Source: Sordaria brevicollis
Lineage: Eukaryota > Ascomycota > Sordariomycetes > Sordariales > Sordariaceae
DNA: 64,000 nucleotides
Assembly: GCA_033439795.1 (NCBI GenBank)
Contig: JAUTDP010000012.1
Span: 496,001-560,000 of the forward strand
Direction of reading: 5' to 3'
Both the position numbers and the translations under genes were made by a program. This document shows positions 1 through 64,000 of this stretch, piece by piece. Every line of letters begins with the position of its first letter. Position 1 is the first letter of the stretch. The notes under the pieces were generated by a model. The model was not told the DNA's origin, ran no database searches, and saw only the letters and a program-made list of their open reading frames with translations.

Positions 1-929
1 TTCCTGTTGGTCGCATTACGGTTAGCATTCCTTGCAGAACATTTGGCGCAGTGCAAAACAAAAAAATTGGCTTACCAGAGAAGACCTCCGGAGAGGGGGT
101 TGGTGAATCTGAAAGCCCCAAACATTGTGGTGGTGGTGGATGTCTGGGGGGAGAGCTGCAACCAAAGTTTCGCTTCGTCACAGAAAATGGGTCCCGAAGG
201 TATCGCGGGAATCGGCGCTGGCGGCGGGCAGGCGGGCGGTCGTCGTCCAAACTGGCAAGTCTCCGTCCAAAAAAATCGCGGGTCCGTTCGCTAACCCCAA
301 CCCCGAAAGCGCCTTTGTTCAATACGTCTCGGACCGGATGCCAAGACCCAGGCCTGGACTTCCCCTTGCAAGGTCCACCTGTTCAGCCTCGTGGAGTCCC
401 GATTTTCTCTCCAAGTCCCCCAGTCATCTTGTCCGTTTTGCTCCAGAAATCACCCCGCAGCCCGCGCACTGTCCGCGGCAGATGGACACACGGGTGCACG
501 GAGGGGACACGGGAGCACCTGCAGCTGTTAGCGCCATCCGTCACCGAACCTCCAGCTCCAAGCCTCCAACAACCGCGCCCGGGCCGCTGTTACGATTCCC
601 AGCATTGCCAGCGAGCAATCAACAAGAACACCAACCCAATTCCGGACATATTTACAAGCCTTTCGCGACCGAACCACCAACGAAACTAGCGCTGGTCGCA
701 AACACATTTTCTCGACGACAAGCCACACACGCACGATACGAGACGCAGAAACACACGAAAGCGAACGAACGATAGCTCGAACCATCAAAACCAACAGACC
801 CGAGGCAGACAGGGGAGCTTGCGCATCGATCACATCAGATCAGGGAACCAAGACGTCGGAACATTAGGACATCAGGGCATCACGACATTAGGGAAATAAC
901 CTACCACACACCAACAACAGCAAATCATC
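1..929. other. Intergenic / 5' leader upstream of TRAPPC2
   Basis: I see no gene I can support here. Several overlapping frames stay open for 200-650 nt, but none gives a recognisable protein and none has splice-compatible continuation. The last 150 nt before the ATG are A/C-rich (runs such as CACACACCAACAACAGC), which is typical of a fungal 5' UTR. Confidence 0.6.
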
Positions 930-1672
930 ATGAGTTACTACTTCGCCATCATCGGTACCCAAGACAACCCGCTCTTCGAGTATGATTTCGGCACCAGCAA
1001 ACAAGGCGGCGACGGCATGGCGCGCTTCACCGAACAAGCGCGACAGCTGAACCAGTTTATTATCCACAGCAGTCTGGACATAGTAGAAGAAGTCCAATGG
1101 ACGAACGGGCAGATGTATGTCTGTTCCTTGCTTCCCCTCATTCTCTCCCCCTCCCCTTTCTCCCCCTCTCTCTATCCACCCCCCATCACTAACTTACTGG
1201 TAACAGGTACCTCAAACTAATCGACCGCTTCTTCACCTCCTACATCTCCTGCTTCCTAACAGCATCCAACATCAAATTCCTTCTCCTCCACCAACCACCC
1301 ACCACCACCTCCTCTTCCTCTTCTGCAGGTTTACCACCTTCCTCCTCCTCCTCAGCTCTCACCTCCTCCTCAACCTCCACTTTGGTCCAACCATCCCACT
1401 CATCCTCCTCATCCGTCCTCCCCTCTTTATCCACCCTCACCGGCGGCTCCAACGCTTCCACCACAACCCTGGGAGGTGCCACCAGGACAAGCACATCCAT
1501 CGCCGCCAACCCAACAAGTCCGCAAACAGAAGAAGCGATACGCAATTTCTTTGCTGAAGTATACGAGAACTATGTCAAAGCAATCATGAGCCCGTTTTAC
1601 AAGACGAATATGGAGATTAGGTCTCCGGTGTTTAGGGCGAGGGTGGCGGCTGCGGGGAGGAAGTATTTGTAG
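930..1672 (+). CDS. TRAPP complex subunit TRAPPC2/Trs20 (sedlin family)
   Basis: Two exons (930-1114, 1207-1672) joined by a 92-nt GTATGT...AACAG intron give a 216-aa protein. The N-terminus MSYYFAIIGTQDNPLFEYDF and the following QLNQFIIHSSLDIVEE are diagnostic of sedlin, a longin-fold subunit of the TRAPP tethering complex in ER-Golgi and Golgi traffic. The C-terminus (IRNFFAEVYENYVKAIMSPFY...) is also conserved. Metazoan sedlin is about 140 aa. The extra length here is a Ser/Thr-rich low-complexity insertion at about residues 92-160, encoded by a pyrimidine-rich stretch, between the two halves of the longin fold. The start is the first ATG before the conserved sequence. It converges on the histone H4 gene. 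Identity is firm; the function of the insertion is unknown. Confidence 0.92.
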
Positions 1673-2902
1673 GGGGGGCAACTACGGGTACTACGGGACG
1701 TACAAGGCGTACGGCAGAAATGGGGATGGGAAGAGCAGGGGTAGTAAAGGGGGAGGAGGCGGTCACATGGGAGGAGGAAATGGTGGTGGTGATGGAGGTG
1801 GTGGAGGGTAACGATCTTAAAGCAGAGGAGGGAAAAGACGGCGGTGCTGCTGAATCTCGTAGGCGCAGGCCGGGTTAGGTGATCACGGCAGATTTGAGCG
1901 GAGGTGGCGATCCTGTGTGGAAGGGAGACGGGGTCCCACGAGAGGAACCCAACAACAGGCACGGGGATGGTTGAACGGGTGGTTTTGAAAATGTTGGGTT
2001 GTAGCAGGATGCTAAGGATTCACGGGCCGCCACCGAAGAGATAAAAACACTTCGTCGAGGTGATGATAGAGCTTGGGACGAGAAGAGACGTGATATGGTA
2101 CTTGTAATGTTTTATACCCATTGGATTAGCTGTAGGGTTCAACTCGTTTTATAGATTAAGCATGCAAATCAGCCAGCGAGCAATACGATGAATCTACCAC
2201 TTTAGTGGGGGCGTGGCACGGGTAGAGAAATCTCAGCCTCATTACACTTCATGACCGCAGCCATAACTGCTCGGGTCACTGTCCAGCTCAACCTCCTCAT
2301 GTGACGGGACGAGCAGCCACAACGATGTCTTGCCAGAAGCATACATGATCACCCTCAACACATCACGCATCATGGACTTAGTGTGGACGGGATTAGAATT
2401 AAGAAGCACACTGCAGAGGACGTTGATTGACCATGTAAAGTAATCGATGATGACTAGCCTATTCACGAAGCCCATCATACATCTTCCCTTTCTTCTCATT
2501 TGGTGACGAACTGAACAACAGAAAGAATGGTGGAGTGAGAAGAAGCGCAGCAACGCACTGTGACAACAGATCCTCCCTTCTTCCATCATCCATTTCGCTT
2601 TGTATGTGTTTCCATCATATCAAAGATGTAGTTCGAGCCGTCCCATTGCCACGACTAAAACAACGCCTCCCCGCCAAAAGCAGAACCGTCAGAAGCGCGG
2701 TAGTACCCTGTGTGTGCCCCTCCATAGAACGCCGAGATTTCCCTTGTGCGGATGTATCAAAACTGGTGAATCGCAACACAAAAATATTTCGCCCAAAGTT
2801 TCATGCCAATGTTGTAGTAATCAATCGCTCGTTTGTCTTCCCTACTATCGTCGTCGTAAACGTCCCCTAACCACAAGTACAAAGTTCTTATGGCGAAAAC
2901 AT
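1673..2902. other. Intergenic between convergent TRAPPC2 and histone H4
   Basis: This is the shared 3' region of two convergent genes. A 115-codon minus-strand frame (2242-2589) has no recognisable content and is probably chance. I see no RNA gene or repeat. Confidence 0.5.
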
Positions 2903-3595
<693 letters not shown>

Positions 3596-3772
3596 GATGA
3601 ATTAGTTGATGGAGTTGTTTATGTGATGTAGGATAATCCGTGGCGCGATGCACAGATTGATGAAAGTTTACTGGTTTGGTGTGGATAAGAGAGAGAGAAA
3701 AAGAGACACCAAGAATCGCTGAGAACAGGAACAGGAAATGGAGAAGATTTGGGGCGGCGGGAGAGGGTCGAG

Positions 3773-3779
3773 TTAAATA
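3773..3779 (-). promoter_or_regulatory. TATA-like box of histone H4
   Basis: On the minus strand the sequence reads TATTTAA, about 178 nt upstream of the H4 ATG. A pyrimidine-rich tract (minus strand) lies between it and the ATG. The placement suits a core promoter TATA element with a transcript start near 3745. This is inference from motif and position. Confidence 0.45.
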
Positions 3780-3803
3780 GGCACGCGGAACGGGGGGTGG
3801 GCG

Positions 3804-3843
3804 ATTGGAATCAGCGGGTCACCAGTCACCAGCCAGTCACCAG
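3804..3843 (-). promoter_or_regulatory. CCAAT box and triple CTGGTGAC repeat upstream of H4
   Basis: Reading the minus strand toward the gene, three copies of CTGGTGAC lie within 28 nt (3816-3843), followed by a CCAAT box (3804-3808) and then the TATA-like element 25 nt further on. Closely spaced direct repeats followed by CCAAT and TATA resemble an upstream activating region for cell-cycle-regulated histone transcription. The repeat motif is not one I recognise by name. Confidence 0.4.
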
Positions 3844-5294
3844 GAAATTCAAGCAGGAAAGGGCAAGAAAAGGTTTCAACAAGTGAATGGGCGTGGCTGC
3901 CCGCTGCGGCGCGCGCCTGCCCGGGTTCTTGGGTGGTCACTGTACTGATTACGAAGGCTGGAAAGCGTGGGAAGGTGGGCGATTAGGTGAATGGCACTAA
4001 TCCTTTTTCGGAATCACGAGGGGGGTGGTGGTGCCTGCTGTGCGGAGTTGGAGTGTTGTGTGAATTTATTTTTTAAAAAGTGAATCAAAACTGCCGTATT
4101 TTGCGACGTGCAAATCGCTTGTTAATTCATGCTCCAAAAGCGTGGTGCTTGGAGCCGTTTGTTTTGCACCAAAAAGAACGGCCCTGCCGCACATCGCGTT
4201 GTGTCGTTGGTCCAAAAAGATGCAGGAAAGACTGCGGAATGATCCGTGCGTCGCTCAACCTTGCTTTTAGCGTCGTACAGACAAGGAATGCACGGGCCAA
4301 CCGACCGCTCTTGGGCTGATTCTGATCTCGAATTGTTCGGGGAGGTCCGCTCTGATTGGCTCTTTTGTTGGAAACCGCGTCTTGAAATGGGTGATGGCTC
4401 TTGAGGAGAAAATGAAAAGACAAGAGGAGGAAACAAGGGGCAACGGGAAATCCGGGGATGAAGAAGGTCCTCTGATGTATTTGTATCTTCTAGAAACCCG
4501 AAGCACCCTGGAGTCACCCATCCCAGATCACCCTCACCTTGCCTCCGGAGAAGTTCGGACGACCTCGAGTTGGCACTCTTGTATTGCCGAAATGTCTCGA
4601 GGTTCGATATTTCGAGTCTAGTCTACAGTTGATGATGCCTTTTTCCAGGTGGCACCCGCTCTTGCAACTTTTCTCTCCCGGCATGTCATGTCGACGAACT
4701 TGATGGATGAATGTCAAGCGCATGCGAATTCATACGGACACTCTTGCCAGCACTCGAATGTTGAGGCTTTGGAGATCTTGCACTAGTATTCTTTTCTCTG
4801 TCATCTACTCAACGACTGTTCTTTCCTTCTTCAACCCTCCAACCTGAACCGCCAACTCTGGTCTGCTCCCTCACACGAAGACATAACCGGGCATCCCAGA
4901 ACTCCCATTCCGATGGATACTATGATAACTCTTTGGCTGTATGCCTCCCTATGATTCCTATTTCCCAGCAAAAAAAAAACGCCTTGGCCATGCAGACATG
5001 AATCTGTGAATGTGAAAGCAGCAGGTGGAAATCTCTCTTCTTCCTTTCCCCATCCTGCAAAGTCACCCATCCATTCGCCAATAAAATCATACCCATCTGG
5101 TACGTACTAAGCCATGCTCTTCAAAATGCAAATTTGTTGAGGTGGGGGGGTATGTAACTCGAAAGAACGCACATCATCATGCAAACCCTGAACCGGTAAC
5201 CATAGCCATGAAAAAGAAAATGTCCCACCATCAAACCCATACCACCGAACCAGAACCAGAACCAAAAGCAATAATGTTTTTAACTTCGGGGGTA
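3844..5294. other. Intergenic between H4 promoter and CDC27 3' end
   Basis: No supported gene. Short overlapping frames at 4080-4723 on both strands have no recognisable products. The sequence next to 5294 is the 3' UTR of CDC27. Confidence 0.5.
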
Positions 5295-7790
5295 TCACTG
5301 CATCATCGAATCGTCCGGTCCGTCATCTTCCTCCAAGCTCTCGATGGCTTCCTTGATTTGAAGGCTCGCCTATACACAGCACGGATTAGCGACGTCTGCC
5401 TGGTCACATCGTGCAGCATTAGAATCACTCACCTTTGGATCCAAGCTCAGGGCAATAGTGAAATGGCGCACCGCCGACTTCTTGTCGTGCAGTGTCTTGG
5501 AGAGCTTGCCCAAAAGGAAGTGCACCTGGGCCCTGTCCGGAGCCAGGTCCTTCAAAATCATGAGTTCGTGCTGTGCTTCCTTCAACCGTCCCTTCTGCAA
5601 AAGGGCGCGAGCCATCTTGAGCCGAACATCAGGGGCGCGCGGGGCCAGTTCGGTCGCTCTAGTGAAGTATGGTAGGGCCTGGTCGATCAGTTTCTGTTTG
5701 TGCAAAATCGAGCCCATGCAGCAGATCAACACCGCGTGGGTCGGGTGGATGACCGAAGCAGCGTGGTAATGGCTCAGCGCTTTGTCGAAGTTGCCCAGCT
5801 TTTCGTAAACCCTTCCGATGCCGTAGTAGGCGTTGTAGTGGCGCTTATCGGCTGCGATGGCGTGGCGGTAGGCCGTGAGGGCCTTATCGTATTCCTCGTT
5901 CTCTACATGCTCGTGTCCTTGTAAAGTGTATGCGTACGCAAACTTGGGGTCGAGCTGCGTCGCTCGCTTGAAACATCTCAGAGCTTGCTCATGGTCATAT
6001 GCTAATGACCAGGCGTTTCCGAGAGCACACCAAGCCTCTGGTGAATCCCATACCGAGTCGATCATTTCATGAGCAAGGAATGAAAGCTCCGTCTCCTTCT
6101 TCAAATGCCACAGAACCGTCGAGTAAACCTCCATGTCCTCAAGCCGAGTCGGAGCAATAACGCGAAGACGCTTAAAGTACTTCTCTGCCTCGGCATAGTT
6201 GGCCTGCTCGTACTGCGTCCTTCCCATCTGTGCCAAGACCCATGGAGTGTCCTGGTGATTCCTAGGTAGTGACATATACGCCACCACTGCCTCCTGACAT
6301 TGGAACTCGGACGAGCGCGCATATCCGAGTCCCAACTTCTTCAATAGATCGAATATCGTTTTCAAACCTTCTTCAACCGCTTTAATAGACTCGGACTCCG
6401 TTGGTTTGGGTGCTGGGGCCGGAGCTGGTGCCGCCTGCATTACTGGCGGCTCCTTGGCGCGTGGTGCCTCGGCGTGGTCAATGTCCATACCATTCTCCTC
6501 CTGTGGTGGCTTTCGGTTGCCACTGATAACACGGCCAACGTTTGCTCCACTAGAGCCCGGCCGGGCAAATCGAGATGATATTGGGGGCCTAGCCTTCCTT
6601 AACTCACGGGTTGCTGCCGTGCTCGAAGTCTTCGTTGCCGTTGATCTCGGGACCACATTGAGCCTTGCGCTTCGCCTGGGCTCATCACTGTTCATCGATC
6701 TGGTCTGGACTGGGTGCCCCGCTGCCGTACGTTTCCGTTCAGTAGTTGAACTAGAGACGGTCGACGTCTTGGCACCAGAGTCAGCATGATCTGTGCCAGA
6801 TTCTTGGGCCTTTTCTTTCCTCCTTGTTCCCAACCGGTGTCCCGTTTTTGAGGGCGCGTCGGTCAAAGTAGAATCTGCTGCCTGGGCACCCCGAGTTCTC
6901 CGAGGTGGTGCTTGCGGCGCCTCTTTATGGGCGGCGGGAACAGGCGCAGGCTGAGACCCCGTTTCCTCGATCGGTTTCCCTGGCTGAATTGGTGTTATTC
7001 CAGACTGCGAAAGGTACATCTTGGATACAAAGCCGTTTTCCGAGTCTGGGTAAGATGCTAATTCCTGAGATGTCCCATATGGTCCGAATGGGTCGCTTGG
7101 CTGCCTGTTCTGTTGCTGTCCCATCTTTTTTTGTTGCAACGGCTCTGGTGGCTGTGGAGAGGGCCCTGCAATCCAGGCAAGAATAGGCGGAGCGTTAAGG
7201 CCATGCTCGAGATTACGCGCAAGAGAGTCGTTTGTCTTGAACACATTGGGCACCCTGACGCTTACTCCCATGTCGCAAAGGCTGGTAAAAGCTTCCCACA
7301 TGAATGGATTTCGTCGCAGCGCCTCCTCAAAACACGGTATAGCCTTTTTCTTGTCGTCGTATGCTCGGTAGAGTCGACCCAGGAGACAGCTAAAGGCGGC
7401 GGCATCGGGATATGGCATCCTGGTAAAAGACGTATGTTTCCCAAAATTTTCCGCCTTTGACCATTGCTTCCTCCCATTCTCCAAGCCCGTGATTCCATCT
7501 TTGTATCGCTCCAACTCTAAGCACGCCTGAGCATAGACATAACAGGACCCCAAATGTGTGCCTCGATGTCCCGGTCCCCGGCTGATCTGATACGCAGTTC
7601 GAACATCGCCGAGTCGCAAGTGAGTATAGGCGAGAAGATAAGCGGAATCGCAGAAAGATGGGTCGTGGGCGTAAAGTCGTTCGGCAAAGAAGAGGGCGCT
7701 CTCGTAGGCGCTGTTGTCGAGATGGTAATAAACGGCCTGCCGTAGCAAAAGAGAGACGGTAACATCATTTGGCGTCATCTTCCCAGCCAT
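5295..7790 (-). CDS. bimA: Anaphase-promoting complex subunit Cdc27/Apc3 (BimA)
   Basis: Two exons (5433-7790 and 5295-5369; intron 5370-5432, GTGAGT...GTATAG) encode 810 aa. The intron removes a read-through tail and restores the conserved C-terminus ASLQIKEAIESLEEDD. The N-terminal region (about residues 10-100, AVYYHLDNSAYESALFFAERL) is the TPR-type dimerisation module of Cdc27. Residues about 210-480 are a low-complexity Pro/Arg/Ser linker. Residues about 490-790 contain a run of tetratricopeptide repeats (WCALGNAWSLAYDHEQALRCF, YYGIGRVYEKLGNFDKALSHY). The protein is a scaffold subunit of the APC/C ubiquitin ligase that binds the IR tail of Cdc20/Cdh1. The start chosen is the first true ATG (MAGKMTPND); the frame continues upstream only with non-ATG codons. 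Confidence 0.95.
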
Positions 7791-9720
7791 GGCCGAACCA
7801 CCAAACCCGCGGTCAAAGTGGCGTATGGTAAATGCTACCGGCAAAACCGATCCATGGGATCACCAAATAAGAAATGGTGAGCTAAGGGTAAGACGCCTCG
7901 TCCAAATCACGGAGCTTGGAAGTATCAGCGGGAGTAACGGATGCGCAAAGATCGACTCGAAACGGTGTGGTTATCGAGGGCGCAGGGAAGGACGGAGCGA
8001 GGGGCTGAATCGTGGTTCGTAATCGTGAAACTCGTGAATCGACGGTCGGGACAGTCTTGTCGGAATCAGTTCTGCGCCTGCACGGTCAAAGCAAAGCCGG
8101 GTGCAAGGGGGTAATGGCTGCGCTCAAATGAAGGGCGCGCGCGAACAATGGAGGATGCAGCTGCTGTAAATTAAAAAAAGTATCGACAAAAGAAGAATCG
8201 TTTGCTAAAAGCGTCGCAGAAGTGGCTAGACCTGAATGTTGGAGGTGATGGAATGCTGAAGATTCCGCTTCCGAGGAGCACGATGGGTCTGTGACGTCGG
8301 GGAAAAACAAAAAAAAAAGAGTTGAAGATGTACGATGCACCCGGCAAGCAGGTCACCGGCAGGGAAGGGTCCAGGGGGGACAGGCTTCTCCAACAACGAC
8401 AAGAACAACCCAGATAGTATGTCTAAAAGGACATGACTTAGTTTCCACCCTCCCAAAACAATTTGTTGCGATTTAGCACCCGGCGGAGAAGGGATCGAGG
8501 TGGCGGCGGCAGCAAGGGCTGTCTCGAGTGGTCGCGCGGCAATGTTGAAGTCGCGATAGACTGTCGGAACCGGTGACGGCAACCGGACTCTGATTTGCTT
8601 GTTCGTTACGACTGCAGCGCTGGCTGGCTACGAGCTGCCAGTGTAGGTTGTTCGCGACTTCACAGGGTGAGACTTGTTGCAAGTGGTTTGGTTGTCGGGT
8701 TGAATGTTGTGGTTGAGTGCGACAGCGACCAATTGGATGGGCTACGCGACCGACGCTGTTTCCAAACCAAACACTGGTGGGGAGAGCTTGCCGGGCAACA
8801 CAGTGACAACCGACCCGACCCATGTCCCCGTCTTCAGTTCTGCAACCGCAAACTGACAGCGCCGAGAACGGCTGCACCCCACTGTAGTCAAAGCCACATG
8901 GCGCCCTGGTGCCTGCAGTATCGTCAATCGATTTAGCGCAACGGGTCACTACCACCAGCCACACTGCAGTCAACATTCAGTGGCTGGTGAGGATCCATTC
9001 AAGACAACATCACAACATCATGGGCAACTTCAACCTGCGTTTCTTCATCAACTTGCATGCAGACGGTATCTCTTTTAAACATGAACTTCACCCTATTGAA
9101 TAATGATACTTCCGCGACCATCTCTATTCCGAGCGGGCTGATACCTTCCCACCCTACTCTGTGGTCTATGACATCTTTGCTCCTACCCTCCGATGACTTG
9201 GTAGACTTCAACGTTGGAAGGAGGCCGGGGACTATAGGGCAGGTGCTTTCGTGATACATCAGCTTAGCTGTTGCTTCAGAGGCAGAAATAAGGAAGGGAA
9301 GTCGCAAAGGCTCAGATCATTTCCCTTGTGAACTTGACCCTGGACCGCTCCTGGCTTGCTTGGTATTGCTCCTTCCCCCGTTCGAGACTTCGCGGATCGA
9401 CCACTCCAAAGTTGAATTTCACTTTCCTCTACCACCGAATGATTGTCCACATCAAAGAATTCCCGCCCATTTCATTTATTTGGGAATGACCCCCGGGCCT
9501 CACGAAGTCGAACATCCCTTACTACAATTAATTTCGTCAGATCCGCATATCTTATGAGTAAGGAGACTGGGAAGATCAAACTGTCGGAAGTGTCCGCTAG
9601 GGAAAAGCCTACTGAAGCAAAAAATAGACCGACATGATTGACCTATCTCGGTATCTCTTTCATATTCTGAGCAGAATGAAAGCTGATATAGAGACAGTCA
9701 AAAAAGAAGAGAAAAAAGCA
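7791..9720. other. Intergenic upstream of CDC27
   Basis: This is the promoter and leader of CDC27 plus unassigned sequence. Several 60-167-codon frames occur on both strands, but their translations look random and none has a homologue I recognise. No repeat or RNA gene is seen. Confidence 0.45.
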
Positions 9721-9724
9721 AAAA

Positions 9725-9832
9725 GCTCAACCCGCCCAGGCCCGGGTCGAACCCGGAACCAGCTGCAGGCCTACGAAAACACCACGCATTTTCTGGCTCT
9801 CAGCACACCTACCACGCAAGCTACTGGAAGAG
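9725..9832 (-). other. Degenerate tRNA-like / Pol III B-box sequence
   Basis: On the minus strand there is a B-box-like core GGGTTCGACCCGG at about 9743-9755 inside a short GC hairpin. About 55 nt upstream lies an A-box-like TAGCTTGCGTGG, and a T-run follows downstream (GAGCTTTTTGCTTTTTTC), as expected of Pol III termination. A partial acceptor pairing (CTTCCAG with CTGGGCG) can be drawn. The T-loop is one or two bases short, the D-loop is far too long and no clean anticodon arm forms, so this is not a functional canonical tRNA. It may be a tRNA relic, a tRNA-derived SINE fragment or chance. Confidence 0.3.
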
Positions 9833-10496
9833 TTGATAGGACATCTGAGCTTGGGGCTTATAAGGTCCTCGCAAAGGTCCTTTTGCTGGAGAGTAGGGAT
9901 GAAAAGACAGGGGGAAGTACACGAGAGCCAGAACGACTTGACCGCAGAGAGCGATGAAGAGCAAAGTACCCAGGAGCCAGCTGGGCGATATTCACCCACA
10001 CGTCCAAGGTCGATGGGAAACTGGAATATTTCCTCGAACGTACGCCTCTTCTTCGACAGTTAGGACATGACTCGACGAGAATTGGGACGTCCGTTACCGC
10101 CCTCAATATGTGCATCAACAGCGCCGGGTTAGCAGCGAGTATTTCTTCGGTGGCAGAAAACCAAGGTATGCCCAACGACGCCTCCGTTCAAATAAACCAT
10201 TCAAAGATCAAAAACGGCTGAAGCGGTCATCGAGCATAACTTAAAAACGAATCTAACAAGACCTTAATATTCGCGTCCAAGCAGGACGGACTGGTTTAAA
10301 AGGCATGCCCTTGCTCTCCAATCTAACTACATTCTCCCATCGCCATGCCCCCATTCAGAGGAGACAACAGTCCAAAACAGGTATTGCGTTCAACATCTGC
10401 TATCCAGACTCCCACTACTGTCCGACCCCGTGGCTCACAGACACCAACACGTTATTCACCATGAACACCGAGCACCATAGCTCTACTGATCACTCA
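9833..10496. other. Intergenic downstream of Hsp70-like gene A
   Basis: No supported gene. Short frames on both strands are not recognisable. The right edge is the 3' UTR of the Hsp70-like gene. Confidence 0.45.
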
Positions 10497-12871
10497 TTAT
10501 CCTCGATATTGCACATTTACCTCTTGCTCAATCGTGTCATTACCGACTCTCAACGACCATTTGGGCTCGCCCTCAAATTTCATCATCAACCGCAAGTTGT
10601 CCATCCTACGGTGGACTCTGCCCATCGGATCCCAGACTTGTGACAAGTCCGTCCAAGGAACGTGGATATCGTAGTTGATGGTACACAAAGTCTGCACAGA
10701 GTCGGTGTGGTCTCTCCTCACAGGCGGGCTCTCGGCATCGCTTGTCATGATGTATAACTCGACGTTCCTCAAGTTCTCCGGAGTGCGGATATACTTGTAG
10801 AACACATATTCGACGGGTTCTCGGTTATCCACCGGTTCGTTCTGTGTCAACCATATCAGTATTTGAACTTGGTTGAAAAGCATTCACATATGGAGGTTGT
10901 CATACCTGCTTGAGATACCAGAACATCCTATACACCATTTCTCGGCCGTCGGGATTTGTGTAGCATCGGTCTACTGACCGGTCCAGCGGTGGATTCAGCA
11001 CACCATCTATAGGACAGCCAAGCTCAACACCATAGCTGAACCTCGATACTCGCGAGACAACTGAGGGAAGTGTTGGGATGGAGTCAGATGCTCCTTTCAA
11101 GACAGCAATCACGGCTCCTCTTGCAACAGCCGACCATCTACGCCAAAATTCAAAAAGGTTAGTCAACGGCTTCTCAGTTGCGTGAAATGTTATACTCGGA
11201 GCTGATGAGGGGATTCATACGCTCGTCTTGGTTGCAATACGTTCTGATGCTGCCCATTGAGCTGATTGTACAAGTAGGGCGAACCTCCAAGACCACCAAC
11301 CAAAAGAATATTCTATACATGAGTTTTAGCTCCAACGTCCATAACAACAGCGCTTCCCCGGAATCCAGGCCTACCTTGGGGCCGCCGCGGTATTTTTCTC
11401 GGATCAGAGCGATCTGCTCACTGATGAGAGTCCGAATACCCGTAAAGGTCTTGCTGAAGAAGAACTCGACAGTATGCCTGTAACAACGGCTGTTAGCTTC
11501 TCCCAGTTCAGTGCAACGAGCATGTATTTGCTCTTACTTAGGGACAGGAAAGCTATCCGTGGTGCCTTTGAACTTCTTGAGCATCGAGAACACTCTGGCT
11601 GGAGGCCGGATCACGAATGTGTCTTGAGTCTCTGCGCCACTAAAGGTTCGCTTCATGGTGTGCTCCCACTCATTGTTCATGAACAAGCGAAACTCGTTGG
11701 CCTCAACCTTTCCAAATTTCAACCCGGACTTCAACTTCATCCAGTCCTCAAATGCGCTGTCTACCAGGAAGGCACCGCACAGTTTACCTGTAAGCAACAT
11801 GTCAGTAGGTGTATCGATGATCCGAATCAACACTCTTCTTACCGTCTCCCTTAACAGCTTCCTTGACCTGGAAAGGCTCCATCGAAGTCACCTCATAGCT
11901 AATGATATCCTGTTCAAAGATCAGTCTCTAGGTCCTGATGGAACGACAACGACGTGATCAAGAGCACAAAAACTTACCACCGTACCACCACCACAGTCAC
12001 AGACGATAAAGGTCTCTCCGACCTCAATGTCAGGATGATTCCTTCGTTCATATAGAGTCGACAAGGCCGCGGCTTCCGGCTCTTCAACCAAGATGAGTTT
12101 TGTCTCGCCGATTCTCCTCCTGTCTTCAATACCGGCCCTTCGAGCCGCCTCTTTCAGTCTCTCTCGGGCATATGGCGGCCAGATCGCGGGCACAGTCACA
12201 GCAACCTTCAAAGGCAACGTATCGATATTAGTAATCTCACGCCTGATATCCTGCAGCGTGTGATCCCACACCTCCTTGAGAAACCTCGCAATGAGGTCAA
12301 CTACGCCGTCTCCCGCATATTCTGGAAGCATCTCTAATTGTCGACGTGCCCGCCCCAGATACTGTGAGTTGCGGACATCTTCTTGGGCGTCGTGGTGATT
12401 GAGCAGCAGCAGCTTAAACCATCGGATAGGATCATGGTTTCTGGGAACCATATAACCCCAATTACCCGTCCCAAGGTCAACTTGAGTGGGAATCTGCACC
12501 TCATCTCGCAGCGTGGGATCGATAGAGGGCCAGCCTGTCACATCATGAATGATCTCTGGGTCGTCAGAGTATGCCCATGAAGCCCCGGAGTAGCTGACAT
12601 CAAGTTAGATCAGGAACATGATAGCGGTCTTCACCCCGGCCTGAGAGGTTACATACGTTGTTCCGAAATCGATTCCAATTGCGATGTACCTTTGGGGACG
12701 GCTGCGCCTTGGTTGCGATCGCTCGAAAGAAGCAGGTGCTGCTGGTCTCGCTGGTTGCGGAGTACCTTGGCCAAACCCATAATTGGGATAACCAGGCGGG
12801 ACTGGGGTAGGAGGGTATTCTAAGGAGCCGAACAATCTCGCAGCGTGCGAGGGGGGACTTCTTGACGACAT
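10497..12871 (-). CDS. Hsp70-like ATPase A (HSPA12-type actin-fold protein)
   Basis: Eight exons (12657-12871, 11978-12593, 11843-11909, 11538-11787, 11375-11477, 11221-11312, 10906-11137, 10497-10841) give 639 aa. A Pro-rich N-terminal extension (residues 1-60) precedes the Hsp70 phosphate-1 motif IGIDFGTT (65-72). The phosphate-2 motif CDCGGGTVDII (from residue 270) and the adenosine motif VGGLGGSP (422-429) are intact, so ATP binding is expected. The C-terminal part (after AWSAVARGAV) is not a standard substrate-binding domain. This places it in the divergent Hsp70/HSPA12-like group that is expanded in fungi, rather than with canonical chaperones. It is divergently paired, 1.03 kb away, with GTPase A, and the same pair recurs at 18.9-24.8 kb. 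Its biological role is unknown. Boundaries are supported by the paralogue, which shares the first six introns. Confidence 0.88.
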
Positions 12872-13902
12872 TTTCAACAGTCCTCTCCAGTCGACGACTT
12901 TCTTGTCACTCCAGAATGATGGCCGAAAAGCCCATTGACTGAACAAGTCAGGAAAACAAAGACAGTCCTTCTGGCTAACTGAAACCCCACAGTTACAAAG
13001 GCTGGATGAGTCGCAACGAGGGGCTCGCAAAAAGCCACTGCGATGAACGCCAGGGTCCGAACGGGCGGATGCGTCTAACTATGGCTGGGATATTTGGATT
13101 ATCTAAGAGTGGAAGTGTCCCTGACTTGCTAGCAACAAGAGAATGACCGCTCGAGCCCGTCTTTCTTCGTCGACATCCAGCTCTGCTCGATGGCATCGGG
13201 CATCTCAAACGCAACCCATGGCCAGGACTCACAAACTCGACCCATCAGCAACTGGATTTTCTTCTTGACATTCAGATGGTACAGTTGCAACAGCCTTGTC
13301 GCTGTTACCGAATGCGTCGCCGCGGTTACCGAAACAGCTTGCGCCATGGTGGTTACCCCTCACCAGTCTCGTCTAAAGATGCACATGAGGCTGAGGACGA
13401 AAGCCTATCATTGGTGAGGCGTCTGCAGTGGTTGCCTTCTTCGAGCGGGCTTATCGCCAGGCGCACTCATACTTGGTCAACATTTCTTACTTGGCCCAAG
13501 AGACCCCCGTCGACTCATGCGATGCATGTCAATATTGAGTCAGTCGTGCAACCGATGGCTGCTCGTTCGGAAATGGAGCCCTTGTTCGGGCATCATTGGG
13601 TATAAACGGCTGAAAGATCGTGCATCATGAACATGGCAGAGCCAAGTTTCGTCTGTGCGTACAGAGCCTGATCATGGCGTGGAGACGGAAGAAGTACCTA
13701 GAGACAAGTTAAGGGTTTGCAACGAAGAGACAGTTTCTCAATCTCGGGATTTGTGTCCTGCTTCTGACCATACATGCACAAAGAGCAAGCGAGTTGGAAG
13801 AGCTAAAGGCGAATTTATGAGAGCTATCTTTTCCTGAATCACGATTTGAACGGCAAATTCGATTTCTTCCAAACTATACCACATTGGTGGAATTCGGACA
13901 AT
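12872..13902. promoter_or_regulatory. Divergent intergenic region of Hsp70A/GTPase A
   Basis: About 1 kb separates the two ATGs and must carry both promoters. I could not name any element. Frames of up to 141 codons here are not recognisable. The reading frame of GTPase A is open upstream of its ATG at least as far as the non-ATG codon at 13846, so the start of that gene is the main uncertainty. Confidence 0.4.
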
Positions 13903-15005
13903 ATGGTGACAAGAAGAGATCCCCGTACGGACGGGATGGTGTTGGTGATGGGTGTTACAGGAGCTGGGAAGAGTACATTCATCAATACTCTCAAACCCGG
14001 ATCGGTTACAGTTGGTCACGATCTTGAATCAAGTAAGTACAAGATCAATCGATTTCACCAAGAAAAGGTTTTCTGACCAAATTAAAAGCCCAAGCGCCTC
14101 CCCAGGCGGTCCAAATGTTCCTAGACGACGAGGAGCGTCTCTCCGTTACCGTCGTTGACACCCCAGGCTTTGATGATACCTGGAGATCCGACGCAGAAAT
14201 TCTGGCCGAGATCACCGAGTATCTTGCTACGCAGTACGCGCTTCGGATCCCGCTCAAGGGCATCATATACCTACAACCCATATACGAAACCCGTATGAAG
14301 GGCTCGGCACGCAAGTACTTCGACATGTTTCGCCTCTTGTGCGGCGACCAAGCGCTCAAGAACGTCATGCTCGTTACCACCCGCTGGGACACCGTCGGCC
14401 AGGCACCTGGCCAGATGGGAGACGCGCTACGGCGTGAACAAGAACTCCTGGATAACTGGTGGAAACCGATGTTGAAGCAGGGCGCCAGTGCTGCGCAGTT
14501 CAAAGGGACGAGAGGTTCAGCTGAGGCGATGGTGCTTGAATTGGTGAGGGATCGTGATGAAGTGGTGTTGGACGTTCAACGGGAGCTCGTGGATGGACAC
14601 AAGGAAGTTGGTGAAACTACCGTGGGTATGCCGTTCATGAGCGAGTTGGAGAACGACATTGTTAAGTGGAAGCGAGTTCTGGCGAAGACTGACGAGGATC
14701 TGGCACAAGCGAGGGAGAGTGAGAGACAGCTGCGAAGTCAGGGCCTGAGAGGCGATGCGATGAAAGACCTGACGGACCATGTCAGATTGCTGAAGGACAG
14801 AAGAAGAGAGGCAGAAAAGGTCGTGAAGCAGCTGGAGACTACACAGAAGAAGATACAGGTCAGGGTGGGTGATAAGGTGAGGCTGCAAATTGGGGAAAAG
14901 ATATCGTCACTCGGAGGAAGGTTTGACCCCGTGTCGACGGGCATAACAGTGTTCGCGGCGGTGTTGAACATCACTCTGACCGTGGTGAAATTCCTGGTTA
15001 TGTAG
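13903..15005 (+). CDS. P-loop GTPase A (AIG1/TOC-like G domain, possible C-terminal anchor)
   Basis: Two exons (13903-14032, 14089-15005) give 348 aa. G1 is GVTGAGKST (17-25). G3 is DTPGF (67-71), which the 56-nt intron precedes. A TTRWD motif (140-144) sits at the place of G4 NKxD, as in a fungal branch of AIG1-like G proteins. Residues about 220-310 are strongly charged and helical (coiled-coil-like). The last 20 residues (TVFAAVLNITLTVVKFLVM) are hydrophobic and could form a tail anchor. The start is the first in-frame ATG; a later ATG at 13936 (MVLVMGVTG) is possible. The gene is divergent from Hsp70-like A. Substrate and pathway are unknown; GTP binding is expected from the motifs. Confidence 0.85.
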
Positions 15006-15766
15006 GATACTACGGTACGTCTACGAAGCTATATAGTAAGTGCCCTCACTCTACTCGATAGCATGCTCAAAAACAAAGTCATATGAACCAACTAATCGGC
15101 CAAGGTGGGGAGTCACGATACAACTCGTTCCGTGGTTTTCGGTCTATAACCATTCAGACACACACACGCATACTATCCAAGCATCGTGAACGCTTTAGAG
15201 TCAAAGTTCATTGAACCCCTCAGAGAAAGCAAGAGAAGAAACAAAACAGAAAGCAGGCTGGGACGTAAAGATCCGAGAACAGGCAGAACTGCCGATTCCA
15301 TGCTCAGCGTGGCTTGGGTCGAGACTTGGCGGCATGTTGCCGCCCTACATCGCATTCACACCAACTTAAAGGCCGATGAATGACTGGACAACCGGATAGA
15401 TGCTGGTTCTACCTCCTCCCTCTTCCTCCTTGAAGATTGTGTAGCAGCACTATGCCAGGTACGCTCTGGACCACTTATCCACGACAAGGCTCTGGGGGCT
15501 TAGAGCTATCCAAATGATCAAGGCATCTGTCTTTCTCCCCAGGACATTCTGCTGATGTTCAATTTTCAATGCATTTGACATTTCCTTCCGAAGACCAAGC
15601 TCTCAGGACGTTAGAGCCCCATACGTTTCATCCCAACTCCCTTCCTTCACCAACAACCTTGTCTTTATCCCGTTATCACTACATAGCACTTGCATAGTCT
15701 GTGGTGACGCGGACTCCCACGCCATTAGCTCCCTACCTTTACTCTGTTTTCAAAGCATTTGCAACG
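15006..15766. other. Intergenic upstream of coiled-coil protein gene
   Basis: This contains the 3' UTR of GTPase A and the promoter and leader of the next gene. I see no further gene, repeat or RNA. Confidence 0.45.
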
Positions 15767-18525
15767 ATGGGTAGCAAGCACTATCCTCCCAACGCATCCC
15801 AGGTGGCCGCGTCACCCGGCCGGTTTGCACTCCTTCCTGCTCCTCCCATTTCTACTGTGGGCCTATCCACTACCAGCTCGAGCTGGGCATCAGACGGTGG
15901 TAGTCGTCGTCATCACAGTTTTGATACGCCTAGAAAGGGAATACCTTCCTCACCGACATCCTCATCTACCAAGAAGCCATCACTGGTAAAGAGAGCGTTC
16001 AAATACTTCAACAGTAGTACCAATCTGCAGCTCTATATGAGGTCAGACAGTCGGCATGACGATCGGAATTACGAGGTTGACAACGGCACCAGTGGGGCAT
16101 TTTATGACCTCACAGAGTCAAAGAACGATACTTTGATGATGGTGTCGACCATAACAACAGACCCAAAGTCAACTGGACCAGTCCTGCTCCACAAAAGATT
16201 GCCGTTGACTCCTCCCGCTAGAGCACCTACTGCTCCTCCAATGTTCGGCGCATTCGAAACCGTGCGCTCAATCCCTGTGGACGAAGACACTTCACGCAAT
16301 GGGATGTCCCTTGACCTGAGCCTCTTCTCTTCGACTGTCTCACGGCCCGTCCTTCTTCCGCGGATTTCAGACACACCATCTCTTGGGAGCCGCGGACTTG
16401 GGAATGATGATCCACCTACTGAAACCTCTCCACCACCAAGCTTATCGAGATCATCCGCTGCCCAACTTCAGGAATCGCAAGGAAAAGATCACACCATTGT
16501 ATCAACGGGAGTCATACGAGTGCTCGACCAAGCATACCCACAACCACCTCAGTATCACCAACAGAACCAATTTCGCTCTCAGTCTGTGCCTCACACTGGC
16601 TTCCCCCTCACTGCTCCACCAGGACAGAACCCGCCAGGTTATCATCATGCGAACAAGAGATCGTCCCTCCTTCCACCGAGCTCCGCCACCAGCAGCCCTG
16701 CCAGTGTCTCTTCTACATATGCCAGCAATGATATCCTCAAAAGAAAGAAATTGCCACCGTCACAGCCATCAGAGAGACGCCTGCATCAACAACCACAGCC
16801 ACAACAGAATCATGAGCAGCAATCACAGCCTCAACAACAAAGTCAGCAGCGGCCACCCCATAGCCGAAGGCAAAGTCAACAGTCGCCAGTCCTCCAAGAA
16901 ATGGACAACCTCAACATCATGCTTGAATCGCAGCTCATCTCTGAGAGACAAAAGAACGAAGAGCTGCAAAAGCGGATTGACGATCTTTACGATCTCCTCA
17001 ATGAGCAGAACCAGCGTCAGGAGTCAGCTAACCATGGCGCTGGCGCTGCAGCTGGTAACTATTTGCAGGGCAGCGAGGTCCGGCAAAGATGGAAGACGTT
17101 GGGGTGGAAGATACGGCAGTTTATTCATGCTGTTTCGAGTCAAGCAGGCAGTGTCCCTGACGGCGGTCACGGTCCAGATCAAAGCTGTGATGGTGATGAC
17201 GGTGACGATACTAGAGATGGTAATGGTAGCAGGTGGCAGCAGTTGTCGAGTGAGCAAGCTGTTTTGGGCCGTCAACAACACTCCAGTAACCGATCTGGTA
17301 TGCAGTCATCAAAGACCTCAGCGACCAATGTCAACGAAATCCTACGGTCCATCACCCCTCACTACCGTACGTTGCTGGCGATGAAAGACATGGATGGCCG
17401 ACAACTGCTGGCCGAAGCAGTGATCTGGTCTCTATTGGTCAAGGAAATCTTTGGCACAAAGGAGATGACCAGCTGGATGCATTGGGCTGGGACGTTATCT
17501 TCTAATTTGCGAGTTATGGGTAAGTTTTTAACCTTTTCCCCCATTTGTGTTACTTGATTGTTATGAAAGCCTGAACACCCAACTGACAATTGTATCAACC
17601 CTCATCAGTAGCAGAAGCGTTCCAACACGGCACGCAAAACTCCAAAGAGTTCCATCGCTGGCGGTGCCACACAGCCAGCTACCTCGCCACTCTACCCAAC
17701 GAAGCCGATGTCCACACCCACGCCGAGCTCGTGGTTCAAAAGCTCGAACACGTCGTCTGGTACACTCTCACCGGCGGTGGTAGCGCAGCCTCTAACAAAC
17801 CCAAAACCTCCCGCAGCACCAAGACCAACAACTTCAACAACCTCCGCTCCGGCCTCCTAGAGATCGTCCTCTCCGCCATCCAATTCGACAAAGAACTCTG
17901 CCAACAACGAGCCTTTTGGTATTGCCAGTATCCAGCCGCCACTTCTCCTCCCAAGGACAACAACGATGGCGGTGTGATCCGGTTCGAACCACAAACAATG
18001 GAAGCACTAAACGGCGACAGCAAATCCGTCGGTCCAACCGCAGTAGTAACGCTCATGGTTTCTCCAATGTTAGTCAAAGCAGGCGACGCCTACGGCGACG
18101 GGTACGACAGACCGGAGGTAATAGAGAAGAGCGTGGTGCATGTTGTTAGTAAGTATTGGGAGGATAATGGGTATTCGAACTCGTGTGAGAATGTACACTC
18201 GCCGTCGCCTTCTCAGTCTCAGTCTCAGTCTCCGATGTCGTCGTCGTTGGCGAGTACTTCGAGAGAGCATAGAGGTACCAGGAGTAGAGGTATGAGCACG
18301 GCTCCGGAGACAGGGACATCGGGATCGTCTGCTATGGTTGTTTATAGAGCTCCGTCTTCACGGAATAGGTATGTTAGTAGTAGTAGTAGGCCAGCTTCGT
18401 GGGAAAAGTCCAAGGATGGAAGTGGAACGAGTAAAGGGAAGGGAAAGAAGTGGTTGGGTGGGTTGAAGAGGAGGACGGCATTTAATAAGGGCGCGAGGTC
18501 ATCGGAGTTTTATGATGGTTCGTAA
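15767..18525 (+). CDS. Unrecognised coiled-coil protein with C-terminal domain shared with the Hsp70B fusion
   Basis: Two exons (15767-17519, 17609-18525; the splice restores the sequence MVAEAF) encode 889 aa. Residues 1-375 are Ser/Pro-rich and disordered with a Gln-rich patch at about 345-375. Residues 379-420 form a coiled coil (NEELQKRIDDLYDLLNEQNQR-like heptads). Residues about 437-765 form a folded domain that I do not recognise. It contains AEAVIWSLLVKEIFGTKE, FWYCQYP, IRFEPQTM and VGPTAVVTLMVSP in order. The same ordered motifs occur at the C-terminus of the convergent Hsp70-like protein B, so the domain is a real mobile unit. The tail is Ser/Lys-rich. No enzymatic motif is visible. 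The start is the first ATG of the frame. Confidence 0.85.
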
Positions 18526-18984
18526 GTAAGAGGGAGACGGGGGTTTCTGTCAGGCACTAAAGCTAGACGATTGTTCATGATGACCTTTTTTCCTGGTACG
18601 GGAAAGAGAGAAAAAAATTATTACACGCTACAGTAGGTCTTGAGATGGATTTCATGAACGAGAAGGAAAGAATATTCTCTTTTGGTATTTGAAAAGCCCA
18701 TGCCATCGGCTTGAGACTCCGCAACCAAACTTGAACTGCAAAAAAAAAGTGTGTACGAGGGTTCGGTCATCTTTAGATGTTATTAGGTAGCTACAAACAG
18801 GAAGATTTATATTAGGTATCATTGGAAGAATAAAGAAAGTTACATAAATCCGTTGTGAAAATAAATCGTAGCCAACTTTACGGAATCGAAGATGATGCGT
18901 TCTTACCACCGGCCCAGTTAGTCTTGCCTCATCCCCAATTTAGGGCAGACAGTTGGGAACCAAGGGGAAGCTCATGCCTGATCA
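18526..18984. other. Short intergenic between convergent homologous 3' ends
   Basis: The 459 bp between two convergent genes holds only A/T-rich 3' UTR-like sequence. No gene is seen. Confidence 0.5.
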
Positions 18985-21900
18985 TTATTTGGGCTTTGTA
19001 ATGGAGGTAGGATGCTTCGAACGAAGTGTGATGACATGACACTTAGCCTCAACAGAGTTGTTCGGGTCGGCCATATTGATGAGCCCCGGACGTATGACGA
19101 GTCCCACAACCACATCAGGGCCGACATCGGGCGAGATAGACCAGCTTCTTTCTCCCATGGTGCGTGCATCGAATTTGACTGTGCTTTGTTCTTTTGTCGG
19201 GATGCTGCTTCCAGCATGACCTGACATCAGACCCAGAGCAGTCCCTGTAGCCCGGTCATCGGAGTTCCAGTCTGGTTGCGAGCGGGGATATTCGCAAAAC
19301 CACAAGTCCGACAGTTGACGGAGTTGTCGACCAAGGAGTATGGCGCTTGTTGCCAGCCCATGAATCTGAGCGTCTAACTGGATCAGATATTCCCTCTTCA
19401 TGTTGAGAACAAGCCCAAGAGTACATCTGATATGCACTGTCACGGTATCGGCGCTGTTGAAAACGCTCTTATGGTTTTTCGTACCTAAAATCCGGCGATC
19501 CATGAGAACGTTCCAAAGCGCTGCCTCCGCCAACCACGATAGCCGATGCCTCACTATGGGCCAATCCTCAGGTGATGGCGTGGTTAGGAAGTCGAGTATA
19601 TGTCGAAAGGACGTGAGTGATAGTGCACATTCGCTTTCCGATATACACTTGAGCCATTCTTCCAGATTTTCTCGATGCTGAGTGTTGGAACCTGTTGCTC
19701 TCGATATGGTACCAGTACTACCTATCGAACGACTGCGAGTATTTGGAGGTGGTGGGAAACGACACTCACTCAGATCAGTCGGGGAGCGGAGCAAATCGAA
19801 GTAACCTTGGATCAGGGATTCGCTCCATCTTCGTATATCCCAGCACAGTGAATCCCATTGATTGATGATCCTGATTTCCTTAATCGTAGTTGGAACGGTA
19901 CTAGCGTTTTCGGCTGGGTGTCTTTGGGGGACATTTTCCGGCTGGGACGCTTCAGTATCCGCGATACGCTCTGGTTGACTGGCCGAACCCTCTGACTGTC
20001 CCGGGAGGTTTCTTTTCCCATTATCATCTTCTTCCGACGTGACGCCATAGTCTTGTCGATCAGAGCTGCTGCCTCCCCCCTCTTCTACCACCGAATCCTG
20101 AGCTGGCGGTCCATTTTTAAAGACATAGAACGCCAGTTGGGCCTCCAATCTTTCATTTTTCTCCATGGTGTATTTGAGACTGTCAAACCGTTCTCTAGCT
20201 TGTTGCCCGAGTATTTCGACTTGGTTTCTGAGTCTTTCGACCTCTCTTTGAAGGTCTGCGTAACTCCTGGGGCGTATCCAGACGTTTTGTTGAGGGGCAA
20301 CCTCATCTCCTCTCTTCATTCGTATGCCTTCAATTTGGTGGGTTTGCTCCTCGTTTTGCTCCCGCAGCAAACAAACTTCTCGTATAAGGTGATCTCGGAA
20401 CTTCATGCATACACTATTGTGGCAAGGTGTACCAGAAGTTGATGCGTCGAGGGAAGTAGTCCGATCAGGAGCTGTCTCGTCGATTGTTGTGGAATAGCGC
20501 ATCTCGGTGCTCCCTTCAAGTGACTCTGCGAATGTGGAAAACGTCTCGCCATTGTCAGCGACGGCTGTTTCTGATCCAAGGCTTTGTTCACTGCTTGTCG
20601 CAATTGCAGTGCTCGCAACAACTTGCTTGCTTGACTGTACCGGGGGAAGGAGTCGAAATATCCCTAATTTTCCCAGTGAAAATTTCCAAGATGGCGTCTT
20701 TGGTGGCGACGTAGGGGTATTCGGGTGTTGTTCGGTTTCTCCAGACGTCGACACAGTGTTCTCTGATGTTGATGCTTGCATAGGTTCCGAATAAAGTTCT
20801 GCCGTAGACTCAGAAGCAGAACCATTTGTGCTCTGAACACCGTACAGGTCGTGCGAGAGCTGCTGAGAGCTTTCTTCAACTTTGATGATATCATCAAAGA
20901 CTGCATTACCTCGGGCACTTAGTATCATGACGACCGCTCCGGTCACGACCGCCGACCATCTATCAAATGGACTGTTAGCTGACGGCTGCAAATCACTTAC
21001 CATTACGACAGCAAAAATTTGGTGAAAACCTTGGTACTTACGCGTCAGATGGCTGTGAGATGTTTTGGAACTGGCTTTGAAGCTCTGAATACAGGTATGG
21101 TGATGAACCGAGACCTCCGACAAGAAACACTTTCTGACAGAGAAAACAAAGCATCAGTACCAACCAATATCCTTTTTTGACGTATTATGTTCACTCACCT
21201 TTGGAGGTTTTTTAAGTTCCAGCTCAATATCATTTATGAATTCCTTTATCAGTTGCCTTACTCCACAGTATGATTTCGCAAAGAATTGAGTGATTGAGTC
21301 CCTAACATTGTGACCAGGTGTATCAGTAAGACTAGGTCAAGACACTGTGATAAATGATGGGTCGCCGCCTTACTGTGGGATCTTGATATCACTCTCATCC
21401 CCATAACCATGAGCGGATAAATGGACAAGGGGCGCCTCGTGCGTGTCCCTCCCACTGAATGTCCGCTTGATAGTATACTCCCATTCATGCTTTATCAGTT
21501 CTTGAAACCTGCTGTCAGCTGACCTAGTGGGAGACAACTTGCGTTTGATCCAGTTATCAAAACTTAGATCGACGAGGAACCCCCCACAAAGTTTGCCTGC
21601 TGGAGAGAGTTGTTAGCCCTTTCCCGCGTGGCATATGCGGGATAATTGTCTTATTACCTCCTCCAGGGGTAATTCTTTGGACATCGACAGACGAGGAGCC
21701 ATGCGATTTGACATACCCCGAGGACATATCCTATAGAGGCATTGCGTCAACAACCGATTTGCACGATGGTATAAAAGCCAGTAAGGTAAGCTAGGACTTG
21801 CTCAGCGAAGCAGGGGAAACTCACTACTGACACGCCACCACAGTCGCATACTATGAAGGCTTCATCAACTTCTATCTCCGGAGACAACCTGCTTTCGTAG

Positions 21901-22543
21901 AGGGCATATGTTGCTGCCGCGTCGGGCTCATCAAACAACCCAATGACTGTTTGGTTGAAGAGCTTGTGATCCAGAAATCCTGCCTTGACTGCTGCAACTA
22001 ACCTCTGGCGGGCATATTCTGGCCAAGCGGCAGGAACAGTGACGGCGACTCTTACTTGGCGGTGATTGATGTTGACATGACTCTCAATGTCCTGGGCCGT
22101 GTATTTCCAGACTGCTCGGAAGAAATCTGCGATCACATCGTTGATTCCATAACCAGTGGCGTTTTCGTGTACCTCAAGCAGCTCTCTCATCTTGCGTAGA
22201 TATGCGGATTTCCTCAGGTCTTCTCCCAAATCGTCTGTATCAAGCAGGAGGTGCTTGAGCCAGCGAATTGGGGTACCATCTTTGGGGACTAGGAACCCCC
22301 ATTCTCCGGTCTCGAGATCAATTTGTGTGGGAATCTGCGACTCCAATGTTTGTCGTCCATCCACAGCTGGCCATCCTGTTACCCGGTAAATGTTATCAGG
22401 ATCCAGAGAAGAAGCCCAAGATACCGCCGAGTGCCTGTTGATCGGTCAGGACCATGAGTATTCGAAAAGCGTGACAGACTTACTTACGTGGTTCCAAAGT
22501 CAATCCCTATCGCGATATATCCGTCAAGGTCATTAGAAGCCAT
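18985..22543 (-). CDS. Hsp70-like protein B fused to coiled coil and unknown C-terminal domain
   Basis: Seven exons (22488-22543, 21825-22434, 21658-21730, 21374-21596, 21199-21301, 21042-21133, 18985-20959) give 1043 aa. Residues 1 to about 405 are an Hsp70-like nucleotide-binding domain paralogous to protein A: IGIDFGTT (12-19), adenosine motif VGGLGSSP (360-367). All six introns lie at the same sites, and exons 5 and 6 have the same lengths (103 and 92 nt). The phosphate-2 motif is degenerate (CDCGGVSV instead of CDCGGGTV). After WSAVVTGAVV the protein leaves the Hsp70 family. It continues with a Ser/Thr-rich linker, a coiled coil (570-661) and a C-terminal domain (about 745-1043: AEAALWNVLMDRRILGTKN, LWFCEYP, VKFDARTM, VGPDVVVGLVIRP). 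That domain matches the neighbouring gene at 15.8-18.5 kb. Function is unknown; a nucleotide-sensing or pseudo-ATPase scaffold is possible. Confidence 0.87.
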
Positions 22544-23773
22544 GATTCAAAGTGCACCGAGGCATACGGTGGGCGATTTCAGCGTCCAAATAATGCACGA
22601 CTTTGGTCTTTCATGATGGCATGTTGGCTTTTGTTGGGGTGAGATTCTCCCTTTTCCGTGTGTCTGTCTGGCTCTCTGGTTATCCAGCTCTGGTGCAGGT
22701 GTCCGGTTCACAGCCTGCAATCCCAATCAGACAGCAACAAAATTGCGCCACGCTTATCAATAGTCATTCTTGCCGCTTGCCCTTTGGCCAATAAAACACG
22801 TCGTCTTAAGTCGTGGTGATCGGACGGGGTGGCCACTTGGTCCGAAGGAAAGGCTGCGGAAGGGATAGAGCAGGTTTATGCAATTGAGAGACCCCTACAC
22901 CTCATTCCCTGGCCTCTGATTCTGGCCCATGGTTGATTAACCTTCCGACCTGAGTGAGAACCCCTTGGTAGTGGGTAGATTCAAGTTAGCGCTCATGTCC
23001 ATTCTGTAAATGCTTCTGTATGACTAGACCAAAGGGTTCCAGCTCCGACTCGCGTAAGATAGTCCTATATCAAACCACAGGCAGGGAAAAAATGGCAGCC
23101 TGATATTCAATGGGCTGTGCCACTTACCTTCTCTTGATGGCGAGGCGAAGCGAGTTATGATTCGGAATGCATCTCTCACCATCGCATAGTGTCTGCTAAA
23201 TGTTGATGATTTTTGTCGACCGGCTCGGGAAATTGTGGCGTTAACAAGGAGGTCCAGCTCCTGCCAGCCTGGTAAGACGAAATGACTTTGATGGAAGGAA
23301 GAAATGCTGAATTGGCAGATGATTCAGGGAGAGGCGGCGGATGATGGCTGGCCAGAAGCCCAGAACCACCTTCCCAGCTTCCTTACCCCAAGCAGAAAAT
23401 TTCAGGCGGGGTGCACTTTCCACATGTAACACCCGACACGCATTTCGAGTGGAACACGACGACTACCATGTCCTGGCTGTGAGGCAGTCACCATTCCCTT
23501 CGCAGTCTCACTCAAATACCCCGCTTTCTCAGCCTGCGAGCGTCGGGTAGGAGCAGCCGCTAGAAGTCGTTCGGAATTGAATAAAGGGCGTGACTTTGAA
23601 CGAAAGCGCAACCTGCTCCGTCTCATTACACAGCTAGTACCATTGCTTGACGGCCATATTAGTTCATCGCACATGTTTTTACCCTCAGTCGATCATCCCT
23701 GGTACATCGATTGTCGTTCGGGCTTTTTCTCGCCTGCCAGCAAGCACAGCTCCCCACGTGAGCATTCAGCAAG
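22544..23773. promoter_or_regulatory. Divergent intergenic region of Hsp70B/GTPase B
   Basis: About 1.2 kb separates the two ATGs, matching in arrangement the 1.03 kb region of pair A. I found no obvious sequence similarity between the two regions by eye and no named element. No further gene is supported. Confidence 0.4.
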
Positions 23774-24792
23774 ATGTCAGCCTATGTGGAAAAGGAAGGA
23801 ATTGTGCTTGTAATGGGTGTGACTGGCGTTGGCAAAAGCTCCTTCATTGATAAGCTCCTTCCTGGATCGGTGGAAGTAGGCCATACAATGGAGTCAAGTT
23901 AGTAAAGACGAGATTTCCCGTACAAAATAACCACATAGGCAAATGTAAACAGACGACTAACCGTTTCAACAAATCAGCCACACAGAACCCGCAAGCCGTC
24001 AAATTATTCTTGGACGAGAAACAGACCGAGTCCGTCACGGTTGTCGATACTCCTGGTTTCGATGATACATGGCGTACCGATGAAGAGGTGCTCGAAGTGA
24101 TTGCCGAATACATGGCCACCCAGTACGTTCTGGGTGTGCCTCTGAAAGGAATCATCTATATGCATTCGATTACGGAGGTTAGGATGAAAGGGTCGTCGCG
24201 GAAGTTCCTCAAGATGTTCCAGTCACTTTGTGGAGACGATGCTATGAAGAAGGTCATATTAGTGACAACGCATTGGGATGCCATCAAGCCAGCAGAAATG
24301 GGTGACGCCACCCGCCGCGAACAGGAGCTGATTGACAGATGGTGGGCACCTATGCTCAGGAAGGGCTCCTGGACCACAAGATATCATGGCACGCGTGAAT
24401 CGGCCGAGGCTTTGGTCTTGGAATTGGCGGAAGACGAGGAGAGCATTGTTCTCGATGTGCAAAGGGAGCTTATCGATTACAATAAGAAGCTGGGGGAAAC
24501 CAGGGCGGGACTACCCTTCAAACAGGAGTTGGAGGAAGAGATTGCCGAGCAGAGATATTTGGCCGTAGAGCGCGATCCTAACAGAAGAAACGATACCGGA
24601 TCATTGCCCTTGGACAAAGACTTGGAGGAAAAGCAGCAACGACTGAAGGCCAACATTGGAGAAAAAGTGAAGATGCACATAACGCGGATAAGGGAGGAGC
24701 TGAGAAACAACCCAAACATCTTGACGGGTGTCCGGGTATTTGCAAAGGTGATGAGCCTTGCACTCACCATTGCTTCCCTCGCCACTTTGTAG
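23774..24792 (+). CDS. P-loop GTPase B (paralogue of GTPase A)
   Basis: Two exons (23774-23897, 23978-24792) give 312 aa. G1 is GVTGVGKSS (15-23), G3 is DTPGF (65-69), and TTHWD (138-142) is at the G4 position. The intron sits at exactly the same codon and phase as in GTPase A (after ...MES/LES). Large blocks are near-identical between the two, for example the stretches PLKGIIY and GDA.RREQEL. The helical middle is shorter than in A. The end (VMSLALTIASLATL) is again hydrophobic, consistent with a membrane tail. The gene is divergently arranged with Hsp70-like gene B. The family is AIG1/TOC-like GTPases; cellular role is unknown. Confidence 0.87.
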
Positions 24793-25116
24793 ATGATTCC
24801 GTCGTAGAGAGTACGTATATAGTATTGGAACTCAAGACGAAATGAATGATGGGTTGGATATCGAACTGGTTTAACACAAGGGAACACGCCAAACGTTAAA
24901 GTCAATAGTGGAGCATTTTGTGGTCGGTGACTGCGCTCAACCGCTTAGTAAGCAATTCCTGTGACGATGATGCCAGGATGCAGCTTCCACTCTCAACCCT
25001 GAACACCTCACCCAACGCGCAACACTCATCAACGCAAACTCACCAGCTCGGCACCCAACATCAAGACATTGCGCTTCGTCACCTCTCAATCTGCCGGCAC
25101 TCACACAATCTAGACA
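24793..25116. promoter_or_regulatory. Intergenic upstream of TMEM208/SND2
   Basis: The 3' UTR of GTPase B is followed by a C/A-rich leader directly before the next ATG. I see nothing else. Confidence 0.45.
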
Positions 25117-25614
25117 ATGGCCCAAAAAGCGCGCAAAGACCGAGCCAAGTCCAACGAGACGACGCTCAAGAACCTGCACATCGGCTCTCTCACCGTCAAC
25201 GGCATCTTCCTCCTCTCTCACTTCCTCTTCCGGTCGCGCTCGCTTCTATTCTGGTTCATCCTCTCCATCCCTAGCTTTCTCTGCCAGTACACGCTCGAGA
25301 AGACCGGTCGGCCCAGCTATGATACGTCCACCAAGGCTCTCAAGGCCTCAGGCGAGGACCTCGCCGCCCCTGGCCTGACCGAGTACATGTTCGATGTTGT
25401 CTGGGTCACCTGGGCGGCCGCCATTCTCGTCACGCTTTTCGGCAACTGGGCGTGGATTTTCTGGACTGTTGTCCCTGCTTTCGGTCTTTACAAGGGCTTT
25501 GGCCTGATGGGCGCGGCCAAGTCGATGGCTGGGTTGGGTATGAATGCTGGCGCGGGCGGTGAGGGTGCTGCTGTGCCGGCTGGTAACAGGAAGCAGAGGC
25601 GGGCTGCTGCCTAA
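25117..25614 (+). CDS. SND2: ER membrane protein TMEM208/SND2 family (DUF788)
   Basis: Single exon, 165 aa. The start MAQKARKDRAKSNETTLKNLH, two pairs of hydrophobic segments (about 25-62 and 95-130) separated by a polar loop, and the basic tail (GNRKQRR) are typical of the TMEM208/Snd2 family. In yeast Snd2 works in the SND pathway that targets proteins with central or C-terminal membrane segments to the ER. The length matches the family. It lies head-to-tail with GTPase B but is a housekeeping gene with no evident link to it. Confidence 0.9.
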   Translation: MAQKARKDRAKSNETTLKNLHIGSLTVNGIFLLSHFLFRSRSLLFWFILSIPSFLCQYTLEKTGRPSYDTSTKALKASGEDLAAPGLTEYMFDVVWVTWAAAILVTLFGNWAWIFWTVVPAFGLYKGFGLMGAAKSMAGLGMNAGAGGEGAAVPAGNRKQRRAAA

Positions 25615-25717
25615 GATGGAAGAATCTAGATCAAGATCAAGGCTGTCTATCAGTTCTAGGCGCTGTCTATTCTACGTTCTATCAACCATATCGCCATCTA
25701 CGACCACCAGCTACGCC

Positions 25718-26590
25718 TTACGCCTTATGCCACTCCTGCACCTTCGTCCACTCCTTGATAATCTCCGGATCAACATCCCTCACCAAAACATGAATATGCT
25801 CCAGCGCCCTCACGCTCTGCAACGCAACCCAGTTCTTAAACCACAGCACCTTCCTCTCACCACCAGGACCCAACCGATCAACAAAATACCGCTTCACGAA
25901 ATCACCAACCACCTTCCCGCTCTCGGGCGTCATATCACCCTTATCATCATCCGTCGCAATGGCGGTGCGCGTCCACACCACGATGTGAACAATACCCGGC
26001 TCGAAGCCGTACGGCCAGTCATTTAGCAGGACGCAGTAGTCGGCTGGTTCGGCGAAGGGGATCTCGGAGATGGGCGTGAAGGGTGGAGACCCCCAGGTTT
26101 TGGGTAGACGGTGGGCGAGGAGGTAGTTGGTCATGCTACCGTAGGAGGCCTTGGTCGAAGCGGTCCATTTCATGTAGCGCCGCAGGTCGGAGGGTTTGCG
26201 TTTGAGGACGGAGAGGTCGTTGTTTTCTGTTGATGGGACATGGTCATGGTTTGGAAGTTAGACTTGAGCAGACAAAAAGCAAAAGCAGATGGATGGGGCT
26301 GGGCTGTGTGTCACTGATGATGCAGGGGTGTATAGATATAATAATTTGTAATGAGATGACGATGTCCACGAGGATAGCAGATGGGCAAAGGCATAAGGGA
26401 AAGTGAGATCCCTACGAATAAGACCACGCAGTTCGTCCCAAGAATGACACTTGAACTCATCATCCGTCTGTGAGAGCACCCATTTGTCGCACTCTGTAAG
26501 AGGAAAGGGGCTCTCCTCTACAGCCAGGCTTGGGTTCGGGTTCGGGTTCGGGTCATTTGCCGGCGACAGTAGCGCACTGTTGTCACCCAT
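25718..26590 (-). CDS. DUF3605 family protein (often annotated N-acetylglucosamine-induced protein 1)
   Basis: Two exons (26416-26590, 25718-26226; a 189-nt intron) encode 227 aa. Residues 36-70 (FPLTECDKWVLSQTDDEFKCHSW..., then NNDLSVLKRKPSDLRRYMKW) and the later FKNWVALQSV and HVLVRD blocks are characteristic of DUF3605. The N-terminus carries an (Asn-Pro)n run encoded by GGGTTC-type repeats. No biochemical activity is established for the family, as far as I know. The product converges with TMEM208 (103 bp between stops). Confidence 0.8.
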
Positions 26591-28789
<2,199 letters not shown>

Positions 28790-29461
28790 GCGATTGCCTT
28801 TTCTCGTCTATCTAAGCTATGTCTAGAGGAGAAATATGGTGGGAGGAAAAGTTCGGTTAATTTCGCGTCATGGAGGCTTGGCCTTTGATAGCGCGGGGCC
28901 GATACCGGAAGGATCATAAAAGGAAGACAAAAGGAGTTCGCGAAGCTGTTCTGTTCCATGTACATGACAGTCCGTGATATTCCACAGCTATATATCCCTA
29001 TATAACTATAATATGCTCGGTTTTGGGTACACAGTTCATGTCCTATTCCACAGCGATGACATGCTCACATGGAGCCGTATGGCTGGCAAGTTGACTCAGA
29101 CAAGACGAATGATGATGAACGTCATTTTCTGTCACCCAGTGCACAGATCCAGCAATTTTTCTATTGTCGCAGAATATCGACCACAGAGAATGAGGCTCTC
29201 GTCTTCGGCGTTTTACCACAACAAGTATGATGTCTGGAAGTCTATAATTCTATACCCCGGTAAATATGTGCTCCCTCTTCCAAGACCCAATACCGTTTCT
29301 AACCGAGCGAGTAGCGATTTGTTTACTTTACAACCCTTTCCCCTTTCCCCCCTGAATGAGAGTCCACGCCCCCCTTGAGCCTGAACGCCAAGAAACGCCA
29401 CAAAGACAACCATCCCCCACGTCGTGTACTCTTATTACTATCTGCCGTGAGGTGTGTGAAG
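28790..29461. other. Intergenic between convergent cbr1 and Zn2Cys6 gene
   Basis: The 3' UTRs of both genes lie here. A 134-codon plus-strand frame (28974-29378) is not recognisable. Nothing else is seen. Confidence 0.45.
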
Positions 29462-32400
29462 TCAGAGCACAGTATCCCAACTACTCGTTCCCGTGTCTGG
29501 TGAATCGTCTCCCGTCGCGGTGCCAGTACGAGTGCCAGACTTGTCGTCGTTCTCGTTAAGCAAGGTCCATGAATCACCACCGTTCTCTCCAGGTCCAGCT
29601 CCTCCAGTAGCACCATTGTTGTCATTGCCGTTATTGTCATCCATACCGTCAAGGTTAAGCAGGTGACATTGGCCACTGCATGACAAAACGTTATTCCCAA
29701 GCTCATTGTGGCTACCGTCATTCCCGTTGTCGGCGCTTAAGAACATGGGGTCAGCCAATGCGTCTATCAGGTCTGAGTTGATCTGCCCCATCCCCTCCAT
29801 CCCGTCGATGTTGGAAAACATGTCCATATTGGAAAAATCTTCCAAAGGGTTGTGTTTTGAGTTGAACCCAGAGTGAGATGGGCCTGCACTTGTATTGTTG
29901 TTATTGTTGTTGGAGAAAATGGTGGTGGACGGGCTATGCATAGTTCGGTGAGGTAACTGAACCACCGACCTTGAACTGTCCTCGTCGGCAGTCATCAGAT
30001 GCGGAGGTCCACCAGCAGTCGCCGGTCCCTGGCCCCAACCGTCGTTGAACTCGTCACCATTTCCCGTTGTTGTGTGCTGAGAAGAAAGTGCAGAACTTCC
30101 ATACTTGAAAAAGTTCGACAGATCAATCCGTTCGGTGAAAGACTGCTGCTGCTGCTGCTCGTGATGAACTCGTCTCCGTTTGGTTTCCGGCGCCAGTCCC
30201 GGTCCGCTGCTTCCGCTACCGGTACCGGGTGTATCATCAGATTGGTTTTGCTTTGAGGTTCCTGGGCATTGAACACCACCGCTGCAGGCGCCGAGTTCAG
30301 CCCCCGGTGGTGGTTCGGCGGTACCTGCCATCCCCCCTTCCTTAATTGAACCACCGCAGGCTGGCGCCCTCGTCATTCCACACCCCCCACCACCACTTAC
30401 CCCCTCAGGTATGATCCTACCCCCCATAGGCACGGGCATCATCCTCGGCACCATCGATCCCCCACCACTCTTCCTATTCCTCGACACTGCAGTCTTGACC
30501 ATGAGAGGAATCCCGTGGTTACAACATCCGTACCGTTTAATGTTGGGTAAGTTGAAAAAGCTGCCGACATCGCTTTGCTCAATGTCGAGGAGCAGTTGGT
30601 TAAGGTAGGCGCGGGTGATGATGTGTTGCCGGCCGATGGACTCCAGACACTCGACGAGGAATTCGAGTTCGGAGGTAGCCCACGGTGGAAGCGGAGCTGG
30701 CAATGGAGATGAAAAGGCTTCGCGGGCAAGATCGACGTAGACTGTTGAAGCGCAGTAGAGGGAGAGGGCTACCAGGGGTGTTTTCTTTTCGAGACATCCA
30801 TCGTTAGCAAGTCATGTCCCAGCAATGGCAAGATGTTGTGAGGAGAAAGGACACTGCAGCGACTTACATAAGCGCCCCCCGTCTCCCTAGCCAACCTCAT
30901 AATCTTCACCACCTCCCTCGCAGCATTAAGTCTCCTCTCTTTACTCCTTTCGCCCAACCGCTTGTCGAGCCCGTACTTGTTTACCGTCTCGCAAGCAGCG
31001 CTGTGGAGGCAGATTACGCAGGCGTGCAAGTTTAGGTTGGCCTGCAGCGCTACCTTATCGGAAATATTTGCAGGCAGTCTGAACTTTTCGGGCAGGAACA
31101 TGAAGGCGTTGCCTAGGTTGTTGTCGATTTCGCGATGGCGCTTCCAGTAGGCACCGTCCTGAAGGTCATCTGGTCGGTCTGATAATTTAGGGCGATGGAC
31201 GTGGTTGAGGAGTTCGTTGAAGAGATAGCTGATGATCACCGTGCTGGCGAAGGAGGAGTAGGAGAAGCCGCCAAAGGCTGCTTGGAGTGTCGGCGAGGTT
31301 TCTTCGAAGCCCGTGTTGAAGGCTTCTTCAGAGGATGGGAGATGAGTAGTAACCTGCGACAATGTTAGTATCGATATGTTTCAGAAAATATGTCATCAGG
31401 TGTCCCTACATCTTTCGCATCAATCATGATGGGCCACCCGGTGTTCATGGTGACATGGACATCGACGCAATAGGCAGCCCAGAATGTTCTCCGACGTTCT
31501 TCCAGTTCAACCCAGTCCTTGGGGGCAGGTAAGACGGGCCCTTCGAATGATCCTTCTCTGTCTTCCAAAGGGTCATCGAGGTGCTGTAGACCCAGCATGT
31601 GCACAAGTCTGGCACACCGTGCGGCAGTCATAGCAGATCTGGTGAATAGCATAGAGCGGGCCTCGTTAATGGAGGTGATAATCAACGCCTGGGCGTGATG
31701 CAGCGTTATGAAATGTTCTCCGAGTCCCTGATAATTCGTCATCAGCTTTAGAAACACCTTGCTAGTGTCCAAGAGATGTTACCGACCTTCAGCTCATCAG
31801 CCTCCAAATACTGACGAGCCCGGCGATAAAACGCATCATAGTAACGGTCGTACATGGGGTGTCCCTTCGCCGCATTCGCCCAAATTGCATATTGCAAACA
31901 CATAGGCGGGCGCATATGAGCAGGGGAGTAGTACGCTCGCATGTAGTTGCCTTGGTGAAGAAAAGGTAACATCTTTGGCTGCATCTGGAAGAACAATCGG
32001 TGCCTTTTCGTAACACACGCTGGTTCAGCTTATTCCACCCGATACAGTACTGGGTAGTTGGGCGAGAGTGGACTTACAGCTCTTCGATCATATCAAAGGG
32101 TGGTAACCCTTCAAATCTTCCCAGCTCAATGAGATCGTCGCTGAAGCCTCCGATGCCACTCCCTCCTGCTACTCGAGGCGCATCGAATGGCTGAGGTGAA
32201 TGTGGTCGCTTCGACGAGGTTCCTCTGTCCGGTGCCGGGAGAGCATCGCTGGGGCTGGTTTCTTCGGATGTTGTTCCATGAGACGCAAAGCCAAATGAAT
32301 AGCTAGCTTGGTCCGAACCCGATACTATTCCCTCCGGTGGTTCATCCAAGCTAGTCGTAGCACTCATCCTATCGAGGCCACCAGGACCGTTCACATTGTT

Positions 32401-32916
32401 GTTTGCATCCTTACGGCCCAGGTTTAGAGACTGCTTGGCGACATCACGGATCATACCCTCCACTTGAGCTGCGGTTGACAATGTTAGCTGACTAGGTTCC
32501 TATATCAGAATACATTGATTACCTACCCAATCTCTCTTCGAGTTCCTTCACATTCCGCCGCTTGAAGTTCGGTTTCCTCCTTGATTCAGGATACACACAC
32601 TCTCCGCCAGACGTCCCACACCGTGTGCATACCGGCTTTTTTCTGTCACCTAATTGAAAGTGTCATTGTAAGTTATAGGATTAATTAGTTCAAGAGGAGG
32701 GTGGTTTGTAAGAGAGATCCCTCCACTTTGCTGGATAGTAGCAAACTCACATTTCAGCTTTCGACTTCGGCATGTCACACATGCTAGCGGTCCAAGATCC
32801 GACTCGGATTGCCCGGTAGTAACTGGAGAGGCTTGTACCGATTGTTGGACCCCTGACCCAACTCCCGATGTCTCCTCCGCGGTCGTTGTTGTGGTATCCG
32901 CAGTGTCGTCGGCCAT
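29462..32916 (-). CDS. Zn(II)2Cys6 fungal-specific transcription factor
   Basis: Seven exons (32751-32916, 32527-32649, 32078-32468, 31787-32003, 31410-31727, 30868-31353, 29462-30784) encode 1007 aa. The first intron splits the binuclear zinc cluster, which is complete after splicing: Cys 46, 49, 56, 63, 66 and 73. A basic linker (RRKPNFKRRNVKELEERL) with a dimerising helix follows. The middle homology region (PPFDMIEELHRLFFQMQP..., HMRPPMCLQYAIW, EERRRTFWAAYCVD) spans about 215-560. The C-terminal third is Gly/Ser/Asn-rich and acidic, likely an activation region. It is a nuclear DNA-binding regulator; target genes cannot be read from the sequence. Intron 4 uses an unusual GTCGGT donor. The upstream frame has no ATG before the chosen start. 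Confidence 0.88.
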
Positions 32917-33715
32917 CTTAAGTCCGAATAACCCCGTTATGCGTTTGCGGCCGTTCAAAATCAGTTAAGCGTGCTTACCTAACCCAAAATGCTGAACGTT
33001 TGTGTCGTAGACTCGTGGGCATGCTGCAAACAGGACGCCGAGACAAAACACCACGACAACCGGGGAAGATAAATAATACCGAAGGCCGATTCAGATTCTT
33101 GCGAAACATTTTAACCTGGAACCACCGACCAGAATGAAGGTGATTTGGTAAGCACAACACCCTTTGGCTGGCTTCATACACTCTTGCTGACTTGATCCTA
33201 GGAATGACAGGGATTTCGGACATTTCACGGACAGCACTTGTCCCGATGACCGAGCAACCAACTCGGACTTAGATCTGTTAATGCACTATCAGTAACCACT
33301 TGAAACAGGCCAAGATACATCTATCTCTAATAGACCGCTAACAGATTAGCAACATCAATCACGACTTTCACAAGACACAAGATGTAGAACTGGATGATTG
33401 CTTAATGTTATAATTTTGAATTGTTATTCTCTAACCTGAGGAAATTCAGGCTCTACATGGCACGGCCCGCTCAAATCCAACTTTTGGAGTGCATCCGATA
33501 GGAAGCAGTCGTCTACTTCGTTCGTCAGCTGCTCATCCGAAAGGCATACGACAGCCCACGTCAACACAGCAGGATATGCTCATAGATGGGGGAAAGAAAA
33601 GGGGTTATGAGTACGGAATGAAAGGAAGGGAAAAGAAGCGGCGACGAGTTGAGGAGGCAGCAGACCACTTCCCCCTAGGCTAAGAGTACCGTCCTGATGG
33701 GAAATTCCGGGTGTC
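32917..33715. promoter_or_regulatory. Promoter region of the Zn2Cys6 gene
   Basis: No gene is supported. It also includes the 3' UTR of the downstream-reading GNAT gene. No motif stands out. Confidence 0.4.
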
Positions 33716-35746
33716 TTAGTAGAGTCGATCGACCTGTGAAAGGCTGCAGCAAGTGTACTCAAACACCACAGAATCCATCCAAAAGCTTGGTCCATCGATT
33801 TTTGGCGTGCGAAAAGCCGCATCGAATCGGAACTTTTCTGTGAAACCAAAGTCGGTTTCCAAGAACTTCTTGACCCAAGTGAGAGCACCCGCCTGGTCCT
33901 CTTGTGCCTCCGTAGGATTAACCCCATTGTTGGCGCCAGTATCGGACTTGACAAGATACTGCATGTAAATCTTGTGGGTAAAGCGGTCATGCTGACAGGG
34001 AGCCGCGTAAGCGGGGTTACGTAAAGGATCCCAGAAGTCGCACATATCCTTTGACTTCGCGTTGAGCGCAACTGAGGCAAGAAGCCTGTCCAGGAGTGCA
34101 GATCCAATCTTCTTGCGTCTCCAAGAAGTATGCACATACACGTGAGCCTCAGCAGTAGCCCTGCCAGTGCCTGTGTAACTACCAGCCAAACCCGGTTTCC
34201 AAACCGAGAGGTATGCGAACCCGAGAACCTCACCTCGTTTGAGTTTCGGGGGAAGGACAGAGGGCTGTTCTTGGCTTGATTCAAACCTGATGCTCTCTTT
34301 CAGCTCACCAAACCTGGCCGAACCGCTAATGGCAACGATGAATGGGAGCTCATGCCTATGGGTGCCCACAAGGATATTGCTAAAGTAGCCCGCTGACAAA
34401 GGTGCAGAATCGAATTTCTGGATGGCTTCGGAATTGTAAATTGATGCCACCGCGGCCAAGTCATGTTCTTCGGCTGGGCGTATATAGCATGGTATTAGGG
34501 GCACATTCAATTCTCTGATGATGGGAGCTTTGCTCTGATCGGCCTTTGCACGTAGATCGGCCTTTGCACGTCTAATGGACGCGAGTTTACGTTGGCGCAG
34601 CGCCTCTGAGGACCAGTGCAGCCGACGCCACCGAAGTTCTGGATCCTCTGTCTCGCTAACCCGAGTCTCGGGGTAATTGATAGGCGCAAGGAAGCATCCT
34701 GTCTCTGGATTGATATCGCATTTGAAGTGATCGCCCTTGAATTTGAAGCATGCCTTTGCGTCGACAGATACGTCCTTGACCCATGCTCCCACAAAGCCCT
34801 TGTTGTATGGTGGATAAAAAAGGGGTTCGTCGTAGTCCACCCATTTGTAGAATTCGCCGAATTTTATCCTCGGCCTACCCAGCTCGTCATTATAACGACA
34901 CATGGGGACTTCGACGCCGATTTCGTTGCGGATATCGCGGGTCGTGTTTGAGTTGACTTTCTCAGCATCGTCAGGGCCATCGCTGAAATGTAAGTCGGAG
35001 ACGGAAAGACGGCTCCGGTGCGACCCCGTCCAGCTAAGCTGGCAACATGGGATGTCATGGTCCATATAATCAGCAGGCAATGGTGGGGGTCGAAGCTCTG
35101 GTGGCACCCTTGACTTTGAAGCGGGCATGCGCCTAGCACCGCGCTTCTTCTCTGTTGTCCGGGGGTTGTTCTCTGTTTGCCACGGTCTCTTATCTGTCTG
35201 CACCGGCTTTTGCTCTGCCTGCACTGTCTGTTTCTCTGATTGCACTGGTCTTTTCTCGGCCTGCTCGGGCTTCTTTTCTGATTGCCAGGGCTTCTTCTTT
35301 GCTGCCCAGGGATTTTGGGGTGCGCTATTCTGGTGGCCGGCTTCGGTAGCTACTACGTCCCATCCTGCGTGGGAGCTGCTTTGCCACGGTGACTGTTCGG
35401 AGTTGTCCGCTGGAGGAGGTTTTCCCCATCCGGTGAATTTCGGCTCGTCTGGGTCCGATGTGATATTGGGCTGCTGTACGCTCTGTAATGGTGTATTGGA
35501 TGTTGGTAGTTTGCTGAGATCCAGAGGTTTTCCATTAGAGTCCTTGATGACAATGGGTCGGCCTTGGTGATGGTGCCAGAGGTGAGGAGGAACCCCCGGC
35601 ACTGGTTTGACCTTTGGCGACCTGTTGTGCTTTTGGACGACAATCGAGGGGGCTTTTTGAGTTGGAGTGTATGAGGCATTCGGCTTTGCGGGATTGACTC
35701 CTTGATTAGCCGGTGCCTCCGGTTTCCTTTGCTTCTGAGTAGTCAT
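33716..35746 (-). CDS. Large protein with C-terminal GNAT acetyltransferase domain
   Basis: Single coding exon, 676 aa. The start is MTTQKQRKP; an upstream in-frame ATG lies inside a probable 5' UTR intron and is rejected. Residues 1-240 are disordered. About 150-205 is an imperfect repeat of short Lys/Gln/Glu units (KKPEQAEKRPVQSEKQ-type). Residues 240-410 are a conserved-looking region of unknown function (FGEFYKWVDYDEPLFYPPYNKGFVGAWVKD). Residues about 430-660 are a GNAT fold: IPCYIRPAEEHDLAAVASIYN start, then acetyl-CoA motif A, VYVHTSWRRKKIGSALLDRLL. The substrate is unknown. The protein is much longer than stand-alone GNATs, and I do not recognise the full architecture. Confidence 0.8.
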   Translation of the reverse strand: MTTQKQRKPEAPANQGVNPAKPNASYTPTQKAPSIVVQKHNRSPKVKPVPGVPPHLWHHHQGRPIVIKDSNGKPLDLSKLPTSNTPLQSVQQPNITSDPDEPKFTGWGKPPPADNSEQSPWQSSSHAGWDVVATEAGHQNSAPQNPWAAKKKPWQSEKKPEQAEKRPVQSEKQTVQAEQKPVQTDKRPWQTENNPRTTEKKRGARRMPASKSRVPPELRPPPLPADYMDHDIPCCQLSWTGSHRSRLSVSDLHFSDGPDDAEKVNSNTTRDIRNEIGVEVPMCRYNDELGRPRIKFGEFYKWVDYDEPLFYPPYNKGFVGAWVKDVSVDAKACFKFKGDHFKCDINPETGCFLAPINYPETRVSETEDPELRWRRLHWSSEALRQRKLASIRRAKADLRAKADQSKAPIIRELNVPLIPCYIRPAEEHDLAAVASIYNSEAIQKFDSAPLSAGYFSNILVGTHRHELPFIVAISGSARFGELKESIRFESSQEQPSVLPPKLKRGEVLGFAYLSVWKPGLAGSYTGTGRATAEAHVYVHTSWRRKKIGSALLDRLLASVALNAKSKDMCDFWDPLRNPAYAAPCQHDRFTHKIYMQYLVKSDTGANNGVNPTEAQEDQAGALTWVKKFLETDFGFTEKFRFDAAFRTPKIDGPSFWMDSVVFEYTCCSLSQVDRLY

Positions 35747-35755
35747 TTTGGCGAC

Positions 35756-35820
35756 CTGATCAAGCGGTAAACAATAATTAGTGTATGATGGAGAAGCGTA
35801 GTGTTGCATACTTTACTCAC
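35756..35820 (-). other. Probable 5' UTR intron of the GNAT gene
   Basis: On the minus strand GTGAGT begins at 35820 and TTGATCAG ends at 35756, with a branch-like CACTAATT inside, 9 nt upstream of the ATG. It contains an ATG (35809) that would otherwise extend the protein by 21 residues. Confidence 0.6.
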
Positions 35821-37803
35821 CTTGTAGATTGGCGGCTGATTAATGGTCGCTGTGTTGGGGTTTCATTTGGGTCGGAAAGGCTGCCTGATTCGGTGATGGA
35901 TAAGACCCGGATTACCGGCAAGGTGGTATACACCTCAGTGCTGATTGGAGGAAGTAGCAGGTGACTGGCCGCCTGTTCGAGGGAGGATCCCGTTCTGAGT
36001 TGGTAACACGACGCTGGTAGGTAGATGATGTTGGATCGTGGGCGACGTTAAGTCCTCGGTATTCGTCTCGAAGGGCGGACAGGTCGACTTCGACAGTTGA
36101 CAGCTCGTGTCGGTGCCTTTACAAGGCGTTGGTGGCAAGAAAAGCTTCCGAATATCGATTCTTAGGCCAAGACCAGTTGACTTTCTCGAGCTTGACAGCT
36201 AGAAGACGGGGCCGACGAGTATGATGATTTCCTGGAACAATGACGGAGAAGTGTTAATTTCATGTCAGGCTCCTCTGTAAGGAGCGAGCGATGATTGATG
36301 TTAGTGGTTGTAATCCACCGACCGCTGCGGAAACCGGATATGGTTGCGGATTCTTCGAGCGTGGCGGAAGGTACCTGGGCTGTCGTTGGAAAATGGAGAA
36401 AGGGGAAAGAAATTGGGGGATTGGATGTTGAAAATAAATAGTGGGGGAGGGAACCAATGATGTCGGTATAAAATTCGAATAAAGTAGGTGAATGCAGGAT
36501 GCTGCGAAGAGGAGGAGAGTGTGGCATGAGAGAAAATGCGAGGCCTTGCTTTTTTTTTTAAGGCGGACCCACGCAGAAACAAACGGTTATGCTTCTGGTG
36601 CACCTGCAAGTGAATGGAAGGTGCAGTGACGGGAATGGAAGAGCGAGATGAGATCATATGGCAGGCGTGCCTCGAACAGAGTTCCGTGACCGAAAATCGT
36701 TTAAGGTTCAAGTAGCTGCCCCTGGCAAGTGGGTGGAAATCGATGCGTACCTGCCGTATTGTGGTGGGAAAAAAGTACCTCTATGATCAGAGGTTGGAAA
36801 AAGCTGGAAGGTGCCGAACTGAGTGAAGGTCCAGGTTCTTTCCGATCTAAGTCTGATTGTGTCATTGAGACATCAAGGTATATATCATTGTGATATGAAT
36901 GCAACTTGAAGGAAAAGGGTGAAGCCGGCTTCCGACGGGAGGAATGCCAACCGGGTTATCATCCAAACCTTTGCAGTTCAACGGCCAAACTAGCGCCAAT
37001 TGAATGGTAACAATTCAGATGACAACGCGCATCTCAGACTCTCGCATAAGGTAGCCTCCGACCACAGGTATTGAGCCATCCCGTCGGTTAACCAAGATCG
37101 CCTCTGGCTTGCGTTAGTGACGCATTCACCCTTTTGTCTGTTGGTTGAATCAACTGCGGCGCCCATCTTGAGGTTAGCAATATCTTCCGATCTTAGTCCG
37201 CTCTAAGGTTCGCCTTTAATCGGCCTCACTCAGTTCCTGTGAGTCAGATACTCTCGTTTTCACCGACACCTTTGATTCCCGTTTGTAGCTTTGAGGTTTG
37301 ATGCCAATGTGGAGTTGTCCAAAGAGAGAACCCCAACTCCACTCATAAGCGCGTCCGGGCTTGAATAACTTGATACATATGGATATTGGGTGGTACGCGT
37401 ATTGCGTCTTCGCATGTGGATTTCCAGTTACGAAGTCTGCTGTCGTGTGTAATCGGAGTGTCTGCACGATAGTTGAAGGGTTGACGTTAAAGGGTCTCAC
37501 GTGGAAACAAAGGTGAGGTACCCACCACTTAGAACAGGCGGCTCTGATTGGATGAATTTGTGTGTGTGTTTTGGTGGGGACGGGAATGCATGCAACAGCA
37601 GGGGCAGGCGATGTTTGGTCGTTCATGTCCATCACCTGGGATATCAAATCAACGGCCAGCCAGCGAGTACAATCAGATTCGTAGTTTTGCCATTACTTGA
37701 ACAAGTCGGCCTTCGTGTGCAGAATTCAGTTCCAATCCAGAACGGACTGTATACAAACTCGCTCGCTGTTTGTTCGTCACACTTTTTTGACCCCGCCAAC
37801 AAG
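35821..37803. promoter_or_regulatory. Divergent 2-kb intergenic, GNAT gene and ARL2
   Basis: This contains the promoters and leaders of both genes. Frames of up to 143 codons occur but are not recognisable and overlap each other on several frames. I see no RNA gene or repeat. Confidence 0.4.
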
Positions 37804-38614
37804 ATGCTGTCCATCCTGAGAAAAGCGAAACTGAAGGACAAGGAGCTTCGAATCCTCATGCTGTACGCAATCACTGCTGGTGCTCAGCCCGACTTCTCTA
37901 TGTGTAACTGCTGACATGTACTATGCAGAGGCCTTGACAATGCGGGAAAGACGACCATTGTCAAAAAGATCATGAATGAAGACGTGAATACCGTCAGCCC
38001 GACGCTTGGTTTCATCATCAAGACTATCGACTATGAGGGTTACAAGCTGAATATCTGTAAGAAACCTTTTGCCCGCTTAAGCATGGTATAGGATATACCC
38101 CTTGAGTCGGGTTCTAATACTGAGGTTTATAGGGGATGTCGGCGGTCAAAAAACGCTGCGATCATACTGGAGGAACTATTTCGAAAAGACAGATGCCTTG
38201 ATCTGGGTTGTTGATGCCACGGATAGGCTGCGCATCCAAGACTGTAAAGAGGAGCTTCACGGTCTTCTCCAGGAAGAGGTAAGTAATCTCCAATACTCCA
38301 GTCTGTCAATGTCATCCAACTGACTCATATTCACACGTTCAGCGACTGTCCGGAGCAAGCTTGCTGGTGTTTGCCAACAAGACTGATGTAAGGGGGTGCA
38401 TGACTGGAGACGAGCTGCGGGAAGTGAGTACTTATACTCGACCGAGTTTCAAATTGCGAAAAGGATGCTGATACCCTCCCAGGCTTTGCAACTTGATGAA
38501 ATCAGAACACATAAATGGAATATTCTGCGTTGTAGTGCCATGACTGGAGAGAATCTCAAGGAGGGCTTGGCGTGGGTGGTTGAAGATGCAAAGGCTCGTC
38601 TGTTCCTGTACTAA
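37804..38614 (+). CDS. arl2: ADP-ribosylation factor-like GTPase ARL2 (Alp41/Cin4)
   Basis: Five exons (37804-37862, 37929-38056, 38133-38278, 38343-38423, 38483-38614) encode 181 aa. Motifs: GLDNAGKT (21-28), WDVGGQ (63-68) and NKTD (123-126). The N-terminus [16 protein letters not shown] and the stretch [18 protein letters not shown] are ARL2-specific rather than Arf. Residue 2 is Leu, not Gly, so N-myristoylation is excluded, in keeping with the known lack of myristoylation of Arl2. The protein acts with tubulin cofactors C, D and E in alpha/beta-tubulin assembly. Every intron keeps a conserved frame, so the model is secure. Confidence 0.95.
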
Positions 38615-40031
38615 GGCAAAGAGTTGATGGTTGGCGGTTGAAATAATGGCCCGCAAGGCACGGGCCGTATCCGAGATGTAACACGATGTGAGGTTTTTGT
38701 GTGTCTTGCCCTGAAGACACGAGGCGACGCAAGATTAAAAACGGCTGGAAAATCCGTCAAGAGATCTGTCGAGCAGCGGTCAGTCTTCAGGGGAAGCGAA
38801 AGTCTCCCTTTGATCACCCCTTGAGGCTCCGCGTCTTCCAGAAGGACGGGCATCTGATCAAGGGTGGAGCACTCCATCAATGAGCGGTGATGAACACCAC
38901 AACAAAGTGGATGGAGCTGAACAAGTCAACAAGATAATACCTGTTGATGAAGGGACCGTGATAGTCATCGTTATATTGACTTTTTAAGATGATGACCAGA
39001 CGTTGCCAGTTGGATACGGACATACCGTTGGGAGCCCCAAATAGCCATCTCTTTCCATGGCAACGTGTTTCAAGGAAGTGATTGATGAAATGAAACGTGG
39101 AGGGCGGTAGGCCGGTAGCGCCTTGCTTGTAGATGAGACAGAGCATGGGTCGACAAGGACGAGGGCATTTTGGGTTTCTTGGATTCGAAAATCAAGGTTC
39201 CATCTTGGGCTGAGCTTGGCAGATGAGCGAGCAGCCCTGTTGCCGGCTGTTGCTCGCTGTAACGATGTGCTGTTGGCGTTGCAGCTTCAGCAGATGGCGC
39301 TCTCGAGGCAGTGGGCACCAGCTGCACAGATGGGCATTCGGATCCGCAAAGTGGATTCATTGGAGGCCGGCCGTGGAAAGTGTGCCCCGCTCCCGCTGTG
39401 CATCGATCCCAGCGGCATGCTTTCGAACCTTGCGTGCCATCCATGCCTTCCAAAGTTGTGCTTGTATTCTTGGGAATAGCCGCCCAGGATTTGTCCCTCA
39501 TCAACTCATAAAAGTTACAAGCTCCGCCTCCAGGCAGTTGATTGATTGTTCCCATTGTACATATTTCCATGTTCAGTTGACATTCAAGCAATCTGAAGTG
39601 GACGGCCGGGACATCCCTCCATCCCTTTTTCTTTTCCTCCACACCTCCTCTCTTCTCCTCCTCGACCACCCACCCCCCCTACCTAGGTGCCGTCGTCACC
39701 CCTTTCGTATCCTCCCGCTTCCCTTCGGCTCCCTTCCGGCGGCGCCCCCTTTCGTTCGTTCGCTCGTTCGTCCGTCTCTCGCTCGGCTCTCCCGCGCACC
39801 TCAGACAGCGACAGATAGCGACAGACAAGCAAGCGACAGCAGCCAGCAACCAAGGCACGCGCACTGTTCAAGCGTAGCCCCGTATCTCGTCTCAGTCGAT
39901 CCGGTTCCGCTCCTTATCCATATCTGCATTCCCGCACGCACCGGCTCGGATGTGCTGGTGTGGTCTGTTCTTTTAATAACCTGTTTTATAATTAATACTT
40001 GGGCCTTGTACCCCGGAGGTTGCCAGCCAAC
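38615..40031. promoter_or_regulatory. Intergenic and long leader upstream of the gelsolin-like gene
   Basis: A CT-rich tract (39600-39790) precedes the gelsolin-like gene and resembles a promoter/leader. A plus-strand frame of 284 codons (39223-40077) and an antisense frame of 199 codons (39070-39669) overlap each other and show no homology I can recognise; I do not call them. Confidence 0.45.
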
Positions 40032-43000
40032 ATGTCTGACGAGGTTTCCGACTTTTTGCGCTCCGTCGAGCTGTTGAAGGGAAGACGCGAGGAAGAAGAC
40101 GAGGCACGCTCACGAGAGCTGGAACAAAAGATACTGCAGGAAAAGGCTGAGCGACAAGCAAGGCGACTAGGTGTGTTTACTATCTACTCTACTACTCCAT
40201 GGCTATAACTCCTTTGGTGCTCCCATCTCTGTGTCCTAAGTAGGCGGAGGATTGCGGATGAGGATCGGGAGGTTATTTCACGGGTTACACATACACGCAC
40301 GCACGCACAACACGCAGACACGTCCAAGGGGCTGTTGCTGTTGTTCGTGTGTTGAAAGGGGCTGGTTGACCGTTGCCCAATGTTTTCGGTGCGCGGTCTT
40401 GTTGTTATAGTTGATAACAAGATAGAATGACCAAATACGGGGCCAAGCAACGGGTGACCACATGAGAACGAATATGCAAAGAAAATGCGAGGCTTGACTT
40501 TTTGACTGATGAGGTCTGACTTATTTATCGTCCCATGTTCACAGAGCGCGCAAGGTCCATTTCCCCTCAGAAATCGTCTCCGGCAAACACCCCCGCCGGA
40601 CACCACCATCACCGCGCAAGCATTGCCAGCATTGCCAGCACCATTCTGCCCCCCGATGGCGTAGACCTGTCCTCGCCTTCACCCGCACAAGAATCTACTG
40701 GAAGCCCCCGAGCGCGTTCCGTACAACTATCCGACAACGCGATGGAACCACTGTCGCTGGCCTCTCCGACAAAGGAGAACGAGGCTCCCTCGTCGCCGCC
40801 GCCCTTTGACTCGTCCGAACCAAGCAAGCGACTCACCTCCCCTTCGGCTGCCATGCCCTCCGCCCGCCCTCTCTCCTGGCAGAGGCGCCCGACATCACAA
40901 GCTTCCGAACGACCCAAGTCTCGACCATTGTCCGTTTTTGCTGCTGAGAATGCGGCCGCCACTCGAGCAAACGCTGGCATTACCTCTCCCACCGAGGAAC
41001 AGCCACCACAATCACAGACAGACGACCTCCCTTCACGGGATTCGATTGCCCAGTCCTTGGCCGGCAAAGACCCCTCTTGGTTCAAGCAAACTGCCGACCG
41101 CGGCCAAGGTTCTGCTGCGCTCAGGAAATCACAGGTGGAGGACGAGGATACAATCGACACCTCTGATCTGTCGCGCACCCAGCTTCCCGGCATGACACAG
41201 GACGCCAATGCGAACACCCCTTCCTCTCCAGAGCCAGAGTCGACACCTTCCCGCCTGAGCTTGCTAAACTCTCCTCTTATTACCAGCGCACCGCGTCTGG
41301 ATCCTCCGACTGGAGATGCCGCGCACGACGAGCCTGAGCCGCCATCGAACCGCCTGTCGATGATGTCTCCAAACAGCCGTGCCTCGCCTTCCACCCCAAG
41401 ATCCGGCTCTCCTACCAAGGGCTTGGGTGGGTTTGTGCAGAGTGCCATGATGAAGCGCTCCGATAGTGTTAAGCGGTGGAGCGTGAACTCGCCAGGCCTG
41501 GCCCGTGCCGAGTCTACTGCGTCGAATCGCAACAGCATCTTGGGATCTCAACTAGGCAGTCCTACCAAGCATGAGACTCAGCCCGACGTTACGAACCAGG
41601 AAGACTCAAGCTCTAGGCCCACGTCACGGCCGGCTTCAAGGCCGATTTCGAGCCATGGAGAAGATAGGCCAGTCACTCCCGCACCGCTGACCATCAACCC
41701 ACAGCTGGCTGCGACCGAGAGCAAAGACGTCAATTTGGAAGCCGGCGAGGAGGACAACACGTCGGTACCAGTCAGCCCTTCTAAGACTATGGACCCCAGG
41801 AGATGGAGCCCTTCCAAGTCATCGAGCTGGCTTGAGGCCGCTCTAAACAAGCCCGAGTCGCCAAAGACCAAGCCTGCCCCGAATGCCAACCAGCCGGCCT
41901 GGATGGTTGAGTTGAACAAGGCCAAGGCGCAGAAGACCGGCAACACCAGCGTTGATCTCTCACGCAGTGCCTCGGTCCCCCTAAGGAAGACCGAAGTCAA
42001 AACGGGTGGGCTTATGCGGACTACCCCGGTTGGCTCCGGTCTTAAATCATCTACTGGCCCCGGTCTGAGCATCTCTACTAGTGCGCCAGCAGCAGAGAAG
42101 CCCACGGTAATCGGGTCGCGTAGTGACCTGGTCAGCCCTCTGTTGAGGAGAGGAAGCGAAGATCCGGCATCTGTGGCAAAAACACCAACCACCGAAGAAG
42201 CTACCCCGGCTTTGAAGGATTTCCGTGCGAACCTGAAGTCGCGTGCACCACCTCCTTCTAGTGCAGGTGCTGAGGGTGAGGTGGATGAGCTCAAGAACGT
42301 ATTTGGCAAGCTGCGGAGGGCCAAGACCGAGAAATGGGTGGCTCCTGACCCGCTCAAGGACAATATCTTGCGAGGAAAGTCTCTGCTCAATCACACCGGT
42401 GGTCCCATGAAAAGCGAACGAAAAGATGAACTCAAGGAGGCCATCCTCAAGAAGAAGGAGGAGTTCCAGAAAGCGAAGCAGGAGGGCCAATCACCCACCA
42501 AAGTATCTAGCCCTGTCGTCACCGAGAAGCCAATTCCCGAGGCGCTTGCTAGGAGACTGGAGCTCGGACGCTCAGGAAGCTTTTCCTCCAAGTCGGCCGA
42601 TCTACCAAGCTCTGCTTCCTCGGTCACGTCGCCGAGTGTCGCTTCTCCAAGCATCACCCTTGACTTTGACCGGACGGGTCTTTTGTCACCCAAGAAGCGA
42701 GAAATCACTGACATTGCAGCTCAAGTCACAGCAAAGCCTGCCACTAGCCTGGAGAAGGAAACTTCTGCTACTACTGAGGCGCAATCCACAACCCCCAAGC
42801 CAGTCACCATTCCAGGACGCCTGAGCAAGGTGGGAGGCTTAGCCGACAGGTTTAACCCTGCCTTGGCGGGCATGTTGGCCAGAGGCCCTCCGGCGGCAGC
42901 TTCAGGAGCTAGTAAGGAAGCTGGGGCAGCCGAGGAGGATGCTACGCCCAAGCCTGGACCCCAGTTGACGCACATGACGAAGAATCGTGCCCGTGGACCT

Positions 43001-46000
43001 AGGAGAAAGGCGCCGACTTCCGTTCTTAAGCCAGCTGAGGAGACCAAGGAGACTACGGAAACACCTGAGGTAGAATCCCCGCCTGCTGCCAAGGAGACCG
43101 TCACTTCTCCTGCCGAGGAGAAGCAGGTCACGCCGACTATGCCAAAGCCCGAGTTTATCACTCGCGTTGAGTCGAGAGCATCCGTGTCAAGCCACAGGCA
43201 TTCCCGCTCTGGCAGTGTTGCCGATCTTGTCAACTCTTTCAAGACGAAGGTGGCAGAGGAGCCTAAGCCAGCTGAGCAGCCCAATACTGCTGACCTGCTC
43301 TCTCGCTCACCTACAAAGATTACTCGCGGCCGTTCCGCCACGAAGGTCCTTGAGCAAGCTACCGTGTTCGCTGCTCTGAATCAGCAGCCTTCTGAATCTG
43401 CTGAAACCAAGAGCGAGGCTTCCGCGTCACCTGCTCGCCCCGCTCTGGGACATACTCGTTCCAAGTCAAAGGTCCACGAGCAGGCTGCTCTCTTCACGAC
43501 CCTCAGCCGCCAACCCTCCGAAGCTACCGAGCCTACCAAGGAGCCAGCTTCTCAGTCGCCCGTACGGCCTGCGCTCGGCCACACCCGCTCCAAGTCCAAG
43601 GTCCAGGAGCAGGCTGCTGCGTTTGTGAACAAGATGAAGGCGGAACCCAGTGAGCGCAGTGCGGAGACTTCGCCTGTTCGTCCTGCGATGGGACATACCC
43701 GTTCGAAATCCAAGGTCCATGAGCAAATTGCCGCTCTAGCTGCGGCCAGCTCAAAGCCCTCTGATGCTGCTGCGGATGCTGCTCCCTCGACACCTACTTC
43801 GGTCAGGGGACGGTCTCGCGCGAAGTCAATTGTTCAAGAGCAATTGGCTGCCCTTGCCACTGCTGGCCAGCAAATGAAGCCTGCCGAGCCTGAGACCGAC
43901 ATGGCTGCTCAAGCTGTCTCCCCGAGAAAGCTCGATATGAAGAGAATGTCTAGATTCCTTGATGAGCAGACCCAGCCGATCCTGAGCCCCGAAACCGAAA
44001 AGACTTCACGCCCGTCTTCCCCCGTCAAGCAACGGGCTCTTCCCGATTTTCCTCGGACTTCGTCAACGAAGGACGTCTCGCCGGTAAAAGACACCAAGGT
44101 CGATTCGGAACCAGTCGTATCCGTTAAGGCTGGCTCTGCACTATTTGGAGGCGGTGCTAACGCGGGTCTGCCTCAAGTAACTTCGAAACCTACCTCGCCT
44201 CCCCCGACCGAGCCGGCTGCCCCTGCGCCCATCTCTCTCCCTTCTCGCGGTCTCGTCAAGACTCCAACTCCCGAGCCCAAGACAGATTTACCACCAAGGC
44301 TGCCTCTTACCGGACTGTCGAGCCCCTCTTTCACTTCATCCCGTAGGCCCTCCGTACCTGAAAAGGCCCCTACCCCAGAGCCCCAGCCTCAGCCCGAGGT
44401 GCAGTCCCCGCCGCCGCCAAAGGTGCCTCCCAAGGGTGCCAGGCCGTTGCCCGCGACCCCTGAGGCCGAGGCTCCGCCTGTGCCTCGTAAGGACAGCGTT
44501 GCGCTTCCTTTCCTCCCCAAGTTCGACTTTCAGTCACAACCTCAGCAGCAGCCTCAGCAGCCTCAGCAGCCAGCTCAGCAACAGTCACAGCCCCAGTCAC
44601 CCCAGCAGCAACAACCACCACATGGTCTTAGACATACGAGGTCGGCATCAAAGTATGGTTCAGATGCCCAGGCACTGCTGAGTGACTTCTTTGGCACTGA
44701 GCGTCCTCGCCGTCGCTACATGGCCGACGCCGCCGACGTGATCATGCGTCGGCCCAACCCTGGTTTCCGCATTCAGACCCAGCGTGCTCAGCTTTACCAG
44801 TTCGCCGCCGATGGTAAGAAGTTGCCCGTTCCCGCCCATCGCGAACGTATTCTCTTTGAGCGGGAGATGTACCTCTGCACGCACACCTTCACCAACGAAT
44901 CTGGCAAGAAGGTGAGCGAGGTGTACTTCTGGGTCGGTGACGAGGTTCCTGAAGCGGCCACCGACGACGCCATGTTGTTTGCCGCGCGTGAGGCTAGGGC
45001 CTTTGGCGGCAAGTTGGTTAAGATGGTTCAGGGTAAGGAGACCAGTGAGTTCATGCAGGCTCTGGGCGGCATTGTCATCATTCGTCGCGGTTCCAGCAAT
45101 AAGTTTGACTCGCTCGCGCAAACCATGTTCTGTGGCAGACGCTTCCTTGGACAGGTCGCGTTTGATGAGGTCGACTTTGCACCTTCGAGCCTGTGCTCTG
45201 GTTTCCCCTACCTGATCACCCAGCAGGGCAAGTGTTATTTGTGGAAGGGCAAGGGGTCGGATGTGGATGAGCTTGGCTGTGCTAGGCTTGTTGGTATGGA
45301 CTTGAGCCTGATGGGCGAGCTGGAAGAGATTGAGGAAGGATATGAGCCCGAGAGCTTCTGGAGGGATATCTTTGGTGGTGAGGGTCCGGGAGTCCGCCCG
45401 ATGAGCGCCGATCATTGGAGGCTGAAGCCAAACTACGAGAAGTACTGTGGGAGACTGTTTTGTTCGAACGCCAATGCCTCTGGCAAGGATCAGGTGAGTT
45501 CTCATTGATTTTTCACGGGCACTGAACAATCACTAACGCAACCACAACAGATCGTTGAAATCTCTCCTTTCAAGCAAACAGACCTCCTCCCCACAAACAT
45601 CTACGTTCTCGACGCCTTCTTCGAAATGTACATTATTGTCGGTTCCCGCTCTCAGCACCAGTACGCCTCTTTCCACAACGCTCTCGACTTCGCCCAGGAG
45701 TACTCCATTCTCGCCGCCGGCATGGAGGACCGTCCTTTCGTCCCCATCTCCACGGTCGTGTTGGAGGGTATCCCGCGCGACCTCAAGAGCGTGTTCCGCA
45801 AGTGGTCGGATTCTCTCAGCCCAACCATTATGAACCTTGGCAGCAACGCCAGCGTTGGCCCCACCAGCCCTACTGCCGACGTCAGAAGCCCGGGTAGTGT
45901 CAGGAGCTTCAGCAACTCTAGCATCATGAGCCAGGCCCCAGGATCAGCTGGCCAGGGTCAGCAAGGCCCCGGTTTGAGGAGAGGAAGGAGTTTGAGGATC

Positions 46001-46039
46001 GTGCCACTCAACCAGGCGCTCAAGGCTCTGCAAGACTAG
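40032..46039 (+). CDS. DUF4045-gelsolin repeat protein (actin-binding, giant)
   Basis: Three exons (40032-40170, 40545-45493, 45551-46039) give 1858 aa. The first, short exon encodes a charged helix (MSDEVSDFLRSVELLKGRRE) that is typical of this family. Residues about 47-1385 are Ser/Pro/Lys-rich and disordered (DUF4045-type). They contain a tandem repeat with the core GHTRSKSKVHEQ at about 43.3-43.9 kb and a Gln/Pro run at about 44.54-44.62 kb. The C-terminal about 450 residues contain gelsolin-like repeats, for example REMYLCTHTFTNESGKKVSEVYFWVGDE, FCGRRFLGQVAFDE and CYLWKGKGSDVDE. These would bind or sever actin. Fungal proteins of this layout are conserved in Pezizomycotina, but their role (cytokinesis, polarity) is inferred. 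Long antisense frames across this exon are codon-bias shadows. Confidence 0.9.
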
Positions 46040-46941
46040 GAGAAGGCAGACCTTGAGGGTAAATGTCTGATTTGAGGCACAAGATCTATAGTGTGAGAGT
46101 GTACGAGTAATTTTGGAATTGTGTGAAAGATACAGCTATAGTTGAAAAGGGTATATCGTTTTATTTTGTTGGAGTTTATTGAGCAGGAAGATATATCAAT
46201 GGGAGAGAGAAAAAGGAAGCATTAAGTCGGTTTGGGTTTGGGAGGGGCTGCATTGCGATGCGTAGCATACTAAGAAAGGCGGTTCACACACAAAAACCTT
46301 TTACTTAGACATACACATTACTGTATTGGGTCTTGGGACCTGTATAATTTACGTTGTTCACATCTTTTTGGACTTCTATTGGCACGGCTGTGATAAGAAC
46401 GGTCAATGTCTGCTGTTTTGTTGAAACGATCCTGTGCGGAAGCGTCATGTTCGGCAGTTTGCCGTCACTATTGCTTTGGCGATACAATGATCGTCGAGAT
46501 TTGGAAGAGCCATTTGACAATAACAGGCTGTTACGAGTTTCTTCGACAACCTAGATAGGAGTACCTTTATAAATGAGTGTCTTGAATCCCAGTTCACGAT
46601 GTCATGTCTTGTCTTCACAAAACTCGTAGACTACAGCCGAAGTCACCATTCACATGTTAGTGATAAGCCCTGCAGTCCGATAACGATAAGCTTTTGCCTG
46701 CCAAACATCGAATCACCCCTGCATCGAGGCGCCCTGACCCACGCTACAGAACGTCACCTCTGGAGCTCGACATTACAGCGATCACTTTCTCCAAACAACC
46801 ACTTTTCCTCGACTTTTCGAAACAGAAAGCTGCCACATCGCGCGAAGACGCCAATGTCTTGCGAAGCGCTCTCAAAGAACCGTGCAATCAATACGACATA
46901 ATCTTATTCCCAAACACCCTTTTGGAGACGCCTAATTCACC
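46040..46941. promoter_or_regulatory. Intergenic upstream of MED10
   Basis: The gelsolin-like gene's 3' UTR is followed by the MED10 promoter. The plus-strand frames at 46599-46954 are not recognisable. No RNA gene is seen. Confidence 0.4.
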
Positions 46942-47773
46942 ATGGCGCCCGTAACTGCCACCCACCAGGAGGCGCAGGGTGCGTTTCTCCCATCCTCCTC
47001 TTCTGTCACCATGGGTGCATCGTGAGATCTTTTAACTGACACTCCTTTTCCCTACAGAGTCCGTCAGGAACGTAATCCAAGACCTCCTCAACCTCATGGT
47101 CCAAGTCTCACAATACGACACCAACCCATCTTCCTCCAACAACAACACACCCACCAACAGCGGCGTCAACTCGCGATCCAGTGGCGGCGGGGGTCAGCCC
47201 TCCTCCCGCGACATCATCGCTCAATCCCTCCAAACCCTCGACTCCTCCCTCCTCAACGTTTACCGAACCGCCACCCTCCTCCCCTCCTCCCCTTCCTCCC
47301 CCGGCCACACCTCTACCAATCAAGGAACCGGCACAACCGAACTCGAACGCGCCGAAGCCGCCCAATTCGCCTCCACCTTCGCCCAAACGCACAACCCCTA
47401 CGCCCCCCATCTTCACCAACCGGGGCCGCAAAACCCGGGCATCCCGACCCCGCTCATCACGTACGTCGAGAACGGGCGCAACCCGGACGTGTACACGCGC
47501 GAGTTCATCGAGCTGGTTCGTAGGAACAACCAGCTCATGAGGGGCAAGATGCACGCATTTCGGGATTTCCGCGACATTCTGGCGGGGGAGATGGAGGCGG
47601 CGTTGCCGGAACTCAAAGAAGATGTGAGGAGGGTGGTGGATGCCACGGGCGGACCAGGGCCGGCGGAGGGGAGTGAGGAACGGATGAAGGAGGGGATGGT
47701 GGCTAGTTTGGCTGTTGGTGCTGAGGGTCAACAGCAGGGACAGGGACAAGGACAACAAGGTGGGCAGCAATAG
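46942..47773 (+). CDS. med10: Mediator complex subunit 10 (Nut2)
   Basis: Two exons (46942-46978, 47058-47773) give 250 aa. The N-terminus VRNVIQDLLNLMVQVSQYD and the later TPLITYVENGRNPDVYTREFIELVRRNNQLMRGK with FRDFRDILAGEM are the Med10 signature. The protein is a middle-module subunit of Mediator that contacts Med14 and Med7 during RNA polymerase II initiation. Between the two conserved blocks lies a Ser/Asn/Pro-rich insertion (about 30-80) typical of fungal orthologues, and the tail is Gln/Gly-rich. Length is larger than metazoan Med10 (about 135 aa) because of those regions. Confidence 0.93.
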
Positions 47774-48295
47774 AATGGCTGTGGGGCATCGAATAACAGA
47801 GGTGGAGGGTTTAAGAGGGTGAGGTGTGCAATGTGCAGGAGGGTGGTTGAGAAGTACAGGTGTGAGAGTGATGAGGAGCCGTAGATGCTGGTTTCTGTTC
47901 ACTCGTCTGGGCTTTGAAGCTTATGCGGTTGTTTTGTTGAGTATGGCGTTTATGGTAACAGCAGGGAATAGGGGTCAGGCATTTGGCGTTACTTGATGGA
48001 TTTAAGGGCGTTATCAGGGCATAGCATGCGCATAGAGATATCCACGATGGAACACTGGATAGGAGAAAAGGATGGAAATCGAACGAAGTATCAATCACCA
48101 GAGGAAAGGTATATATAGTCATTAGAAGGAATCCAATAGCTTGATACTTGACGATCTCTGCTCCCCAAATCATGACAATCTCAACATTCTCCTTTTTTTT
48201 CCGTGCCCAACAAAGCGACAACAGCAAAAACGAAGACGGAGATCGACCCATGATGACTAGCAGTTGGTCCAAAAGAGAAAATCCACAAAAAGAAG
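47774..48295. other. Intergenic between MED10 and tRNA-Ala
   Basis: This is MED10 3' UTR and unassigned sequence. A minus-strand frame (48374-47811) begins inside the tRNA and is a translation artefact. Nothing else is seen. Confidence 0.45.
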
Positions 48296-48380
48296 TGGAC
48301 GAGCTGGGAATCGAACCCAGGACCTTTCGCATGCTCGGAAACATGCTAAGCGAACGCTCTACCAACTGAGCCACACGCCC
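48296..48380 (-). tRNA. tRNA-Ala (anticodon AGC) with a 12-nt intron
   Basis: The minus strand folds as a complete tRNA: acceptor GGGCGTG paired with CTCGTCC, D-arm GCTC-AGTTGGTAGA-GAGC-like, T-arm CTGGG/TTCGATT/CCCAG, discriminator A. The G3:U70 wobble, the identity mark for alanyl-tRNA synthetase, is present, as is the T6-T67 mismatch known from yeast tRNA-Ala. The anticodon stem TTCGC/GCGAA is interrupted by TGTTTCCGAGCA after base 37, the standard tRNA intron site. Removing it gives loop TTAGCAT, anticodon AGC. Confidence 0.93.
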
Positions 48381-48584
48381 TTATTTGTTGTTGAAGGTTT
48401 TGCCGGATTAATTTCCTAAGTAGTAAGTCCTGTGCTGAGGAGGAGGTTTGACGATCACGATAAATCGACCATGCCAACGAGGACACTCCCCGATTACTTC
48501 TTGTGTATTAACTCTAGGACCTATTTTGCAATATTGATACTTGAAAATTGATACTTTTACTACAACGTTATTTTTGCCGTTTGT

Positions 48585-48613
48585 GGTAGGTAGGTAGGTA
48601 GGTAGGTAGGTAG
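48585..48613. repeat. (GGTA)7 microsatellite
   Basis: Seven exact GGTA units plus one G lie just downstream of the LIM protein gene's stop codon, in its 3' UTR. Confidence 0.95.
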
Positions 48614-48626
48614 TAAACTAGGTAAG

Positions 48627-51521
48627 CTACTGCCATCCAAACAACAACCTCTTCATCTCAGCTTGCACGCTCCTCCGTCTCGACAATGTCTTCTTCACCT
48701 GCCCGCCGCCACCTAAAACCCGGGGAGGAGGAGGCATCGCAGGGGTACTTGTTGTTGTCGGTGTTGTTTCATTCATCGTATTGTTTCCTGTGCTGCTAGA
48801 TGTGCGAGTCCGATTTCGATTCCAAGCTGGTCTGTAGTTTGAAGTTGTAGAGGTACCCTCTTCCTCTCCAATACCAGTCCCTGCGGTGGGAGATGACGAC
48901 TTCGAAGATGACCCTGTCGTGGTGCTACTAGTTGTCGAGGCACCCGTTACTGCTACTGAACCAACTGTGGGCCCACTTCTGCTGTTGTTACGTTTGACGA
49001 AGCGCCGTTGGACGGTGAAGTTGGGAGGCACGGGTGAAGCGGGACCGTTGGAGCTATTGGAGTTGTAAGCGGGGCTGTTGCTGGGAGGACCAGAGGGTGG
49101 GCTGTACTGTAAGATCCTTGCTGCTATGGTGGGCGAGTGAGGTTTAGGTGATTGTGGTTGCGAGGTAAACTGGTGGCGGCTTGGTCCTTGATCACGAGCC
49201 CTTTCCCTCATGACGGAGTGAGATATTGACCTGCGGATCGTCGTTCGCCCGTTCGCATCATTTGGATACGATTCAGGTTGAGGTGGGTACGCTACTCCCT
49301 CATCAAGAGCTCCCTCCCTCCGTATCAAATGCGACACCGACCTCCTAATCGAACTTCTTTCTGACTCCGCTTGGCACGATGACTGCAAATACGACTCTGG
49401 TGGTTGAGAAATCGTGTACACCATCGAGAACCGATTACTTGCCAAGTCCTTTTCAGTCTCTCCTGACGTGGAGGTCTTGGAGCTGAGTTGTTGACCTTTC
49501 CAGCCTCTCGCGATCGCACTCACACCGGGTCCAGTCGTCCGAACCGAAGAACGTACGGATGTCTGAGCACGTTGTGGCGGAATGGAAGCGGAGAGGAAAG
49601 TCGTAGAAGCCTTGACGGGCTGGTACCGCTCCAGATACTCGGAGCTTGTAGAAACAACTGGTATAGAAACCGTTGCGGATCCCATGCGGCTCGTGGATGA
49701 TTGTCCTGCTTGTCCACTTCTCAAAGTCTGGATGGGTTTCGGCAGACTAGCTGCCCCTAACTCGTGAGTTTGCGCTCTTTGTGATCGTGCTGCAGGGTTA
49801 TTGGGCTGTAGGTCCTGGCTAGAAGACGATGGACTGTTATCGGAGCGGGTAGGAGTCAGTGGGCGGTACGGTTGTTGAAGGACGCGTAGGAGAGGTAGTG
49901 GCTGGTTCACGGGCGTGTGGCGCCGGTCTTTGCTTGCGATGCCTCTTTCGAAGAGGGTGGCGAAGCTTCGGACCGAAGAGGGACGAGAAGAAAGCTCAGC
50001 CTGTGGGGCGGTAGGCGGGCTTGAGGAAAGGTTTGAATCTGTAGAGAGCCATGCGTCCCTTGAGTCTTCGACTGAAGCCTTGATCGTAGTCTTCTCCTTG
50101 GGATGGTTGGCCGACATTGAGGGGACGACGAGTGGCTGTTCGCTCACAAAGGAAGTTCCAGTGCGGAGATGGGGTGTTCGTCGGCCGAGAACTGAGGAGG
50201 ATCTGGATGTGGCGTCGATGGATGATACTGGACTTGTTGCTCGAGGTGAGACTGCACCAGACTGTCGACGAATTGGAGTGCGAGAAGGTGTTGGTTGGGG
50301 TGTCTGGATAACCGTAGCCGTGGACGAACTCTCCGACATCCCTTGGCTCAGACTGTCCTGACTGATGGGCCGAGGAGTTGAGTTTGTGCTTTTGTTTTTA
50401 GTAATAGGTTCTCTGGGCTTAACATAATCCGAGTCGATAGCTGTTGAAGGCCCAATCTTTCGATCAAGTTCCTCCCGTGTTCCAGGCTGCATCCACTCAG
50501 GTATGGGTTTCATCAAGCTCGGCCTGAACGCCTCTCCTCCAACAGGATCGAAGATGTTGACATAGATAGTCTCTGGCTTGTCTGAATCAGAGCTTGAAGG
50601 AATGCCGTTTAGGTTTTCTGTCCCAGACCGGCTATCCACGGCTCCTCTCCTCCCAATTTTACTACCATTTCCAGTCTTCTCTTTCTCCTTGCCCTTATCC
50701 TCTTCTCTCATCTCCCACCTTCGTCTCGTCAGCCCTCCATCCACCTTATCAATCCTCTCCAGCCCCTTCCTCACCATATCTTTTTCCACGTCTCTCTTCT
50801 CCTCCTTCCCATCATCTGACCCCTTTCCCTCAACCTCGTCCAAGCACTCCCTACAAAGTGGCACCTGATCAAGCTCCATACCTCTCCGTCTTCCCAGCAT
50901 CTTTATGTCTTTCTCCAATTTCTTATTATCTTCATCGGCTTCTCCATCCTCAAAAAGTTTGACCGAGGGCCTCACAACCCTCCGACTCCCACATAGCAAA
51001 CACCCAAAACACGCTCTATGCCAAAAACACCACCCCAGACTTACACACTCATCGCCGCGTAACACGACTTCGCCGCACACCTAGTAGATGGACAAGTCGA
51101 TTATTGCGCGGTAGCATGGTGGGCAGGCTGATCTTGGCGCTTGCTTCTGTCTTCCATGTCTTCCAATAGGAGGACTGTCATTGAAAGTGTGACGTTCGGA
51201 AGAGGGGTAAAGACGCCAGCAGAATGTGCATGTGAATTGTATTTCTTCTTTGTTGCCAGTCCCATTGGTGGGTGTAGTTGGGTTAAGGCCACCGCTGCTG
51301 TTAGATCTCGGCTTGGATTTGCGAGGTGAGCCGCGAGAAGTGTGGAAGGCGGAGTCGATGGATGAGAATGAGGTGCGGTTGCTGAAAGAGAAGGAGGAAG
51401 AACGAGAAGGTAGCTCAGGTCGCTTGGTGTTGCGATGTTTGGCTGGCGAGGGTCTTTGTTGGATGTTGAGAGGCTGACGAGGAGAAGGTAGCGGTGATTG
51501 GGAGCCGGGAACAGGAGACAT
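48627..51521 (-). CDS. LIM-type zinc-finger protein interrupted by an in-frame TAG
   Basis: The minus-strand frame runs from MSPVPGSQSPLPSPR to the stop at 48627 as one frame of 965 codons, broken only by TAG at 51081-51083 (codon 147). The zinc-finger cysteines span the break: CTFC and CPPC before it, then CGE...WHRACFGCLLC after it. The order fits a LIM/double-finger domain of fungal proteins, in which the codon at the TAG position is often Trp (from memory). The rest (residues about 215-964) is Ser/Thr/Pro-rich with a repeated TIRRSISHSVMRE-type motif (SSIRRSVSHLIRRE, TIRRSISHSVMRE). I find no GT-AG intron that removes the TAG without losing finger residues. It may be a recent nonsense mutation, a read-through gene, or a sequence error. 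If real, the gene is a pseudogene or makes a 146-aa stub. Confidence 0.65.
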
Positions 51522-52536
51522 GGTGAGTGGCGCTGAAACTGGAAATGATATGGTGTCCTCGTCGGAGTATTTTCCAATGTTGACGATGTCGAAAATCAGA
51601 TTGCGAGGAAGGCAGTGACTCTTTGATACTCAAAACGAATGACTGGTAAGCATATGTAAGACTGATGTGAGAATGTGTGCTTAGAGCGAGCTCCTGCGAA
51701 ATTATGATCAATGCTTCAGTTGATAAGCATCGATGGGAACTCGTGGGATGAAATTCAAGCGACGGTTCAGTATAAAGTTTTGGCAAGACAAAGACGATGA
51801 TGAGCTGCTCAATGAAATTAAGTAGAAGGGAAGGCACTTAGCATATGGACAACTGTGGACAGGTCCAAGTCATTCCATGTCAGCGCACATTCTTTTCGGA
51901 TTTAAGTTAGGGAAGGACCTCACTGACCAACAACGGAACTGGCAAGAACCACCCACCAGATTTTGCACACCAGTATCAGACAAGACAAGGCAAGAGCGAC
52001 CCGAGTACAATGAAAAAGACAATATTTTCAGGCTTGCTGAACTGATCCTACAATAAACGATAAGTTATATCCACACTCCAGCGAAACTCGCTAGAAAATA
52101 GCCATGAAAAGAAGCCGACAGTAAAATACCAAGTCCTCCTCCTATTTGTAAACCATACCATGTCCATATACAGCATCAAACTCCATTACCAGCCCAACGC
52201 CCTATTTCTACCCTACAGTCCCTATTATGACAAAGACCGAACAAGCAATTGAGAGAATCGGTGTAGCATGAGCCACGCCCTAAGTATCCGAATGAATAGA
52301 GATACATGACACAGTCATGCGGGGCTCACTTCCTCCTCTGGAGGTACGGTGAGGCACCCGTAAAAGGACAGCAAGGGGAAGCATCCCTAAGCACACGAGT
52401 AAAATCCTCCAATCCAACAGGATGTGAAAATAACAATAATCAGAGGACAAGTGACAGCTTAAGCAAGTCATACCTCGCAGCCAAGGCCACAAGACTCTCT
52501 CGTCTCTCAATCAACCCCCAAACGTCTGAGAGCTCC
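51522..52536. other. Intergenic upstream of the LIM gene
   Basis: The promoter of the LIM protein gene and the 3' UTR of the next minus-strand gene share this 1 kb. Small frames are not recognisable. No RNA gene or repeat is seen. Confidence 0.45.
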
Positions 52537-55059
52537 TCACTTCCTACTCTTCGGCATAGCGAGCTGATTCAACCTACTAAGACTTATCTTGCTCGCCACC
52601 TTCTTGGCCGGACTCTCGTGAGACTCTTGTTGGGGTTTCTTCTCTTTGCCGCCAGCTGCAGCGTTAAGAGCCGAAGCAGTGGCGGGTTTTCTAGCACCAC
52701 CAGCAGCAAAACTCTTTCTAGCAGAAGCAGTAGCAGCGATACTCTTGCGCGGACTGGTTTTCATGGGGGCAATGCTTCTCCTGCCGGGGTACCTGCTCTT
52801 GGCCGGCGCTGGCGCAGCAGCCGCAGCAGAAGCAGGCTTCTTAGCCGTCGCGGCGTTGGCAGTGGCTCCAACGAGTCTGGGCGCGAGAAGGGCATCACCC
52901 TCTGGAACGGGCTCTGGCTTCTTTTGTCTTTTCTTGGCGCGTTCTTCCATCTCCAGCTCCTCTTCGTCGGTGCTGACGCGATTGCGCTTCTTGGTGGCGA
53001 GGCCGTGAGGAAGGGCGAGGTAAATGGGCGATTCCGGGGCCTCGTTCTCCTTGTTGTTTGACTTTTGTAACACGATGGGTGACATGGTCTCTTCTGGCTC
53101 GGGGAAGCTACCGGGCATGCTAGACTCGGAGACAGTTGGGAGGAGGGAGGGGCGGACGGAGCGAATGGTGGATTGTCCTGGGGAGGCTCCGAACGATGGG
53201 CGAGACGCGGTCCTCTCGAAGTTGAGGGTGCGTTCGCTGCGGAATGAGAAGGAGTCGGAAGCGGAAGATGCTTCTTCGACTGCTGTTGTGGAGTCGGCCT
53301 TGAACTGCTTGATAGCGGAAGGTTCCTGGACTGGGCGATCTTCGGTCTTCTCCTCGGGAAGGTCGGGGTAGAGAAGGCCTCGGTCGAGTTGCTCCTCGCG
53401 CAGGACGGCGTCCAAAGAAGGATAGTAGACCTCGCCGGGTGCCCTGCTGCGGCGCTGAGATTTGGAAAGAGCCAGCTTGACGGGAGAGGGAGACTTCAGC
53501 GCTTGAGCGAGGGTGGCGCGCTGCGTCTCGGGAGTAAATGTAACATGCTTGGCAAGACTTCCACCTGGCGTAGTCAGAGGAGCGGCTGTAGTGGCCTCTT
53601 CTGTGCGAGGCGCACTCGGGGTCTTGGATGTGGGTGTCTTGGAACCGAAAGACGCGGGCAAGGGAATCTTGGTCTTCATGATGCTGGCCGTGGCACTCTT
53701 CAGAATCGATTTGGCGCTAGCAATTCGGCTCGTGGGAGTCTTGACATCAGCCCTGGGTGTCTGCTGGGGTGTCTGGGTCTCCTTCTCGTTCCGGGTCTCG
53801 ACTTCGGTCTCGATCTGTTGTTCGATCTCTTTGCTGGCCTCCCTCTCAACTGGCTTCTCCGCAGGCTTCTTAGGTTGTGTCTCGGGTTGCTTCACTGAGT
53901 TCTTGGCAGGTTCTTCCTTGAGAGTAGGAAGCTTGCTGGCAGTAGCAGGTCGAGGCAAGGCACTCGATTTGGCGGGGGATTTGTACAATGACTGTCGTAC
54001 TGGGGTTTTGGCGCCTGTTGACCGAGCCAGAGAGGACCTAGTAGGGCTCATAAGGGAATGGCGGACAGACTTGGGTCGAGGAATTGCCGTAGTAGGCGCG
54101 GGTTTCGGCTTCGGGATGGCGCTGGGGGCGTCACGAATAATGGCGCGACCCTTGGAGACGTCATCCTCCTTATTTTGACGAAGACGCTTCGCAGGCGACC
54201 GGCCTTCCTCATCTTCCTTGGCCTTGGTGGTAGCTGTCGGCGTGGGCTCCTTGGAACGACGGCTGGGGTCAATGTCGTCGAGATCCGCCTTGGACTGAGA
54301 GCGCTTGACGCCCTTATTGAGAGGATCGGGAACGCGGCCCTTCTGAGCCCTGAGGACAGAGGGATGATTCTCGATGGAGTCCATCTTCTTAAACAGGGCC
54401 ATGTGGACTTCACTGAAGCGCTCTGCCTTGCGAGTGGGCTTTGCAATCTTGCGGTTCGCCAGTTCCTCCTTTTCCTTCTCAGCTTCGTGCTGGCGGATCT
54501 CGTCCTTGTACTTTTCCGCTTCTCTCCGGATGTCTTCCATCATGCTCTGGGCTTGGGTACTAAGGGCTGCGCCGGCTGCTGATTGGGCGACACGGCGAAA
54601 GGTGAAGTCGGACTGTGGAACTGAGACCTTTGTAGGGGTAGACTGGGCGATGGGTGGAAGCTCGTCATGGTAGTTGGCGGTTGGCTTGATGTCGGCGAAA
54701 CCTAGGCGCAAGCCGGACGAAGGGGCATGCGCCATGGTCGGGTGGACTTTGCTGGGATGCATCTCGGACATGGGAAGTTTGACGGGCGACGACTTGCCCG
54801 GGGTCCTAGGGACGCGCATTGGTGACGAGGCTGCCGCGCGACTCTTGCGGCGTTGAAATTTGGGGAGGGTATCTCGTTCGGTGTTTTGGGTTTCGGAGAC
54901 GGGCTGAAGGGTAGTCGTCGACTTTGATGGAGATTCCTTGACGGGAGACTCTGGCGCCTGGGATCGCAGAGGCAAGGTTAGCACACGCACAGAGGGTGTT
55001 GGCGACGGCGATGGTGACGGCGACGGCGTTGGTAGATGCGGTGGTCGTAATAGCGGCAT
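52537..55059 (-). CDS. Basic, disordered nuclear/spindle-type protein with a NuSAP-like motif
   Basis: Single exon, 840 aa, starting MPLLRPPHLPTPSPSPSPSP. The protein is rich in Lys, Ser, Pro and Ala. It has a short coiled coil (about 171-205), followed by FSEVHMALFKKMDSIENHPS (215-234). This resembles the F-x-x-x-H-x-x-x-F-x-K-M-x-S-I signature that I associate with NuSAP-type microtubule-binding proteins. A KRSQSKADLD block follows, and many SPxK/TPxK (Cdk-like) sites occur throughout. The tail is highly basic (SRYPGRRSIAPMKTSPRKS). A chromatin- or spindle-associated role is inference only. Orthologues in other fungi are usually unnamed. The antisense frames here are GC shadows. Confidence 0.75.
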   Translation of the reverse strand: MPLLRPPHLPTPSPSPSPSPTPSVRVLTLPLRSQAPESPVKESPSKSTTTLQPVSETQNTERDTLPKFQRRKSRAAASSPMRVPRTPGKSSPVKLPMSEMHPSKVHPTMAHAPSSGLRLGFADIKPTANYHDELPPIAQSTPTKVSVPQSDFTFRRVAQSAAGAALSTQAQSMMEDIRREAEKYKDEIRQHEAEKEKEELANRKIAKPTRKAERFSEVHMALFKKMDSIENHPSVLRAQKGRVPDPLNKGVKRSQSKADLDDIDPSRRSKEPTPTATTKAKEDEEGRSPAKRLRQNKEDDVSKGRAIIRDAPSAIPKPKPAPTTAIPRPKSVRHSLMSPTRSSLARSTGAKTPVRQSLYKSPAKSSALPRPATASKLPTLKEEPAKNSVKQPETQPKKPAEKPVEREASKEIEQQIETEVETRNEKETQTPQQTPRADVKTPTSRIASAKSILKSATASIMKTKIPLPASFGSKTPTSKTPSAPRTEEATTAAPLTTPGGSLAKHVTFTPETQRATLAQALKSPSPVKLALSKSQRRSRAPGEVYYPSLDAVLREEQLDRGLLYPDLPEEKTEDRPVQEPSAIKQFKADSTTAVEEASSASDSFSFRSERTLNFERTASRPSFGASPGQSTIRSVRPSLLPTVSESSMPGSFPEPEETMSPIVLQKSNNKENEAPESPIYLALPHGLATKKRNRVSTDEEELEMEERAKKRQKKPEPVPEGDALLAPRLVGATANAATAKKPASAAAAAPAPAKSRYPGRRSIAPMKTSPRKSIAATASARKSFAAGGARKPATASALNAAAGGKEKKPQQESHESPAKKVASKISLSRLNQLAMPKSRK

Positions 55060-58000
55060 GGTAGCAATAGGATGGCAGATAGTGTAGTATTCGGTGCTTT
55101 GTTTGATGTTTGTCTACGCGACAACTGGAGGAGCTCGTACCTGGGACAGGCTTGCTAATCGTGCAGAACGGCGCGTCATGTTCTGTACTAGCAGGTGAAA
55201 ATGTTGGTCAATGCAGAGATTCGCGACGATTGTCGAAGTGGCCTGTTTCTTTTTTTGTGCGTGGTGTGATTTCGGTTGGCAAAGGCGGATGGAATGCGCA
55301 AGGCGAGGATGGGCGACGATGGGGAATGGAAAATGCGAATAAGGCTAAGAGAAATTGAGACGTGTAGGGGTGGAAATGATGTCAGTCGCAGATCAAAGAA
55401 ATGCGGGAGGAAGAGAGGAAGGTTGAAGTGGAGGAAGTCGAGGGTTCAAGCGAAAGTGGAAGCAGGTGGGGTGGAGTGAATGTTGTTGTCTGTGTCGGTT
55501 TGCAAGATGGGAGACGCAGCAACCCGTGTAAACAAACCGTTGCACCGTGGTTGCACCGTGGAGCTTTGCCAATGCACTGTGCATATCTGAGCCCAGTCCA
55601 ACGCAGCTTCCATTTTCGAATTCATCTCCAAGTTCAAACGCACCTTCCTATCTGAACCACTTGTTCACCTTGACTTGAAAATTTTCTTTCCTTCCACAGA
55701 ACTGCTTGTCCTCTCTTCATCCCCTTTTCACCCTCTCTTTGAACGGGACAGATATATCGTTCTTCCAAACACTTCATTTCAACACCCAAGTGCCTCTAGT
55801 GGCACGCCGGCAGTTTGCAATCCCAATCCTCGAACACTCGATTTCTTCTTTTTCTTCCATTATCTTCATGGTGCCAGTCCAGATTCCCCTCCAAAGAGAC
55901 CTCGCCGTCATGGGTAGACGACAAACCCGCATCGCCGTTGCTGCGACGTGATCGGGACATCGAGACAACAAGAATTGGAACCTCGATTCTTCACTGGCGA
56001 CACGGCAGATACACGTGGAACAGCATTCGCCCCCCGCGTACTCACGCCGGAGCGGCGTGGCCCCAAGCACCAGACAGTTCTGTCAGCAAACTACTCGATA
56101 GCACGAGACGTTATCTTCGAGGGCCGATGGGAGGATATCAAGCTCTTGGTTCTGTCTAGGTGAAAGCTTGCTCCCAGCCTTTCGCCCACATCTCTCAATC
56201 AAGTGCTGGGCTGATATCTCAATGTACTCAAACGCTTTTGGGAATGCCCTCACTCCAAGTTTTCCGTATCACCTCGCCCCAATTGGGACATCGCCTTGGA
56301 CGAGACCCTCAACCTGTGCCGCATCCGCACGTTCGACAACCCTCAATCTTTGCGCTTTGTACATCGACACATGCAATGCTATCACGAACTTGAACTCGGT
56401 GTGTGGGCAGGCCTGAGTGTGGGATACTTGATGGTCTGATGGTCAGGGTTGGCTCCTTCTCACGGCGACCAAGGAGTGGTCAGCACCCGTACACACTTCC
56501 AAGTTCAAGCTTATACTCCGAAACCGCAGCCAAGCAGACGAGCCCCTCGTGGCAACACCAACACAAAATCTGCGAATGACCAGTCTGCTCGAATTTTGCG
56601 CAAAAGCTCTTCATTACGATCCATCACCTCGAGACCTGCAGACGGTGGTCTCCGTCGCATCTCGCCTATGTTGCATGCTAGATGTCTGTGATCAGCACCA
56701 ACCTTACAACCCGCACCAGCATCAGATACGCCACATACGTGCCACCGTGGGTTACATCGAAGATCTGTCGGGTCGACCTTTCAGTCAGTGTCGACAGTGT
56801 TGCACTTGCTCAGTCATTGAACGCATGCGAATTCGGTTTGTTGGAAATATATGCAAGTTGTGAGGGCCGCCTCGTTCAAGTTCTAACCCTACTCTCCAGA
56901 AACTCTAAAACACAACTTGGACAGCTTGAGACACCGCTTGAGCCGTTGTTCTGTCCAGTTCTAACAACGGTGGGAAAAGGCTCAGGGTTGAAAGCATATC
57001 GAATCCCCATTTGATGGTCACGGCCAGACCACTTCGGATTTCTAAGCGTTATAAAAGCGAGCCATCATCCTCTTTGATTCTTTTACCCGTCCCAAGATCC
57101 CGTCGAGCCATCCAGTATACCACACACTTTTCATCACAACTCCCGGTCCGTCACAGTTTGGTTCCGGAAAGTGGCCATGACGTTTCCAAGTCCGACAAGG
57201 CGGCTCTATCCAAGCGAGTTCGGACGCAATTGGTCGGACCTGATTCGCCCAGACCTACCAACACCACCAACGCCGGCACCGGGCAACAAGCCACCCTCCC
57301 ACTCCCACTCCTCCCACCATCAAACCACCGTCAGCTCCTCGGAGATGCAAAGAACAAACTTTGCACAGAAACCCGTCTTGATTCGCTGTCTACCCCGCTA
57401 ATTCAGGTTGTGCTCCCCGTTGGATTGTTCTGAATTTATTCCAGGCATGGCACGGAAGGCAGCGGGATGTTTCCACGGCTTGCACGGGTACAACTTCCAT
57501 GACAGAGACTCCAGCTTGCAGTTCGCTGCTTAACCCCCAACTAACTATTCAGTAGCTTCTCACTAACTTTGCAATGTTTCTTCTTCGGTCACAATTTCCA
57601 TCGTCCATCTTGAAGCTCTTTTTCCCTCTTCTCTAGCTAGCAGCCCGGAAGCGTCTGAGAGTTCAGGTGGTGGGAAGAGAGGCGTGCCAGAGTGAGAAAC
57701 CTGCATTGGCCAATACCACCTCGAGCAGGGGCTTTAATACCGAGTTGGAGAACTGTCGTTGCTTTTTGCTCCTCTTTATGCACAAAGAATTGTGCACTTT
57801 CGTGTTCCCCGCGGCGCCAAAGTCAGCCCCAAAAACGCGGCTCATCCGGTCAATGGTAGGGTAACCAATCATGCTCAGCGCTCCTTGGCATCACTCGTCT
57901 CAGTCTTTCCAACCACTTTCCGGTCCTATGGGAATCTCCTACACTCAACAGCCACTGCATTTTCTATGCACTCTTTTTGCTGGATTCAAACAACTTGAGT

Positions 58001-61000
58001 CACCTGGCCCGTCCGGAATTGTTATGGACTTCGGCACGTGCCCTCAGGACAGCAGCCGAGACGATACCGAGCTCGCCAAGCAATATGTGTGGTTGATGAA
58101 GCCCGCCGCACAACTTTTAAACGTCGAGCACTTACACGATGTGGTAGACAGGGATCCTGGAGGGTGACCGGAGCAGCAGATTGGAGCAGCCAACTCGCAG
58201 GCTCTGAGATGTTCGACACTCGAAAATATCCCAACACAAGAAACAACCACAATGGACGAGAACGATTTTCCAATTTCCAGGACCACTGAAACCACAGAGT
58301 ATTTCCCCTTTCTCACGATCCACTTTTGAAGGATCAAGATGCCAGGGCGGAAGTTGACAGTAGCGTGCCCGCTTGTTTGGTGGGCTCAGGTGACCATGGA
58401 AAAATTTGAGGGTATTGGTGCCTTGGCAAGGCGAGGGACATCAACAGACATGAACGTGGCTCCGCTACCGATCCGCAACATGCCCCTCAGGTCGGGGCGC
58501 CAATGATGCATGAAACCTGCAATACCACACCTCCCACTTGTCTTTCCCCTCCCACCGCTGCTGCGGAGAGACCGATTTCGCAGACAGCCTTTGGCAGCTT
58601 GACAACCTAAGACCAAAGGATTTGGCAACCTCCTCAAAATGCCAGTTACTTTTGTTCAGACGAACGTCATTGCCTGCAGACACTGGGAACACAAAATGAG
58701 GTGTTAGCTACACACAGTCATGGCAGCTTGAAGCTCACTTCCGAATTGAGCTGCCAGTTGGTGAGAAGACATCACCACTTCCATATTACGTGGCTCTATA
58801 ACCCTCTTGGAAGAAAAAAAAAATGTACGGCTTCCAGCGGCCTGAGATGCGTCATCGGAATGTGGCCAAGAATTTGTTCCAGAAGCGAGAGCTCCTCGAC
58901 ACCAAAGACTCGATCAAGCTCGCGGGTTCTACTTCACACATCCGGACCATAGGAACCTTGCAGAAGATGAGTAGTCCTAAAGTCCTACGCGCCACGACCA
59001 AGACCAGATCTGCCTTCGCAAATTCTTCCGTCTTTCGAGGTGACGAACGAGGCTCGTAAGAATGCGACTCCAATGGGCTGTAGAGAGTTGCAACGAACGG
59101 CAACCCATAACCAGTTGCAAACTGGAAACTGTAGGCATTGCCATTTCGGGTTGACTCGACGTTTTGTGTGGTTTGCTCCGGCGAACATCGCACTAACAAC
59201 GTGTTCCTGAGACGGCTCATGCAACCTGTCACGGTACCTGGACTATAGTTCCCCTCTGTGTCAAATCATCTCAAGTCTGCTCAGACAAATCATCATGGGA
59301 GAGTAGCAACAATCTGGATCTCCGTACGCAAAGTTCCGAGATCTCACAACAAGACCTGCCCAGCCCTACCGGCATTCCTGTAGCAAAACAGACCAAAGCT
59401 GCTGGTATGTAACGACAAGCAGCCATTCGAGGTGCACGGTGGTAGCTGGCGGGAAGACGGACACATCGGAGGGACAAAATCGCCAGCCGGCCGGCGGCCA
59501 AGCTTTCGCAAATCGAATCGTCTGATGGTGCAGGTGCTGCAGAAAGACTTCCCAAAGCGGTATCGGGAATTCCACTTTGCAACACGACAGGCACCATTGG
59601 CTCCAGTGACCAGTCCACGAACTCTGTCCGCCAGATGCCACTGTGGGGAGCGGGCTGGCTGGCAGCCAAGCAAAATCCATCGATGTGGGAAACACGAGGA
59701 AGCAGGACGAACGGGAGAGGCTTGCTGAGAAAGAGTGGCCGCGGGGTCCAGGTACGGTAGCCCACTACGGAACATAGCCGTACCCAGAGAGGAGCCGGTG
59801 GTGCTGATGTTTCGAACTTTCGTCTGGGGAAGCCCGCAACGTGGAAGAATGCGTTCGGAGGCTGGGGGTGGAACGGGGCGTCAACGTTCTCGGTGGTCGT
59901 CCAGGGAGTCGATGGGGCCATAGGGATTCCGGGCTAGTGTCGTCAATGGTGGCCATCTGTGCCATCCAACAGAACACGGGTGTAGGTGACCCGTTTTGGT
60001 CCCAGGAAGAGCTGGAAGGGCGGTCCTGCGTTGTCTCGGGGGGTGGGAAGACGCTGGATATTTGTCTTCTGGCCAGACTCGCCAGACCACAAACTCTTTT
60101 GCTGCCAATGTCGGCGGGGCTCTCTTCCTCCAGTCTTTTTGTCTCACGAGTGACAAGCTCGAGCGACAAGCCAAACAAGCCAGGCAAGCCTGGTGTAGCG
60201 GCGGTATGCGGGCCATTTGGGGTAGGTTACCGTAGGCATGACCCCCGGGGCCCTTGTGGACGACATCCAGTGAAGATCCAGCGGGAATCCAGTGGACATG
60301 GGCGGAGGCTTGCGGACCCTCCACCCACCACCAGGGGGATTAACATTACATAAAACCCTCCCATTCTTCTCTTTTTCTTTACACATGCGCAACCTGTCAT
60401 CGACCTTCAGCTTATCTCTGGCCCTCCAAAAAAAACAGTCTTCGAGTCGAGTCTTGACACACGAAATCCGGGGAATACGCAGGACTGTTCTGATTTCCAA
60501 CCCCCTTTTTTCCGTACAGACGCTCACTACTCTGCCTTACCTTATCGCCGGTCCCAAGCTGTCGGATCCAAACCCCCATTCCCCCAGATTTTCAGATTCG
60601 AGATTACGCACTGATTGGCGCCATTATCCCTGGTTCCCGAAGCTGTCCCTGGACCAGTCCATCTTGTTCGGAGAATTTTGGCAGCAGGAGAGGGGACTTG
60701 TGAAGGAGAGAGGAGGAGAAACCGAGACCTGGGCGTGTCTTGCCATCCCATATCGAAAACCCATTCGCTGTCTTCGCCCAAGCTGTTTTCCAGAGTGCCG
60801 TTGTGCAGCACACACACGTTGGCGCTCAACCCGCATTAGGTTCTTCCCCGAATCTGCCTCCTAGGCAGGCCCCGCATCAACAAAGACACACACTCACTAC
60901 CGAACCCCCCTGCCGAGCCCTCTTTACTACGGAGTACCTTGCACAAGAGTCACAGTCACAGACGCTCACAAGCGCACAAGCAAAGCACCACACACCCACA

Positions 61001-61079
61001 CTTTATACGCTCTCACTGGCAGAACACACAACGTCTGCCAGTGCAACTATTATTCTGTACAATCAGGGAAGGAAAGGAC
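55060..61079. other. 6-kb stretch without a supported gene upstream of kapC
   Basis: I read all frames here. Open frames are short (up to about 216 codons, 59271-59921 minus), overlap each other on both strands and show no recognisable protein or conserved splice pattern. The end (60340-61079) is a pyrimidine- then A/C-rich leader of kapC with several short upstream frames. It could hold a very long regulatory region, a long non-coding transcript or degraded sequence; I cannot tell which. Confidence 0.5.
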
Positions 61080-62589
61080 ATGGCAGACAAGATGTCTATC
61101 GATAAGCACGATCCCACTAAAGACGATACTGAAGACTCGCAAATGGAGTCCAGCCCCGAGAGAGAAAGAGAGGGAGAGGCTCCTGCTGCTGGTGAGGCCA
61201 ATGGCCAAAATACCGGTGCCACAGCAACAACTGCCGCTCCCCAGGAAAACCAACAGCCCAAGCGCAAAGGCGGTCGCAAGCCGGTAAGAGATCTTGACTT
61301 TTTCGAGTAAAGTGGTGAAATAGTTTTTACTAACATAATGTCTAGATCTATGCTACCTCTGAGGAACGCAAGCAGAGAAACCGCCAGGCTCAAGCTGCGT
61401 TCCGTGAGCGCAGGACTGAGTACATCAAGCAGCTTGAAGATGCTATCCGTACCCACGAGCAGAACCTTGCCAATCTGCAAGCAGCCCACCGACATGCCGC
61501 TGACGAATGTCTGATGCTTCGCTACAAGAATTCGCTTTTGGAGCGTATCCTCCTCGAGAAAGGTACTTTTTGTCATGACTTTTCCCATGTTTGGGTTTTT
61601 GTTTACACCCCTTTTTGGCGAAGACCCGCACCACCAGTCTCGCTATGCTAACACTCTTTCAGGCATTGATGTCCAAGCAGAGCTCCAGGCCAAGACGGGC
61701 AGTCCAAATCTTGGACCTACTCACATGCCCCAGAACTTGGTACAGCAGCCACCGATTCAGCGGGCTCTCCTGAACAGACATCATGCTCGCAGATCGCAGT
61801 CGAGCATCGCTCCTAAACTCGAGCCTGGAATCACCATGGCCCCTCTGCCTCCTCCGGTTCATGCTCTATCGCCCAAGAGTCGACCAACACCATCGTCACA
61901 TTCGGCCTCCCCATCGACGACAACAACCTTTGGTTCCCATAGCGGCGCTTCCCCGGCCACCTCCGACGGCATGATTCCCCCGATCCGGCCACATCTTCCA
62001 CCCGCCTCGGCATTGAAGATCCACCCGCCATCGCAACTGGGCAACGGAGTGCCCGGCCTAGCTCAGCAACAACGACACATGCAGATGCCCGGTCTCCAGC
62101 AGGGACAGAACCACATGAGGAGTAGCGTTGGCGGTACCACGACTTCGTTTTACCCCACGCCATCCTTCCAGAATCACATTGAACAACTCGGCAAGCTGAC
62201 CCGTTTTCTTTTCTTCCTCCCCTTTCCCCCTCTAATAGAACTTTGTCGTCCTAGGCTCATTCCGTAATTCAGAACAGGAGTACGACGCCGCAGCCGACAT
62301 GATGGACGATCCCGGCGAGACCCCTGACACTCCAAGCGGACCCGGCCCCTACCCCGGCCAAGCATACGGCGGCGATCCCCAAGCGATGTCTCTTTCGTCC
62401 CCTGTTACGACCGGTCCTCAAGGAAACCAGCAGTCCCCGATCGAAAACGGCTCCCATCAGCAGCATCCTGCGTACCCTCCGATGGCCCAGCTCCTCGACC
62501 ACCAGTACGACTTCGGCGATCCTTTCGGGTTGAGTGCCAGCATGGCCTTTCCGACGCAATTCTCGTTCGACACCAGCAATATGCGGTAA
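61080..62589 (+). CDS. kapC: bZIP transcription factor KapC
   Basis: Four exons (61080-61283, 61346-61562, 61663-62190, 62273-62589) encode 421 aa. The basic region starts at IYATSEERKQRNRQAQAAFRE (residue 69 on), with the bZIP signature Asn80...Arg88. A leucine zipper follows (EYIKQLEDAIRTHEQNLANLQ and ECLMLRYKNSLLERILLEKGID). This is the hallmark sequence of Aspergillus KapC and its Sordariomycete orthologues. The N-terminus is acidic and the C-terminal half is Pro/Ser/Gln-rich, ending QFSFDTSNMR. Intron 3 is predicted to be GC-AG (GCAAGC...TTCAG), which yields the conserved EQLEQEYD. It is a nuclear DNA-binding regulator implicated in stress and development (family knowledge). Confidence 0.92.
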
Positions 62590-64000
62590 ATAGACGGATA
62601 TGATGGACGGAATTGATATAGTTTGAGAAGGAATTTGGGATGTCACGGGTTTCGCCGTGATCTAACTCGGCACCCATCAGTTTGGTTTTGGATATTTGGA
62701 AGAAATGACAACCCGGCACAAGAAAGCACAACGTTAGCCGGATCGACAAATGCACAGCAAAGGAAAGAGGATAGGAGATTTGGTTTTTTTTTCTTGGTTT
62801 CGGTTTACAAAATTTTGGTGGGCAATTCACGGCCGCTATACGGACGAAGACGACGACGACAAATGCGAGCAAGACACAACAAGAACAACAACAAAAGTAC
62901 GACACGGAAAAGTTTTAATGTTTTAAAAAGATACCCTGTTGAAGCATATAGCACTGGGTAAAATTCAAAATCAGCGGGTTTTGTTTTTTTTCATGGGAGA
63001 GTCCCGCTCTCCCTACTCTTTTTGTTCCCTCTCCTCTCCTCTCTTGGGTGTTTAAGTCTCTGTTTTCTAGTGATTGGCATGGTGAGGCGCTGAGTGAGCG
63101 CCATGGTCTTTTTCGGTGATGACGGGTGGTTGTTCTGTATTTTCATCTGCTTTCATTGTCTGTATCTCTACCAGAAAAAAACACAAGATCTTGAAAGTAT
63201 GTTGCTTGAAGGAAAAAGAGTTTCGCGATTTCAACAAAAAGTACGGTTTCTGATCTTTAGCGTTTGGTTTCTAACTCTCGGTTTCTCTTTGGGCTACCAG
63301 TCATTTGGACGGGAAAATAGGTGGAACGACGGAGCATGACACTCAACTTGTCATCACAGATCACGATTTACGCATTGACGACCAAAAGCGAGGAGATACC
63401 ACGGGACAGTCAAGGCAGGATCACAGGAAGCAGGAGTTGTTTGTTTACTTTCCCCAAAGTTCGTCTCACGATGTAAATAGTCAACCTACCGCTACACAGC
63501 AACCACCGAGAGAAAAATGGACACCAAGAATTGACAACACGTAACTACAACAACACCGACTTGCAAAATCCAGAAATTCGTCACACGACTTCACGCCAAA
63601 AATGATCGATCTGCGTCAAGAAATTTACCTAACCCGCAAAATCCTAGGAACACAGCCATCATTTGGCGGAGCTCTCACGTAACGGATCTGGAGAGGGCCA
63701 AGATTGCTTTCCTGACCGACAGCTTTGTCATTGGGGGTGTTGCTCCACATCCGTTTTCCTTCATCTCCTGTCCTACTGTCCAAAGAAACCCAAAAAGGAC
63801 GGGCCGGAGGTCCTAGCTTGCAAAATAAAAAGATAGATACGGACCGGTACCGGTCCGTTTCTGTTTGGTACCGGTTCAACGACACATGGCAGTCGACTGG
63901 CATTTTCAGTTACAACCGGCAAATCGGTGGATCGGCCCTCCGGCGCAGCGGCGCTACAGAAAAATCCATTCCAGGTCGTGATGGCGTGAGGAAAACTAAG
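62590..64000. other. Downstream region of kapC to window end
   Basis: The 3' UTR of kapC is followed by unassigned sequence with poly-T and poly-A tracts. Frames of up to 112 codons are not recognisable. A 20-bp perfect palindrome lies at 63839-63858 (annotated separately). Confidence 0.45.
63839..63858. repeat. Perfect 20-bp palindrome (ACGGACCGGT half-site)
   Basis: ACGGACCGGT is followed at once by its exact reverse complement. A related GGTACCGGTT lies about 10 bp beyond. It could be an operator-like binding site or a small hairpin; the function is unknown. Confidence 0.9.

Follow-up and report, generated by a model that had tools for sequence, protein, structure and literature searches.

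The window, a 64,000-nt stretch of Sordaria brevicollis DNA (GCA_033439795.1, JAUTDP010000012.1:496,001-560,000, forward strand), contains two convergent genes separated by 459 bases: (i) X1, encoding a protein with a stand-alone copy of a domain here termed X, and (ii) Hsp70-like B (HspB), with a second copy (X2) at its C-terminus. The features, in window-based coordinates, are:

15767-18525, + strand: X1, stand-alone, 889 aa; exons 15767-17519 and 17609-18525 (gene model, database identity)
17069-18177, + strand: domain X of X1, residues 435-774 (alignment)
17520-17608, + strand: phase-1 intron inside domain X of X1, 17 residues before the WR motif
22543-18985, - strand: Hsp70-like B, 1043 aa, 7 exons, 22543-22488, 22434-21825, 21730-21658, 21596-21374, 21301-21199, 21133-21042 and 20959-18985 (gene model, database identity)
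20917-22543 (approximate), - strand: nucleotide-binding domain of B, ~residues 1-400 (PF00012 match, alignment)
21825-21851, - strand: second phosphate motif of B, VCDCGGVSV, residues 214-222 (alignment; HspA reads VCDCGGGTV)
20134-20265, - strand: coiled-coil-like stretch of B, residues 618-661 (heptad periodicity)
19009-19884, - strand: domain X2 of B, residues ~745-1036 (BLASTP, hhalign, profile matches)
10497-12871, - strand: Hsp70-like A (HspA), 639 aa, 8 exons (gene model)
13903-15005, + strand: GTPase 1, 348 aa, head to head with HspA (gene model, Pfam scan)
23774-24792, + strand: GTPase 2, 312 aa, head to head with HspB (gene model)

The gene models of X1 and Hsp70-like B were rebuilt from the DNA and are identical at every letter to P0001 (B0T20DRAFT_65191) and P0006 (B0T20DRAFT_65526), respectively. 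X1 is composed of a Pro/Gln-rich N-terminus, a short stretch of heptad-like character below significance, domain X and a basic tail; in B, the ATPase domain (~residues 1-400) is followed by a linker, the coiled-coil-like stretch and domain X2. X1 and B converge in the window rather than lying head to head; the head-to-head position is taken by a GTPase gene in the case of both HspA and HspB. GTPase 1 matches the Pfam septin, MMR_HSR1 and AIG1 models above cut-off, has septins and GIMAP4 as PDB matches and possesses a C-terminal hydrophobic stretch; its nSTAND6 match (E=0.15) is below that model's cut-off. GTPase 2 shares 58 % identity with GTPase 1 over the matched part, and HspA/GTPase 1 and HspB/GTPase 2 resemble one duplicated unit.

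Judged by sequence comparison, X1 and X2 are homologous. Direct comparison of the pair by BLASTP yields E=1e-6, and profile-profile comparison of two small ortholog sets is significant, though limited to 76 columns (hhalign probability 95.4, E=1.8e-8). With the X2 profile, X1 is retrieved at E=9.8e-7, the best of 2000 shuffles scoring 1.3; conversely, X2 is retrieved with the X1 profile at E=1.1e-6 (best of 2000 shuffles 0.75; best unrelated ORF 0.32). The original prediction listed four motifs occurring in the same order in both proteins; they do so, with minor amendments to their wording (X1 reads FGTK where (I/L)GTK was given, with a one-residue length difference, and three, not four, residues precede the P of the fourth motif). 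Its proposal of one module present in a stand-alone and a fused version in convergent neighbours is backed by the homology and the gene models. Resemblance by chance or convergence would agree with the overall identity of only 19 %, with the shortness of the strong part (76 columns) and with the behaviour of a profile of the further members X3-X6 (see below) and P0010, which, with X1 left out, misses X2 (E=3 for the X2 ortholog); X2 therefore enters the family only through X1, and matches a profile of this core plus X1 at E=5.7e-5. Nevertheless, such a coincidence is strongly disfavoured and hardly credible in view of reciprocal E-values of ~1e-6, 2000 shuffles giving nothing better than 0.75.

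The fusion of ATPase domain and X2 in B is genuine as far as gene structure tells: one exon of 1975 bases encodes X2 together with the last part of the ATPase domain, and P0007 (70 % identical over the region), beginning at the matching MILS.RG and continuing through X2, reproduces part of the junction. Hsp70-like B matches PF00012 at E=2.5e-6, above the curated cut-off, over residues 146-400 only, and retains the phosphate-1 motif GIDFGTT. Its unfused paralogue HspA (53 % identity where the ATPase domains were compared) has no domain X, but a C-terminal region of its own (~180 residues) that is absent from B. Going by its PF00012 match and this comparison, B has no counterpart of the C-terminal substrate-binding domain of Hsp70. 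By this comparison, the coiled-coil stretch and X2 of B take the place of the region after the ATPase domain.

Degeneration is seen in the alignments at two places in B, the second phosphate motif and X2. The former reads GGVS, i.e. with one glycine lost, as compared to GGGT in all four other genes having the motif in the compared piece, a loss that speaks against the fused copy being a fully functional switch. X2, by alignment the most worn of the X copies, is devoid of the WR-motif helix and the KAG..G..Y motif. Branch lengths in small trees are 0.9 for B versus 0.35 for A, and 3.07 for X2 versus 0.59 for X1. Loss of the glycine, loss of the two X elements and the long branches would all suit a decaying or dead-end fusion without function. 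This is distinctly unlikely, however, since B is open across seven exons with GT-AG introns and the whole C-terminal part is also uninterrupted in P0007, at 70 % identity.

Searches of the genome by X sequence alone yielded four further members, with X3, X4 and X5 on one contig and X6 on another; X1 matches the profile of X3-X6 and P0010 at E=3.1e-19. A phase-1 intron ~17-24 residues before the WR motif is common to X1, X3, X4, X5, X6 and tentatively X7. Its donors are GTAAG-type in X1, X3, X4 and X5; the introns of X6 (donor GTTTGC) and X7 (acceptor uncertain) were picked among candidates, and the X1 junction is placed ~5 residues off the other members in the alignment. The C-terminal motif SP.L.(K/R)AG(N/D)..G..Y and the WR helix are present in X1, X4 and X5, with variants of the motif in X3 (AP) and X6 (RAG with one extra residue). 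X2 has neither the intron nor, in the alignment, this motif and helix, and is by these features a divergent, partly lost family copy. X7, adjacent to an Hsp70-like gene, is a weakly supported member: among 2264 ORFs its second exon scores E=8e-4 when X7 is excluded from the profile and 2.5e-3 when TM1 and TM2 are excluded as well (best unrelated ORF ~0.2), other profiles yield only E=0.02 and 0.061, and the first exon is unrecognised by profile (E=45). In TM1 and TM2, a distantly related domain follows a stretch which reads as hydrophobic and membrane-helix-like; TM1 is related to X by profile comparison only (hhalign probability 43, E=2.5e-4; score 36.5 versus a mean of 13.9 and a maximum of 22.4 in 100 shuffles). 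X3 has two weak matches in its own genome over the coiled-coil part (C1, E=0.11, and C12, E=5.46). Three protein searches of the database, each scoring the ~8000 candidates sharing most words, returned 5, 2 and 4 proteins, which due to this word limit say little about the spread of the family.

The tails of two members might indicate X to be a nuclear or DNA-bound scaffold for which the Hsp70-like neighbour merely serves as folding chaperone: X6 carries RGRGRPR repeats resembling AT-hooks, and X4 several psi-K-x-E sites. Considering that TM1 and TM2 carry the distantly related domain behind a membrane-helix-like stretch, this role is improbable.

No named family was found for domain X in Pfam (no match of X1 at E<=1) or NCBIfam (none above cut-off), and the original prediction likewise recognised none; across X, X7, TM1 and TM2 these scans gave only coiled-coil or sub-cut-off matches. 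PF23649, listed for P0010, was discarded and is not among the best 25 of 36 families in the Pfam scan. The best match among PDB sequences has E=0.064. Structure models of P0008 (11 sequences, pLDDT 47, pTM 0.43) and P0010 (7 sequences, pLDDT 52.6, pTM 0.41) are too poor for fold assignment, and Foldseek of the latter against PDB gave 0 matches at E<=0.001. Both poor models hint at helices, that of P0010 also at two short strands near the end; they are not relied on. Most of domain X is probably helical, with a short end rich in strands, and a coiled coil usually precedes it.

Coiled coils were assessed in X1, B, X4-X7 and P0010 by crude heptad periodicity in overlapping windows at p<=0.01. Such windows amount to 3/48 in X4, 18/73 in X5, 40/130 in X6, 32/151 in X7 and 2/18 in P0010, low counts being weak because the windows overlap. 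The predicted coiled coil before each copy thus finds partial agreement, which is slight in B (3/31, residues 618-661) and absent in X1 (0/27).

Evidence for gene pairing comes from one genome, that of S. brevicollis. With the window left out, three of the four members found by X sequence have an Hsp70-like gene (X4, X5) or what is probably the relic of one (X3) as head-to-head neighbour, at distances between inferred starts of ~1.6 kb (X4), ~1.0 kb (X5) and ~1.1 kb (X3). The relic beside X3 is assigned as probable from a match to HspA of only E=0.015. Assuming random placement, a single gene would have one of eight Hsp70-like genes within 2-5 kb with a probability of ~0.0014-0.0023. Multi-gene probabilities were set aside, as they included members discovered through inspection of Hsp70-like loci. 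Four further Hsp70-like loci were inspected, and looking beside these genes revealed X7 at one and TM1 at another; beside the remaining two genes, C6 and C26:1504, no X member reached E<0.1. A 42-residue match beside C26:1504 was rejected as chance (E 0.14, 0.46, 0.43 and 0.19-2.3). No Hsp70-like gene is near X6 or TM2.

With all three on one contig within 60 kb, X3, X4 and X5 may go back to the duplication of a single pair, which leaves one or two independent pairings outside the window. The pattern could reflect shared history only, i.e. an ancestral neighbour pair segmentally duplicated and held by a common promoter, with B as a chance fusion and no joint work of the proteins. Besides the clustering of X3-X5, the likeness of the two Hsp70/GTPase pairs in the window to a duplicated unit and the solitary X6 and TM2 speak for this explanation. 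It is nonetheless rather unlikely: where an X or TM1 gene is the neighbour, counting HspA, the Hsp70-like ATPase domains compared are 21-63 % identical across loci, those beside X4 and X5 only 33 %, implying that linkage outlasted long divergence, and fusion and linkage agree in direction. Together, the fusion and the neighbouring copies suggest that X and Hsp70-like proteins work together. The original prediction regarded fusion to a sensor-like NTPase as the mark of a signalling or effector partnership; the head-to-head neighbours elsewhere support a partnership with the Hsp70-like ATPase, GGVS in place of GGGT speaks against a fully working switch in B, and the support covers the partnership rather than sensor or effector roles.

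With about an even chance of being correct, we consider X proteins dedicated partners of a few divergent Hsp70-like ATPases, often encoded as head-to-head pairs, with B as a fused, probably regulatory copy. The coiled coil would make X an oligomer, the Hsp70-like protein would bind domain X via its C-terminal region or ATPase domain, and its nucleotide state would govern the proportions of X in free and assembled form. In B, X2 behind the coiled-coil stretch would tether a partner copy to the ATPase. Since its second phosphate motif and X2 have both degenerated, B would more likely act as regulator, scaffold or decoy for the adjoining HspA/X1 pair than as a complete switch.

HSPA12-type Hsp70s likewise possess divergent ATPase domains outside the canonical chaperones and are not known to carry a coiled-coil X fusion. 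In the fungal HET-S/NWD2 pairs, a stand-alone protein is encoded beside an NTPase, the proposed receptor, fused to the shared module (PMC3321046). X1/B resemble them as adjacent genes sharing a module, one stand-alone and one NTPase-fused, but the shared part there is short, a prion-forming motif that a STAND protein carries N-terminally (PMC3321046), as opposed to a ~300-residue C-terminal domain on an Hsp70-like ATPase here; X1 and B match no STAND NTPase family (NACHT, NB-ARC) in Pfam at E<=1. The bacterial GTPase-centred conflict systems, with GAP1-N2 GTPases that can carry FNIII, GrpE or DnaJ parts, also encode GTPases and HSP70-family proteins together, including HSP70 domains without peptide-binding part (PMC7159879). 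FNIII, GrpE, DnaJ and GAP1-N2 are absent from the Pfam scans of X1, HspA, HspB and GTPase 1. Coiled coils and a GTPase also occur in CoCoNuT systems, together with an Hsp70-like unit that has partly degenerate nucleotide motifs and belongs to a fusion in one type but stands apart in others; however, these systems are prokaryotic McrBC relatives with McrB GTPases, and their Hsp70-like part is an NBD/SBD unit (PMC11090510). GTPase 1 is neither of GAP1-N2 nor of McrB type, matching the septin, MMR_HSR1 and AIG1 models instead. The SSE, SSZ and LHS proteins of Ascomycota are comparable as fast-evolving Hsp70s that regulate partners without a full chaperone cycle; the survey describing them treats orthologs of yeast Hsp70s (PMC3879978), whereas the present genes match PF00012 only weakly. 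No report of domain X or of X/Hsp70-like pairing was found among the open-access papers searched, subscription papers being mostly outside this scope.

As a long shot, one may speculate that filamentous fungi use Hsp70-like ATPases instead of STAND receptors: a head-to-head Hsp70-like switch and a fast-evolving coiled-coil X would form a signalling or self/non-self system with membrane-bound, cytosolic and nuclear versions, B being an integrated decoy with a worn copy of the guarded X domain. Should the pairing hold in other fungi, a group of divergent fungal Hsp70-like ATPases would acquire a candidate partner, and this uncharacterized domain a concrete and testable one to bind. Since the natural fusion carries the partner itself in place of what otherwise follows the ATPase domain, it would offer ready access to the interface.

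In the 64-kb window of Sordaria brevicollis (C4:496001-560000), the stand-alone 889-residue protein X1 and the Hsp70-like protein B (1043 residues), the gene models of which correspond letter for letter to B0T20DRAFT_65191 and B0T20DRAFT_65526, respectively, are encoded in a five-gene cluster, which has a TPR gene of the ANAPC3/CDC27 type on one side and TMEM208/SND2 on the other:

5370-7859, minus strand, ANAPC3/CDC27-like gene, conserved, beside the cluster
10497-12871, minus strand, Hsp70-like A (HspA)
13903-15005, plus strand, GTPase 1, AIG1/septin-like, hydrophobic C-terminus, head to head with HspA
15767-18525, plus strand, X1
18985-22543, minus strand, Hsp70-like B
23774-24792, plus strand, GTPase 2, AIG1/septin-like, hydrophobic C-terminus, head to head with Hsp70-like B
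25114-25614, plus strand, TMEM208/SND2 gene, conserved, beside the cluster

The two flanking genes are useful anchors for gene-order comparison with other fungi. Within the part of the ATPase domain that was compared, HspA and B share 53 % identity; for GTPase 1 and GTPase 2 the figure is 58 % (matched part). Since each GTPase gene forms a head-to-head pair with an Hsp70-like gene of its own, the Hsp70-GTPase unit was probably duplicated. A second head-to-head pair of this GTPase type is found at C12:1388500-1398400; no Hsp70-like gene was detected in the seven longest open frames of this locus, nor on the same contig by the Hsp70-like search.

The motifs that the original prediction described as common to X1 and B are indeed present in order, in X1 residues 435-774 (domain X) and HspB residues about 745-1036 (its copy, X2). 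The pair is matched by BLASTP at E=1e-6, and the proposed profile-profile check bore out the relationship (E=1.8e-8, 76 columns, small ortholog sets). X1 was found at E=9.8e-7 by a profile built from X2 plus its ortholog (best of 2000 X1/X2 shuffles, 1.3), and X2 at E=1.1e-6 by one built from X1 plus two orthologs (best shuffle 0.75, best unrelated ORF 0.32).

When X1, X3 and X4 served as queries against the own genome, four further domain X proteins emerged:

X3, contig C24, 489 aa (first match E=0.016)
X4, contig C24, 697 aa
X5, contig C24, 586 aa
X6, contig C22, 1152 aa

X1 and X3-X6 share a phase-1 intron about 17-24 residues ahead of the WR motif, with the X6 splice sites picked from several candidates and the X1 junction offset by about five residues from X3-X6 in the alignment. 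Relatives occur in Copromyces, Pseudoneurospora, Neurospora sp. IMI 360204 and Parachaetomium. Pfam and NCBIfam scans returned no family, in agreement with the earlier view, which recognised no named family in domain X; the best match in a PDB sequence search was E=0.064, structure prediction gave poor models, and searches of open-access literature listed no report of the domain. The coiled coil predicted before each copy was recovered in part: among X1, B, X4-X7 and the database protein P0010, heptad periodicity is clear in X5, X6 and X7 (the latter described below), B, X4 and P0010 show it weakly, and none was detected in X1. The X6 tail (locus L018, 4824-6776) carries RGRGRPRKD and RGRGRPR repeats that resemble AT-hooks, and the X4 tail (locus L016, 4826-5848) several psi-K-x-E sites.

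A profile of X3-X6 and P0010 found X1 at 3.1e-19 and missed X2 (its ortholog reached only E=3); X2 rises to 5.7e-5 once X1 and an ortholog are added, pointing to X2 as a much-changed copy closest to X1. In B, the last exon, 1975 bases long (20959-18985), encodes without interruption the ATPase domain's end (WSAVVTGAVVMILS), a linker and X2, and P0007, a database protein of 661 residues (70 % identical to B in the region searched), starts at the matching MILSTRG and continues through X2, thus covering part of the junction. An HspA exon begins at the point matching this last exon (WSAVARGAV...) and then goes into a different C-terminal region of about 180 residues; B has accordingly lost the HspA-type region and carries X2 in its place. 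At the second phosphate motif, B has DCGGVSVD and HspA DCGGGTVD, GGGT being kept in all four other Hsp70-like genes with the motif in the compared piece, HspA included. Two further elements are lost from X2, the SP.L.KAG..G..Y motif and the helix that carries WR. Branch lengths are 0.9 for B vs 0.35 for A and 3.07 for X2 vs 0.59 for X1, in mostly unresolved trees of few, divergent sequences.

The own genome harbours at least eight divergent Hsp70-like genes (possibly "HSPA12-like"), further searches adding none. X4 and X5 are each head to head with a different one of them (inferred starts about 1.6 and 1.0 kb apart, respectively). Between X3 and X5, a stretch similar to an Hsp70-like C-terminus (locus L017, 4924-5112, plus strand; E=0.015) is a probable relic, suggesting a tandemly copied X-Hsp70 pair. 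X6 has no Hsp70-like neighbour according to its locus and the genome-wide Hsp70-like search. Thus, three of the four members X3-X6 in this one genome adjoin an Hsp70-like gene or probable relic, a count that omits the window, the adjacency of which was the starting point; by locus it is one of two if the C24 genes count as one, or two of three with X4, which lies about 50-60 kb away, taken separately. Under random placement, the per-gene chance of such a neighbour is about 0.0014-0.0023. The two Hsp70-like proteins on C24 share 63 % identity (compared part), as against 33 % for X4 and X5; if these genes were copied as pairs, X would have evolved much faster than its neighbour.

Conversely, the neighbourhoods of four further Hsp70-like loci (C26:132 kb, C25, C6, C26:1504) were read. 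At C26:132 kb, an X neighbour is moderately supported: the head-to-head gene X7 (about 1130 residues) combines a coiled coil with an X-like end, and a phase-1 intron fits the matching place. Its second exon is recognised at E=8e-4 by a profile without X7 and at 2.5e-3 without TM1 and TM2 as well (2264 ORFs, best unrelated about 0.2), other profiles giving only 0.02 and 0.061; its first exon went unrecognised by the profile without X7. At C25 the assignment is tentative: the head-to-head gene TM1 encodes a hydrophobic stretch resembling a membrane helix, plus a further part, and sequence profiles without TM1 do not recognise TM1 as X (E 0.24-1.3); together with its paralogue TM2, it matched the X profile with a score of 36.5 (prob 43, E=2.5e-4; maximum of 100 column shuffles, 22.4). 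Profile searches around the C6 and C26:1504 genes found no X neighbour. The paralogue, for which the own-genome search found no Hsp70-like neighbour, is located as follows:

L037 4359-6097 (C2:63500-73400), TM2, membrane-helix-like stretch and an end (LPGLEKLGDGKGEVYEVPKKVVE) closely similar to that of domain X

The cluster resembles the HET-S/NWD2 pairs (PMC3321046) in that one gene encodes a module as a separate protein and its neighbour fuses this module to an NTPase, and bacterial conflict systems (PMC7159879, PMC11090510) in bringing together a GTPase, an Hsp70 and a coiled coil. The word 'hsp70' is absent from the main text of a fungal immune system review (PMC10197012), and an ascomycete Hsp70 survey (PMC3879978), in the portion consulted, deals with orthologs of yeast proteins. 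By the features tested, the window system is a member of neither the HET-S/NWD2 pairs nor the bacterial conflict systems.

Each functional step of the following mechanism is one that we infer. Since in B the X module takes the place of the C-terminal part of the Hsp70-like protein, X may normally bind there or work directly after the ATPase. In Hsp70, the nucleotide state of the ATPase domain is coupled to binding by the C-terminal domain. The coiled coils suggest that X proteins form oligomers, and the most economical account would be that Hsp70-like proteins hold or remodel these oligomers, with B, by virtue of its altered phosphate motif and worn X2, possibly modulating their handling.
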